The position numbers were made by a program, and so were the translations under genes. Shown here piece by piece: positions 1 to 44,684 of a stretch of DNA of 44,684 nucleotides. The stretch comes from Candidatus Gastranaerophilales bacterium (GTDB lineage: Bacteria; Cyanobacteriota; Vampirovibrionia; Gastranaerophilales; Gastranaerophilaceae): positions 1 through 44,684 of the forward strand of contig JAFVFO010000033.1 of assembly GCA_017475485.1 (NCBI GenBank). The letters run 5' to 3'. The notes beneath the pieces are model-generated. The model was given only the letters and a program-made list of their open reading frames with translations. It did no database searches and was not told the origin of the DNA. Positions within the stretch are counted from its first letter, which is position 1. The number at the start of each line of letters is the position of its first letter.

Positions 1-201
1 ATAGTTATTCTTTTGATGTTTGTTTTTCAAAATAATATCTTCGTACGCCCTGAACAATTGGAGAAAAAACATAGGGAAATCCTTGATGATATCAAAGAAA
101 AATATGTAGAAATTAATGCCTATAAGGAATTTCAAAACCATATCTATTCAAAGTTGGATGAAATTAAAGAGATATTAATGTGTTACAATAGTGAGTCTTA
201 A
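1..201 (+). CDS. 3' end of an unrecognised gene (partial)
   Basis: The frame is open from the left edge to a TAA at 199-201, so this is probably the C-terminal part of a longer gene, although an ATG at 16 could also start a 61-residue protein. The visible part begins with a hydrophobic run (VILLMFVF) and continues as a charged, coiled-coil-like helix rich in Lys and Glu. No ribosome-binding site precedes the ATG at 16, which favours a partial gene. I do not recognise a family. A membrane anchor followed by a cytoplasmic or periplasmic helix is all that can be inferred. Confidence 0.45.
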   Translation: MVILLMFVFQNNIFVRPEQLEKKHREILDDIKEKYVEINAYKEFQNHIYSKLDEIKEILMCYNSES

Positions 202-214
202 AAATGGGCAAAAA

Positions 215-242
215 AAATGTTTGGCTTATTAGTCAAACATTT
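215..242. other. hairpin after the first gene
   Basis: The arms at 215-226 and 231-242 pair over 12 positions (one G-T wobble) around a 4-nt loop. On the plus strand no T-run follows it. On the minus strand it is followed by seven T's, which looks like an intrinsic terminator, but no minus-strand gene is visible to the right. The rest of 243-378 is AT-rich and holds nothing I can name. Confidence 0.35.
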
Positions 243-378
243 ATAAACACGAGGATATCAAGAGAGAGAGTAAAAATACCTTTTTATTTTCCCCGATTAT
301 ATTAATATTACTTTATTATTACCTACTTAATTTTTTTATTTCCCTTACATCTATATAAAAAATTTTTAAATTTAGTAA

Positions 379-408
379 TTGCTTTTTAGTATATACTTTT
401 TGTAATAT
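379..408 (+). promoter_or_regulatory. candidate promoter of the membrane/GT2 unit
   Basis: A TTGCTT box (379-384) and a TAATAT box (403-408) are separated by 18 bp, with TG just upstream of the -10. The spacer contains the palindrome AGTATATACT (388-397), which recurs near 41.38 kb. A start near 415 would give a leader of about 40 nt before the ATG at 455. This is sequence resemblance only. Confidence 0.4.
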
Positions 409-454
409 TACTTAACAAACATGTCAATTTTTGTTTTTTTACTACAATATCAGT

Positions 455-2023
455 ATGTACGGGGCTTTTAAATCTTTATTTTTTAAAGTTTTTTTCTATA
501 TAACGTTATTTTTATTAACGTATTCCTTCTGTGTAAAGTTTAATGTTTTAGATTATGACCTTTGGGCGCGCTTAATTCAAGGGTGGCATGTTGTTGTTCA
601 TCATAGCGTCATGTACCAAGATATTGTTTCATATACAAATACCCATGTTTGGTATGACCCTGAATGGCTTTCAAGCGCTTTTATTTATATGATTGCACAC
701 AAGTTCCATGGCGCAGGTTTAACGCTTTTAAAGGTGTTTTTACTTTACGCTTTTTTTATTTCTATAATAATTTCACTTAAATCTTTAATTAAATCTAAGG
801 AATCACCGTATAATACAGCCTATTTTGTTTTTTTGCTTGCACTTTTGGTGCAGTCGTCAATTGCAACATATACCGTAAGATGTCAGCTTATTACATTTAT
901 ATTTTTTGCAGTTTGGATATATTTGCTTGAACTTGTAAGAAAAGGACATGACACAATTTTATATTTTCTGCCTTTTATTATGCTTTTGTGGCTAAATCTG
1001 CATGGCGGGTGTATCGCGGGTGTCGGAATATTGGTGTTATATGCAATAGGTGAATTTTTAAATAAGAAACCGTTTAAAAAATATTTAATAACATTGTTTT
1101 TTGTGGGGTTGGTATTTTTTATTAATCCATGGGGAATTCAATATGTAAAATTTATGTTTGAAAGCTCTTATCTTGACCGCTCTTGGATTGCAGAATGGCA
1201 GTCGCCTTTTGTGAAAGGAAGTAATTTTTTATACAAAATCTCCTTAATAGCTTTATTTTTCTGCTATATTTTTAAAATAATTAAAAACAAAATTAATATA
1301 ATGAGCATTGATAAAACAAAATTAATCGTTTTATTAATGCTCATTTTTTTATCTGCAAAATATATTAAGCACATAGGGTTGTATAGTGCAGGTATAAGCA
1401 TTTTCATGTATGAAGATTTTTATTATTGCTATCATTATTTTATGGAAAAAATAAGAATTTATCTTCAAATAGAAAAAAGTAATATTCCAAAAATAAGTTT
1501 TGTAAGAAACATTTTTCTTTACGGATTAATTTATCTTTATTGTACTGTTACCATATTTTTGTATCCGTTAAATGTTTCGTATTATTCTCTTACGGCACAG
1601 TCTTTTCCGCTTAAAGCAATTGATTTTATGCTTGAAAATAATATTAAAGGTAATATATTTGCGCCATTTTATTTATCCTCATATATTGCATATAAAGGCT
1701 ATCCTAATTTGAAAATTTATATGGATGGCAGGCAGGAGCAGGTCTATTATTCTGATATTTTTGATAAAGAAATGTTTTTTATGGATAAAATAGGTAAAAA
1801 ATATTTGAATGTTCTTAGTGAATATAACCATGATATAATTCTGCTTGATAAGACATTTAAAGTTGTGAAAGATATCGAAACACTGGATAGCTGGCGAAAA
1901 ATATATGATGATGAATTTTATGTTGTTTTTGTAAAAAAAGAATTAGTTAAATTTAAGTATAATAAGACATCAAAAAGTGAAGATGAAATATTAAATACAC
2001 TTTTTAATTCGTCTTTTCAATAA
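455..2023 (+). CDS. polytopic GT-C-like membrane protein (paralogue 1)
   Basis: Integral membrane protein of about 522 residues with roughly ten hydrophobic segments. After the first membrane segment comes a D-Y-D-L-W loop followed by an xPEWLSS stretch. The C-terminal part has a soluble domain containing NIKGNIFAPF and YMDGRQEQVY. This order (acidic D-x-D-x-W loop after TM1, then a C-terminal G-N-[IV]-F...DGR domain) is that of a large uncharacterised family resembling GT-C glycosyltransferases, which use lipid-linked sugars. A TTG at 431 could extend it by eight residues. I chose ATG 455 because it places the DxDxW motif at the same distance from the start as in the paralogue at 2744-4288. 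Nine bp upstream of the GT2 gene, so probably one transcription unit. Function is inferred; the acceptor is unknown. Confidence 0.75.
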   Translation: MYGAFKSLFFKVFFYITLFLLTYSFCVKFNVLDYDLWARLIQGWHVVVHHSVMYQDIVSYTNTHVWYDPEWLSSAFIYMIAHKFHGAGLTLLKVFLLYAFFISIIISLKSLIKSKESPYNTAYFVFLLALLVQSSIATYTVRCQLITFIFFAVWIYLLELVRKGHDTILYFLPFIMLLWLNLHGGCIAGVGILVLYAIGEFLNKKPFKKYLITLFFVGLVFFINPWGIQYVKFMFESSYLDRSWIAEWQSPFVKGSNFLYKISLIALFFCYIFKIIKNKINIMSIDKTKLIVLLMLIFLSAKYIKHIGLYSAGISIFMYEDFYYCYHYFMEKIRIYLQIEKSNIPKISFVRNIFLYGLIYLYCTVTIFLYPLNVSYYSLTAQSFPLKAIDFMLENNIKGNIFAPFYLSSYIAYKGYPNLKIYMDGRQEQVYYSDIFDKEMFFMDKIGKKYLNVLSEYNHDIILLDKTFKVVKDIETLDSWRKIYDDEFYVVFVKKELVKFKYNKTSKSEDEILNTLFNSSFQ

Positions 2024-2031
2024 GGAAAATA

Positions 2032-2760
2032 ATGAAATTTTTAATAATAATACCTACATACAATGAAGCACAGAACATTCAAAAACTCATTCCCGTAATA
2101 TTTGCCAAATTAAAAGGGGTTAGTTTTTCAATCCTTGTTGTTGATGATTCATCAACCGACGGAACTGTTGATATTGTTAAGGGTTTGAATTATGAAAATG
2201 TTCATATTCTTTCGCGCCCTTCTAAGCAGGGGCTTGCAACAGCCTATATTCAGGGCATGAAGTACGGTATTAAAGAAGGTTTTGACGCTTTTATAGAATT
2301 TGATGCTGATTTTTCGCATGACCCTGAGTATTTGCCTTTAATGACTGAATATTTATCCGAACATGATGTTGTAATTGGCTCAAGGAATATAAAAGGCGGC
2401 GGTGTTGTCGGCTGGAGTTTTTTGAGAAACCTTATTTCAAAAGGCGGTTCGATATATTCAAGAATTGTTCTTAATTGTCCAATAAAAGATTTAACCGGCG
2501 GTTTTAACGGCTGGAAAAAAGAAATAATAGAAAAAATTAATCTGGACAGTATAATTTCTAAAGGATACTGCTTCCAAATTGAAATGAAATATAGGGCTTA
2601 TCAAAGTAAAGCCGATATTATTGAATTTCCTATTATATTTAAAGATAGAATATATGGCGAATCTAAAATGGATAAATCCATTTTTTTGGAAGCTCTGTTC
2701 AACATAATAAAACTCAAAATAAAGATGATTAAGGCAGGTTTTAATGCTCGACAAAATTGA
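2032..2760 (+). CDS. polyprenyl-phosphate glycosyltransferase, DPM1-like (GT2)
   Basis: A 242-residue GT-A fold glycosyltransferase. Visible motifs are IIPTYNEAQNI at the N-terminus, VVDDSSTDGT (nucleotide-sugar site), the metal-binding region FDADFSHDP and GGFNGWK. Length and motif order fit the dolichol/polyprenol-phosphate mannose synthase group, which moves a sugar from GDP- or UDP-sugar to a polyprenyl phosphate at the cytoplasmic face of the membrane. It has no C-terminal membrane anchor, unlike the DPM1-TM subgroup. The start has a good ribosome-binding site (AAGGAAA). It lies between two GT-C-like paralogues and overlaps the second by 17 bp, which suggests it makes the lipid-linked donor that they use. 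The sugar identity cannot be read from the sequence. Confidence 0.88.
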   Translation: MKFLIIIPTYNEAQNIQKLIPVIFAKLKGVSFSILVVDDSSTDGTVDIVKGLNYENVHILSRPSKQGLATAYIQGMKYGIKEGFDAFIEFDADFSHDPEYLPLMTEYLSEHDVVIGSRNIKGGGVVGWSFLRNLISKGGSIYSRIVLNCPIKDLTGGFNGWKKEIIEKINLDSIISKGYCFQIEMKYRAYQSKADIIEFPIIFKDRIYGESKMDKSIFLEALFNIIKLKIKMIKAGFNARQN

Positions 2761-4288
2761 AAAATCCAAAACATTTAATATTATTTTTTTTATTGCAATT
2801 TTTGCCTTGTGTTTGGCACTTTGCGTTAAAAATTCTTCCGTTGATTTTGATTTTTGGTCAAGATTAATTATGGGTTCTCATGTTGTGCATACAGGAAAAC
2901 CTATGCTTGTTGATGTTGTTTCTTATACACCGACACATTATTGGTATGACCATGAATGGCTTTCAAGTGCACTTTATTACCTTATAATTACAAAATTTTC
3001 AGGCACCGGAATTGTTGTTTTAAAATCCGTCACGGTTTTTATTACAATTTTATTAATTCATTTAATTATAAGCTATAGGGCCGGTTCTTTCAGTTATAAA
3101 TATAAATATTTTTATATTTTATTAATTATTTCTATTCTTACAATTTTTAACTTCTTTGATAGGGCGCGCTGTCAGGATTTTACTTATGTATTTTACCTGA
3201 CTTATATTTTAATTTTAGAGCACCAGAGAAAAAACACATCTTCAAAAATAATTTATTTAACACCTCTTTTAATGCTTTTGTGGCTAAATTGCCATGGGGC
3301 AAGCGTATTTGGCTTATGTATGCTTGTAATTTATGCAATAGGTGAATTTCTTAACGCAAAACCCTTTAAGCATTATTTGTTCGCTCTTGTTCCTAACTTA
3401 TTGGTATATTTTATAAACCCTTGGGGCGTAGAATTTGTTAAATTTATGGTTTTTGCAACATCTTCTGTTGACAGAAGCTATATTGGCGAATGGCAGTCTC
3501 CCTTTCATTTGAGAAATGAGTTTAAAAACCAATCTGTTATTGCTTTTATATTAATTTTTGCTCTTTATTTTTATAACCTTATAAAAAATAAAATTAATTT
3601 TAAAACAATTGACTATACTAAGCTCTTTATGCTTATTTTTGCTTTTATTCCGGCACTTTTATATATAAAATTCAGAACCACTTTACTTATTACGGTTTTT
3701 GTTTTTATGTATGAAGATATTAAAAAATTTCTTGACGATTGTCTTTTGAAGATAAAATTCAAATTCCCCTTGGGAGTGGTAAGTTTTGCAATTTATATAA
3801 TCACATCAATATATTTATTTTTGAATTTTTCAATTACAAATAATTGGTACTTAAATGCCTCAAGAGAACTGCCTTTAAAGTGTATGCAGTTTTTATGCGA
3901 TAATAATATAAAAGGAAATGTATTTGCCCCTTTTAACTTTGGCGGATTTATTGCCTATAAGCATGCTCCCGACTTTAAAATATTTTTAGACGGAAGGCAA
4001 GAGCAGGTTTATGATTATGAAATATCTGTTAAACACATGGACTTGCTAAACCTTGAATATTTTGAAGCGCCGGAAATATTTAATGAACATCCGACAGATA
4101 TTATAATAATGCAAGATTTTTGGCGGTTTAATCAATTTTTGGACAATCAAAATTACTTCAAAAAAGTGTATCAAGAAGGAACTTTTAGTGTATATCTGGC
4201 ACCTGCAGCTCAGAAATTCAGCTACACTTATCCTGTTTCTGCAGTTGATTATACAATTGATAAATTTTTTAAATCAAAATCTTTTTAG
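2744..4288 (+). CDS. polytopic GT-C-like membrane protein (paralogue 2)
   Basis: A 514-residue multi-spanning membrane protein and clear paralogue of the gene at 455-2023. It shares the D-F-D-F-W loop after TM1 (residues 34-38), HEWLSSALYYL, the WLN-CHGA segment, EFLNAKPFKHYL, FINPWG, EWQSPF and the C-terminal NIKGNVFAPF...FLDGRQEQVY. The start overlaps the GT2 gene by 17 bp, so translational coupling is likely. Role inferred as a membrane glycosyltransferase or related enzyme using the polyprenyl-linked sugar made by the GT2. Its stop overlaps the stop of convergent valS by 4 bp. Confidence 0.78.
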   Translation: MLDKIEKSKTFNIIFFIAIFALCLALCVKNSSVDFDFWSRLIMGSHVVHTGKPMLVDVVSYTPTHYWYDHEWLSSALYYLIITKFSGTGIVVLKSVTVFITILLIHLIISYRAGSFSYKYKYFYILLIISILTIFNFFDRARCQDFTYVFYLTYILILEHQRKNTSSKIIYLTPLLMLLWLNCHGASVFGLCMLVIYAIGEFLNAKPFKHYLFALVPNLLVYFINPWGVEFVKFMVFATSSVDRSYIGEWQSPFHLRNEFKNQSVIAFILIFALYFYNLIKNKINFKTIDYTKLFMLIFAFIPALLYIKFRTTLLITVFVFMYEDIKKFLDDCLLKIKFKFPLGVVSFAIYIITSIYLFLNFSITNNWYLNASRELPLKCMQFLCDNNIKGNVFAPFNFGGFIAYKHAPDFKIFLDGRQEQVYDYEISVKHMDLLNLEYFEAPEIFNEHPTDIIIMQDFWRFNQFLDNQNYFKKVYQEGTFSVYLAPAAQKFSYTYPVSAVDYTIDKFFKSKSF

Positions 4289-6885
4289 GATAGTTTTTTA
4301 ATTGTTTCTTTGATTAAATTAATTTCCTTTTCAAGCTCGTCTTTTTGGGTTTTTGCTTTTTCAACAACTTCTTTAGGCGCGCCTTGAACAAAGTTTTGAT
4401 TTTTTAATCTTGCCTGAATTGAATTTAATTCTTTTTCAAGTTTGTCCATTTTCTTTTGCTGACGGGCGATTTCTTGATTTAAGTCAATTAATCCGGCCAA
4501 AGGAATTGTAATTTTTGTATCATTTACGGTGCAAAATGCTGATTTTTCAGCGGCAGGATTTGTTTCAAACTTAACAGAATTAACTTTTGCAAGTCTTTCT
4601 AAGTATGGAATAATTTGAGAATATAATTCTTTATTTTTATCAATGATAATATCAATTTTTGCGCCTAAGGGAACATTAAATTCTGCTCTGACATTTCTTA
4701 GGGCCGAAATTGTTTCAAAAACAGTTTCCATTTTAACCGCGTCATCATTATAATCAAATTTCTTATCGTATTGCGGGTATTGAGTATTCAAAATGCCTAT
4801 AGTATCTTTTTTAACAGGCATTTTCTGCCAAATAGCTTCTGTTATGTGCGGCATTATAGGATGAAGCAATCTTAAAAAGTTTTCTAATACATAAACCAAG
4901 ACTGCTTCATTTTTTTCAATTTTTGATAATTCAACATACCAATCGCAGTATTTGCTTCTGAAAAAGTCATACAAAATTGTTGCTACTTCACCTATTCTAT
5001 AGTTTTCAAGGTTTTCATTAACCGTTTTTGCACATTTGTTAAATTCATTTAAAATCCATTTATCGGCTATTGTATATTTTTCGGGTTCTAATTTTAATTC
5101 ATCTTTAGATTTAGATATATTCATTAAAACAAACCTTGAAGCATTCCAAATTTTGTTTGCAAAGTTTCTGCCAAACTCAAACTTTTCATCACTAATTTTA
5201 ATATCCTGACCGCCATAGGTGCAAAGATATGTTAAAGTGAAGCGAAGTGCGTCGCAACCGTATTTTTCGATTAAATCAACAGGGTCAATTGTATTTCCTT
5301 TTGATTTAGACATTTTTTGCCCATGTTCATCTCTTATAAGTCCATGGATATATACCGTTGAAAATGGCGGTTGTTTTGTGAATTCAAGCCCCATTGTAAT
5401 CATTCTTGCAACCCAGAAGAATATGATATCAAAACCTGTTACAAGTGTTGTTGTAGGGTAGAATTTTTTAAAATCGGGATGACTTGTATCCGGCCAGCCC
5501 ATTGTTTCAAAAGGCCATAAGCCTGATGAAAACCAAGTATCCAAAACATCTTTATCTTGCGTATAGTTATTCGGGTCAGGATTTTCCAATGCTACAACCA
5601 TTTCACCCGTTTTATTGTGGTAATATGCAGGAATTTGATGACCCCACCACAATTGGCGCGAAATACACCAATCGCGGATGTTTTCCATCCACATTAAATA
5701 ATTCTTTTCCCAACGTTCCGGAATAAATTTAATCTTGCCTGTTTTAACTGCTTCTATAGCAGGTTCTGCCAAGGGTTTCATTTTAACAAACCATTGACGC
5801 GACAAAAGAGGCTCAATAGTGGTATTACATCTTTGGCATTTGCCGACATTATGAACATGTTGAGTAACTCTGACTAATACTTGGTTGCTCTCAAGCATTT
5901 CAACGGTTTTTTTGCGGGCTTCTTCGCGGGTTAAGCCCTGTAATTGCGGCGGTACATATTCGTTATTCATCATACAGCCTTTTTCATCAATTACTTTTAT
6001 TTGAGGAAGATTATGGCGAATTCCGACTTCAAAGTCATTAGGGTCATGTGCCGGTGTAATTTTAAGAGCACCCGTACCAAAAGATTTATCAACATAATCA
6101 TCGCCGATAATTGGTATTACTCTGCCCGTTAGAGGCATTACGCAGGATTTGCCTATTAAATCTTTATATTTATAGTCTTTTGGATTAACCGCTATTGCAA
6201 CATCACCAAACATTGTTTCAGGGCGGGTTGTAGCAATAACTATTGCGCCCATTTCATCTTTAAGTGCATAAGAAATTTCCCACAGATGTCCGTCTTCCGT
6301 TTCATAGTTTGTTTCAACGTCAGATATCGCGCTTTGACATCTCGGACACCAGTTTACAATGTAATTTCCTTTATAAATTAAACCTTTATTATATAGGTCA
6401 ACAAAAACTTTTTTAACTGCATTAGAACAGCCTTCATCAAGCGTAAAACGACGACGGGACATATCAAAAGAAGCGCCCAGTAATTTACACTGTTCAAGTA
6501 TTCTGTCTTTATGCTTATTGGCCCAATCCCAAGTTAATTCAAGGAATTTTTCTCTGCCTAAGTCATGGCGGGATTTTCCTTCACGCGCTAGATTTTTTTC
6601 AATAACATTTTGCGTTGCAATACCTGCATGGTCGCACCCCGGCATCCATAATACTTCTTTTTGAAGCATTCTGTTGTATCTTACAAGAATATCTTGCAAG
6701 GTTTCATCAAGCGCATGACCCATGTGTAAAACACCGGTTACATTTGGCGGAGGAATAACGATTGAATAAGCAGGTTTGGATGATTTAGCGTCTGCCTTAA
6801 AACAGTTATTATCTTCCCAAAACTTATAAATTTCGTTTTCAGTTTCTCTTGCATTATATGTTGTTGAAAGTTCGGTATTAGACAT
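4285..6885 (-). CDS. valS: valyl-tRNA synthetase
   Basis: Class I aminoacyl-tRNA synthetase of 866 residues, the usual length for bacterial ValRS. It charges tRNA-Val in the cytoplasm. The HIGH-type signature is HMGH at residues 54-57, inside PPPNVTGVLHMGHALD. The KMSKS loop (KMSKSKGNT) is near residue 525. An editing (CP1) domain with GTGALKITPAHDPNDFEVG lies between them. The C-terminus has the anticodon-binding helices and a Lys/Glu-rich coiled coil that grips the tRNA, as in other ValRS. It ends inside the stop codon of the convergent membrane gene. No T-box leader is visible in the 96 bp upstream, which are shared with a divergent tolC-like gene. Confidence 0.97.
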   Translation of the reverse strand: MSNTELSTTYNARETENEIYKFWEDNNCFKADAKSSKPAYSIVIPPPNVTGVLHMGHALDETLQDILVRYNRMLQKEVLWMPGCDHAGIATQNVIEKNLAREGKSRHDLGREKFLELTWDWANKHKDRILEQCKLLGASFDMSRRRFTLDEGCSNAVKKVFVDLYNKGLIYKGNYIVNWCPRCQSAISDVETNYETEDGHLWEISYALKDEMGAIVIATTRPETMFGDVAIAVNPKDYKYKDLIGKSCVMPLTGRVIPIIGDDYVDKSFGTGALKITPAHDPNDFEVGIRHNLPQIKVIDEKGCMMNNEYVPPQLQGLTREEARKKTVEMLESNQVLVRVTQHVHNVGKCQRCNTTIEPLLSRQWFVKMKPLAEPAIEAVKTGKIKFIPERWEKNYLMWMENIRDWCISRQLWWGHQIPAYYHNKTGEMVVALENPDPNNYTQDKDVLDTWFSSGLWPFETMGWPDTSHPDFKKFYPTTTLVTGFDIIFFWVARMITMGLEFTKQPPFSTVYIHGLIRDEHGQKMSKSKGNTIDPVDLIEKYGCDALRFTLTYLCTYGGQDIKISDEKFEFGRNFANKIWNASRFVLMNISKSKDELKLEPEKYTIADKWILNEFNKCAKTVNENLENYRIGEVATILYDFFRSKYCDWYVELSKIEKNEAVLVYVLENFLRLLHPIMPHITEAIWQKMPVKKDTIGILNTQYPQYDKKFDYNDDAVKMETVFETISALRNVRAEFNVPLGAKIDIIIDKNKELYSQIIPYLERLAKVNSVKFETNPAAEKSAFCTVNDTKITIPLAGLIDLNQEIARQQKKMDKLEKELNSIQARLKNQNFVQGAPKEVVEKAKTQKDELEKEINLIKETIKKLS

Positions 6886-6981
6886 AAATTTTTCCTTAAT
6901 AATCTATAAATAAAATTTATCACAAAAGTATTAGCCGATAAAGATATTATTATTTTACTTATAATTACATAAAATATTTTA

Positions 6982-8421
6982 GTGAAAATTATTCGTTTAA
7001 TACTAATATTTATTTTCCTTTTTAAATCTGCTTTTGCAGATGAGCTTTTTGATGCGGAAATTAATCTTGTTAAAAATGCATGCAAAAATAACGATTTTTC
7101 TTCAAAATATCTTGATAATTTGGATATTGAAAAATTTATTAAAGATGAAATAGAAAACGAATATGTTTTCATTAGTCTTGACGAATGCCTTGATATTGCC
7201 CTTAAAAATAACTTTAATATTCAAATATCTAACCATGATTATAAATACTATAATTATGATTATCAAAATGCACTAACAAAATTTTTACCCATTTTTTCGG
7301 TCAATTCTTACATTACAGACTACCATGGACAAATATTAATCGGGGATGTTTTATCTGATAATTTGCATGAAACCGCTATTTCGGTCAGTTTTGAGGCAAG
7401 ACATCTGCTGACGGAAGGCGGGAAACAAATTTTTGAAGCCAGAGCAAAAAAATATTTTGCAAAATCAAGGAAACACAATTATAACTACACAAAATCTCAA
7501 GTAATGTATTTAACCGTAAAATATTATTATGAACTTTTGCTTGCAAAAATTAACATAGAAATTTATTTAAGAAATTTAATTGAAAGAAACGCCCAGCTGA
7601 CGCTTGCAACTAATCTTAAGACAGTAGGCTTCGGCAGCCAATTTGATGTTATACGTTCTAAAACAGAATCTGCACAGGCGCAAATTAATCTTATCAAATC
7701 CTTAAATGAATTCAGATTAGCGCAATCACAGCTTGCAAATTTATTGGGTATAAAAGTAGATACCGCCTTAATGCCTTTTGAGCGAACCGTTGAACCGTTT
7801 AATTTGGTTGATAATACCCAAAATGTTAATTATTTTTTTGAACTTGCACTTAAAAATCGTGAAGATTTAAAAAATTATAAAAATTTAATAAAATATAACA
7901 GGCAAATTAAAAACGTTTATTATACAGAATTTATTCCAAAACCTTATATAACTTTCCATGAAGAAATGCAAGGCACAATTGATCATCAAATAAAACCTAA
8001 CTACCAGCTTGGTGCTTATATTGATTGGATGCCGGGTGAGAATATGGCGCTTGGTACTGTTGCTAAATTAAAAGCTCAAAGGCAGAAAATAAAACAATCA
8101 ATTTTGGAATTTCAAAATAAATTGCGCTCAATACAAGAAGATATAATAAATGCTTATTCAACTTCTTATTTTAACAAAAAGCAAATGGAAACCGCCAAAA
8201 AAAGAGTTGACTATGCCCTTGAAAGTATCCAGCTTGCAATGTTTCGTTTTAATAACGGGCAGGGCATTTTGTTGGATGTTATTGAAGCGCAAAGCGAAAT
8301 GACATTAGCGCGTGTTGAATATGTCAACGCAATAATTCGTTATAATATTTCTCAAACCGAGCTTTTGTATAATGCAGGTACTATTGATAAGGAAAAACTG
8401 GTTCAAAATTATAAACCGTAA
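6982..8421 (+). CDS. TolC-family outer membrane efflux protein
   Basis: A 479-residue protein with a signal peptide (residues 1-19, cleavage after SAFA). After a ~45-residue spacer come two OEP repeats rich in long helices: SLDECLDIALKNNFNIQ opens the first and a second helical hairpin set follows from about residue 280. The late segment FRFNNGQGILLDVIEAQSEMTLA is the typical TolC-family tail. Such proteins form trimeric channels through the outer membrane for type I secretion or RND/MFS efflux. The start is a GTG with no strong ribosome-binding site; a TATAAT at 6960-6965 lies just upstream. No partner pump genes are adjacent, so the substrate is unknown. Presence of this gene implies an outer membrane. 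Confidence 0.9.
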   Translation: MKIIRLILIFIFLFKSAFADELFDAEINLVKNACKNNDFSSKYLDNLDIEKFIKDEIENEYVFISLDECLDIALKNNFNIQISNHDYKYYNYDYQNALTKFLPIFSVNSYITDYHGQILIGDVLSDNLHETAISVSFEARHLLTEGGKQIFEARAKKYFAKSRKHNYNYTKSQVMYLTVKYYYELLLAKINIEIYLRNLIERNAQLTLATNLKTVGFGSQFDVIRSKTESAQAQINLIKSLNEFRLAQSQLANLLGIKVDTALMPFERTVEPFNLVDNTQNVNYFFELALKNREDLKNYKNLIKYNRQIKNVYYTEFIPKPYITFHEEMQGTIDHQIKPNYQLGAYIDWMPGENMALGTVAKLKAQRQKIKQSILEFQNKLRSIQEDIINAYSTSYFNKKQMETAKKRVDYALESIQLAMFRFNNGQGILLDVIEAQSEMTLARVEYVNAIIRYNISQTELLYNAGTIDKEKLVQNYKP

Positions 8422-8441
8422 AAATCATTCTTTGGTTTAAC

Positions 8442-8470
8442 TTGTAAAAAATATATTTTTTATCTATACT
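8442..8470 (+). promoter_or_regulatory. sigma70-type promoter of the ferredoxin gene
   Basis: TTGTAA (8442-8447) and TATACT (8465-8470) are separated by 17 bp. The predicted start near 8477 leaves a short leader containing an AAGGAG ribosome-binding site before the ATG at 8503. One of the best promoter matches in the window. Confidence 0.65.
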
Positions 8471-8502
8471 AATTTAAGTACTTTAATTAAGGAGATAAAT
8501 AA

Positions 8503-8682
8503 ATGAAAGTTACTATCGAAGAAGGTTGCATTGCATGCGGTGCTTGTGAATCATTCTGCTCAGATGTATTTAAAGTTGAAGATGTTGCAACTGCTGATAA
8601 TTCAAAAGTTGCAGGTAATGAATCTGCTGTTAAAGATGCTGCTGATTCTTGCCCTGTAAGCGTTATTTCAGTTACTGAATAA
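8503..8682 (+). CDS. single-cluster [4Fe-4S] ferredoxin
   Basis: A 59-residue acidic protein. Cysteines C9, C12 and C15 (CIACGAC) and a distant C50 followed by Pro (SCPVSVI) are placed like the four ligands of monocluster bacterial ferredoxins of the Desulfovibrio/Thermotoga type. C19 is the extra cysteine that forms a disulfide in some relatives, but no partner cysteine is present here. It is a cytoplasmic electron carrier; partners such as pyruvate:ferredoxin oxidoreductase or hydrogenase are not in the window. It has its own promoter, a strong AAGGAG ribosome-binding site and a strong terminator, so it is probably a well-expressed single-gene unit. Confidence 0.93.
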   Translation: MKVTIEEGCIACGACESFCSDVFKVEDVATADNSKVAGNESAVKDAADSCPVSVISVTE

Positions 8683-8696
8683 TTATTCAATATAAT

Positions 8697-8725
8697 AAAA
8701 GCGCTTCTTTTTTAGAAGCGCTTTT
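8697..8725. terminator. bidirectional intrinsic terminator
   Basis: A perfect 12-bp stem (arms 8697-8708 and 8714-8725, core AGCGCTTCT) with a 5-nt T loop. It ends in a T-run on the plus strand and in TTTTATTATAT on the minus strand. It sits between the convergent ferredoxin gene and the minus-strand gene whose stop begins at 8726, so it can serve both. Confidence 0.85.
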
Positions 8726-9853
8726 TTATTGCTCGTTTTGTAATTTTTCCGTTTTCTTTTCCTGATGTTTTATATATGCGTTTGAGATTGTTCTTGCCGT
8801 TATCGAAGCTACTTGACCTAATATAAGCGCAAATGCAAGGGCGGGCGCACCGCTGATTGCTTTAACGGTTGCAATTGTAGTTGTTGTAAGAGCCGTTATT
8901 AAAGGTATTCCAAGATTAATTATAACAGAACGCTTTTCTTCTTTGGTATCAGATGTTGCAACAACGGCGCTCAGTGAACCTATGGATATCAATTGAGTTA
9001 AAAGGTCTGTCGGAGCTGAGCCTATACATATATCCCTTGCTTTTGCCACAAGTGTTTCCGACAAATTACTTTTGTAATTATTGAATTCTTCGATATCCGC
9101 AATTAACTTTTCGCTTGCGCCTTCCGGTATTTCAATTTTTGAAGCAGCGTCAAGCGCAATATCTTGTATTTTTGTATCGGCTATATTTCCGCCGGATACC
9201 GTTTTTAAGATATCTTTATTTATAAGATTATCTGTTACGCGGTTCCCTTTTTGATGTAATCTTTCATTCAATTGTTCAACAATCGAATAGTACCATTTGT
9301 CAAAATCTGGTATATTGACGCTTAATCCTTCTTCATTTGCCGCTTTTAAAACTTTGAGCTGGCGTTTTTCCCACTCGGAAACAAAAGAACCGCAAACTAA
9401 TTTATGGTATAGATTTGTCATCATAGTGCCGATTTTATCAACAAATCTAAACGGGTGTTTGCCTAGAATATTAACATTACCCAGTTTCTCTTTTGCGAAA
9501 ATATCCCAGTAGTCATCTTTAATGTTAGTGAAGTTGCTCATAGTGCTTGAGCTTTTTTGTTTTATATGCATATCTTTTACTTGTTCACCCAGTTCATTGA
9601 CCTTTGAAAAATTATTTTTTTTGCGATTTAAAAGCGGCAATGTAATACCAAGGGCCACTGTTGCACTTGCAATGATTAGTGCTATATATTTTATTCTGTG
9701 CCTTTTTTTGGTTTGAATTTCTTCTTTAGTGTCTTCATTGTAATAAAGTACTTTTGGCTGACCATAAGTACTTGATAAGTATTCGCGGGCACTGGAATAG
9801 TTTTTATTTGTAACCTTAGAATACAAATTGTTTTTTTCACCGGACACTAACAT
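8726..9853 (-). CDS. unrecognised membrane-anchored protein
   Basis: A 375-residue protein I do not recognise. About 50 polar residues (a YSSAREYLSSTYGQPKV stretch) are followed by a basic patch KKRHRIKY and one membrane segment near residues 53-73, then KK. A long soluble region follows. The last third holds two hydrophobic stretches (LLTQLISIGSLSAVVA and SVIINLGIPLITALTTT to FALILGQVAS). It ends in a charged tail. No enzymatic motif is seen. It lies 41 bp downstream of another unknown envelope gene on the same strand (9895-11025), so the two may be cotranscribed. Possibly lineage-specific. Confidence 0.6.
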   Translation of the reverse strand: MLVSGEKNNLYSKVTNKNYSSAREYLSSTYGQPKVLYYNEDTKEEIQTKKRHRIKYIALIIASATVALGITLPLLNRKKNNFSKVNELGEQVKDMHIKQKSSSTMSNFTNIKDDYWDIFAKEKLGNVNILGKHPFRFVDKIGTMMTNLYHKLVCGSFVSEWEKRQLKVLKAANEEGLSVNIPDFDKWYYSIVEQLNERLHQKGNRVTDNLINKDILKTVSGGNIADTKIQDIALDAASKIEIPEGASEKLIADIEEFNNYKSNLSETLVAKARDICIGSAPTDLLTQLISIGSLSAVVATSDTKEEKRSVIINLGIPLITALTTTTIATVKAISGAPALAFALILGQVASITARTISNAYIKHQEKKTEKLQNEQ

Positions 9854-9894
9854 ATATTTAAAAAAACTATATCACAAGAATAATTGACAAAATT

Positions 9895-11025
9895 TTAACT
9901 TTTTTTGCTTTTTTTATTCTTTTTATTTTTCATAAGTTCCTTTAAGTCCGATTTTGCATTGTCTATAGATAATCTTGCCAGCGGTTTTTTTGTTTTCCTG
10001 TCGTAAAATACAAGCCAGTGACGGGCTTTTTTATCGGATACATTGAAGGATAATTTTCCCGCTACTCTGTCACCGGGGGAGATTGTTTTAAACCATAATG
10101 ATGTATCTCCGAAGGGGCTGGGGAAAAAGGCCTGCTCTGTATTTGAAACAAGTGCAATATCAAATGTTGAAAAGGAATAATCTGTGTAGTTGTCTATTCC
10201 TAACGACAGTGTTATTGTATTTTCAACCCCAAAGGGGTCTTTTTCCAAATTTACCGAATTTATTCTGACATTTAAACCTTCAAGCAGCTGTTCTTCCTGT
10301 CTGAATGCGTCTTTTGTATAAACAGGCATATCGAGTTCGGAATTAATTTTAATTTTTAATTCATCCCCCGGCTTTATCATAAAGCCTTTACCTTTTTTGA
10401 TTATTGCCATTGTAAGGCCGACTGCACCGCCAATTGCCGCACCGCCCGCAATCGTGTAACCGTTTGAAGCTATGGCTGCGCCCAAGCCAAGGTAATTAAG
10501 CGCCAAAAATCCGCCGACTGCACCGCCTAAAAGGGTGTAGCCCGTATGATGTGCAACTGTTTTAACCGCACCTTTTACGGGGGAATTTTTTGTTGAAAAA
10601 CTTGCTTCAATAGGAATTTGACTGCCATCGGGTGTAACCAAATAATCAAAAGCTATGTCAACATAGCCGTCGCGTCCGTTATTTTTAGGGTCTTCAACAA
10701 CTTTTACAATTCCATGTGCAATAGTTCTCATTGGAATAATAATGCCTTTTTCACCTTCGACGTCTTGAGAAACCTCTGCAAAAAATTCATCACCTTCTAT
10801 TGTATAACCTGAGGATAAAATCTGCGAAACCGTAAGGTTAATCGTATCTTTTTTATCAAGTTTTTCGGTTTCACCTGTAAAAATTTTTTTATCAAGCTCT
10901 TGCACTTTTGTATCATCTTTATGTACATAGCCTGAAATGCCTTCAGCAAGAAGAATTTGGGTATTAAACATCCCCAATACTAATGCTAATGCTATAGATT
11001 TTTTAACCATACTCCCTAATGTCAT
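9895..11025 (-). CDS. exported glycine-zipper protein of unknown function
   Basis: A 376-residue protein with an N-terminal signal peptide (VKKSIALALVLGMFNTQILLAEG). A beta-rich N-terminal domain is followed at about residues 160-215 by a glycine-zipper membrane segment pair (GGAVGGFLAL, then AIGGAVGLTMAI). Next comes IKPGDELKIKI, a second beta-rich domain, and a very Lys-rich tail. Glycine zippers of this kind insert in outer or inner membranes in several surface proteins, but I cannot name the family. An in-frame ATG five residues in (at 11010) has AGGGAG almost touching it, so the true start is uncertain. A TATAAT on the minus strand lies at 11032-11037. Confidence 0.65.
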   Translation of the reverse strand: MTLGSMVKKSIALALVLGMFNTQILLAEGISGYVHKDDTKVQELDKKIFTGETEKLDKKDTINLTVSQILSSGYTIEGDEFFAEVSQDVEGEKGIIIPMRTIAHGIVKVVEDPKNNGRDGYVDIAFDYLVTPDGSQIPIEASFSTKNSPVKGAVKTVAHHTGYTLLGGAVGGFLALNYLGLGAAIASNGYTIAGGAAIGGAVGLTMAIIKKGKGFMIKPGDELKIKINSELDMPVYTKDAFRQEEQLLEGLNVRINSVNLEKDPFGVENTITLSLGIDNYTDYSFSTFDIALVSNTEQAFFPSPFGDTSLWFKTISPGDRVAGKLSFNVSDKKARHWLVFYDRKTKKPLARLSIDNAKSDLKELMKNKKNKKSKKS

Positions 11026-11100
11026 ATTAAAATTATAATACGTTTTTTACTAAAATAAAATTTTAATTTATAATTTATACTATAAAATAAGGAGATTATT
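11026..11100. promoter_or_regulatory. divergent promoter region
   Basis: A 75-bp AT-rich gap between divergent genes. On the minus strand a TATAAT lies at 11032-11037 for the glycine-zipper gene. On the plus strand a TATACT at 11076-11081 precedes a strong AAGGAG ribosome-binding site for the HIT gene. Neither has a convincing -35 box. Confidence 0.35.
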
Positions 11101-11409
11101 ATGAGTGATTGTATTTTTTGTAATTTAAAAGAAACATTGCCAAAAGAAGCATTTGTATATAAAGATGACTTTTGTTATGCAATAAATGACATTAACCCTA
11201 AGGCTAAACATCATATTTTAGTTATTCCGAATGAGCATGTTGAATCTTTAAATGAAGTTGAAGATACAATGTTGATTAAGCATTTGTTTGACGCGATTAA
11301 AAAAATCACAAAAGAACAAGATATTAAATCCTTTAAAACGTTAATAAACACAGGTAAAGACGCGGGACAAGAAGTTTTTCATCTTCATATTCATATATTG
11401 GCAAACTAA
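11101..11409 (+). CDS. hinT: HIT family nucleotide-binding hydrolase (HinT-like)
   Basis: A 102-residue protein of the histidine triad superfamily. CIFC at residues 4-7 is the usual N-terminal Zn-type pair. HILVIPNEHVESL and NTGKDAGQEVFHLHIHIL carry the conserved core, with the triad H94-x-H96-x-H98. HinT proteins hydrolyse purine nucleoside phosphoramidates and aminoacyl-adenylates in the cytoplasm. The usual GG after the triad is replaced by AN and the protein ends there, a slightly short C-terminus. Strong ribosome-binding site AAGGAG. The next gene starts at the base after its stop. Confidence 0.93.
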   Translation: MSDCIFCNLKETLPKEAFVYKDDFCYAINDINPKAKHHILVIPNEHVESLNEVEDTMLIKHLFDAIKKITKEQDIKSFKTLINTGKDAGQEVFHLHIHILAN

Positions 11410-11931
11410 ATGCAAAAAAATGAGCTTAGAAAAATAATTAAAATTGAACGTCAAAATCTTTATAAAACAAATGATTTATGTGCGCTTTCAAAAAAAATTA
11501 CAGAAAATATCTTAAATTCCGATATTTTTAAAAGTGCTCATCATATTGCACTTTATTACCCTCTTAAGTATGAAATTGATATTACAGGGCTTTTTTGCGA
11601 CACTTCTAAGGAATTTTACCTGCCAAGATGTATTAATAATGAAATAGAATTTGCAAAATATAATTCTGGCTTAAAAAATGGTGCATATTCAATCTCAGAG
11701 CCCGTTGGGGACAGAATTAATCCTGAAATTTTAGATGTTATTTATACACCTGCACTTTGCTGCAATGGCAAATGCTTTAGGCTTGGCTATGGCAAGGGCT
11801 TTTATGACAGATTTTTTAACAAATATAATTTAAAAGCAAAAAAAATTATTGTTTCGCCAAAATGTTTTATTACAAATGATTTTGTTGAAGATGAGTTTGA
11901 TTTTAAATGTGATGAAATTATTTCAGACTAA
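11410..11931 (+). CDS. 5-formyltetrahydrofolate cyclo-ligase
   Basis: A 173-residue protein of the MTHFS/YgfA family, which converts 5-formyl-THF to 5,10-methenyl-THF using ATP. The N-terminal ELRKIIKIERQNL helix, ALYYPLKYEIDI, FYLPRC and the ATP/folate motif LGYGKGFYDRFF are all visible and in the right order. The C-terminus is about ten residues shorter than many relatives. It starts directly after the hinT stop with no gap, so translational coupling is likely. The two products are not known to cooperate. Confidence 0.92.
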   Translation: MQKNELRKIIKIERQNLYKTNDLCALSKKITENILNSDIFKSAHHIALYYPLKYEIDITGLFCDTSKEFYLPRCINNEIEFAKYNSGLKNGAYSISEPVGDRINPEILDVIYTPALCCNGKCFRLGYGKGFYDRFFNKYNLKAKKIIVSPKCFITNDFVEDEFDFKCDEIISD

Positions 11932-11981
11932 AAGTTTATTAATAATTTGCTAATTTGTTAAAAATACTTTAAAATCAACTT

Positions 11982-12566
11982 ATGGACGAATTAAGAAAAA
12001 ATCATATTGTTCATATTGAACTTAGAGATTCATCATGGGTTAACGGCACCGTTTTAGATTATGAAAAAGACAGAGTCATGGTTTTGGTTGATGAAAAATA
12101 CTTAAACAATGCCAAAAAACTTCAAGAACTTGATGATGTCAAGGTTATAGTACATACACATTGCGGTTTAAAGAAAATGATTTCATCCGTTATTTCACCG
12201 CTTGATCACAGAAGCTGTATCGTTATCGAAAATTCACCCGCCGAAACAGTTCATCAAAAAAGGCAGTTTGTGCGCGTTGTTGACGATTTTGATTTTAATA
12301 TAGAATATAAAAATCAATTCTATCCTTCTAAATGTGTGAATGTATCTGCAGGCGGTATTGCCTTTCGCTCGAAAGGCAATGATTTCAAGCCTAAACAGGA
12401 GATTAAATTGATTTTTCCCGAAAATGTTTTTTCAAAAGTTATCACATGTGATGCTGAAATCATTAAAGTGCAGGATGATTTTTTTGTTGCACAGTATAAA
12501 AATCTAAATATATATGATGAAAATAAAATTGTTAAAAGAATATTTGAACTATTAGCTAGAAAGTAA
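11982..12566 (+). CDS. PilZ-domain c-di-GMP-binding protein
   Basis: A 194-residue protein with a YcgR-like N-terminal domain (residues 1-85) and a C-terminal PilZ domain. Both c-di-GMP ligand motifs are intact: RxxxR at R94-R98 (RQFVR) and NxSxxG at 120-125 (NVSAGG). It has no membrane segment. PilZ proteins respond to cyclic di-GMP and adjust motility, pili or polysaccharide export. It lies upstream of a long TPR protein (12-bp gap), so the pair may act together. No diguanylate cyclase is in the window. Confidence 0.9.
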   Translation: MDELRKNHIVHIELRDSSWVNGTVLDYEKDRVMVLVDEKYLNNAKKLQELDDVKVIVHTHCGLKKMISSVISPLDHRSCIVIENSPAETVHQKRQFVRVVDDFDFNIEYKNQFYPSKCVNVSAGGIAFRSKGNDFKPKQEIKLIFPENVFSKVITCDAEIIKVQDDFFVAQYKNLNIYDENKIVKRIFELLARK

Positions 12567-12578
12567 AGTGGAGTAATT

Positions 12579-14171
12579 TTGGAAGATATTAAAAAAATAA
12601 ATAAAAAAATCGACAAAATGGCTAAAGCGGGCCAGATTCAGCAGGCTATTGAATATTGTCAAACCCTTCTTCTTCATGAACCCTCTGATATAAATCTTCA
12701 TATCAGGCTTGGAGATTTATATTTAGACTGGCATTTAGATGTTTATCAGGCTAAACAATATATTGATGAAGCGATTACAGAGTATCAAAAAGCGGCTGAA
12801 GTCCAGATTGATAATGGTGTAATTTACTATAAAATAGGACTTGCTTTGTATCATAAGGGTGAACTGGATAAAGCAATTAATTACTTTAATATTGCAATTG
12901 AAAAAGGTGTTAATCTTGCCCAGTGCCATTATATGATTGCTAATTGTCTAAAGAAAAAAGACAGATTTCAAGACGCGCTTCATCAGGTTAATCTGGCCTT
13001 AAAGCATTGTTTTTTGAATTCTTCAAGAATTCATTATTCAAAACACAGATTGCTTAACATGCTTTATTTTTCAGATAAGAAAAAGCGCATGCTCTCTTTT
13101 GTTGAACTTGTATTATCATATATTACACTTCCTTTTGACAAAGAAGCTATTAAAAATTTAAAAGACAAGGCAAAATGGTTTAAGGTTTTACCTGTTATGA
13201 TTAAAGCCGACAGCTACCTCGCGCATGGTGATATTGAACTTGCTTTTGCTTGTTATAATTCTGCAATTGATGAAATGCCCGGGTTTTCGGCCTTATATGT
13301 TGCATTAGGTGATATGTATCGTAAAACAGGAAAGCTGGATGAAGCAATTGTAGAATATAAAATGGCTCTTTGGATTGACGCACTCAATCATAGTGCATAT
13401 GCAGGCCTTGTTCAAGCCTATGAAGAGCTTGGCGATTACGAAAATGCTATTGCATATTATCAAAAATATATTAAAATACATCCTAATAATGCGGTTTTAC
13501 ATTCAAATATTGCAAATCTGTACTTTATGAAGGGTGAAACAGACGCGGCAGTATCGCATTATCAGTCTGCAATAGCAATTAATCCTAAGCCGGACTGGAC
13601 AAGCATTGTAGCTCAAACATTAGGTTATATCGAACAAAATGTTATTAAAAATGTTGATTGTGCAATAGGTAATTATCAGCTTGCAAATGCGCTTACTCCG
13701 AAGGAAATGGATGTTTATATTTCTTTAGGCAGTGCATTTTATGATAATGAAGATTATGACAACGCTTTAATTGTATATAGACGTGCTCTTGAGCTTGAGC
13801 CGAATAATTCAAAAATTCACTGCAACCTTGGTTATTTGTATTGGGGCATGGGCGAACTTGATGAAGCAATTAAAGAATACGGACTTTCTATTAAGTTTGA
13901 CCCGCTTTATGACATTGCGCATAATAATTTGGGTGTAATTTATCTTGATGATTTAGTTCAGCTTCAAAAGGCAATTGAATGTTTCAACAGTGCAATTGAT
14001 TGTAATCCTAATTATGCGCTTGCATATTACAACCTTGGCAGATGTTATGCCCTGAAGGGCGAAAATGTTGAAGCGGCAAAATATTTTCAAACTGCACTGG
14101 ACGTTAATAACATTACAAATGAAATTGACCCTGCCGATATACAAGAAAAATTAAATAGTCTGTTTAATTAA
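12579..14171 (+). CDS. tetratricopeptide repeat protein
   Basis: A 530-residue protein made almost entirely of TPR helices, with no signal peptide or membrane segment. Recognisable repeats include YYKIGLALYHKGELDKAINYFNIAI, ALGDMYRKTGKLDEAIVEY, NIANLYFMKGETDAAVSHYQ, LGSAFYDNEDYDNALIVYRRAL, NLGYLYWGMGELDEAIKEY and LGRCYALKGENVEAAKYF. About 11-12 repeats fit the length. TPR arrays are protein-binding scaffolds. The start is a TTG with a good GGAG ribosome-binding site, 12 bp after the PilZ gene. A role in assembling a c-di-GMP-controlled machine is only suggested by position. Confidence 0.88.
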   Translation: MEDIKKINKKIDKMAKAGQIQQAIEYCQTLLLHEPSDINLHIRLGDLYLDWHLDVYQAKQYIDEAITEYQKAAEVQIDNGVIYYKIGLALYHKGELDKAINYFNIAIEKGVNLAQCHYMIANCLKKKDRFQDALHQVNLALKHCFLNSSRIHYSKHRLLNMLYFSDKKKRMLSFVELVLSYITLPFDKEAIKNLKDKAKWFKVLPVMIKADSYLAHGDIELAFACYNSAIDEMPGFSALYVALGDMYRKTGKLDEAIVEYKMALWIDALNHSAYAGLVQAYEELGDYENAIAYYQKYIKIHPNNAVLHSNIANLYFMKGETDAAVSHYQSAIAINPKPDWTSIVAQTLGYIEQNVIKNVDCAIGNYQLANALTPKEMDVYISLGSAFYDNEDYDNALIVYRRALELEPNNSKIHCNLGYLYWGMGELDEAIKEYGLSIKFDPLYDIAHNNLGVIYLDDLVQLQKAIECFNSAIDCNPNYALAYYNLGRCYALKGENVEAAKYFQTALDVNNITNEIDPADIQEKLNSLFN

Positions 14172-14220
14172 TACAAAAGTTAATTTAATTATTTTTTGTT
14201 TTATTGTAGGTTTAATTTAG

Positions 14221-15186
14221 ATGAGTACTTGGGTTTATATAATCAAGCGAATATTGGGTGCTATCCCTATACTTTTTATCGTATCACTGATAAGTTTTTT
14301 TCTGATACGTTTATCGCCCGTTGACCCTTTAGCACAGCTTAAATTAAACCCCGCAATAAGTAAAGAAACAATCGAAAAAGAAACAAAACGCTTAGGACTT
14401 GATAAACCGGTAATTGTTCAGTATGCTCTTTGGGCAAAGAACTTTATAAAAGGAGATATGGGCTATTGCACCGATAACACAAAAGTTTCCGTTAAAATTA
14501 AGAGCAGAATCTTAAATACACTTCTTCTTTCTTTTTGTGTTATATTTTTTAGCTGGATAATAGCTATTCCTCTTGGTATTTTAGGGGCTGTATCTTATAA
14601 TTCAACCTTTGATAAGCTCTTAACGCTTTTTTCAAGTGTAGGTATGGCGATACCGTCTTTTTTCTTTGCCGTTATCATGCTTCTTTTTGCGCAAAAAACA
14701 GGGCTGTTTCCGGTTGGCGGGCTGACAAGTATTAATTTTCAAGAAATGAATTTATTTTCAAAAATTATTGATATTTTATGGCATATAACCCTTCCGGTTT
14801 TTGTTTTGACTACAATTTCTCTATCTTCCTTAACACGCCAAATGAGGGCAAATTTATTGGATGTGTTGAATTCCGAATATGTAAAATTTGCTTATGCAAA
14901 AGGTTTAACTAAAACCAAAGTTATAATTAAGCATGCACTGAGAAATGCAATTAATCCTATCATAACTCTTTTGGGGTTTGAATTTGCAGGGCTGTTGTCA
15001 GGCGCTGCACTGACGGAATATGTTTTTCAATACCCCGGGCTGGGCAAGCTGATTTTAGAAGCCGTTATGCAATCAGATATTAATCTTGTTATGGCAAGTC
15101 TTATGATTGGTGCAATAATGCTGATATGCGGTAATCTGCTGGCCGATATTCTCCTTAAAATTACCGATCCGAGAGTGAGAGTATAA
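14221..15186 (+). CDS. dipeptide/oligopeptide-type ABC permease (DppB/OppB family)
   Basis: A 321-residue inner-membrane permease with six predicted membrane segments. The N-terminal signature YIIKRILGAIPILFIVSLISFFLIRL and a short periplasmic region (GLDKPVIVQYALWAKNFIKGDMG) are typical of DppB. The EAA-type loop (YVKFAYAKGLTKTKVIIKHALRNA) contacts the ATPase. It takes up peptides, nickel or other solutes with a partner permease, a binding protein and ATPases. The partner follows one base after its stop; no ATPase or binding protein gene is in the window. Confidence 0.93.
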   Translation: MSTWVYIIKRILGAIPILFIVSLISFFLIRLSPVDPLAQLKLNPAISKETIEKETKRLGLDKPVIVQYALWAKNFIKGDMGYCTDNTKVSVKIKSRILNTLLLSFCVIFFSWIIAIPLGILGAVSYNSTFDKLLTLFSSVGMAIPSFFFAVIMLLFAQKTGLFPVGGLTSINFQEMNLFSKIIDILWHITLPVFVLTTISLSSLTRQMRANLLDVLNSEYVKFAYAKGLTKTKVIIKHALRNAINPIITLLGFEFAGLLSGAALTEYVFQYPGLGKLILEAVMQSDINLVMASLMIGAIMLICGNLLADILLKITDPRVRV

Positions 15187-15187
15187 C

Positions 15188-16249
15188 ATGGGCGATTTTT
15201 TCTATAAATTAAAAAAAGATAAAATCCCTTTCCTTGCTTTTATTGTGCTCTTGATTTTATATTTATTGATTGCATTTGCCGATTTTTTTGCAATTTATCC
15301 TTCAACATATTCAAATAGAAAACTGGCATATCAGCCCCCAAGCAAAATTTATATTCTGGATAAAGATAATAAACTGAAAAAACCCTATGTTTATAACTAT
15401 ATAAAAACTTTTAATCAAAATACTTTATCTATAGAATATAAGCAGGATAGGGAAAATAAATATAAAATAAAATTTTTCTCCCATGGATATGAATATAAAT
15501 TGTTCAACCTGATTAAAACAGATATACATCTTATTTCTAAGCCCGATGATTGTAATTTGTTTTTACTGGGGACTGATATTGGCGGGCATGATGTATATTC
15601 AAGATTATTTTTTGGCGGACAAATTTCATTAACAATAGGATTTTTGGCACTTTTAATTTCATTTCCGATTGGTGCTATATATGGCGGGGTTTCGGGATAT
15701 TTAGGCGGAATATACGATAAAATTCTTATGAGAATATCGGAAGCAATTATGTCTATACCCGGCTTTTACCTTTTGATTATTCTGGCTTCGATTTTGCCTT
15801 CAAATATGAATTCTCAGCAGCGTTTTACTTTGATAACAGCCATACTTGCCCTTATCGGCTGGGCCGGTTTTTCAAGAGTAATAAGGGGCATGGTGCTGTC
15901 TGTTAAAAATCAGGAATATATTAAATCAATTGAAACGATAGGCGCTTCTAAAAAAAGAATAATTTTAAAACATATACTGCCTCAAACATCTAGCTATATT
16001 ATTATCGCAATAACGTTATCTGTTCCTTCGTATATTTTAGCCGAATCGGGACTTAGCTTTTTAGGGCTCGGAATACAATTGCCTGACGCAAGCTGGGGTA
16101 ATATGCTTCGTGAGGCACAGGAATTTGCAAATATTTTATACAGACCATGGCTTTTAGTACCGGGTATTTTAATTTTTATTGCGGTTTTGTCTTTTAATGT
16201 TTTAGGCGATAAGATTAGAGATATACTGGATCCTAAAACTATGAAATAA
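15188..16249 (+). CDS. dipeptide/oligopeptide-type ABC permease (DppC/OppC/YejE family)
   Basis: A 353-residue permease, partner of the preceding gene. After the first membrane segment (~15-40) is a periplasmic loop of about 90 residues containing FFSHGYEYKLFNLI, as in the longer YejE-like members. The conserved GTDIGGHDVYSRLFFGG follows (usual form GTDxxGRDVxSR, with His for Arg here). The EAA-type loop is near IKSIETIGASKKRIILKHILPQ, and the tail FLGLGIQLPDASWGNML is diagnostic. The substrate cannot be inferred. It is ten bp upstream of an mgtC-like gene. Confidence 0.92.
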   Translation: MGDFFYKLKKDKIPFLAFIVLLILYLLIAFADFFAIYPSTYSNRKLAYQPPSKIYILDKDNKLKKPYVYNYIKTFNQNTLSIEYKQDRENKYKIKFFSHGYEYKLFNLIKTDIHLISKPDDCNLFLLGTDIGGHDVYSRLFFGGQISLTIGFLALLISFPIGAIYGGVSGYLGGIYDKILMRISEAIMSIPGFYLLIILASILPSNMNSQQRFTLITAILALIGWAGFSRVIRGMVLSVKNQEYIKSIETIGASKKRIILKHILPQTSSYIIIAITLSVPSYILAESGLSFLGLGIQLPDASWGNMLREAQEFANILYRPWLLVPGILIFIAVLSFNVLGDKIRDILDPKTMK

Positions 16250-16258
16250 GGAAAATTT

Positions 16259-16963
16259 ATGTTTAATATTGAGAATATCTGGATTGATTTAGTGATTATA
16301 TTTAGAATACTGCTTGCTATAGTTCTTGCGTTTATTCCCGGAATGGAGCGTGAATTGACAGGTAAATTTGCAGGCCTTAGAACACATATTCTTGTGTGTG
16401 TAGGCGCTTGTGTTTTTACAATTTTATCGCTTTACGGCTTTCAATTTTCTATACATGCACAGGGCGTAATGGTACAGGATGACCCTGCAAGAATCGCTGC
16501 TCAGGTAATTACCGGTATCGGTTTTATTGGTGCAGGTACAGTTATGCGCCATGGTACAAGTGTTTCAGGCATTACAACCGCTGCAACTCTCTGGGTGTGC
16601 GCTGCAATCGGCATGTCTTGCGGTTGCGGACAATATGTTACTGCTATTGTTGCCTCTTGTGCCACATTGATAGTTTTAATTTCAATCAGGGCGCTTGAAA
16701 AAAATATTTTAGCCAAGAAAAAAATCTCTTATACGGTTTATGAAATAACCTTAAGTGCTTCTATGAACGAATGTGGGGATATTGAAAATATTTTTGAAAA
16801 TAATTTTCATAAAATTTTTAAATATAATAAAAAATTAATCAATCACGAAGAATTGCGCTTTGGCGTGCTTGTTTCAACTAAAAAATCTTTAAATGACTTA
16901 AATGAGATGTTTAAGGCAATAAAATGTATAAATTCAATTGAAATCAGAGAACATTATGAATAA
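16259..16963 (+). CDS. MgtC/SapB family membrane protein
   Basis: A 234-residue protein with four or five membrane segments in the N-terminal two-thirds. The MgtC signature is present: PGMERELTGKFAGLRTHILV, then AAQVITGIGFIGAGTVMR and GITTAATLWVCAAIGMSCG. A C-terminal cytoplasmic domain of about 80 residues follows. MgtC proteins modulate membrane potential or the F-type ATP synthase and help survival at low Mg2+ or acid pH. Their role outside pathogens is unclear. The gene ends inside the next CDS (8-bp overlap with ATG 16956). Confidence 0.92.
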   Translation: MFNIENIWIDLVIIFRILLAIVLAFIPGMERELTGKFAGLRTHILVCVGACVFTILSLYGFQFSIHAQGVMVQDDPARIAAQVITGIGFIGAGTVMRHGTSVSGITTAATLWVCAAIGMSCGCGQYVTAIVASCATLIVLISIRALEKNILAKKKISYTVYEITLSASMNECGDIENIFENNFHKIFKYNKKLINHEELRFGVLVSTKKSLNDLNEMFKAIKCINSIEIREHYE

Positions 16964-18200
16964 AACAAAACATAAAACACCAAGTTTCTTAACTACAGCA
17001 ATTGTTACGGTGATTGTTGTGTTTGTTTTATGCTTTGCTATTCAGTTGGAATTATTGTTCAGATGTGAAAATTACGTTACAAAACATGAGCTCAATATGG
17101 CAAATCTTGTTAAATTTGCAACTATTGAACAATTGGAAAAACGTCTTCAAAATGAGCCTTCTAACTATATTGTAAGTGTTAAACTTGCCAAATTGTATGA
17201 AGGTTTGAATGAAAAAGCGCGTGCTAACAAATTGTATTCAGACGCGGTTAAAAAATCAGGGCGCACTAATTACACCCTTTATAATTATGCCTTATTTTGC
17301 GCAAAACAAGGGCTATTTGCAATTGCTTCCGGTATGGCGGAAGAGATTTCAGGTAAAAATACCAAAAATATTCGCTACAAAGCCGAAATATATGAAAAAA
17401 TTGCTGATGTTATGTTTGAATATGAAGAATACAAAGGGGCAGTCAGTGCTTACCAAATTTCTTATAAATATGCTAAGAATGCGCAGGATGAAAAATATTA
17501 TAATTCCGTTAAAAATAAGTATTCTTATTCTTATGTGAAGCTGGCAGACAGCCTTATAGAGCAAAAAATGGTGCAAGAAGCCATTGTTGCGCTTAACAAT
17601 TCCATAAAAGTCAAAGAAACGCAAATTGCAAAATATAAACTTGGTTTAATCTACATAGATTTCGATAAACAAAAAGCGCAAAAGCTCATTGAACAAGTGT
17701 TTAAGCAAGAACCCTACCTTGTTAACCCGTATATCTATAACACTTTATTAAATGACCTTATTGATATTGCAATGAAAGAAAATAATCATAGCGCAATTAA
17801 TTATTATTCCGTTAAATATAACAGTTTCAAACTTGCCATGGAAGATATTTATTTATACAAAAAAGATATTGCAATTGACGGCTCCGAAATAATTAAAAAG
17901 AAGGATAAATACTATCTTGTTTTCAACATAAAAAATACTACTAAAACCAAGATTTCACAGCTATTTATGGATATTGAACTATATCTTAATTCCAGAAGAT
18001 ACAGAATTTCAAAAAAAGTTGTATATTTATCCCATGCTCTTTTTCCTTATGGTGTGATTATGGGCTATAAAATACAGCTTCCTTCCAATATCGATATAGT
18101 TGATGTTAAAAATCATAATTATCTTATCATCAAATATTTTGCCAAAAAGCGCACAAAAGCGCCTAATACGTTGATTAAAATTGATTCTCTTAATTTTTAG
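16956..18200 (+). CDS. membrane-anchored TPR protein
   Basis: A 414-residue protein with an N-terminal membrane anchor (residues ~12-35, TAIVTVIVVFVLCFAIQLELLF) and a soluble region rich in TPR-like helices (YIVSVKLAKLYEGLNEKARANKLY, EEYKGAVSAYQISYKYAKNA, VQEAIVALNNSIKVKETQ). A beta-rich C-terminal domain of about 100 residues (IKKKDKYYLVFNIKNTT...) follows. The start at ATG 16956 is preferred over an in-frame TTG at 16938 because AGAGA lies at a proper distance. The architecture suggests a cell-envelope scaffold facing the periplasm. The partner is unknown. It immediately precedes the infB unit, where nusA would stand in many genomes. Confidence 0.82.
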   Translation: MNKTKHKTPSFLTTAIVTVIVVFVLCFAIQLELLFRCENYVTKHELNMANLVKFATIEQLEKRLQNEPSNYIVSVKLAKLYEGLNEKARANKLYSDAVKKSGRTNYTLYNYALFCAKQGLFAIASGMAEEISGKNTKNIRYKAEIYEKIADVMFEYEEYKGAVSAYQISYKYAKNAQDEKYYNSVKNKYSYSYVKLADSLIEQKMVQEAIVALNNSIKVKETQIAKYKLGLIYIDFDKQKAQKLIEQVFKQEPYLVNPYIYNTLLNDLIDIAMKENNHSAINYYSVKYNSFKLAMEDIYLYKKDIAIDGSEIIKKKDKYYLVFNIKNTTKTKISQLFMDIELYLNSRRYRISKKVVYLSHALFPYGVIMGYKIQLPSNIDIVDVKNHNYLIIKYFAKKRTKAPNTLIKIDSLNF

Positions 18201-18261
18201 CTGTACTTAATGGCTTGCTTGTGTTATTTTAAAATTAACAGTAGAAAATTTATGGTGGCAA

Positions 18262-20751
18262 ATGAGAGTACACGAACTTGCAAAAGAACTTAATATTACA
18301 TCAAAAGAGCTGATAGAAAAGGTTAATGCCGAACTTAATCTGGGCTTAAAATCGCATAGCTCTACAGTTAGTGACGGACAAGCAGATAAAATAAAAGCAT
18401 TGTATAAAAAAGCGTCAGCGCCTGCAGCAAAACCAAAGGCTTTTATTGTTAAAAAACAAAAACCTTCCGAAACACAGGTCACAGAGGAAGTTAAAAAAGA
18501 ACCCCCTGTAATTAAAACTGTTTCTAAATTGGAAGTTGTCAGAAGTGCAAAACCTGTTGAGCCTAAAAAAGTTAAGCCTGTTGAAACAGTAAAACCGGAA
18601 GTTAAAAAAGAACCTGAAGCGGTTAAAAAACCTGCGCCAATAAATAATTCTACCGATAAACTTTCTACTTTACCTTCTATGACGAGAAGGAATTTTGCAA
18701 AAACTGACGATAAAAAACCTCGCGAAGAAAAAGAGAAAAGACAAGATAAAAAAGAAAAAAATGATAAAAAAGAATCTCATACCCAAACCCCTATTAAGCG
18801 TCATATAATTCCCCAAGATATGTATATGAACCAAGGAAGGGGTGGAAAAAAGAAAAAGAAAGACTATTCTCATGCGGATAGACAGGAAGAACAGGAAAGA
18901 ATAAGTCTTGAAAAGACAGTTCAAAATAAACATAAAAAACACACTCAAGATACAGGTGTGCAGGAAGTTGTAACCTCTGTTGTTATAGATAGACCTATGA
19001 CAGTCGGCGAACTTAGCGATAAAATCAAAAAAACACCTGCCGAAATCATTAAATTTTTAATGCTTAACGGTGTTATGGTTACGGTAAATACCCCGATAGA
19101 TACCGAAACATCTAAAAAAGTTGCAATTAACTTTGAACTTGAAGTCTTAGAAGAAGATTTAGAAGCATTTATTGAACAAGAAGAAGAAAAAGATGGTGTT
19201 AATAAATACCTTGCAACCGCAAAACCCGAAGATATTGTTAAACGTGCTCCCGTTGTAACGGTTATGGGACATGTTGACCATGGTAAAACCACGTTGTTGG
19301 ATTCAATTCGTGCTTCAAAACATAAAATTGTACATACCGAAGTCGGCGGTATAACTCAAAGTATTGGTGCATATACTGTTTGGCTTGATAAAAGAAAAAT
19401 CGTATTTATTGATACCCCCGGTCACGAAGCCTTCACGCAAATGCGCTTAAGAGGTGCGCAATCAACGGATATCGCTGTTCTTGTTGTTGCGGCTGATGAC
19501 GGTGTTATGCCTCAAACAATTGAATCCATTTCGCATGCAAAATCTGCAGGTGTACCCATAATTGTTGCGGTAAATAAAATTGATAAGCCTGATGCTAATC
19601 CTGATAAGGTGTTACAAGAATTAACAGAGCATAATTTAATACCTGAAAAATGGGGTGGTGATACAATATGTATTCCTGTTTCAGCATTACAAAAAACAGG
19701 TATTGATGAACTGCTTGAATATATCCTTTTAATGGCTGATATGCAAGAATTAAAGGCTGTTGAAAAATGCCCTGCAACAGGTGTAATTATTGAAGCTAAC
19801 CTTGATAAAGGAAAGGGCCCTGTTGCTACTATGCTTGTGCAGAACGGTACTTTAAAAGTAGGCGACGCAATTGTTGCAGGTACTGTCGGCGGTAAAGTCA
19901 GAGCTTTGCTGGATGATTCAGGCCGTCGAGTAAGAACGGCAGGCCCTTCTACCCCTGTTGAAATTTTAGGCTTAAACGAAGTGCCGCAAGCAGGTGATAT
20001 CTTTGAAGTTGTAAAAAATGAAAAAGAAATGAAGGCAATAGTTGCACAGCGCAAGCAGAAAGAACGTTCAACAAGACTTGAAGCCATGACCGCGGCACAT
20101 GTTCAAAAAGAAGCCATGGCAGATAATCAGGTTACTAATTTAAATATTATCATCAAGGCAAATACAAACGGTTCGGCAGAAGCTGTTTCCAGTGCATTCC
20201 AGAATGTTAAGTCGCTTAAAGTTGTTCCTAAAATTGTTCATGTCGGCGTAGGTGATATTTCGGAAGCTGATGTCATGCTTGCTTCGGCGTCAAATGCCAT
20301 AATCCTTGGTTTTACAGTTAAAGAAGACGCTAATGCGCTGTTATCTGCTCAAAAAGAAGGTGTAAAAATTAAAAAATATGATATCATCTATCAAGTTTTA
20401 GAAGATATTGAAAAGACAATGCTATCATTGTTATCGCCTGAAATAGAAGATGTTGAACTTGGTAAAGCTGAAGTTAGAGCTGTATTTACAGTAGGCAAAA
20501 CAACAAGAATTGCCGGATGTTATGTTACTGAAGGTAAAATTGTCCGCTCTAAAACCGCCAGAGTTCTTCGTGACGGTGTTGAAATCTTTAAAGGTGAAAT
20601 CGACCAGCTTAAACGTTTTAAAGATGACGTTAAAGAAGTTAAAGAAGGCTTTGAATGCGGTATATCATTTGCAAAATTCAATGATATACAAGAAGGCGAT
20701 ATAATTGAAGTTTCAACAACCAAAGAGGTTGAACCTCAAACCCTTGTATAG
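18262..20751 (+). CDS. infB: translation initiation factor IF-2
   Basis: An 829-residue GTPase that places initiator tRNA on the 30S subunit. It has the IF2 N-terminal fold at residues 1-50 (RVHELAKELNITSKELIEKVN) and a Lys/Glu/Pro-rich low-complexity linker to about 240. A second IF2_N module follows (MTVGELSDKIKKTPAEIIKFL), then the G domain with GHVDHGKT near 336, DTPGHEA and NKID. Domains II, III and the C-terminal fMet-binding barrel (RDGVEIFKGEIDQLKRFKDDVKEV) complete it. It starts at ATG 18262 with a GGTGG ribosome-binding site, and is followed 12 bp later by rbfA. Confidence 0.97.
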   Translation: MRVHELAKELNITSKELIEKVNAELNLGLKSHSSTVSDGQADKIKALYKKASAPAAKPKAFIVKKQKPSETQVTEEVKKEPPVIKTVSKLEVVRSAKPVEPKKVKPVETVKPEVKKEPEAVKKPAPINNSTDKLSTLPSMTRRNFAKTDDKKPREEKEKRQDKKEKNDKKESHTQTPIKRHIIPQDMYMNQGRGGKKKKKDYSHADRQEEQERISLEKTVQNKHKKHTQDTGVQEVVTSVVIDRPMTVGELSDKIKKTPAEIIKFLMLNGVMVTVNTPIDTETSKKVAINFELEVLEEDLEAFIEQEEEKDGVNKYLATAKPEDIVKRAPVVTVMGHVDHGKTTLLDSIRASKHKIVHTEVGGITQSIGAYTVWLDKRKIVFIDTPGHEAFTQMRLRGAQSTDIAVLVVAADDGVMPQTIESISHAKSAGVPIIVAVNKIDKPDANPDKVLQELTEHNLIPEKWGGDTICIPVSALQKTGIDELLEYILLMADMQELKAVEKCPATGVIIEANLDKGKGPVATMLVQNGTLKVGDAIVAGTVGGKVRALLDDSGRRVRTAGPSTPVEILGLNEVPQAGDIFEVVKNEKEMKAIVAQRKQKERSTRLEAMTAAHVQKEAMADNQVTNLNIIIKANTNGSAEAVSSAFQNVKSLKVVPKIVHVGVGDISEADVMLASASNAIILGFTVKEDANALLSAQKEGVKIKKYDIIYQVLEDIEKTMLSLLSPEIEDVELGKAEVRAVFTVGKTTRIAGCYVTEGKIVRSKTARVLRDGVEIFKGEIDQLKRFKDDVKEVKEGFECGISFAKFNDIQEGDIIEVSTTKEVEPQTLV

Positions 20752-20763
20752 ATAGGAAAACAA

Positions 20764-21114
20764 ATGTCATTAAGGAATGAAAGAGTCAGAAAAGCACTCA
20801 TGCGAGAAATTTCTGATATTATATTTAAAGATATTAAAGACCCTGCAATTTGTGCTATGGTTTCAATTACAGACGTTGATGTATCAAGTGACAATTCTGC
20901 AGCCAGAGTTTTTTACAGTGTTTTCGGTTCTGATGAGGCTAAGAAAAAGACAATCTCTGCTCTTGAGCGTCATGTAGGCCAAATTCGCCATGAAGTAGGT
21001 AAAAGAATTCGTCTTAGAAAAACACCGACATTGCTTTTTATTCCGGATGATTCCTTAGAACATGGTGCAAAAATGACAGAATTAATCAATAAAATTGAAC
21101 GCGGTGAACTGTAG
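20764..21114 (+). CDS. rbfA: ribosome-binding factor A
   Basis: A 116-residue KH-fold protein that helps 16S rRNA maturation in the 30S subunit. RNERVRKALMREISDII at the N-terminus, DPAICAMVSITDVDVSSDNSAARVFYSV in the middle, and GKRIRLRKTPTLLFIPDDSLEHGAKM at the C-terminus are standard RbfA sequence at the usual length. The gene lies between infB and truB, the classic order. Its stop (21112-21114) is four bases before the truB start. Confidence 0.95.
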   Translation: MSLRNERVRKALMREISDIIFKDIKDPAICAMVSITDVDVSSDNSAARVFYSVFGSDEAKKKTISALERHVGQIRHEVGKRIRLRKTPTLLFIPDDSLEHGAKMTELINKIERGEL

Positions 21115-21118
21115 TTTT

Positions 21119-21985
21119 ATGGAAGGCTATTTCCTAAATATCAACAAGCCTAAAGGCATTAGTTCGTTTGATGTTATAAGACAATTGCGAAAAAAACTTA
21201 ATTTGAAGGCAATAGGACACTCGGGAACACTTGATCCGCTAGCTCATGGTGTTATGCAAATCGGTGTCGGGTACTGCACAAAATTACTTGATTATTTAGC
21301 TTCTGATAAAGAATATACTGCGGATATTTGTTTTGGCTATGATTCTACAACCATGGATGAAGAAGGCGAAAAAACTTTTATCAAAACCCCTGATTTTACA
21401 TATCAAGAGCTAATTACAACCCTTAATTCCTTTCTCGGAAAAACTATGCAAGTTCCGCCAAAATACTCTGCAATTAAGCAAAATGGCAAAAAATTGTGCG
21501 ATTTGGCAAGAAATAATCCTGATATGAAATTGGTTATAAAACCGCGCGAAATCGAGATATATTCAATTGATTTGCTTGATTTTAAGCAGGATTTTGCGAG
21601 AATAAAAGTACATGCCAAAAAAGGCACTTATATTCGCTCACTGGTTAATGATATAGGCGTGAAACTCAATTGCGGAGCTTATATTAAAGATTTAAAAAGA
21701 ACAAAAGCCGGCAATTTTTTAATAGAAAATTCTCAAGATATAAATTCGTCTGAATTTGTTAAAATTAATCCCCTGAATGCTCTACAGTTTGATAAATATG
21801 AAGTTGATGATATTGAATATCGTCAAGCTATGAATGGCAATACAATTTCTGTTAATAAAATTTTTAAAACAAATCCTATATTATTAACAAAAAATAACAA
21901 ACTTGTATCTTTAGCAAATATATTGGATAATTCAAATAATGGTGTTAGTTTGGTAAAACCAAAGAAAAATTTTAAAGAGAGTTAA
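21119..21985 (+). CDS. truB: tRNA pseudouridine(55) synthase
   Basis: A 288-residue pseudouridine synthase that modifies U55 in the T-loop of tRNAs. The N-terminal FLNINKPKGISSFDVI is diagnostic. The catalytic Asp is D39 in GHSGTLDPLAHGVMQIG, and KKGTYIRSLVNDIG is the second conserved block. I chose ATG 21119 over an upstream in-frame TTG (21095) because TruB proteins begin a few residues before NINKPKG and because the TTG lies within rbfA. It is the third gene of the infB unit. The C-terminal PUA-like part is poorly conserved here. Confidence 0.94.
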   Translation: MEGYFLNINKPKGISSFDVIRQLRKKLNLKAIGHSGTLDPLAHGVMQIGVGYCTKLLDYLASDKEYTADICFGYDSTTMDEEGEKTFIKTPDFTYQELITTLNSFLGKTMQVPPKYSAIKQNGKKLCDLARNNPDMKLVIKPREIEIYSIDLLDFKQDFARIKVHAKKGTYIRSLVNDIGVKLNCGAYIKDLKRTKAGNFLIENSQDINSSEFVKINPLNALQFDKYEVDDIEYRQAMNGNTISVNKIFKTNPILLTKNNKLVSLANILDNSNNGVSLVKPKKNFKES

Positions 21986-21986
21986 T

Positions 21987-22604
21987 ATGAATACATTTAT
22001 TAAAACTTTTATCGTGTGTTTGATTGTGGCTTTGGGGTTTTTTATTTATAAATTTGTCATATCTGAAAGCTACAGCCCTGATTTATCGGTTTCAAATGAT
22101 AATCCTGTTTTTACAAATACTACAAATAGATTTGATAAAGTTGAAAAAAGTCCTATTGAGAAATTACCAATAGAAGAAGAATTTGAGAAAAATCAACTTC
22201 CGGAAGTTGATAATAAGTATGAATATACTTGTTTTTTCTATTCTTCAACAGGAAAATTAATCCCTGTTAAGCGTGAATTTTCAGTTAAACAAAGTCTTGA
22301 AAATACAATAGATATGCTTTTAAAAGGCCCTACTATCACAGAATCCAGACAAGGCATTTATTCTGAAATTCCCAAAAATGTTGATTTAATTTCGGTAAAC
22401 CAAGGCCAAGACTCTATTATTGTTAATTTGACTTCTGCATTCGGGCAGGGCGGAGGCTCTCAAAGTATTGAAAACAGGCTAAAACAACTATCTAAAACAA
22501 TTAAAAACAGATACAAAGACAAAAAAATCTATTTATACATTGATAACAAAGAAGTTGAATATCTTGGCGGCGAAGGGGTATATGTAAAACAACCGCTTGA
22601 CTAA
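21987..22604 (+). CDS. GerMN-domain anchored protein
   Basis: A 205-residue protein. A signal anchor at about residues 5-26 (FIKTFIVCLIVALGFFIYKFVI) is followed by a low-complexity linker and a C-terminal GerMN domain: YTCFFYSSTGKLIPVKREF, ENTIDMLLKGPT, VDLISVNQGQDSIIVNLTSAF and LSKTIKNRY. GerMN domains occur in GerM of sporulating Firmicutes and in many exported proteins of other phyla, where they probably bind peptidoglycan or partner proteins. It starts one base after truB and so belongs to that transcription unit. It ends in a 4-bp stop-stop overlap with the next gene. Confidence 0.85.
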   Translation: MNTFIKTFIVCLIVALGFFIYKFVISESYSPDLSVSNDNPVFTNTTNRFDKVEKSPIEKLPIEEEFEKNQLPEVDNKYEYTCFFYSSTGKLIPVKREFSVKQSLENTIDMLLKGPTITESRQGIYSEIPKNVDLISVNQGQDSIIVNLTSAFGQGGGSQSIENRLKQLSKTIKNRYKDKKIYLYIDNKEVEYLGGEGVYVKQPLD

Positions 22605-23347
22605 ACAGCTATCCAATTATGAAATTTTTTTGACGGTTTTAATTTTTTGTCAAAAGCCACATAAAAATAGTTTTTACCGTTTAAAACAGAAGCCCATAAA
22701 CCTTCCGAATAAGAATTTTGTGTACAATGAATAATTTTATGCTTGCATTGCATTAAAAAATAAAATTCTTCGCGCCAATCTCCCAGATCAAGAATTTCAT
22801 AATTCATATCAATTTTTGTATTAATTTTTTGCCGGGTAAAAATGAATAATTTTGGCTTTTTAATATATTTATTAAGTCTGTTTATCGCGCTAATTAAGTA
22901 TTTATAATCTATTTCATCATTTTTATTTATGTATAGTCCGATTGAATTAATAGAATTAATTTCTTCTAATAAGTCATAATTTTTTATAAAATCAATGCTT
23001 TTGAAATTAAACTGTGCCTTAATATCCCTTGACAAATAGGTGATATCATCAATTTTAAAGTCCTTTAGTTTTAAGATTTTATCTTCTTTAATTTTTTTTG
23101 ATTTGATATCTTTAAAATCGAAAAATTTGCATTTTTGCGCAATTTTATCAACCCTTGCTGTTGAAATGTAGGAATAATTAATATTAAAATTATCCATTTG
23201 ATTTTCAAACAGCATTCTTTTTTTGGTTGTGTTTTCATAATAGCAATCCAGTTCAAACCTGTCCTGTGCTATTTTTCCGTAGGCATAGGTTGAAAAATTG
23301 TCTGCAAAACTATCCTGATATTCTAATACAACTATTTTCTTATCCAT
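22601..23347 (-). CDS. divergent GT11-like protein with degraded motifs
   Basis: A 248-residue protein whose layout matches alpha-1,2-fucosyltransferase-like GT11 proteins. The C-terminal FYFLMQCKHKIIHCTQNSYS copies the family's LYLMSxCKHNIIANSSFSW. KPKLFIFT precedes a DWREEF, and the N-terminal TYAYGKIAQ fits the G-N-Q-x-x-Q-Y-A-F-G helix. Key residues are changed: the GGLGNQ loop is DSFADN, and the GDP-fucose motif HxRRxD is YINKND (residues 139-144). It may be inactive or have a new donor. I chose ATG 23347 because GT11 proteins begin a few residues before the first strand; a GTG at 23389 and an ATG between them are alternatives. No ribosome-binding site is obvious. Confidence 0.6.
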   Translation of the reverse strand: MDKKIVVLEYQDSFADNFSTYAYGKIAQDRFELDCYYENTTKKRMLFENQMDNFNINYSYISTARVDKIAQKCKFFDFKDIKSKKIKEDKILKLKDFKIDDITYLSRDIKAQFNFKSIDFIKNYDLLEEINSINSIGLYINKNDEIDYKYLISAINRLNKYIKKPKLFIFTRQKINTKIDMNYEILDLGDWREEFYFLMQCKHKIIHCTQNSYSEGLWASVLNGKNYFYVAFDKKLKPSKKFHNWIAV

Positions 23348-23436
23348 AATAAAATTAATCATTTGTATGATTACAAATAACTTTAACACAAATATGCTTA
23401 TAATAAGATAAAGAATTTATAAATTTTGAGGAAAAA

Positions 23437-23997
23437 ATGAAAAAACTTTTATGTTTTTTAACTATATTATTTGTTGGCGTATTTTGCAGCGCATGTATCA
23501 ATAATTATGCCGTTCAGCAACTTAACAAAATGGCAAAAAAATACCTTGATGAAGGAGACTTAGCCGCTGCTGCAGCTCGTTTAGAATCTTCAATAGATTT
23601 AGACGGAAACATTTATGAATCAAGATATAATCTTGCCTCGCTTTATATGGATATGGGAATTTGCGACAAAGCGTTATCTCAAATTAATGAAGCAAGTAAA
23701 TTAATAGAAAATGAGCCTGCTGTTTATTATATTCAGGCAACTGCAAACGTTTGTCTTGCAGATAGAATATATAATGCTAAAATGCTTGACGGTTCAACTA
23801 AAAAAATAGTTTATACAAATAAAAAAGAGGCCGCAGAAAAAGCAATTGATTATGTAAAATACCTAACAGATGCAAATACAGCCTTTAATGAATACTTAAA
23901 ACTGGCAACAACAACGGAAGAAACCCAAGATATTGCAACTCAAATCAGCATAAATAATTCCAACATACAAAAAATAAGCTCGGTATATAAGTTATGA
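23437..23997 (+). CDS. small TPR lipoprotein
   Basis: A 186-residue protein with a lipoprotein-type signal peptide: KK, a hydrophobic core, then CSAC with the lipidated Cys at position 20. Two or three TPR-like repeats follow (YLDEGDLAAAAARLESSIDL, SRYNLASLYMDMGICDKALSQINEA, PAVYYIQATANVCLADRIYNA) and a helical tail. It overlaps lgt by 4 bp (ATGA). Lgt is the enzyme that would lipidate it, which makes the pairing neat, though Lgt acts on all lipoproteins. It has a good ribosome-binding site (TGAGGA). Likely a periplasmic scaffold on the inner or outer membrane. Confidence 0.85.
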   Translation: MKKLLCFLTILFVGVFCSACINNYAVQQLNKMAKKYLDEGDLAAAAARLESSIDLDGNIYESRYNLASLYMDMGICDKALSQINEASKLIENEPAVYYIQATANVCLADRIYNAKMLDGSTKKIVYTNKKEAAEKAIDYVKYLTDANTAFNEYLKLATTTEETQDIATQISINNSNIQKISSVYKL

Positions 23998-24785
23998 GTT
24001 TGATTTTGTATCCGCCCTCAAATCCCGTTGCATTTGGTTTTTTAAATATTCAAGTACATTGGTACGGAATAATTATGGCGCTTTCGATGTTGATTGGTAT
24101 AAGTGTAGCTTCTTATTTTTTTGATAAGTATGTATCCAAAAAAGATTGCGATAATTTCATAGATTTAATTCCGATTGTTATAATTTGTGCTGTATTGGGC
24201 GCAAGAATATTTTATGTCATTGGCGATTGGGGCTTCTATTCAAAGCATATAACCGAGATTTTTTTAATTAACCATGGCGGTTTATCAATTTTCGGCGCAT
24301 TATTGTTTGCAATAAGTACAATTTTTATATATTCAAAAACAAAAAAGTTTTCTTGTTTAAAATACCTTGATATTATGGCTCTTTCAATGCCTTTGTGTCA
24401 AAGTATCGGCAGGTGGGGTAATTTTATAAATCAAGAGGCTTATGGCGCGCCTTATAATGGTTTTTTAAAGATGTATATTGCCCAAAATCACAGGGTTGAT
24501 AATTTTTTTAATGTTGAATATTATCATCCGACTTTTTTGTATGAAAGTGTATTGGATTTTATTTTATTTATTTTGCTGGTTATAATTTTTTTGAAATTTA
24601 AAAATATAAAAGCAGGTACAATCTTTGCTCTGTACCTGCTTTTATACTCTTTTATAAGAATTTTTGTTGAAAACATCAGAATAGATAGTGTGTTAAATGT
24701 TTCAAATATTCCTATTGCAATTATAATAAGCATTTTAACTATTTTGGTATCATTATTTTTGTTATTTGGGATATATAAAAAATAG
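23994..24785 (+). CDS. lgt: prolipoprotein diacylglyceryl transferase
   Basis: A 263-residue inner-membrane enzyme that transfers diacylglycerol from phosphatidylglycerol to the lipobox cysteine. Family motifs are intact: HWYGI (residues 22-26), GARIFYV (69-75), NHGGLSIFG (93-101) and the signature GRWGNFINQEAYG with R140, G142, N143, N146 and E148. Seven hydrophobic segments are seen. It overlaps the upstream lipoprotein gene by 4 bp. Its stop abuts the stop of convergent gpmI with no gap, and a perfect 13-bp inverted repeat lies inside its sixth-seventh segment region (24608-24643). Confidence 0.96.
   Translation: MSLILYPPSNPVAFGFLNIQVHWYGIIMALSMLIGISVASYFFDKYVSKKDCDNFIDLIPIVIICAVLGARIFYVIGDWGFYSKHITEIFLINHGGLSIFGALLFAISTIFIYSKTKKFSCLKYLDIMALSMPLCQSIGRWGNFINQEAYGAPYNGFLKMYIAQNHRVDNFFNVEYYHPTFLYESVLDFILFILLVIIFLKFKNIKAGTIFALYLLLYSFIRIFVENIRIDSVLNVSNIPIAIIISILTILVSLFLLFGIYKK
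24608..24643 (-). terminator. possible gpmI terminator buried inside lgt
   Basis: Perfect 13-bp arms at 24608-24620 and 24631-24643 (core AGCAGGTACA) enclose a 10-nt loop. On the minus strand it is followed by a T-rich run (TTTTATATTTTTAAATTT). It lies 143 bp beyond the gpmI stop, while gpmI and lgt have no intergenic space. It encodes a conserved Lgt stretch (KAGTIFALYLLLYSF), so some of the symmetry could be chance. Confidence 0.55.
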
Positions 24786-26318
24786 TTATTTTCTTGCCAT
24801 AGCTTTGATAATGGATTTGCCTGTCATTTCTTGCGGTTTTTTAATATCTAAAATATCTAAAACACTTGGCGCAATATCACACAAAGCACCTTCTTTATCA
24901 ACTTCCCAGGCTTCATTTGATACAATGATAAAGGGTACAACGTTCGTTGTGTGGGCAGTATGCGGAGCATTCGTTTCTTCGTTAAACATACATTCGGCAT
25001 TACCATGGTCTGCCGTGATAATCATTGTTACATTATTTTCCAGCGCTTTTTTTGCAATTTTACCGACACATTCATCAACCGCTTCGCATGCCTTAACAGC
25101 AGCTTCCATAACACCTGTATGACCTACCATATCAGGGTTTGCAAAGTTAACAAGTATGAAACCATATTGCTCGTCATCAAGCGCATTTAAAACATTATCA
25201 CAAACTTCATAAGCAGACATTTCAGGCTTCATATCATAAGTTGCAACTTTTGGTGAATTAACCAATGCTCTTGTTTCAAGTTTTCCTGATTTTTCTACAC
25301 CGTCGTTAAAAAAGAAAGTGATATGGGCATATTTTTCGGTTTCTGCCGTTCTGAATTGTTTGATATTGTTATTATCCAAAACATCACCAAGTATATTAGC
25401 AAGTGTTTGAGGTCTGAATGCAACGGGTACATCAAATGTTTCGTCGTATTGCGTCATGCAGACATAATAAAGATTTTTTATTACTTTTTTGCGCTCAAAA
25501 CCGTCAAAGTTATTATCTGTAAATGCTCTTGTTATTTCTCTTGCCCTGTCAGGTCTGTAGTTAAAGAAAATAACTGCATCATTGTCATCAATTCTGCGTT
25601 CTTGAATAACAGCGGGTTCAACAAATTCATCCGTAACTTCATTTTTGTATGAATTATTTATCGCTGTTTCAGAATTTTCTTCCTTATTGCCTTCGCCTAA
25701 AGTCAGGCAATTATAAGCACGCTCTACTCTATCCCAACGCTTATCTCTGTCCATTGCCCAATATCTTCCGATAATTGAAGCAATTTTTGGAAAATTATAT
25801 TTCTTTAATTCTTCTTCGATTTCAGCTAAAAATTTATTTGCGGACTTTGGCGGAGTGTCGCGGCCGTCAAGAAAAGCATGGATATATACTTCTTTTAAAT
25901 CGTTTTGGGCCATTAATTTAATTAAGGCTTTTAAATGATATAAGGAGCTGTGAACCCCGCCGCTGGAAACAAGACCGTATATGTGCATGGCGGAATTGTT
26001 GCGCTTTACATGATTAATTGCATTTAAAAATTCTTCATTATTGAAAAACTCACCTTCATCAATTGACTTATTAATTCTTGTTAATTCTTGATAAACAATC
26101 CTCCCCGCGCCAATATTTAAGTGTCCTACTTCGGAATTTCCCATTTGGCCTTCAGGCAAGCCTACAGATAATCCGTCGGCATGGATGAATGTGTGTGGGC
26201 GGTTTTGTATGAAATTGTCATAATTTGGTGTATTTGCAGAAAAGACGGCATTATGGTTTTCATTGTTTCTGTATCCCCAGCCGTCTAATATACATAGCAG
26301 TGCTCTTTTATTTGTCAT
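24786..26318 (-). CDS. gpmI: 2,3-bisphosphoglycerate-independent phosphoglycerate mutase
   Basis: A 510-residue di-manganese enzyme of glycolysis that interconverts 3- and 2-phosphoglycerate. The first metal site is CILDGWG (D12), and the catalytic phosphoserine is S62 in GQMGNSEVGHLNIGAGR. HAFLDGRDTPP, the substrate-binding FFNYRPDRAREI, NPDMVGHTG and the second metal cluster ITADHGN with HTxxxVPFI complete the set. ATG 26318 is preferred over an in-frame TTG at 26333 because an AAAGG site is correctly spaced before it. It is a single gene on this strand. Confidence 0.97.
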   Translation of the reverse strand: MTNKRALLCILDGWGYRNNENHNAVFSANTPNYDNFIQNRPHTFIHADGLSVGLPEGQMGNSEVGHLNIGAGRIVYQELTRINKSIDEGEFFNNEEFLNAINHVKRNNSAMHIYGLVSSGGVHSSLYHLKALIKLMAQNDLKEVYIHAFLDGRDTPPKSANKFLAEIEEELKKYNFPKIASIIGRYWAMDRDKRWDRVERAYNCLTLGEGNKEENSETAINNSYKNEVTDEFVEPAVIQERRIDDNDAVIFFNYRPDRAREITRAFTDNNFDGFERKKVIKNLYYVCMTQYDETFDVPVAFRPQTLANILGDVLDNNNIKQFRTAETEKYAHITFFFNDGVEKSGKLETRALVNSPKVATYDMKPEMSAYEVCDNVLNALDDEQYGFILVNFANPDMVGHTGVMEAAVKACEAVDECVGKIAKKALENNVTMIITADHGNAECMFNEETNAPHTAHTTNVVPFIIVSNEAWEVDKEGALCDIAPSVLDILDIKKPQEMTGKSIIKAMARK

Positions 26319-26419
26319 GCTTAAGCCTTTCAAAATAATACATTAATACGATTATATTTTAACATGGACATAAAGATTTATTTATTTGTTTTATAATATT
26401 AAAAGGAGAAGGTAATTGG

Positions 26420-28042
26420 ATGAAATATTCTAAATACAATGTTGTAATAATAGGTTCAGGGCTTGCAGGCTTATATCTTGCAAACAAATTAGCTAACCAA
26501 AGCGCTTTTCAAGACGGTGTATTACTTGTCACTAAAGAAAATGTTTTCTCCGGTTCAACATCATTGGCGCAAGGCGGTATGGTTTCGGTTATTCCTGAAA
26601 TAAATAAATCCGATTCCATAGAATCTCATGTGAAAGATACAATCAAAGCAGGCTGTGGCTTAAATAACATCAATACGGTTAAATTTGTTTCCGAAAATTC
26701 CTTTTTAGCTGCTCAGGAGCTTATTAGAATGGGCGTTGAATTTGACAGGAGCGAAAAAAATCTTCTTAATTTTACAATGGAAGGCGCTCATTCATGCCCC
26801 AGAATATTACATGCTAAGGGCGATTCTACAGGTGAAGTTATTGAAAAAACGCTTTGTAACAACATTTTAAATTCCTCTGATATAGATATCTATACGAATA
26901 CCATGGCTATTGATATTTTGGTTGATAATCAAAATATTGCGCATGGAATTATTGTTTATAACGAACAAAACAACAGCTACGAAGCAATTTATTCAAACAA
27001 TATAGTCATTGCAACCGGCGGAATAGGTCAAATATATAAAAATACCACAAACCCTAAAACTTCAACTGCCGACGGTATTGCACTTGCATATAAGGCGGGC
27101 TGTGAGGTCGAGAATATGGAATTTGTGCAATTTCACCCCACAGGATTATATTGTAAGGATAAAGATGTAACACCGTTAATTTCAGAATCCGTCAGAGGAG
27201 AAGGCGCGAAACTGGTTGATATAAACGGAGATTATTTTGCTTATAAATATCATCAAAATGCCGATTTAGCACCAAGAGATATAGTTGCGCGGGCTATATA
27301 TTCTCAGATGAAATTAACTAATGCGCAGTATGTTAATCTTGATATTTCGCAGATTGGCATTGAAAAATTCAAACAAAGATTTCCTACTATAACTAAAATT
27401 TGCCTTGAAAATAATATAGATTTATCAACAGGGCTAATACCCGTAACACCTGTACAGCACTACTTTATGGGCGGTATAAAAACGGATATTAATTCAAAAA
27501 CATCAATTGAAAACCTTTATGCAATCGGTGAATGTGCCATGACAGGGCTTCATGGGGCAAACAGGCTTGCATCTAATTCTTTGCTTGAATGTGCGGTATT
27601 TGCGCATAATTTAGCCACAAATTTAATAAAAAATTCTACATGCCCGCCAAAAAAACATGATGAAAAAATTAAAAAAATAATTGATAAATATTCTGAAATT
27701 AATTCATTACCTAATGATACAGCAGTGGCAGATGTTTTATTTAACAGATTAAAAGTAGTCATGTCTAAATATGTTTCAATCGAGCGAAATTCCAAAGATT
27801 TAACTCAGGCACTTGTTGAATTATCCGGAATTGAAAAAGAAGCAAATTTCGATAATTCTTTATACAAAAGAAAATATGAGCTTGATAATGCACTAACTGT
27901 TGCTAAATTAATAACCTCATCTGCACTAAAAAGAGAAACCTCGATAGGGGCTCATTTTAGGTCTGACAGCATTGAAACAAAGCAAACAAAAGAAGCAATT
28001 AACATAGGAAATACTGATAATGAAGAACTTTTGGCTAGATAA
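26420..28042 (+). CDS. nadB: L-aspartate oxidase
   Basis: A 540-residue FAD flavoenzyme that oxidises aspartate to iminoaspartate, the first step of de novo NAD synthesis. The dinucleotide fold IIGSGLAGLYLANKLA is at residues 10-25. SLAQGGMVSV binds FAD, HPTGLY and RGEGAKLVD follow, and APRDIVARAI carries the catalytic Arg. HYFMGGIKTDI and the diagnostic TGLHGANRLASNSLLE are present. A strong AAAAGGAG site precedes the ATG, with a TATAAT at 26392-26397 but no clear -35. Its 3' end overlaps nadC by 23 bp. nadA is not in the window. Confidence 0.96.
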   Translation: MKYSKYNVVIIGSGLAGLYLANKLANQSAFQDGVLLVTKENVFSGSTSLAQGGMVSVIPEINKSDSIESHVKDTIKAGCGLNNINTVKFVSENSFLAAQELIRMGVEFDRSEKNLLNFTMEGAHSCPRILHAKGDSTGEVIEKTLCNNILNSSDIDIYTNTMAIDILVDNQNIAHGIIVYNEQNNSYEAIYSNNIVIATGGIGQIYKNTTNPKTSTADGIALAYKAGCEVENMEFVQFHPTGLYCKDKDVTPLISESVRGEGAKLVDINGDYFAYKYHQNADLAPRDIVARAIYSQMKLTNAQYVNLDISQIGIEKFKQRFPTITKICLENNIDLSTGLIPVTPVQHYFMGGIKTDINSKTSIENLYAIGECAMTGLHGANRLASNSLLECAVFAHNLATNLIKNSTCPPKKHDEKIKKIIDKYSEINSLPNDTAVADVLFNRLKVVMSKYVSIERNSKDLTQALVELSGIEKEANFDNSLYKRKYELDNALTVAKLITSSALKRETSIGAHFRSDSIETKQTKEAINIGNTDNEELLAR

Positions 28043-28880
28043 TTTTTCCATAGATGAATTTATTGTAAATGCACTAAAAGAAGATATGTTCTATGGCGAT
28101 ATTACAACGGATTCTATTTGTGCATCGCTTGATAACCCGCAGTTTAAGGTATATCTTGTAGCAAGAAGCGAAGGGGTATTGGCGGGACGTCCGGTTTTTG
28201 AACGTGTTTTTGAACTTTTAGCCCAAGATAAGGTAAAGGTTGCATTTAATTTTAATGACGGTGATAACTATCAAAAAGGAGATAAACTTGCTAAAATAGA
28301 AGGTGATGCAAGATATATCTTAACGGGCGAAAGATTGGCACTGAATTTTATACAAAAAATGTCGGGAATAGCCACATATACACGCAAATTTCAGGATAAA
28401 ATTTCAAAATACGGCACAAGAATTGTCGATACAAGAAAAAATACTCCCAATTTCAGACTTTTTGAAAAATATTCCGTTCGTGTTGGGTGTAATCATCTTC
28501 ACAGGTTTAATTTGTCGGATAGCGTTATGTTGAAAGATAATCATATTGCGCTGTATGGCGGTTCAATCACGCGTGCGGTGCAAGAGGTCAGAAAAAATTT
28601 ATCACATGTTCACAAAATTGAAGTAGAATGTGATACTATTGCGCAAGTTGAAGAAGCTCTTAAAAATGATGTTGATATAATAATGCTTGATAATATGCCT
28701 ATAGACGAAATGAATAAATGCGTTAAATTAATTGATAAACGCGCAATTATCGAAGCGTCGGGCTGTATCACTCTTGATAATATTGAAGCGGTTGCACAAA
28801 CCGGAGTTGATGTTATTTCTACAAGCGCAATTATTATGAAGGCTCATTCAATTGACCTTGGATTTGATTATCGTAATTAA
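28020..28880 (+). CDS. nadC: nicotinate-nucleotide pyrophosphorylase (quinolinate phosphoribosyltransferase)
   Basis: A 286-residue enzyme that makes nicotinate mononucleotide from quinolinate and PRPP. Motifs seen are EDMFYGDITTDS, TGERLALNFIQKMSGIAT, VDTRKNTPNFRLFEKYSV, SDSVMLKDNHI, IEVECDT and IIEASGCI. The usual GGGxxHR after the EKY block reads VGCNHLHR, so only one Gly of the triplet is kept while His and Arg remain. It overlaps nadB by 23 bp, so the two are translated as a pair. Its stop overlaps the stop of the convergent TOPRIM gene by 4 bp. Confidence 0.95.
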   Translation: MKNFWLDNFSIDEFIVNALKEDMFYGDITTDSICASLDNPQFKVYLVARSEGVLAGRPVFERVFELLAQDKVKVAFNFNDGDNYQKGDKLAKIEGDARYILTGERLALNFIQKMSGIATYTRKFQDKISKYGTRIVDTRKNTPNFRLFEKYSVRVGCNHLHRFNLSDSVMLKDNHIALYGGSITRAVQEVRKNLSHVHKIEVECDTIAQVEEALKNDVDIIMLDNMPIDEMNKCVKLIDKRAIIEASGCITLDNIEAVAQTGVDVISTSAIIMKAHSIDLGFDYRN

Positions 28881-29836
28881 AAATTTAAACGCTGCGCTAT
28901 TTCAATGATTTCAGAGCTTTTAAAGTCTGTTAATGAGGTATTTTGTTCTATATATTCTTTTAATCCTTGTGCAAAGTGGGCTTTTTTAAACTCACCAAAG
29001 CCGTATTTTTTATAAATATATTCTATATTTAATACATTTGATCTCTCAGGCAAGAAGTCGTCTGTCAGGCAGTTTTGGTCATTTTTATGTATGTAATTTA
29101 TTGTTTTTTCAAGTATATTGTATGGAATTAAATCTTCAAATTCACCGCTTTTAATAATGTAAATTTCGTCATTTGCGCGTATTTTAGCGTCTATCATTGC
29201 CTTTATGGCGTCAGCATCATTATCTAACAGTATAAAAAAGGGTAATTTTGTATGTTCTGTCATAGAATAATACTTTCTTGCAACCTGATTTTTACCGCCG
29301 GCAGGTATTAGTATAATCCCTCTTTTTTTAAGGTTTATATTAAATTTTTTAAGAATGGTTGAAAGAAGTATTCTTTCGGTTTCGCCTTCGCATAATAAAA
29401 CTTTTTCAATCGGATAAAGAAGCTCCTTTTCTTCTCTGATTTTTTTAAGATCTGAATATTCATTAATTTTTTTAAGCCATTTAACATTTAATGGTAAATT
29501 TTCATTAAACCGAATTTTTTCAAGCATGGCTGTAAAATTAAGTCTAGCCGATAGGTATTGATAAGATACTTCGTTTGAATAAAAATATTTTTCCTCTAAC
29601 CCGTACAAAACGGGACGGATAAAATCATGGATAGTATTATCAATTGAAGAATTGAAAATTTCCTCTGCAAGCGAAATCTCATCTTTCAAATCCAAAGTTT
29701 TTAATTTTGTATCAATTGAAAATTTGTTGATTATATCATCAAAAACCCTTTTGTATCTAACAAAAGCCGGTTCAAAACGTGTAAGCCTGTCTAATATGGT
29801 AATAAAATATTCTTGAGGGATTTTTTTATATTTCAT
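28877..29836 (-). CDS. stand-alone OLD-type TOPRIM protein
   Basis: A 319-residue protein. The N-terminal ~145 residues are helical and unrecognised. Residues ~146-240 form a TOPRIM-like core: VLLCEGETERIL (E150), IILIPAGGKNQVARKYY, FFILLDNDADA (D205, D207) and SGEFEDLIP. This set, including the G-x-[FE]-E-D-L-[IV]-P element, is how the nuclease half of OLD-family ATPases looks, but no ATPase domain is attached or adjacent. OLD nucleases cut DNA in phage defence or repair; a stand-alone TOPRIM may act in the same way or in RNA or DNA processing. ATG 29836 is chosen over TTG 29854, but neither has a good ribosome-binding site. Confidence 0.7.
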   Translation of the reverse strand: MKYKKIPQEYFITILDRLTRFEPAFVRYKRVFDDIINKFSIDTKLKTLDLKDEISLAEEIFNSSIDNTIHDFIRPVLYGLEEKYFYSNEVSYQYLSARLNFTAMLEKIRFNENLPLNVKWLKKINEYSDLKKIREEKELLYPIEKVLLCEGETERILLSTILKKFNINLKKRGIILIPAGGKNQVARKYYSMTEHTKLPFFILLDNDADAIKAMIDAKIRANDEIYIIKSGEFEDLIPYNILEKTINYIHKNDQNCLTDDFLPERSNVLNIEYIYKKYGFGEFKKAHFAQGLKEYIEQNTSLTDFKSSEIIEIAQRLNF

Positions 29837-29921
29837 AAACTGAAAATAGCACAAACACGCGCTTTTATAAAATATATTAAGTTATGTTAAGTTTACAAAA
29901 AAACTCTTGCATGTAAATATT

Positions 29922-30103
29922 TTTGCTGTAACATAAATAATGCGCCCTAAATAAAGGGCAAATAAAAAACCGTAATTGGTATGTTAATGCAAACAGCAAA
30001 TAATAGTACGATCACATTACCAAAAGCGGTTATAAATAGAATCTTGTATCGTTAGTAAATCTTAAAGCCCTATTAAATGAAAATTTATACTGGGCTTTTT
30101 CTT
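29922..30103 (+). ncRNA. candidate structured RNA
   Basis: The 352-bp gap between the TOPRIM and response-regulator genes (29837-30188) holds no open reading frame of note but several nested inverted repeats. TTTGCTGT at 29922-29929 pairs perfectly with ACAGCAAA at 29993-30000. AACAT at 29930-29934 pairs with ATGTT at 29981-29985. GCCCT/AGGGC (29944-29959) and ACGAT/ATCGT (30008-30052) make further stems. The region ends in a hairpin with a T-run. The strand is taken from the terminator; the stems also exist on the minus strand. I cannot assign it to a known RNA family. A TTGCAT/TAACAT promoter at 29907-29934 would start inside the outer stem, so the 5' end is unclear. Confidence 0.4.
30064..30103 (+). 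terminator. hairpin with T-run
   Basis: AAAGCCC (30064-30070) pairs with GGGCTTT (30092-30098), and an inner TAAAT/ATTTA pair extends it around a GAAA loop. TTTCTTT follows on the plus strand. No plus-strand protein gene ends just before it, which supports a non-coding transcript in this gap. On the minus strand the tail (AAGATTT) is weaker but could serve the response regulator. Confidence 0.6.
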
Positions 30104-30164
30104 TAATTATATGTATTTTTAATTTTTAATCAATACTACTTTTGTATTATTTAAAATAGAGGTC

Positions 30165-30185
30165 TATTCGATTGGTATTGATAAT
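30165..30185. repeat. inverted repeat flanking the response regulator, left copy
   Basis: A 21-bp element starting TATTCGATTGGT and ending GATAAT. Its reverse complement at 31054-31074 matches at 19 of 21 positions. It lies just past the regulator's stop. AAAATAGAGGTCT sits directly before it, and AAAATAGAGGCCT sits 15 bp before the right copy, so a short direct repeat accompanies the inverted one. Confidence 0.6.
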
Positions 30186-30188
30186 ATT

Positions 30189-30875
30189 TTAAACTATTCC
30201 TTCGCGTATAGCCTTAACGGCAGCTTGGGTTCTGTCATCAACAACTAATTTTTGTATAATGTTGCAAACATGCGCTTTAGACGTATGCTCGGATATATTT
30301 AAAATTTGGGCAATCTGCTGGTTTGATTTTCCGTCAACAACTAATTTTAAAACTTCATATTCTCTGGCGGTAAGGTTCGCGTGTGTGGATTTAAAATTTG
30401 CTCTGCTCATTTGTGTGACCGGAATTACATTTGGATTAATTTCGCGCAAAATTTGCACAGCTTTTTTATCAAGCCACATTGCACCATTTGAAACAGATTT
30501 AACAATCATATCTAAAAATTCGGAATTTACATCTTTTAATACATAACCATAAATACCCATTTTCATGGCTTTATTAATAACATGTTCATTAAGGTGTGAG
30601 GTTAAAATTATAAACTTAATATCAGGCTTTTGAGCCAGAACTTTTTCTATTAAATCAAGCCCGTTAATGTCACCAAGCTCTAAATCCAATAAAACCACAT
30701 CAGGATTTTGCGCTAAAATTTTACTTATACCTTCTTTGCCGCATGACGCTTCGGCCACGACACAAATTTTATTTGAACATTCAAATAATGATTTTATACC
30801 GCATCTGAACAATTTATGGTCATCAATTAGCATTAATCTGATTTTATCAGTATTTTTATTTAATATTTCAGTCAT
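30189..30875 (-). CDS. NarL/LuxR-family response regulator
   Basis: A 228-residue two-domain transcription factor. The receiver domain (~11-130) has the acidic pair D18-D19, the phospho-acceptor D64 (VLLDLEL), T92 (ILTSH) and K114 (YVLKD), so it is competent for phosphorylation. The C-terminal LuxR helix-turn-helix (~165-225) reads LTAREYEVLKLVVDGKSNQQIAQIL, then ISEHTSKAHVCNIIQKL. It probably dimerises and activates or represses promoters on phosphorylation. No histidine kinase is adjacent, so it is an orphan here. Good ribosome-binding site (AAGGAG). An inverted repeat lies on both sides of the gene (30165-30185 and 31054-31074). Confidence 0.94.
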   Translation of the reverse strand: MTEILNKNTDKIRLMLIDDHKLFRCGIKSLFECSNKICVVAEASCGKEGISKILAQNPDVVLLDLELGDINGLDLIEKVLAQKPDIKFIILTSHLNEHVINKAMKMGIYGYVLKDVNSEFLDMIVKSVSNGAMWLDKKAVQILREINPNVIPVTQMSRANFKSTHANLTAREYEVLKLVVDGKSNQQIAQILNISEHTSKAHVCNIIQKLVVDDRTQAAVKAIREGIV

Positions 30876-31053
30876 ATTTTTCTCCTTAATTTGCAGTTAA
30901 GAATAACTCTAACAGGATTGAAATACATTAGAAAATATTAATAAAAAAGATTAATTATTACAGCGATTTAAACTTGAATTTACATTGTTATTTGTATTGA
31001 AAGTGATAAATATTACCTTTAGAATAAAATAGAGGCCTTTGTACATAATATAC

Positions 31054-31074
31054 ATTATCATAACCAATCGAATA
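31054..31074. repeat. inverted repeat flanking the response regulator, right copy
   Basis: Reverse complement of the element at 30165-30185 with two adjacent mismatches. It lies about 180 bp upstream of the regulator's start, in a 250-bp gap (30876-31125) that otherwise shows no gene. No transposase is near. It could be a binding site for the regulator or a stem joining the two ends of its transcript. Confidence 0.6.
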
Positions 31075-31125
31075 ACATGGAAAATAGGTTTAAACTTAAA
31101 TATATTTAGCAGTATAATTTAATGG

Positions 31126-31386
31126 TTAAAATCTGCCTGACCATCTTGAATAATTATCGTCTGTTAATCTGGAAATTTTGGCCTTTTTTACTTTTACCCC
31201 AACCAAATTATCATCAATGGGAATAACTAAAAGATCTTTTCCCTGTTTTTCATATTTATCACTTTCACCCGATTCGCGAAGTGATTTTGCTATTTCACAC
31301 GCAAGAGTATATTGAGAATTAGGTTCAAAATTTCTTGCTAAATATACGCCTTTAAAATTTATTTTTGATAAACTGTTTATTTTCAT
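31126..31386 (-). CDS. small unknown protein with N-terminal I-N-F-K-G motif
   Basis: An 86-residue protein. The N-terminus reads MKINSLSKINFKGVYLARN; the rest is charged and shows no domain I recognise. ATG 31386 is supported by GGGAGAGAGT just upstream; the frame opens earlier but without a site. No signal peptide or membrane segment. Two other small proteins in the window (32734-33168 and 43082-43375) carry the same I-[NS]-F-[KN]-G start. I infer a lineage-specific family tag, of unknown use. Confidence 0.7.
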   Translation of the reverse strand: MKINSLSKINFKGVYLARNFEPNSQYTLACEIAKSLRESGESDKYEKQGKDLLVIPIDDNLVGVKVKKAKISRLTDDNYSRWSGRF

Positions 31387-31445
31387 ACTCTCTCCCATTT
31401 TTATAACGTTTATAAAATTATTTTTTTGCCACAAAGGAAAACCTT

Positions 31446-32744
31446 ATGTATAATTTTAATATGAAAAAATTAAAATATGATGTTGTAATTATCGGAGGGG
31501 GAACAAGCGGGTGCGCATGTGCTTATAATTGTGCAAAGAATAATTTAAAAACGTTGCTTGTTGAAAAAAATAATTTTTTAGGCGGTTTGATGACAGCGGG
31601 TCTTGTTGTACCTGTTATGAGGTCATCTTGCGAAGATTTGAACTGTGATTATTATAAAAAACTTGTTGATACATCGAAAAAATACAATGCCCAAATAACT
31701 TACCAAGGTAATAATGACGGCTGGTTCAATCCTGAGCTGCTAAAGATAATTTTTGACGATATCTTATCTGAAAACAAAATATCTAAAAACCTTGATATAC
31801 TTTTTGAAACTGATGTTAAGGAAGTAAAACTCCGTGAGAAAAAAATTGAATATGTCATTTTGAATTCAAGATTATTATCAATACCAATCTACTCGTCTTA
31901 TTTTGTAGATGCAACAGGTATTGGTGCACTCTCAAAACTTGCGGGATGTCATTTTCTGGATGACACTGAAATTAAACAACAAAATTCGCTTCGTTTTATA
32001 CTGGGAAATGTTGATACGGAAAAATTTTGCAAATTTATTGAGAGTGTTGATTTAGATAGGGATATTACCAATACCTATCGAAACGATATATATACTAATA
32101 ACGAATTACATTTTACAACAGCATGCACATGGGATACTAACAAAAAATGGGCATTAGACGAATATCTGAAAAAAGGCGTTGAAGAAGGTTTACTCAATGA
32201 AGGCGATAGAGCATATTTTCAGGTATTTTCTATTGCAGCGGGGCATGGACAGGTTGCCTTTAACTGCCCGAGGATAAATAATTTTAATGATAATCCTTAT
32301 AAATATTCTAACGAGTTAATTGTCGCAAGAAAAGCCATATATAGACTTTACAAGTTTGTTAAAGCCTTTTTCCCCGGTTTTGAAAATGCAGTTATTTCAA
32401 ATATTGCTGCCCAAACAGGAATTAGGGAAGAAGGGCGTGTAAAATCGCGCTATATTTATACAAAAGACGATTTGATATCATCAAATACTTTTGAAAATCC
32501 TGTTTTAAGCGCAAACTATTCAATAGACATACATTCGGATAAGAAAAATAAATCAGTATTGCAAAAAACATCCGTATATCAGTTGCCTATTGAGTCGCTA
32601 ATTAGTGCTGAGGTTAATAATTTATTTACAATAGGCAAACTGGTTGGCGCAGATTTTAATGCTCACAGCGCCCTTAGAGTACAGAAAAGCTGTATGTCAA
32701 TGGGCGAAGCGGTTGGAAAATATATTGCTAAAATTATTTCTTAG
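31446..32744 (+). CDS. FAD-dependent oxidoreductase
   Basis: A 432-residue flavoprotein. The Rossmann motif VVIIGGGTSGCACA (GGGTSG at residues 17-22) binds FAD, followed by LLVEKNNFLGGLMTAGLVVP. Later blocks FVDATGIGALSKLAGC, AAQTGIREEGRVKSRYIYTKDDL and LFTIGKLVGADFNAHSALRVQKSCMSMGEAVGKYIA match the FAD_oxidored group found beside glycosidases and catabolic genes. The substrate is unknown. The ATG at 31446 has AAAGG upstream; an ATG five codons in is possible. It is alone on this strand, with small unknown genes either side. Confidence 0.88.
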   Translation: MYNFNMKKLKYDVVIIGGGTSGCACAYNCAKNNLKTLLVEKNNFLGGLMTAGLVVPVMRSSCEDLNCDYYKKLVDTSKKYNAQITYQGNNDGWFNPELLKIIFDDILSENKISKNLDILFETDVKEVKLREKKIEYVILNSRLLSIPIYSSYFVDATGIGALSKLAGCHFLDDTEIKQQNSLRFILGNVDTEKFCKFIESVDLDRDITNTYRNDIYTNNELHFTTACTWDTNKKWALDEYLKKGVEEGLLNEGDRAYFQVFSIAAGHGQVAFNCPRINNFNDNPYKYSNELIVARKAIYRLYKFVKAFFPGFENAVISNIAAQTGIREEGRVKSRYIYTKDDLISSNTFENPVLSANYSIDIHSDKKNKSVLQKTSVYQLPIESLISAEVNNLFTIGKLVGADFNAHSALRVQKSCMSMGEAVGKYIAKIIS

Positions 32745-33168
32745 CTTCGGTTTTTTGAGCGTCTTTTGACGCAAATAAACCTTTAACTTTATCTGTCAGT
32801 CCGGTTTTATCTGCAATAACACCTACAAGCAAACCGCCTGCCAAGCACAATAATGCGGGAAGCGCAACAGCAGTTGCAGCTATTGTATTTTTAGTTAATT
32901 TATCAATATTAAGGTTAATTTTGGATTCTTGAAGCATATTTGTTATAGATTCTACAAATGCCTTACCGCTTTCTCCGCCTTCTGTTTTTATAAAATTCAT
33001 TACACCGCCGGCATTTGAAATTTCTTTACACATTTTAAAAGAATCAACTCCGCCCTTAATTGAACCGCCGGCCAAAGCACCAAGGCCTAAAACTTTTGTT
33101 GCCGTAACGTTTTTCTTTTTAGTATTTGTTTCATTACCTTTGAATGAAATTGCATTAATTTTTTCCAT
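32734..33168 (-). CDS. small membrane protein with N-terminal I-S-F-K-G motif
   Basis: A 144-residue protein starting MEKINAISFKGNE. Gly-rich residues 29-40 (LGLGALAGGSIKGG) and a strongly hydrophobic segment near 100-130 (TIAATAVALPALLCLAGGLLVGVIA) suggest a membrane or surface-active protein. The C-terminus is Lys-rich. ATG 33168 has GAGG at the right spacing; a GTG five codons upstream is less likely. It overlaps the convergent FAD gene by 11 bp. No family recognised. Shares the I-x-F-x-G start with two other proteins here. Confidence 0.72.
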   Translation of the reverse strand: MEKINAISFKGNETNTKKKNVTATKVLGLGALAGGSIKGGVDSFKMCKEISNAGGVMNFIKTEGGESGKAFVESITNMLQESKINLNIDKLTKNTIAATAVALPALLCLAGGLLVGVIADKTGLTDKVKGLFASKDAQKTEAKK

Positions 33169-33226
33169 TGAAACCTCACACACTATTATTCGTATATATA
33201 ATAAAACACAAAAATAGCAAAAATTG

Positions 33227-35293
33227 CTACTCGTTATAGATTATTCTTGCACTGGAAGTTGAATTTGAATGAATAATATAAGCATTATTTTTATCTTTAA
33301 TTGCGTCTTTAAATTCTGCGCCGATTGTATTAAGGTATATAACCGCTTTTTTGGCTTTTGTAAAATCATTTTTATCGACTTTTCTTAGGTAAAAACCGCT
33401 GTTTGCATTAATTAAATGCCACAATATTTTTTTATTTGCAATCTGAGGGTAATAAGTTAAATAATTGGGATAATCAATTATCATGGCATGGATTTCGTAG
33501 CCTTGTTTAAGAAATTTTTCACTATCATAAGCAACAAAATTAACATATTCAGGTATTCTGCATGCTCTGTTTAATGCCATTGGGTGTGTTACCGTAAGGA
33601 AAATAAAAAATATAATTGAAGAAAAGAATATTTTTATGATTTTTTGGTAATTTTTTGCTTTATTAAAGTCAAAAATCCCTGATATTAAAAGAACTTCGAG
33701 CAAAAGAAGCAATGAATATATTGATAAACAAAGTCGTTTATGAAAAATAGGCTTAATAAAGATTGAAATTAAACTTATTACAGCAAGCATTGCCAGAAAA
33801 CTATATAAAATGTAGCTAAACAGTTCTTTTTTATTGTCATTTACGGTTATATTTATTTTATCTTTAAATTCTTTTGAAAGATATGTAAAAATTAAATTTA
33901 TTAAAATTAGCGCAATAAAAATCAAGAAAATATATTTATTTAAAAAATATTCTTTTATAGTATAGACAAATTTATAATGGTTAAAAGTCCCTATCCAGCC
34001 GTTAAAAGTGTCGTCAAGCGCTTTATTAAATGAAATTATTAAATAAGGAAGAATTGTTAAAGCACAAACAAAATTGACGCCTAAAAACTTAATTTTCTCT
34101 TTTTTTAAATTAATTTTAAAAAAACCATAGATAAAATTTGTAAATGAAAAAATAGCAAGATAATAATGTGTATTAATCGCAAGAGCGGCTATAATTGCAT
34201 ATTTTGTAAGATTTTTATTCGAATTTTCATCTAAATATTTAAACAAAAAATATACCGAAAAAGTACACAAAAGGGCGCATAAGCTCCCGCTTCTGACTTC
34301 CTGCGATTGATAAATACTAATTATATTTATTCCGGCAAAAAATGCACCAAAAAAAGCGATATTAGTGTTAATTCTTTTTAAAACAAGATAGATTGCCAAA
34401 GGAAGCGCACACCCAAATAAAAATGGCACAGCTTTAAGGGTTAAATCTGAATTTAAAAATATTTTTTGGGCCAAAAATTCTGTTATAAAAAACAAAGGCG
34501 GGTTGCCTGCATCCTTAAAACAGGATGAAAAATCAAGTATCGCAACGGTTTTTGTGTATAATTCATCAAGCCACAAGGGAAAATATGTTATTAAATTTAG
34601 CCTTAAAAGTACTGTCATTAAAAGGATTAAGCCAAAAATAAGTTTTTGATTTAATTTAAAATTAAAATCAAATTTATCCTTATTATATATATAAACGCAA
34701 ATTGCCCCAAAAAGCATTAAATACGACACAAAAAGAGCCTTATAACCGTAAAATAGAAACAAAAATATCATACAAATGTTATTAAAAATGCCCTTATAAT
34801 TTGTTATATATTCATTCGGCAAGATAATAGCGTTATATTCCAGCAGTTTGTTATTGCTATCAAGGTTAATTTTTATTTTTTTTGTTTTAAATTTAGAAAT
34901 ATCCTGCTGGTTATATTGATAAATATTTGAACCGACGTATAGAAAAATATTCTTAACTTTTCCGCTAAATTCATTGTCGCGCGAAACAACAGATATATTT
35001 TTCAAAGGAGAAATTGAAAATTCATTTTCAAACACTTCGGGTACAAATCTTAAATAGTGAATATTTTTGAACTTATCAGACTGAGTATCTCTGCAAATGT
35101 CGTTAAAACAAACCATAAATTCAGATTCTTTAGCATTATTATCCAATTCTAAATTAATTGTAGCGTCTTCTAAGACCGAGCCAAATAAATCTAAATGAAT
35201 TGATAAATTATTTTTTATAATTGTAATGAAAGTTGATAAAATAAAACCTGCTATTAAAATCCAAAACAGTGCTTTAGGGTTGCTTTTCGTCAT
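33227..35293 (-). CDS. GT39-like membrane glycosyltransferase
   Basis: A 688-residue protein of the ArnT/PMT-like GT-C type. After TM1 (~8-26) is a soluble domain (~30-165) that is mainly beta. The GT-C core follows: YFPLWLDELY with the catalytic-type D243-E244 after a membrane segment, AGNPPLFFITEFLAQ (residues 262-276), and YQSQEVRSGSLCALLCTFSVYFLFKY, all standard for the family. About ten further membrane segments and a C-terminal periplasmic domain end the protein. Such enzymes transfer a sugar from a polyprenyl phosphate in the periplasm to lipids or proteins; the GT2 at 2032 could supply the donor. It lies 14 bp after mnmE on the same strand. Confidence 0.86.
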   Translation of the reverse strand: MTKSNPKALFWILIAGFILSTFITIIKNNLSIHLDLFGSVLEDATINLELDNNAKESEFMVCFNDICRDTQSDKFKNIHYLRFVPEVFENEFSISPLKNISVVSRDNEFSGKVKNIFLYVGSNIYQYNQQDISKFKTKKIKINLDSNNKLLEYNAIILPNEYITNYKGIFNNICMIFLFLFYGYKALFVSYLMLFGAICVYIYNKDKFDFNFKLNQKLIFGLILLMTVLLRLNLITYFPLWLDELYTKTVAILDFSSCFKDAGNPPLFFITEFLAQKIFLNSDLTLKAVPFLFGCALPLAIYLVLKRINTNIAFFGAFFAGINIISIYQSQEVRSGSLCALLCTFSVYFLFKYLDENSNKNLTKYAIIAALAINTHYYLAIFSFTNFIYGFFKINLKKEKIKFLGVNFVCALTILPYLIISFNKALDDTFNGWIGTFNHYKFVYTIKEYFLNKYIFLIFIALILINLIFTYLSKEFKDKINITVNDNKKELFSYILYSFLAMLAVISLISIFIKPIFHKRLCLSIYSLLLLLEVLLISGIFDFNKAKNYQKIIKIFFSSIIFFIFLTVTHPMALNRACRIPEYVNFVAYDSEKFLKQGYEIHAMIIDYPNYLTYYPQIANKKILWHLINANSGFYLRKVDKNDFTKAKKAVIYLNTIGAEFKDAIKDKNNAYIIHSNSTSSARIIYNE

Positions 35294-35307
35294 TCAAAAC
35301 TCCAAAA

Positions 35308-36633
35308 TTACTTTCCGATACAGAAATTTTCAAAAATATTATCTAAAATATTATCCGTTAAAACTTCGCCTGTTATTTCATCTAACGCTAAAAGTGCGCC
35401 TTTAACGTCTGATGCGCATAAATCAGCCAATGCGGTTGTATTTGCGGTTTCCGTTACTAATTTCAAATAATTAAGCGCCTTATTGAGGCATGCTTGCTGT
35501 CTTTTATTGGTTGTAAAGTTTGTATCATCCGGAATTAGGGTGGTTAGGATTTCTCTTATTTTTATTTTTAATTTATCTATCCCATGCCCTGTTACGGAAG
35601 ATACGCAAATGGCGTCATTTGGGATATTTTCAGGGTCTAAATCGTATTTTGTTTTAACAAATATTGTATTTTTAGCATTTGCTAATTTAATAAGGCTTTC
35701 ATCAATTTCATTAATGTTTTTTTCAAATAAAAATAATACAATTTCCGATTGTTTTATTGTTTCAATTGAATTATCAATACCGATTTTCTCAACAATATCT
35801 GCAGAATTTTTATCTCTTATTCCTGCGGTATCTATGAAATTAACAATATAGCCGTCTATATTGAGCGCCTCTTTAATCGTATCGCGGGTCGTTCCTTCAA
35901 TTTCAGTTACAATGGCGCGGTTATAGTTTAAAAGAGCGTTAAATAGTGAGCTTTTGCCTGCATTTGGCTTGCCTATCAGGCATGCACTTATTCCTTCCCT
36001 TATAAAATCGTGGCTTTTTGCGTTCCTTAGTATAGTTTCGATTTTTTGAATATTATCATTACATATCGAAACGATATAATTATTTTCAACCTCAGCTACA
36101 TCTTCGGGAAAATCGACAGAAGCAATTAGTCGGGAATAAAGTTCGGTTAAACTGTTTTTAACATTATTGATTTCATTTTTTAAATATCCGCCAAGGTTAT
36201 TTAGTGCATTTTGAATTGATTTATTTCCTTTGGATTCAATTATATCCAGTACAGCTTCCGCCTGCGTCATATCAATTCTTTGATTTAAAAAAGCACGCTT
36301 AGTAAACTCGCCTTTTTGCGCAGGTCTTGCGCCGTTTTTTATAACCAGCTCCATTATGTTATTTAAAATAGAAGGGTTGCCATGGGTTTGAATTTCAATG
36401 ATATCTTCACCGCTATAGCTGTGTGGTGCGCAAAACGGCAGTAATATGACTTCATCCAATTTAACATTATTATCTAAAATATACCCGTAATTAATCATTT
36501 TTGGCTTTATTTTTGCCGAAAATATTCTTTGCGCAATGTCAAATGCCTTGTCGCCAGATATTCTTATAATACCGACTGAGGAATGCGCAAAAGGTGTAGC
36601 AATTGCAACAATTGTATCAAAATTATTTTCCAT
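35308..36633 (-). CDS. mnmE: tRNA modification GTPase MnmE
   Basis: A 441-residue GTPase that with MnmG makes the 5-carboxymethylaminomethyl group on the wobble uridine of certain tRNAs. The N-terminal folate-binding domain begins DTIVAIATPFAHSSVGIIRISG; QKGEFTKRAFLNQRIDMTQAEAVLDII is the helical core. The G domain has GKPNAGKSS (221-229), a TT..D switch and DTAG. The C-terminus ends in the diagnostic FCIGK with the essential Cys at 438. The GT39-like gene follows in the same direction. In many genomes mnmE stands next to yidC; here yidC is divergent, 64 bp away. Confidence 0.97.
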   Translation of the reverse strand: MENNFDTIVAIATPFAHSSVGIIRISGDKAFDIAQRIFSAKIKPKMINYGYILDNNVKLDEVILLPFCAPHSYSGEDIIEIQTHGNPSILNNIMELVIKNGARPAQKGEFTKRAFLNQRIDMTQAEAVLDIIESKGNKSIQNALNNLGGYLKNEINNVKNSLTELYSRLIASVDFPEDVAEVENNYIVSICNDNIQKIETILRNAKSHDFIREGISACLIGKPNAGKSSLFNALLNYNRAIVTEIEGTTRDTIKEALNIDGYIVNFIDTAGIRDKNSADIVEKIGIDNSIETIKQSEIVLFLFEKNINEIDESLIKLANAKNTIFVKTKYDLDPENIPNDAICVSSVTGHGIDKLKIKIREILTTLIPDDTNFTTNKRQQACLNKALNYLKLVTETANTTALADLCASDVKGALLALDEITGEVLTDNILDNIFENFCIGK

Positions 36634-36697
36634 AGGATGATTTTATCATGTTTATAGTAGAATTTATATATAATATTTTTGAGGAGATTTTTTAATA

Positions 36698-37774
36698 ATG
36701 GATTTAGTAACCCTAACAATCGAGATATTGGGTAAACTTGCACACTATGCAGGTTCTTATGGTATGGCAATTATAATTTTTACAATAATCATGCGCATGT
36801 GTTTATGGCCTGTTAATGTTTCTCAACAGCGTTCCATGAAAAATATGCAGAATTTAACCCCAAAAATGAAAATGATTCAGGAAAAATATAAATCTAATCC
36901 TCAGCTTATGCAGCAAAAAATGATGGAGTTTTATAAAGAAAATAACTTCAACCCCACTGCAGGCTGCCTTCCTATGTTAATTCAAATTCCTATTTTTATT
37001 ATGTTATATAGTGCCTTGATGAGCCCGCAATTTATTCAAATGGCAGGAAATACTCATTTTGGCTTTATTAACAGACTTGATTCAACAATTAAATCAAATG
37101 CAGGCATTTCATTAGACGGCAAGTTCTCTGTTTCTAAAAATGCAAAATTCCAAACAGGGAAAAATGCAACAGTATATTTAGATAATGAAAAACTTGAAAA
37201 TATCAAGATTATTAAACCGCAAAATGCCGTTACAATTCAAGGCGATATTGCGGATAATCAGCCTATTGACCTTAAAATGGCGCTTGATGAATTGAATTTA
37301 AAATTTGAACAATTAAATAAAATTTCAAAAGCTGATGTTTCAATTATGAATATCATGACAAAAGAAACGGAAAACGTCACTTTTGAGCGCAAAGGAGATA
37401 TACTTTCCGCAACTGTTCCAACAGTTCCCGCTTCAAACACAATTCATTATGACGTAATAATCCTTGTTGCATTATTCGGTTTAACTATTTGGATTTCGCA
37501 AAAAGTCATGATGAAAGCAACAGCTTCTGCAAAGCAAGATCCCCAACAGGCAGCTATACAAAAATCCATGGGAACAATCATGCCAATAATGATTATTCTG
37601 ACCTTTGTATTTATTCCAATCCCTGCAGGTGCACTGCTGTATCTTGTTACAAGTAATATATTCCAAATATTTCAAACTATAATTATTAACAAACAATTAG
37701 AGCTTGAAACTGCGTCTAACAAAAAAGCTGAAGATAAAAACAACGGTATAATTGACGTAGAGGTTAAAAAGTAA
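36698..37774 (+). CDS. yidC: membrane protein insertase YidC with large insert
   Basis: A 358-residue YidC/Oxa1/Alb3 insertase for membrane proteins. The first core segment holds the conserved Arg33 (AIIIFTIIMRMCLWP). The cytoplasmic hairpin QRSMKNMQNLTPKMKMIQEKYK follows, then the second segment AGCLPMLIQIPIFIMLYSAL. In place of the usual short loop is a polar region of about 140 residues (~110-250). The last segments (VIILVALFGLTIWISQ and TIMPIMIILTFVFIPIPAGALLYLVTSN) are normal. An insert in this position is what I recall for cyanobacterial YidC. It lacks the N-terminal P1 domain of proteobacterial forms. Strong GAGGAG site and a TATAAT at 36669-36674. Confidence 0.94.
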   Translation: MDLVTLTIEILGKLAHYAGSYGMAIIIFTIIMRMCLWPVNVSQQRSMKNMQNLTPKMKMIQEKYKSNPQLMQQKMMEFYKENNFNPTAGCLPMLIQIPIFIMLYSALMSPQFIQMAGNTHFGFINRLDSTIKSNAGISLDGKFSVSKNAKFQTGKNATVYLDNEKLENIKIIKPQNAVTIQGDIADNQPIDLKMALDELNLKFEQLNKISKADVSIMNIMTKETENVTFERKGDILSATVPTVPASNTIHYDVIILVALFGLTIWISQKVMMKATASAKQDPQQAAIQKSMGTIMPIMIILTFVFIPIPAGALLYLVTSNIFQIFQTIIINKQLELETASNKKAEDKNNGIIDVEVKK

Positions 37775-37802
37775 TAAAATCAAATTATAAAAGGACTTAA
37801 AT

Positions 37803-39134
37803 TTGAGCGAAAAGTTAATAATTAAAGGACAAAATCAAGCGTCCGGCGAAGTTTTAATCAGCGGTGCAAAAAACTCTGTCTTAAAACTTATGGCGGCTTC
37901 ATTATTGTGCAGTGATGTTTGCACTATTTACAACGTTCCGGAACTTTCTGATGTTGAAATTATGCTTGATGTTTTAGCCGAACTTGGTGCTAAAACCAGT
38001 TATGACAAATCTAAGAAAAAAATAGTTATAGATTCAACTAACTTGACCAATAATACGGCCAGCAAAGAAAATGTTTCCAAAATGCGCGCCAGCTTTTGTG
38101 TTTTAGGTTCGTTAGTCGGAAGATTAAACAGTGCTAAAGTTGCACTTCCTGGTGGTTGTAAAATAGGTGAAAGACGTGTTAATTTTCATATTAAGGGGCT
38201 TGAAACTCTGGGGTGCGAATGTAAAATTGAAGACGGATATGTTATCGCGCAGGCTTCCGAGTTAACTGGTTCTTCAATTTGTTTTGATATACCTTCTGTG
38301 GGTGCTACGGAAAATATCATGATGGCTTCTGTTACGGCAAGCGGAACTACAATCATCCAAAATGCGGCCCAAGAACCGGAAATTGTTGATTTGGCTAACT
38401 TCTTAAAATCCATGGGCGCTAATATCGAAGGCGCTGGTACAAGTCAAATTATTGTACATGGCGTAAATCAAAAAGATTTAAAAGGCTGTGAATATACAAC
38501 TTTACCCGACAGAATCGAAGCAGGCACTTATATGAGCATTATTGTTGCTTCATTAGGGCATGGAATAATAAGGAACATTTTTCCGAATCATCTTACGCTT
38601 TTTACGGGCAAACTGCTTGAAATGGGCGCAAATATTAAATTGATTGACCCGAATACCATGGAAGTATCCAATAACAAACGTTTAAAAGCTATGAATTTTA
38701 TTACCCAGCCATACCCCGGTTTTCCTACTGACTTACAGGCACTTGCTATGGCATTATTGAGTACATGCGACGGCATATCGGTTGTTACGGAAAGTTTGTA
38801 TGAAAACCGTTTTATGCACATACCGGAATTTTGGCGATTAGGTGCTAATATTATAGTTTCAAAAAAACATGCTATAATCAAAGGTGTTGATTTTCTTGTC
38901 GGAACTCAAGTAAATTCTACCGATTTGCGTGCAGGCGCTGCACTTGTTACAGCAGCTGTCATGGCCCGCGGAGAAACCGAAATTTCAGGCTTGCAGCACA
39001 TAGATAGAGGCTATGAGCACTTTGTAGATAAATTAAGGGGTTTAAATATAGACGCCCAAAGAATTAGTGAAAATACGGAAAATTTCTGTACTATAGGAGA
39101 TAATCGTTATGAACCAAGAAGCACCAAAGTTTAA
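37803..39134 (+). CDS. murA: UDP-N-acetylglucosamine 1-carboxyvinyltransferase
   Basis: A 443-residue enzyme that starts peptidoglycan synthesis by adding enolpyruvate to UDP-GlcNAc. The N-terminus is KLIIKGQNQASGEVLISGAKNSVL (K23 and N24 bind substrate). The catalytic Cys is C119 in LPGGCKIGERRVNFHIKGL, so the enzyme should be fosfomycin-sensitive. PDRIEAGTYM and DLRAGAALV follow as usual. The start is a TTG with AAAGGA upstream. It is 28 bp after yidC, probably in the same unit, and overlaps the next small gene by 26 bp. Confidence 0.96.
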   Translation: MSEKLIIKGQNQASGEVLISGAKNSVLKLMAASLLCSDVCTIYNVPELSDVEIMLDVLAELGAKTSYDKSKKKIVIDSTNLTNNTASKENVSKMRASFCVLGSLVGRLNSAKVALPGGCKIGERRVNFHIKGLETLGCECKIEDGYVIAQASELTGSSICFDIPSVGATENIMMASVTASGTTIIQNAAQEPEIVDLANFLKSMGANIEGAGTSQIIVHGVNQKDLKGCEYTTLPDRIEAGTYMSIIVASLGHGIIRNIFPNHLTLFTGKLLEMGANIKLIDPNTMEVSNNKRLKAMNFITQPYPGFPTDLQALAMALLSTCDGISVVTESLYENRFMHIPEFWRLGANIIVSKKHAIIKGVDFLVGTQVNSTDLRAGAALVTAAVMARGETEISGLQHIDRGYEHFVDKLRGLNIDAQRISENTENFCTIGDNRYEPRSTKV

Positions 39135-39441
39135 AAGATGGTATGACCATGACCCGCTTTTATTGAAGGTGATAAATCTTTTAAGGGATTATCAGGATGA
39201 TCTTCGCGAACAGGCACAGATATTTTTAGACAGTGTTGAAGAAAAAGTTTCAAAAGAAGCTATAGACAAATTTTACGAGCTTGTAAAGCCAATGAATGGT
39301 GGCACACGCTGGTATGACAATGACCCTGTTATTTCAAAAACAGTTGAATTATTGCGTGTCGTTCCTCAAAGCGTTCAAAAAACGGTTTCTCAGATGTTCA
39401 TAGAAACACTTAAATCTAACGGAATTAAAGTTGATGATTGA
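39109..39441 (+). CDS. small protein with duplicated R-W-Y-D-x-D-P motif
   Basis: A 110-residue acidic protein with two tandem modules: KRWYDHDPLLLKVINLLRDY at residues 9-28 and TRWYDNDPVISKTVELLR about 55 residues later. Each is followed by an amphipathic helix (REQAQIFLDSVEEKV; QKTVSQMFIETLKSNG). No signal, membrane segment or known domain is seen. It overlaps murA by 26 bp, so it is translated with it. Its last 93 bp overlap the convergent anti-sigma-like gene. I do not recognise a named family. The murA context suggests but does not prove a cell-wall link. Confidence 0.78.
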   Translation: MNQEAPKFKRWYDHDPLLLKVINLLRDYQDDLREQAQIFLDSVEEKVSKEAIDKFYELVKPMNGGTRWYDNDPVISKTVELLRVVPQSVQKTVSQMFIETLKSNGIKVDD

Positions 39442-39678
39442 TTTTTCTTGTTTTTGCTCAAATTTATTAACAATTTGACTTGCTTTATCATGACATCTGT
39501 TTTTAGTCAGTTTTATAGAATTAGATATCTTAAAATAATTATAACATTGCCTGTTTGTGTATTCTCTTATGCCTGCAGAAACAGCCATTCTTGCCTCAAA
39601 ACTAATTAATTCAAGGTCATTCATTTCACCGTCATAATATTGATTTATTAGCGTATCAAGCATTTCTTCTTTAATCAT
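39349..39678 (-). CDS. small anti-sigma-like protein
   Basis: A 109-residue protein starting one base after the ECF sigma stop. The N-terminus (MLDTLINQYYDGEMNDLELISFEARMA) looks like the start of many anti-sigma factors (xLINxYxDGE-L-xxxExxxFExxLA). No Cys/His zinc motif and no membrane segment are seen, so it would be a cytoplasmic, non-ZAS type. The middle and C-terminus are basic. A good AAAGGG site precedes ATG 39678. The last 93 bp run antisense through the end of the R-W-Y-D gene, unusual enough that the stop region deserves checking. Function inferred from position and the N-terminal pattern. Confidence 0.6.
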   Translation of the reverse strand: MIKEEMLDTLINQYYDGEMNDLELISFEARMAVSAGIREYTNRQCYNYFKISNSIKLTKNRCHDKASQIVNKFEQKQEKSIINFNSVRFKCFYEHLRNRFLNALRNDTQ

Positions 39679-39679
39679 A

Positions 39680-40237
39680 TTAGTCCCTTTTATACTTTTT
39701 AACACTGTCTTGCACGATATTGCGAGCCCTTGCTATACGCGATTTTACAGTACCTATTGATGTTTGCGTAATATTTGAAATATCACTATATGATAACCCC
39801 TGAACTTCTCTTAAAGTAATTGGTATTTTATAGTGCATTGGTAAATTTTCAATAGATTTTTTTACTATTCTGTCCAGTTCATTATATAAAACACTATCCT
39901 GCGGATTAGACTTGTAATCAATTATATCAAGCTCTTTATCGTCATTTTTAAAGCTGATATGAGTTTGCTTTTTATTTTTTCTTAAATAATCATAATACGA
40001 ATGAATAATAATTTGATTAAGCCATGACTTAAATAATTTTGGGTTTTTCAGCTGTGTAATTTTCGTGCTTAATTTAATTAATACATCCTGCATAATATCA
40101 TTGATTTCGTCATCACTTTTTTTAAGGTAATAAATTGTGGAATAAATATTATTTTCTTCCTTGCGAATTAAGTCAATCATAGCCTTTTGGTCGCCTTTTT
40201 GGGCTTTTGAAATTAATGAAATATATTCTCTATTCAT
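39680..40237 (-). CDS. ECF-type RNA polymerase sigma factor
   Basis: A 185-residue sigma-70 family factor with regions 2 and 4 only. Region 2: NNIYSTIYYLKKSDDEINDIMQDVLIKL then LKNPKLFKSWLNQIIIHSYYDYLR (core binding and -10 recognition). Region 4: IENLPMHYKIPITLREVQGLSYSDISNITQTSIGTVKSRIARARNIV, the -35 helix-turn-helix. It would direct transcription of a regulon, with the small downstream protein as probable inhibitor. No clear autoregulatory promoter is seen upstream. Confidence 0.93.
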   Translation of the reverse strand: MNREYISLISKAQKGDQKAMIDLIRKEENNIYSTIYYLKKSDDEINDIMQDVLIKLSTKITQLKNPKLFKSWLNQIIIHSYYDYLRKNKKQTHISFKNDDKELDIIDYKSNPQDSVLYNELDRIVKKSIENLPMHYKIPITLREVQGLSYSDISNITQTSIGTVKSRIARARNIVQDSVKKYKRD

Positions 40238-40304
40238 AATTAAAGACTATTAAAAAATTTAAAAATTCGTTATAATCTTATATATATAGATAATTGGGCA
40301 GATT

Positions 40305-40754
40305 ATGCTGGATATAAAAAACACGATTTTAAAAAATAAAAAAACCTGCTATATATTTGATGTCACAAATATTACTGATGATATGCTTGATAAAATTGCT
40401 TTTGCACTGAATAATGGTGCAAATATAATTCAATTAAATCCCAAAAATATAACATCAATTGAATTTTTAAATTTTAGTATTAAAGTGCGCCAATTGACTT
40501 CATTGTTTAATGCGCTTTTAATTATACAAGACAGGGTTGATATCGCTATTATGACGGAATCTGACGGCGTTTTTTTAGATAAAAATTCAGCAGATATATC
40601 TTATGTTAAAAAAATCTTTGATAGTTCAAAGTTAATAGGCTCAGACTTGACTTATGCCCTCAATTCAGATTATATTATATCAAATAAGCCCTATCAAGAT
40701 AAAATAACATACATTTTTGAGGATAATGCTCAATACAAGGCTGTTAAGAGGTAA
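40305..40754 (+). CDS. truncated ThiE/TenI-like protein
   Basis: A 149-residue protein that matches the front two-thirds of thiamine phosphate synthase/TenI TIM barrels (about 200 residues). GANIIQLNPKN aligns with the VxxVQLRxK strand, FNALLIIQDRVDIAIMTESDGVFLDK with LIINDRVDLAxxxGADGVHLGQ, then SSKLIGSDL and SDYIISNKPYQDK. The last strands that bind the pyrophosphate are missing and the His of GVHLGQ is Phe. It is unlikely to be a working ThiE alone. A TATAAT at 40271-40276 precedes it. It is 3 bp upstream of a Nudix protein; Nudix-ThiE fusions exist in other bacteria, so this pair may act together. Confidence 0.65.
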   Translation: MLDIKNTILKNKKTCYIFDVTNITDDMLDKIAFALNNGANIIQLNPKNITSIEFLNFSIKVRQLTSLFNALLIIQDRVDIAIMTESDGVFLDKNSADISYVKKIFDSSKLIGSDLTYALNSDYIISNKPYQDKITYIFEDNAQYKAVKR

Positions 40755-40757
40755 ATT

Positions 40758-41339
40758 ATGACAGTAGTAAACAAAACAAAATATCTTGAATTCAAGTGCG
40801 CAAAATCGCCCACAAATAGCGATTGGCACTATGTAAAAAGAACTAATGACAAAGAAGGACATGACAGTGCTGTTGTTATAACTACTATTGTAAAAAAACC
40901 TACGGGGTATAATTTTCTTTTTATAACAACCGACAGGCCGCCTTTAAAGGCCGAAAACAAGGCTCTGTTTTGCCTTGAATCCCCTGCGGGTTTAATTGCG
41001 GATGAAGATGAAAATGAGCAGCTTCTTGATTGCGTAAAAAAGGAACTTTTACAAGAAACCGGTTATAAACCTGATAAGATTTTTGTTGAATTAAAAAATT
41101 CTTCAACAAGTGCAGGCCTTACCTCGGAAACTATTACTTATGTTACTGCTGTTATTGAAAATGACGTAATACACGAAAAACCTCTTGATGACGGCGGAAT
41201 TATAAAAGACAGGTTCTTTATACCTGTTTCCAAGATTTATTCTTTTTTCAATATGGTTGATACATCAAAAATGTCTATCGCTTCTTCAACAATTTGCGGG
41301 GTATTTTACGCACTTGTCAGGGTTAAATTGTTAACATAA
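40758..41339 (+). CDS. Nudix hydrolase
   Basis: A 193-residue protein related to ADP-ribose pyrophosphatase-type Nudix enzymes. SPAGLIADEDENEQLLDCVKKELLQETGYKP carries the Nudix box, with K95-E96-L-L-Q99-E100-x-G102 in place of REUxEExG: Lys for Arg and Gln for the first Glu of the pair. The N-terminal WHYVKRTN and the middle FLFITTDRPP are ADPRase-like. It would cleave a nucleoside diphosphate linked to another moiety. The substituted metal ligands may lower activity. It lies 3 bp after the truncated ThiE-like gene. Confidence 0.85.
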   Translation: MTVVNKTKYLEFKCAKSPTNSDWHYVKRTNDKEGHDSAVVITTIVKKPTGYNFLFITTDRPPLKAENKALFCLESPAGLIADEDENEQLLDCVKKELLQETGYKPDKIFVELKNSSTSAGLTSETITYVTAVIENDVIHEKPLDDGGIIKDRFFIPVSKIYSFFNMVDTSKMSIASSTICGVFYALVRVKLLT

Positions 41340-41354
41340 CTTAACATAATTACG

Positions 41355-41388
41355 TTCAACAAGCAATTATTTAAAAAGTATATACTTT
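41355..41388 (+). promoter_or_regulatory. candidate promoter with 14-bp palindrome
   Basis: TTCAAC (41355-41360) and TATATA (41379-41384) are 18 bp apart. The -10 lies within a perfect 14-bp palindrome, AAAGTATATACTTT (41375-41388). The core AGTATATACT recurs in the candidate promoter at 379-408. It may be a shared operator or just AT-rich chance. Confidence 0.4.
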
Positions 41389-41419
41389 ATATATACATAA
41401 ATAAATTGGGAGTAACAAA

Positions 41420-41731
41420 ATGAGCGTAAACGGATTAACAAAAACAGTTGGAAACAGTGAACTTGTTAAAGCTGGCATAACACAAGCCCCCATTCAAAGA
41501 ACTGCAGCAGCTGCTGTATCATCAACAACTGAAACTTCAAGTGTTTCAACAGTTAATATTCAAGCAGTTATGGAAGAATTAAGCTCATCAAGACTCGTAG
41601 GTGCACAAAAGGATTTTGCACAAGCAATCTTAATGGAACTTCGCAAAGACAATGAAAATGCTGATATCACAGCAGCAGACGTTGAACAGTTTGTTTTAAG
41701 AACTTATGGCGAATATTACCAAGGAAACTAA
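41420..41731 (+). CDS. small unknown protein, Ala/Ser/Thr-rich start
   Basis: A 103-residue protein. Residues 1-48 are low-complexity and rich in Ala, Ser and Thr (AAAAVSSTTETSSVST). Residues 50-103 are helical: QAVMEELSSSRLVGAQKDFA and LRKDNENADITAADVEQFVL. No signal peptide or membrane segment. A clear GGGAG site and a promoter-like region precede it, suggesting good expression. Its stop overlaps the convergent gene's stop by 4 bp. No family recognised. Confidence 0.68.
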   Translation: MSVNGLTKTVGNSELVKAGITQAPIQRTAAAAVSSTTETSSVSTVNIQAVMEELSSSRLVGAQKDFAQAILMELRKDNENADITAADVEQFVLRTYGEYYQGN

Positions 41732-42762
41732 CGAACAGATACTTTATCGTTGCTAAAAGTTAACTCTATGTATGCTTTGTCTTTTTTATAATTTAAAGGA
41801 AGTGCTCTAAAAGGGGCAGAACTATCTATAAGGCCCGATATAGCCTTTTGGTCAAGTTCGTTGATATTTTTTGTTAAATAATTTATATTTATAACATTAC
41901 CATTTTTGTCAATTTGCAATTGAACTTTGGTATAATTATTTTTTAGATATTGGCCGTTCCAATTTTTATTTAATTTTTTTTCAATACCTTTAAGATAATA
42001 TATGTCAAGATTTTCATGAGTTATATAAGAAGAATTTAATATATTATAGTCAAATGTAAATTCGATTGGTATTTTTTCAAAAACATATTTCAAATCATCC
42101 GGCACATCAAATTTGCCGGATTTTTTCACTGCTTGAAGCGCGTTTTCATCTGCTTGTGCATCGCCTGAACTTTTAAAAATTGATACTTCATCAATATTTC
42201 CTTCATGGTTAACGGTAAAATTAACAGTAACGCTGTAGGAATTAGGTGACTTAGCGGGTGTCCAGTTAGACTTAATACCCTTTTCCACTAATGACATAAA
42301 ATCAGATACTGAATTTTTATAGCCGGAAATTGCATTTATGGCTTCATCAATTGTTAAACTTTTATATTGATTTGTATGAATGTTTGCAAATTGGCCTAAA
42401 TCTTTTGCAACACAAACTGCTTCGGGGCATTTATCTAAACTGTTAATATTCTTGAACAATTCTTTTTGAATAGCTAAAATTTGGGAATTGTCACTAAATT
42501 TTCTTGCTGTTTGATTTTTTTTAAGCATATAAATCGGTTTATATACCTTTGAAAATGGCCCTGCGCTCATTATAATTGCTGTATCGTTATCAGATTCGGC
42601 AAATAATGTTATTCTTGAATTCGTTTTATTGTTTTTAATACTGTACAAAATACCTTTTTTATAGGAATATGCGCTGTTTTTAATAAACTCAAAATCCGAC
42701 AATTCATTTGCCAAAACAAACGATACAGTAAAAAGTAATGTTGCTAAAATGATTTTTTTCAT
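41728..42762 (-). CDS. exported protein with two TonB-C-like domains
   Basis: A 344-residue protein with a signal peptide (residues 1-18, cleavage after VLA). A middle region contains DKCPEAVCVAKDLGQ. Two tandem TonB C-terminal-like domains follow: SLVEKGIKSNWTPAKSPNSYSVTVNFTVNHEGNI (~158-250) with the SSGDAQADENALQAVKKSG helix, and YLKGIEKKLNKNWNGQYLKNNYTKVQLQIDKNGNV (~255-344). True TonB has a membrane anchor and a proline-rich span; both are absent, so it is a periplasmic protein that may bind envelope partners. It ends 2 bp before the neighbouring ferredoxin gene's region on the same strand. Confidence 0.8.
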   Translation of the reverse strand: MKKIILATLLFTVSFVLANELSDFEFIKNSAYSYKKGILYSIKNNKTNSRITLFAESDNDTAIIMSAGPFSKVYKPIYMLKKNQTARKFSDNSQILAIQKELFKNINSLDKCPEAVCVAKDLGQFANIHTNQYKSLTIDEAINAISGYKNSVSDFMSLVEKGIKSNWTPAKSPNSYSVTVNFTVNHEGNIDEVSIFKSSGDAQADENALQAVKKSGKFDVPDDLKYVFEKIPIEFTFDYNILNSSYITHENLDIYYLKGIEKKLNKNWNGQYLKNNYTKVQLQIDKNGNVININYLTKNINELDQKAISGLIDSSAPFRALPLNYKKDKAYIELTFSNDKVSVR

Positions 42763-42764
42763 AA

Positions 42765-43034
42765 TTATAATGTTATTGCGTCAAATCCGCAGGTATTTGC
42801 GCATTTTCCGCAACCGGTGCATTTTTCTTTATCAACCGCTACTTTATTGCCAACAAATGCAATTGCTCCGTGCGGACACACCCTAACGCAAGCACCGCAG
42901 CCTGCACATTTATTGTAGTTTACTTTAGCGGTTTTATTTCCGCCGGCAACACAGCCTGCAAATAATCCGCTAAATGCAATTGCGCCTGCGGTAATTAAAA
43001 TTGCTTTTCTTCTATTTGTGTTTATCTTGCTCAT
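42765..43034 (-). CDS. 2x[4Fe-4S] ferredoxin, predicted Tat lipoprotein
   Basis: An 89-residue protein. The N-terminus has twin arginines (R8-R9 in NTNRRKAILI), a hydrophobic run and a lipobox FAGC with the lipid Cys at 28, as in Tat-exported lipoproteins. Two cluster motifs follow: C43-x2-C46-x2-C49-x3-C53-P and C72-x2-C75-x2-C78-x3-C82, where Gly replaces the usual Pro after C82. It would be an electron carrier on the outer face of the cytoplasmic membrane, perhaps for a membrane reductase. No partner genes are seen. It lies two bases upstream of the TonB-C-like gene, probably cotranscribed. Confidence 0.86.
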   Translation of the reverse strand: MSKINTNRRKAILITAGAIAFSGLFAGCVAGGNKTAKVNYNKCAGCGACVRVCPHGAIAFVGNKVAVDKEKCTGCGKCANTCGFDAITL

Positions 43035-43081
43035 GACTATCCTCTACTTTCTTACTATTTTAGCATGAATAATCATGATAA

Positions 43082-43375
43082 TTAAACAATTGTATTTATG
43101 TTAATTTTTCTTTCTTGTTCTCTTTCCGGATGTAAAAAATCAAAAATTTTACCGTAAAACTCATTTGTGCCTGTAATTTCACGTTGTTTCACGGCAATAG
43201 TTGTGTATTTACCGCTTCCGTCAGCATAATAATCTCTGTCTAATACTATAACATCACAATTATTATCAAGTGCATATTCGGCAATTGCTCTTTTTTCATC
43301 TGGTTTACATACACCGCGATTGCTTGTATTTCCGGCCCAGAAAACACTGCCGTTAAAATTAATATTGTTAATCAT
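43082..43375 (-). CDS. small unknown protein with N-terminal I-N-F-N-G motif
   Basis: A 97-residue protein starting MINNINFNGSVFWAG. Later text (EKRAIAEYALDNNCDVIVLDRDYYADGSGKYTTIAV) shows a short alpha/beta unit with no named domain. The frame continues upstream, but the AAAGGAAG site places the start at ATG 43375. No signal or membrane segment. It shares the I-[NS]-F-[KN]-G start with the proteins at 31126-31386 and 32734-33168. Confidence 0.72.
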   Translation of the reverse strand: MINNINFNGSVFWAGNTSNRGVCKPDEKRAIAEYALDNNCDVIVLDRDYYADGSGKYTTIAVKQREITGTNEFYGKIFDFLHPEREQERKININTIV

Positions 43376-43474
43376 TGTTCTCTTCCTTTCGTTCTCTCTT
43401 ATTTTAACTTTGATTTTAAATATATAAAACTGCTGAAAATTTTTTTTGATGAAAATATAAAGTTCTATTTTTGG

Positions 43475-43480
43475 TATAAT
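43475..43480 (+). promoter_or_regulatory. extended -10 upstream of the exported small protein
   Basis: TTGGTATAAT ends at 43480, 31 bp before the GTG start, with no matching -35. It lies in the 136-bp gap between divergent genes. Confidence 0.35.
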
Positions 43481-43511
43481 TGAAAAATAAAGTAAAAACA
43501 AGGAAATTTGT

Positions 43512-43982
43512 GTGAAAAAGGTTTTTAGTATTCTTATAATATTACTCTTTGCTTCAAATGTCACTTTTGCGCTAAATTGGGTACAAATAAACGATAATTT
43601 ATATATTGACACCGACACTATCGAATATTATGTGGATAGATACGGCAGTAAAGATATAGATAAATACTCTTTTTGGGTTCAAAACATTAACAGTGGAAAT
43701 GAATATTGGAAAAAACTTGAAAATTCGCTTAAAAAAAATGGCGAAAAAAGAAAACCTGCATATACAAATTATAGAAATTTAATTGATTGCAAACAAAAAG
43801 TAATTACTACAAAAGCATTTATAACATATACAGAAAATGGCGAAGTGCTTGATAGTTTTGACCATAAATACCCCGAATGGAGCAGTATAGCCCCCGGTTC
43901 ATACGGAGAGTATTATTACAATAATATTTGTAAGCCAACTAAAACAAAGAAGGGTATTTCAAAATTTTTATTTGGCTCATAA
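43512..43982 (+). CDS. small exported protein, surface-adhesin-E-like
   Basis: A 156-residue protein with a signal peptide (residues 1-20, cleavage after TFA). It continues LNWVQINDNLYIDTDTIEYY and KDIDKYSFWVQNINSGNEYW. This start (W-x-x-I-x-x-N-x-Y-I-D-x-x-[TS]-I, then a beta strand with a charged turn) resembles the small exported domain of Haemophilus surface-adhesin protein E and relatives. Two cysteines (C93-like in DCKQK and C141-like in NICKP) may form a disulfide. It starts at GTG 43512 with an AAGGAA site. Function unknown; periplasmic or surface location inferred. Confidence 0.72.
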   Translation: MKKVFSILIILLFASNVTFALNWVQINDNLYIDTDTIEYYVDRYGSKDIDKYSFWVQNINSGNEYWKKLENSLKKNGEKRKPAYTNYRNLIDCKQKVITTKAFITYTENGEVLDSFDHKYPEWSSIAPGSYGEYYYNNICKPTKTKKGISKFLFGS

Positions 43983-44072
43983 TGAGCACAAACTCAGCAG
44001 GTAAGTATAACTAAAAGGCAATAGATAATGTTTTCAGAGAAGGGCCTTGTTTGTATATGCGATTTTACTATG

Positions 44073-44100
44073 TTGAAACTTATTATTTATTACATATAAT
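44073..44100 (+). promoter_or_regulatory. promoter of the last small gene
   Basis: TTGAAA (44073-44078) and TATAAT (44095-44100) are 16 bp apart, a good sigma70-type match. The predicted start near 44107 leaves a leader of about 16 nt holding GAAAGGA before the ATG at 44123. Confidence 0.62.
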
Positions 44101-44122
44101 ATAACAATAAGAAAGGAAAAAT

Positions 44123-44350
44123 ATGAGTATCGAAAAAATTTCAGAATGTTTAACATCTGCAACAAATAAAATACAAATTGCTGATACATCTAAAATTAGT
44201 GGCAATATAGCTTTTCAAAATATTAAATCACCTTTAAACAGTCTAAATCTTCCAACTACAACGGTTGATGTTTTTGAAAGACAAGGAAAAAAAGGGTTTA
44301 GCTTTATACAATTTTTAAAAACTGTGGTTAATGAATTATTTAATAAATAA
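44123..44350 (+). CDS. small unknown protein
   Basis: A 75-residue protein beginning MSIEKISECLTSATNKIQIAD and ending with a basic amphipathic segment (KKGFSFIQFLKTVVNELFNK). No signal peptide, membrane segment or known motif. It has its own promoter, a good GAAAGGA site and a strong terminator, so it is a real single-gene unit despite its size. It lies directly before the hairpin array at the right edge. Confidence 0.65.
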   Translation: MSIEKISECLTSATNKIQIADTSKISGNIAFQNIKSPLNSLNLPTTTVDVFERQGKKGFSFIQFLKTVVNELFNK

Positions 44351-44389
44351 TAGCTATTATGTATGAAAAATTAAAAATACAAGCACTAA

Positions 44390-44419
44390 AAAACCCTGTA
44401 GTTAATTCTACAGGGTTTT
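44390..44419 (+). terminator. intrinsic terminator of the 75-residue gene
   Basis: A perfect 12-bp stem (arms 44390-44401 and 44408-44419, core ACCCTGTAG) with a TTAATT loop and a T-rich 3' side. It lies 40 bp after the stop at 44350 and 25 bp before the hairpin array. Confidence 0.85.
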
Positions 44420-44444
44420 AATAATTTTGGAGTCAGCAATGACC

Positions 44445-44678
44445 TATGCCCTAATTTTCTTGTCGAGCTTTGCGAGACTTAGAAAATGGAAATGCCCTTG
44501 GGGTATGCCCTAATTTTGTAGGCGAATTTATGAGCCGTACAAAATGGAAATGCCCTTGGGGTATGCCCTAATTTTCTTGTCGAGCTTTGCGAGACTTAGA
44601 AAATGGAAATGCCCTTGGGGTATGCCCTAATTTTGTAGGCGAATTTATGAGCCGTACAAAATGGAAATGCCCTTGGGG
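44445..44678. repeat. tandem array of two alternating hairpin units (ABAB)
   Basis: Four units: A 44445-44503 (59 bp), B 44504-44561 (58 bp), A 44562-44620, B 44621-44678. The two A units are identical, as are the two B units, giving a 117-bp higher-order period. A and B share the flanks (TATGCCCTAATTTT at the start, AAAATGGAAATGCCCTTGGGG as a 21-base end of which the core is AAATGCCCTTGGGG) and differ only in a 24- or 23-bp centre. Both centres fold into the same hairpin with different stem bases. The junction ATGCCC/GGGTAT can form a second short stem. No ORF is seen. The window ends six bases after the last unit. Confidence 0.92.
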
Positions 44679-44684
44679 CACGAT

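Follow-up and report, generated by a model that had tools for sequence, protein, structure and literature searches.

Small palindromic repeats are common in bacteria, and many of them, such as the CGTC REPs, have no known mover. IS200/IS605 elements and their miniature derivatives have hairpin ends, follow a single-strand logic and leave no target duplication, and integron attC arrays run head to tail, keep their fold and show strand asymmetry. REP elements are short dispersed palindromes that present many variants of one fold; one account of them describes some REPs as inserted inside other palindromes and, in its treatment of the CGTC REPs, reports no dedicated transposase (Di Nocera et al. 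2013, PMC3733652). For E. coli TnpA-REP (RAYT), conserved stem mismatches are described as required for activity, with recognition of one strand (PMC8266576). Yeast mitochondrial GC clusters figure as tiny palindromic mobile units that undergo merging and shuffling by a mechanism presented as unsettled (PMC4478555).

The stretch of DNA analysed here (the window) comprises 44,684 nucleotides and represents one entire contig (G000:C56:1-44684) of a Candidatus Gastranaerophilales assembly of 1,723,961 bases in 66 contigs that is 89.67% complete. Within its final 240 bases lie four units, arranged as A B A B (Table 1). An initial annotation, made from the sequence alone, had described a tandem array of two alternating unit types at 44445-44678, and this array is real: TRF reports a period of 117 with 2.0 copies and 100% matches as well as a period of 58 with 4.0 copies, and a repeat search found the 117-nt copies starting at 44445 and 44562 to be identical, each composed of two 58/59-bp units. 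The exact 117-bp identity is consistent with the recent amplification of the AB pair that had been proposed. A 35-base stretch across the junction, AAAATGGAAATGCCCTTGGGGTATGCCCTAATTTT, is common to A and B, and their centres differ. The junctions read CCTA / TGCCC...GGGGTA / TGCCC...GGGGTA / ... GGGGCA / CGAT, head to tail and with no spacer, and coincide exactly with the insertion boundaries of other copies of the unit elsewhere (see below). The array of the initial annotation is confirmed; judged by these boundaries, its natural units begin 2 bases later than in the phase chosen there. In the second copy of unit B, the ending CA changes a G.T pair of the short 3' hairpin H2 to G-C.

Table 1. 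Coordinates of the array and its surroundings at the right end of the window; H1 and H2 denote the long and the short 3' hairpin of a unit.
Feature	Position	Strand	Basis
Terminator-like palindrome between the last ORF and the array: perfect 12-bp inverted repeat, 6-nt loop, A/T runs on flanks	44390-44419		repeat search
Left flank, ends CCTA; final A taken as target base	44430-44446	+	sequence; boundary deduced from the empty sites known for other copies
Unit A copy 1 (TGCCC...GGGGTA)	44447-44505	+	model match 44446-44505, 69.9 bits; DNA folding
Unit A copy 1, H1 (GA 44465-44466 facing GA 44474-44475)	44454-44487	+	DNA folding
Unit A copy 1, H2	44493-44505	+	DNA folding
Unit B copy 1	44506-44563	+	model match 44505-44563, 55.8 bits; DNA folding
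Unit B copy 1, H1 (GA 44524-44525 facing GA 44532-44533)	44513-44545	+	DNA folding
Unit B copy 1, H2	44551-44563	+	DNA folding
Unit A copy 2, same sequence as copy 1	44564-44622	+	repeat search, TRF, model match
Unit B copy 2, last two bases CA instead of TA	44623-44680	+	model match 44622-44680, 52.3 bits
CGAT, final 4 contig bases; right flank or start of unseen sequence	44681-44684		sequence

Since the contig stops 4 bases past the last unit, the exact number of AB pairs and the array length depend on the assembly. The exact ABAB order might in part be an assembly artefact of the contig end, with one A and one B, or many, at the true locus; copies some 50 bases or less from contig ends in three further genomes (G006, G007, and G018) fit such an origin, which we nevertheless hold to be improbable in view of abutting units in two other genomes. 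In G018 (L133), two full units abut without spacer and a third follows about 60 bases further, and in G102 (L071) a 5'-truncated unit is followed, again without spacer, by two full units with a small mutual difference. Tandem units as such are therefore real. The hairpin family may also account for some contig breaks in Gastranaerophilales assemblies.

The arm pairings given in the initial annotation are present in both units: in A, ATTTTCT pairs with AGAAAAT, GTC with GAC and GC with GC, in B, ATTTTGTA pairs with TACAAAAT and GGC with GCC, and GA faces GA in both. The one-base 3' bulge that it regarded as a shared trait is, by contrast, not conserved, and several family copies do without it. 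DNA folding gives A and B alike the long hairpin H1, which contains the GA facing GA, and the short 3' hairpin H2 (GCCC TTG GGGT), with z values of -1.8 for A and -2.1 for B (12/200 and 7/200 shuffles at least as stable). When folded as RNA, the 3' GGGG is taken up by the 5' CCC in place of H2 (z of -1.4 and -1.2; 16/200 and 22/200 shuffles as good). Taken singly, a unit surpasses chance mildly at most and, as single units fold only moderately better than their shuffles, the case for a structure rests on relatives.

Relatives were sought with R1, a covariance model of the unit built from five copies, using a first-look filter and scoring at most 92 candidates per genome. Full-length matches (E <= 1e-4) occur in at least 19 of 29 genomes of the genus Candidatus Gastranaerophilales, with at least 1-14 per genome, and none was found among the candidates scored in 30 other genomes, which gave at least nine weak matches, six of them to the hairpin part alone. 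Among the candidates scored in the source assembly, all matches fall in the array of the window, and two additional public genomes, G101 and G102, yielded 13 and 7 matches (E <= 0.1). A single unit (47 bits; L065/L248) lies near a contig start in a bin labelled Candidatus Paceibacterota, owing either to horizontal transfer or to misbinning. Two Sulfurovum genomes (L249, L254, and L263 in one, L250 in the other) contain a 27-base repeat of approximately TGCCCAT-TGGAAATGCCCTTGGGGTA that resembles the unit minus its main hairpin, by homology or coincidence, the first locus of each genome having been picked by an exact 17-base search. A phage or plasmid origin found no support: blastn returned no phage or plasmid match, a 23-base unit pattern matched no viral contig, and a 19-base pattern matched two viral contigs with weak, chance-like model scores. 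Searches of the literature on repeats and palindromes of Gastranaerophilales/Melainabacteria, on a CGTC-like palindrome sequence and on insertion without target duplication brought up no account of the hairpin family among the titles listed, and to this extent the family appears to be absent from print.

In a structure-fitted alignment of 92 matches (70 distinct), 93.7% of the cells are standard pairs versus 76.9% in shuffles, and 139 cells are double-changed versus 47.8. Because this first alignment was fitted to the structure, pairing was recounted for 66 distinct copies aligned with MAFFT without use of structure. Here, 96.7% of the cells are paired as compared to 83.3% in shuffles, and the 115 double-changed cells compare with 29.5 in shuffles, which do not keep relatedness, and with 4 to 26 after displacement of the partners by 1 to 3 columns, which does. 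The 66-copy set was hand-chosen: it leaves out exact duplicates, truncated matches, chimaeras (L196, L228, L234, L237, L243, and L244) and the weak Sulfurovum-type matches as well as ordinary full copies that are mostly low-scoring (e. g., L128, L139:1215, L187:695, L189, L190, L208, L218, L220, L235, L236, L264, and L272), most of the omitted copies being retained in the 92-match count. Unguided RNAalifold recovers the stem of H1, in which double changes affect 9 of 12 pairs. H2 is missing from this prediction, in which two 5' C are joined to the GG that follows the stem, but it covaries in counts on the given structure (C-G to U-A, among others). GA is found on both sides in 64 of the 66 copies in a loose count by position alone, and in 51 of the 66 when a stricter script also demands the surrounding pairing. 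The pairing at family level, unlike the fold of a single unit, exceeds chance. The view that the fold is kept while the sequence changes has thus held up: other copies were found, the arms of their aligned centres are complementary and H1 covaries. Outside the units, a loose H1 pattern gave 37 distinct matches; about 15 of these, at Gastranaerophilales-type loci (e. g., L010, L012, L013, L016, L122, and L125), have at least five outer pairs, whereas many of the others are chance-like, and H1 may be a wider module in its own right.

Covariation and a near-constant tandem GA are typical of RNA, and the units could conceivably be a structured RNA domain, that is, an optional arm of a larger transcript or mRNA tail whose RNA fold is selected and which spread only with its host repeats by recombination. 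That the covariation itself implies a selected RNA, one of the two readings given in the initial annotation, is not a conclusion that can be drawn, since covariation would equally arise in a mobile DNA hairpin that its own mobilisation maintains. Moreover, single units fold poorly as RNA in comparison to shuffles, the array of the window lies beyond the terminator-like palindrome, and no Rfam family reaches its gathering score in the window (over 43980-44684, all matches up to E 10 stay below it), nor did any family other than tRNAs in 12 loci of relatives.

Insertion boundaries were read from empty sites by joining the 16 bases on each side of a unit and seeking them in all DNA collected, allowing 3 mismatches at most per flank. 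The set was cleared of units below 50 bases, short flanks, duplicate flanks and sites adjoining another unit, and the pool of nine loci that repeat the window. An empty counterpart was found for 26 of 91 distinct contexts, and the gap between the flanks is exactly 1 base in 25 of these 26 (4 bases in the remaining one). This single base is the one preceding YGCCC in the filled copy in 20 of the 25 one-base rows, and only another base in five. Controls shifted by 75 bases to the left or right matched in 1/99 and 4/91 contexts, none with a 1-base gap. As judged from these comparisons of filled and empty sequences, the unit YGCCC...GGGGYR is inserted directly after one target base, without target duplication; at the main site of the mosaic repeat described next, the last base of the unit is G and the empty-site base A, and a 1-base duplication is possible at other sites. 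The left-flank site of the window itself gave no empty counterpart. The target-site duplication expected of a DDE-type MITE was not found, the empty site holding a single base in 25 of 26 contexts.

The hosts that exist in filled and empty versions are three unrelated sequences, which together stand for about five insertion events. One of them, a mosaic repeat, accounts for 22 of the 26 empty-site rows, and many copies can therefore be explained by spread together with this host. At its main site, the unit lies at GCGA^CGT and occurs in reverse orientation at the same ACGT (L007 versus L213), and at a second site a few bases on it lies at GTAGGA^TAATTG (L194 versus L218). The second host is the tail of a tRNA-Val gene, with filled and empty copies within one locus (L190), and the third the loop of a palindrome in G101, GTAGGTCGGCATTG^CCATGCCGAC, which is filled in L247, L256, and L267 and empty in L273. 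This dispersed palindrome (GTAGGTCGGCATTGCYATGCCGAC) starts with GTAG and is found with or without a unit in its loop (L247, L253, L256, L264, L267, L271, and L273), in a genome that has no Y1 transposase match. Most copies of the unit sit within a mosaic of other repeats. Further hosts, namely a tRNA-Leu tail (L133, L245), a CGTC-like palindrome (L187, L189), and a purine-rich hairpin (L191), lack an empty partner in the DNA searched. The units of L187 and L189 (G018) are located inside a palindrome resembling a CGTC-type REP (CCGTCATCCTGAGCAAAGCGA^AGAATTT), in whose hairpin, by eye, GA faces GA around GC...GC as in H1. In L135 and L191, units lie inside long outer inverted repeats of differing sequence (e. 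g., TTTTCTTTTTCTTTC...GAAAGAAAAAGAAAA), as if larger hairpins surrounded some copies.

By sequence, the units display what is generally expected of a mobile unit, the same ends in unrelated filled sites together with matching empty sites. The array in the window probably consists of copies of a non-autonomous mobile hairpin of about 58 bp, composed of H1 and H2 between YGCCC and GGGGYR ends, that inserts precisely after one base and without target duplication. A structured RNA domain would account for the fixed place within the mosaic repeat (22 of 26 rows), much like an optional arm, but hardly for the occurrence of units in hosts that are unrelated, for the two orientations seen at one site and for units that adjoin one another, and we regard it as unlikely.

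Several candidate target preferences were considered for such a mobile hairpin. Sites enclosed by at least 4 pairs amount to 48/75 as compared to a fraction of 0.597 of random positions, and sites in a hairpin loop to 20/75 as compared to 0.21, in a sample that omitted copies under 50 bases, flanks under 40, left flanks that are another unit, contexts more than 75% alike and the weak-match loci L249, L250, L251, L254, L257, L260, L263, and L273. With rates this near to random, hairpin loops were rejected as a general target, only the G101 palindrome being a clear loop target. Of 85 full copies, 19 have a tRNA at 500 bp or less, as compared to a fraction of 0.11 for positions drawn at random from these loci, a biased control; targeting of tRNA ends was dismissed as an explanation, as most full copies have no tRNA within 500 bp. 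No fixed 4-5 base target tag was found to the left of the insertion.

For the window gene at 43512-43982, three homologous matches were obtained, distributed over G007 and G014 of the same genus; the closest two are 39% and 34% identical, with one stop in the aligned frame. In G007 (C8), one hairpin unit follows the homolog near the contig end, and in G014 the homolog is followed by a convergent tRNA-Arg(UCU) with tandem copies of the tRNA 3' end. To judge from this arrangement, a tRNA, by locus L145 a tRNA-Arg(UCU) on the minus strand, might lie beyond the end of the window, which the comparison weakly suggests; tRNA-Arg(UCU) is not among the 19 tRNAs read in stretches of the source genome, an assembly from which many tRNAs are missing. 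More generally, tRNA genes whose 3' (or 5') ends are partly copied in tandem, in many cases together with terminators, were seen wrapped around short hairpin inserts, both in relatives (L123, L124, L125, L133, L145, and L190) and in the source genome (L168, L170, L173, L175, L176, L178, and L179). Some of these inserts hold, by eye, inverted copies of the tRNA end; upstream of tRNA-Asn in L178, an insert of about 57 bp is bracketed by a direct repeat of some 43 bp. These tRNA-end repeats recall the E. coli tyrT/rtT repeats, and those of Gastranaerophilales merit separate study.

Both the many nested hairpin repeats and the tRNA ends duplicated with inverted pieces (by eye), as template switching would make them, are what one would expect of a passive neutral repeat, functionless and without an enzyme of its own, which slippage and template switching at hairpins would generate and spread, and no candidate enzyme was indeed found. 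On the other hand, ends that are identical across hosts and a 1-base gap in 25 of 26 contexts are more regular than slippage products, and 64 of 66 copies keep both GAs; we accordingly give such an origin little credence.

The search for a mover of the mobile hairpin covered several enzyme families. Y1 transposase (PF01797) is absent from 28 of the 29 genus genomes and present in one, in assemblies that are incomplete, and was found in none of seven checked carriers (five of which are also among the 29). A classic REP/RAYT origin was rejected on account of this near absence from the genus and from the carriers and of the missing tag. Reverse transcriptase (PF00078) occurs in 12 of the 29 genus genomes and was discarded as the mover, as there is none in the source genome, G019, G021, and G022, the latter three of which carry several copies of the unit. 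ORFs at a distance of up to about 1-1.5 kb from copies were grouped by clustering, and inspection by eye of the 25 largest groups showed none that looked like a transposase common to many loci; the largest group (41 frames from 26 loci) consists of reading frames across the repeats themselves, and a XerC-like gene lies near copies in three loci. Head-to-tail order, strand asymmetry, a fold kept while its sequence varies and precise insertion would also be features of an integron-like, attC-type array moved by a tyrosine integrase on folded single strands. Yet there is no gene between the sites, no integron integrase (IntI, TIGR02249) scores above the curated cut-off in any of the 29 genus genomes, the matches below it being of a kind that all 14 control genomes also gave, and the attC R-box consensus was not seen by eye, which makes this explanation highly improbable.

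The mobile hairpin would most likely move as a folded single strand, or be copied in by template switching at hairpins. A fixed fold with changing stem letters and a near-constant GA/GA is what would be expected if a protein or process recognised the folded strand. Given that A and B differ, one unit presumably inserted beside the other, at the exact unit boundary, and the resulting AB pair would then have been duplicated by slippage or unequal exchange over the shared 35-bp stretch. The empty sites, in turn, could in part be losses.

The array is not a CRISPR, as had been noted early on, its centres being hairpins that recur within the family rather than variable spacers of outside origin. 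The further remark that no named element has this layout stands insofar as no exact family was found, but the general kind is known, namely that of dispersed bacterial palindromes, or REP-like elements. Tagged REPs (GTAG/CGTC) were excluded, as the units have no unpaired GTAG or CGTC (TGTC/CCTC) end; the GTAG of unit B lies inside a paired stem, and unit A lacks the motif. On these tests, the hairpin family is REP-like in kind and stands outside the tagged REP families. Like REPs (PMC3733652), it comprises short dispersed palindromes with one fold in many variants, some of them inside other palindromes, and its missing tag and transposase recall the CGTC REPs as presented there; it differs from REPs in its 58-bp unit with two hairpins, its YGCCC/GGGGYR ends and its direct head-to-tail arrays. 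Measured against a REP size of 20-40 bp at high copy, the unit is dispersed, but has 58 bp, two hairpins and at least 1-14 full copies per carrier.

Integron attC arrays share head-to-tail order, a kept fold and strand asymmetry with the units, which have, however, no cassettes and no integrase above cut-off. IS200/IS605 elements share hairpin ends, single-strand logic and the lack of target duplication, and the units differ from them in that no fixed 4-5 base target tag and no transposase were found. GA/GA is kept on one strand, which parallels the mismatches of TnpA-REP (PMC8266576), and by this analogy it could serve as a strand mark, although Y1 is absent from 28 of the 29 genus genomes. 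We tentatively raise the possibility, doubtful as it is at present, of a new class of bacterial miniature mobile DNA recognised by shape, with a folded strand marked by tandem G.A, free stem letters, clean insertion after one base without target duplication, stacking and nesting, and driven by something other than a Y1 transposase or an integron integrase. With sharp ends, filled and empty pairs, dispersal within a single genus and a possible strand mark, the family, whose units are tiny palindromes like the mobile GC clusters of yeast mitochondria (PMC4478555), makes the spread of tagless palindromes testable.
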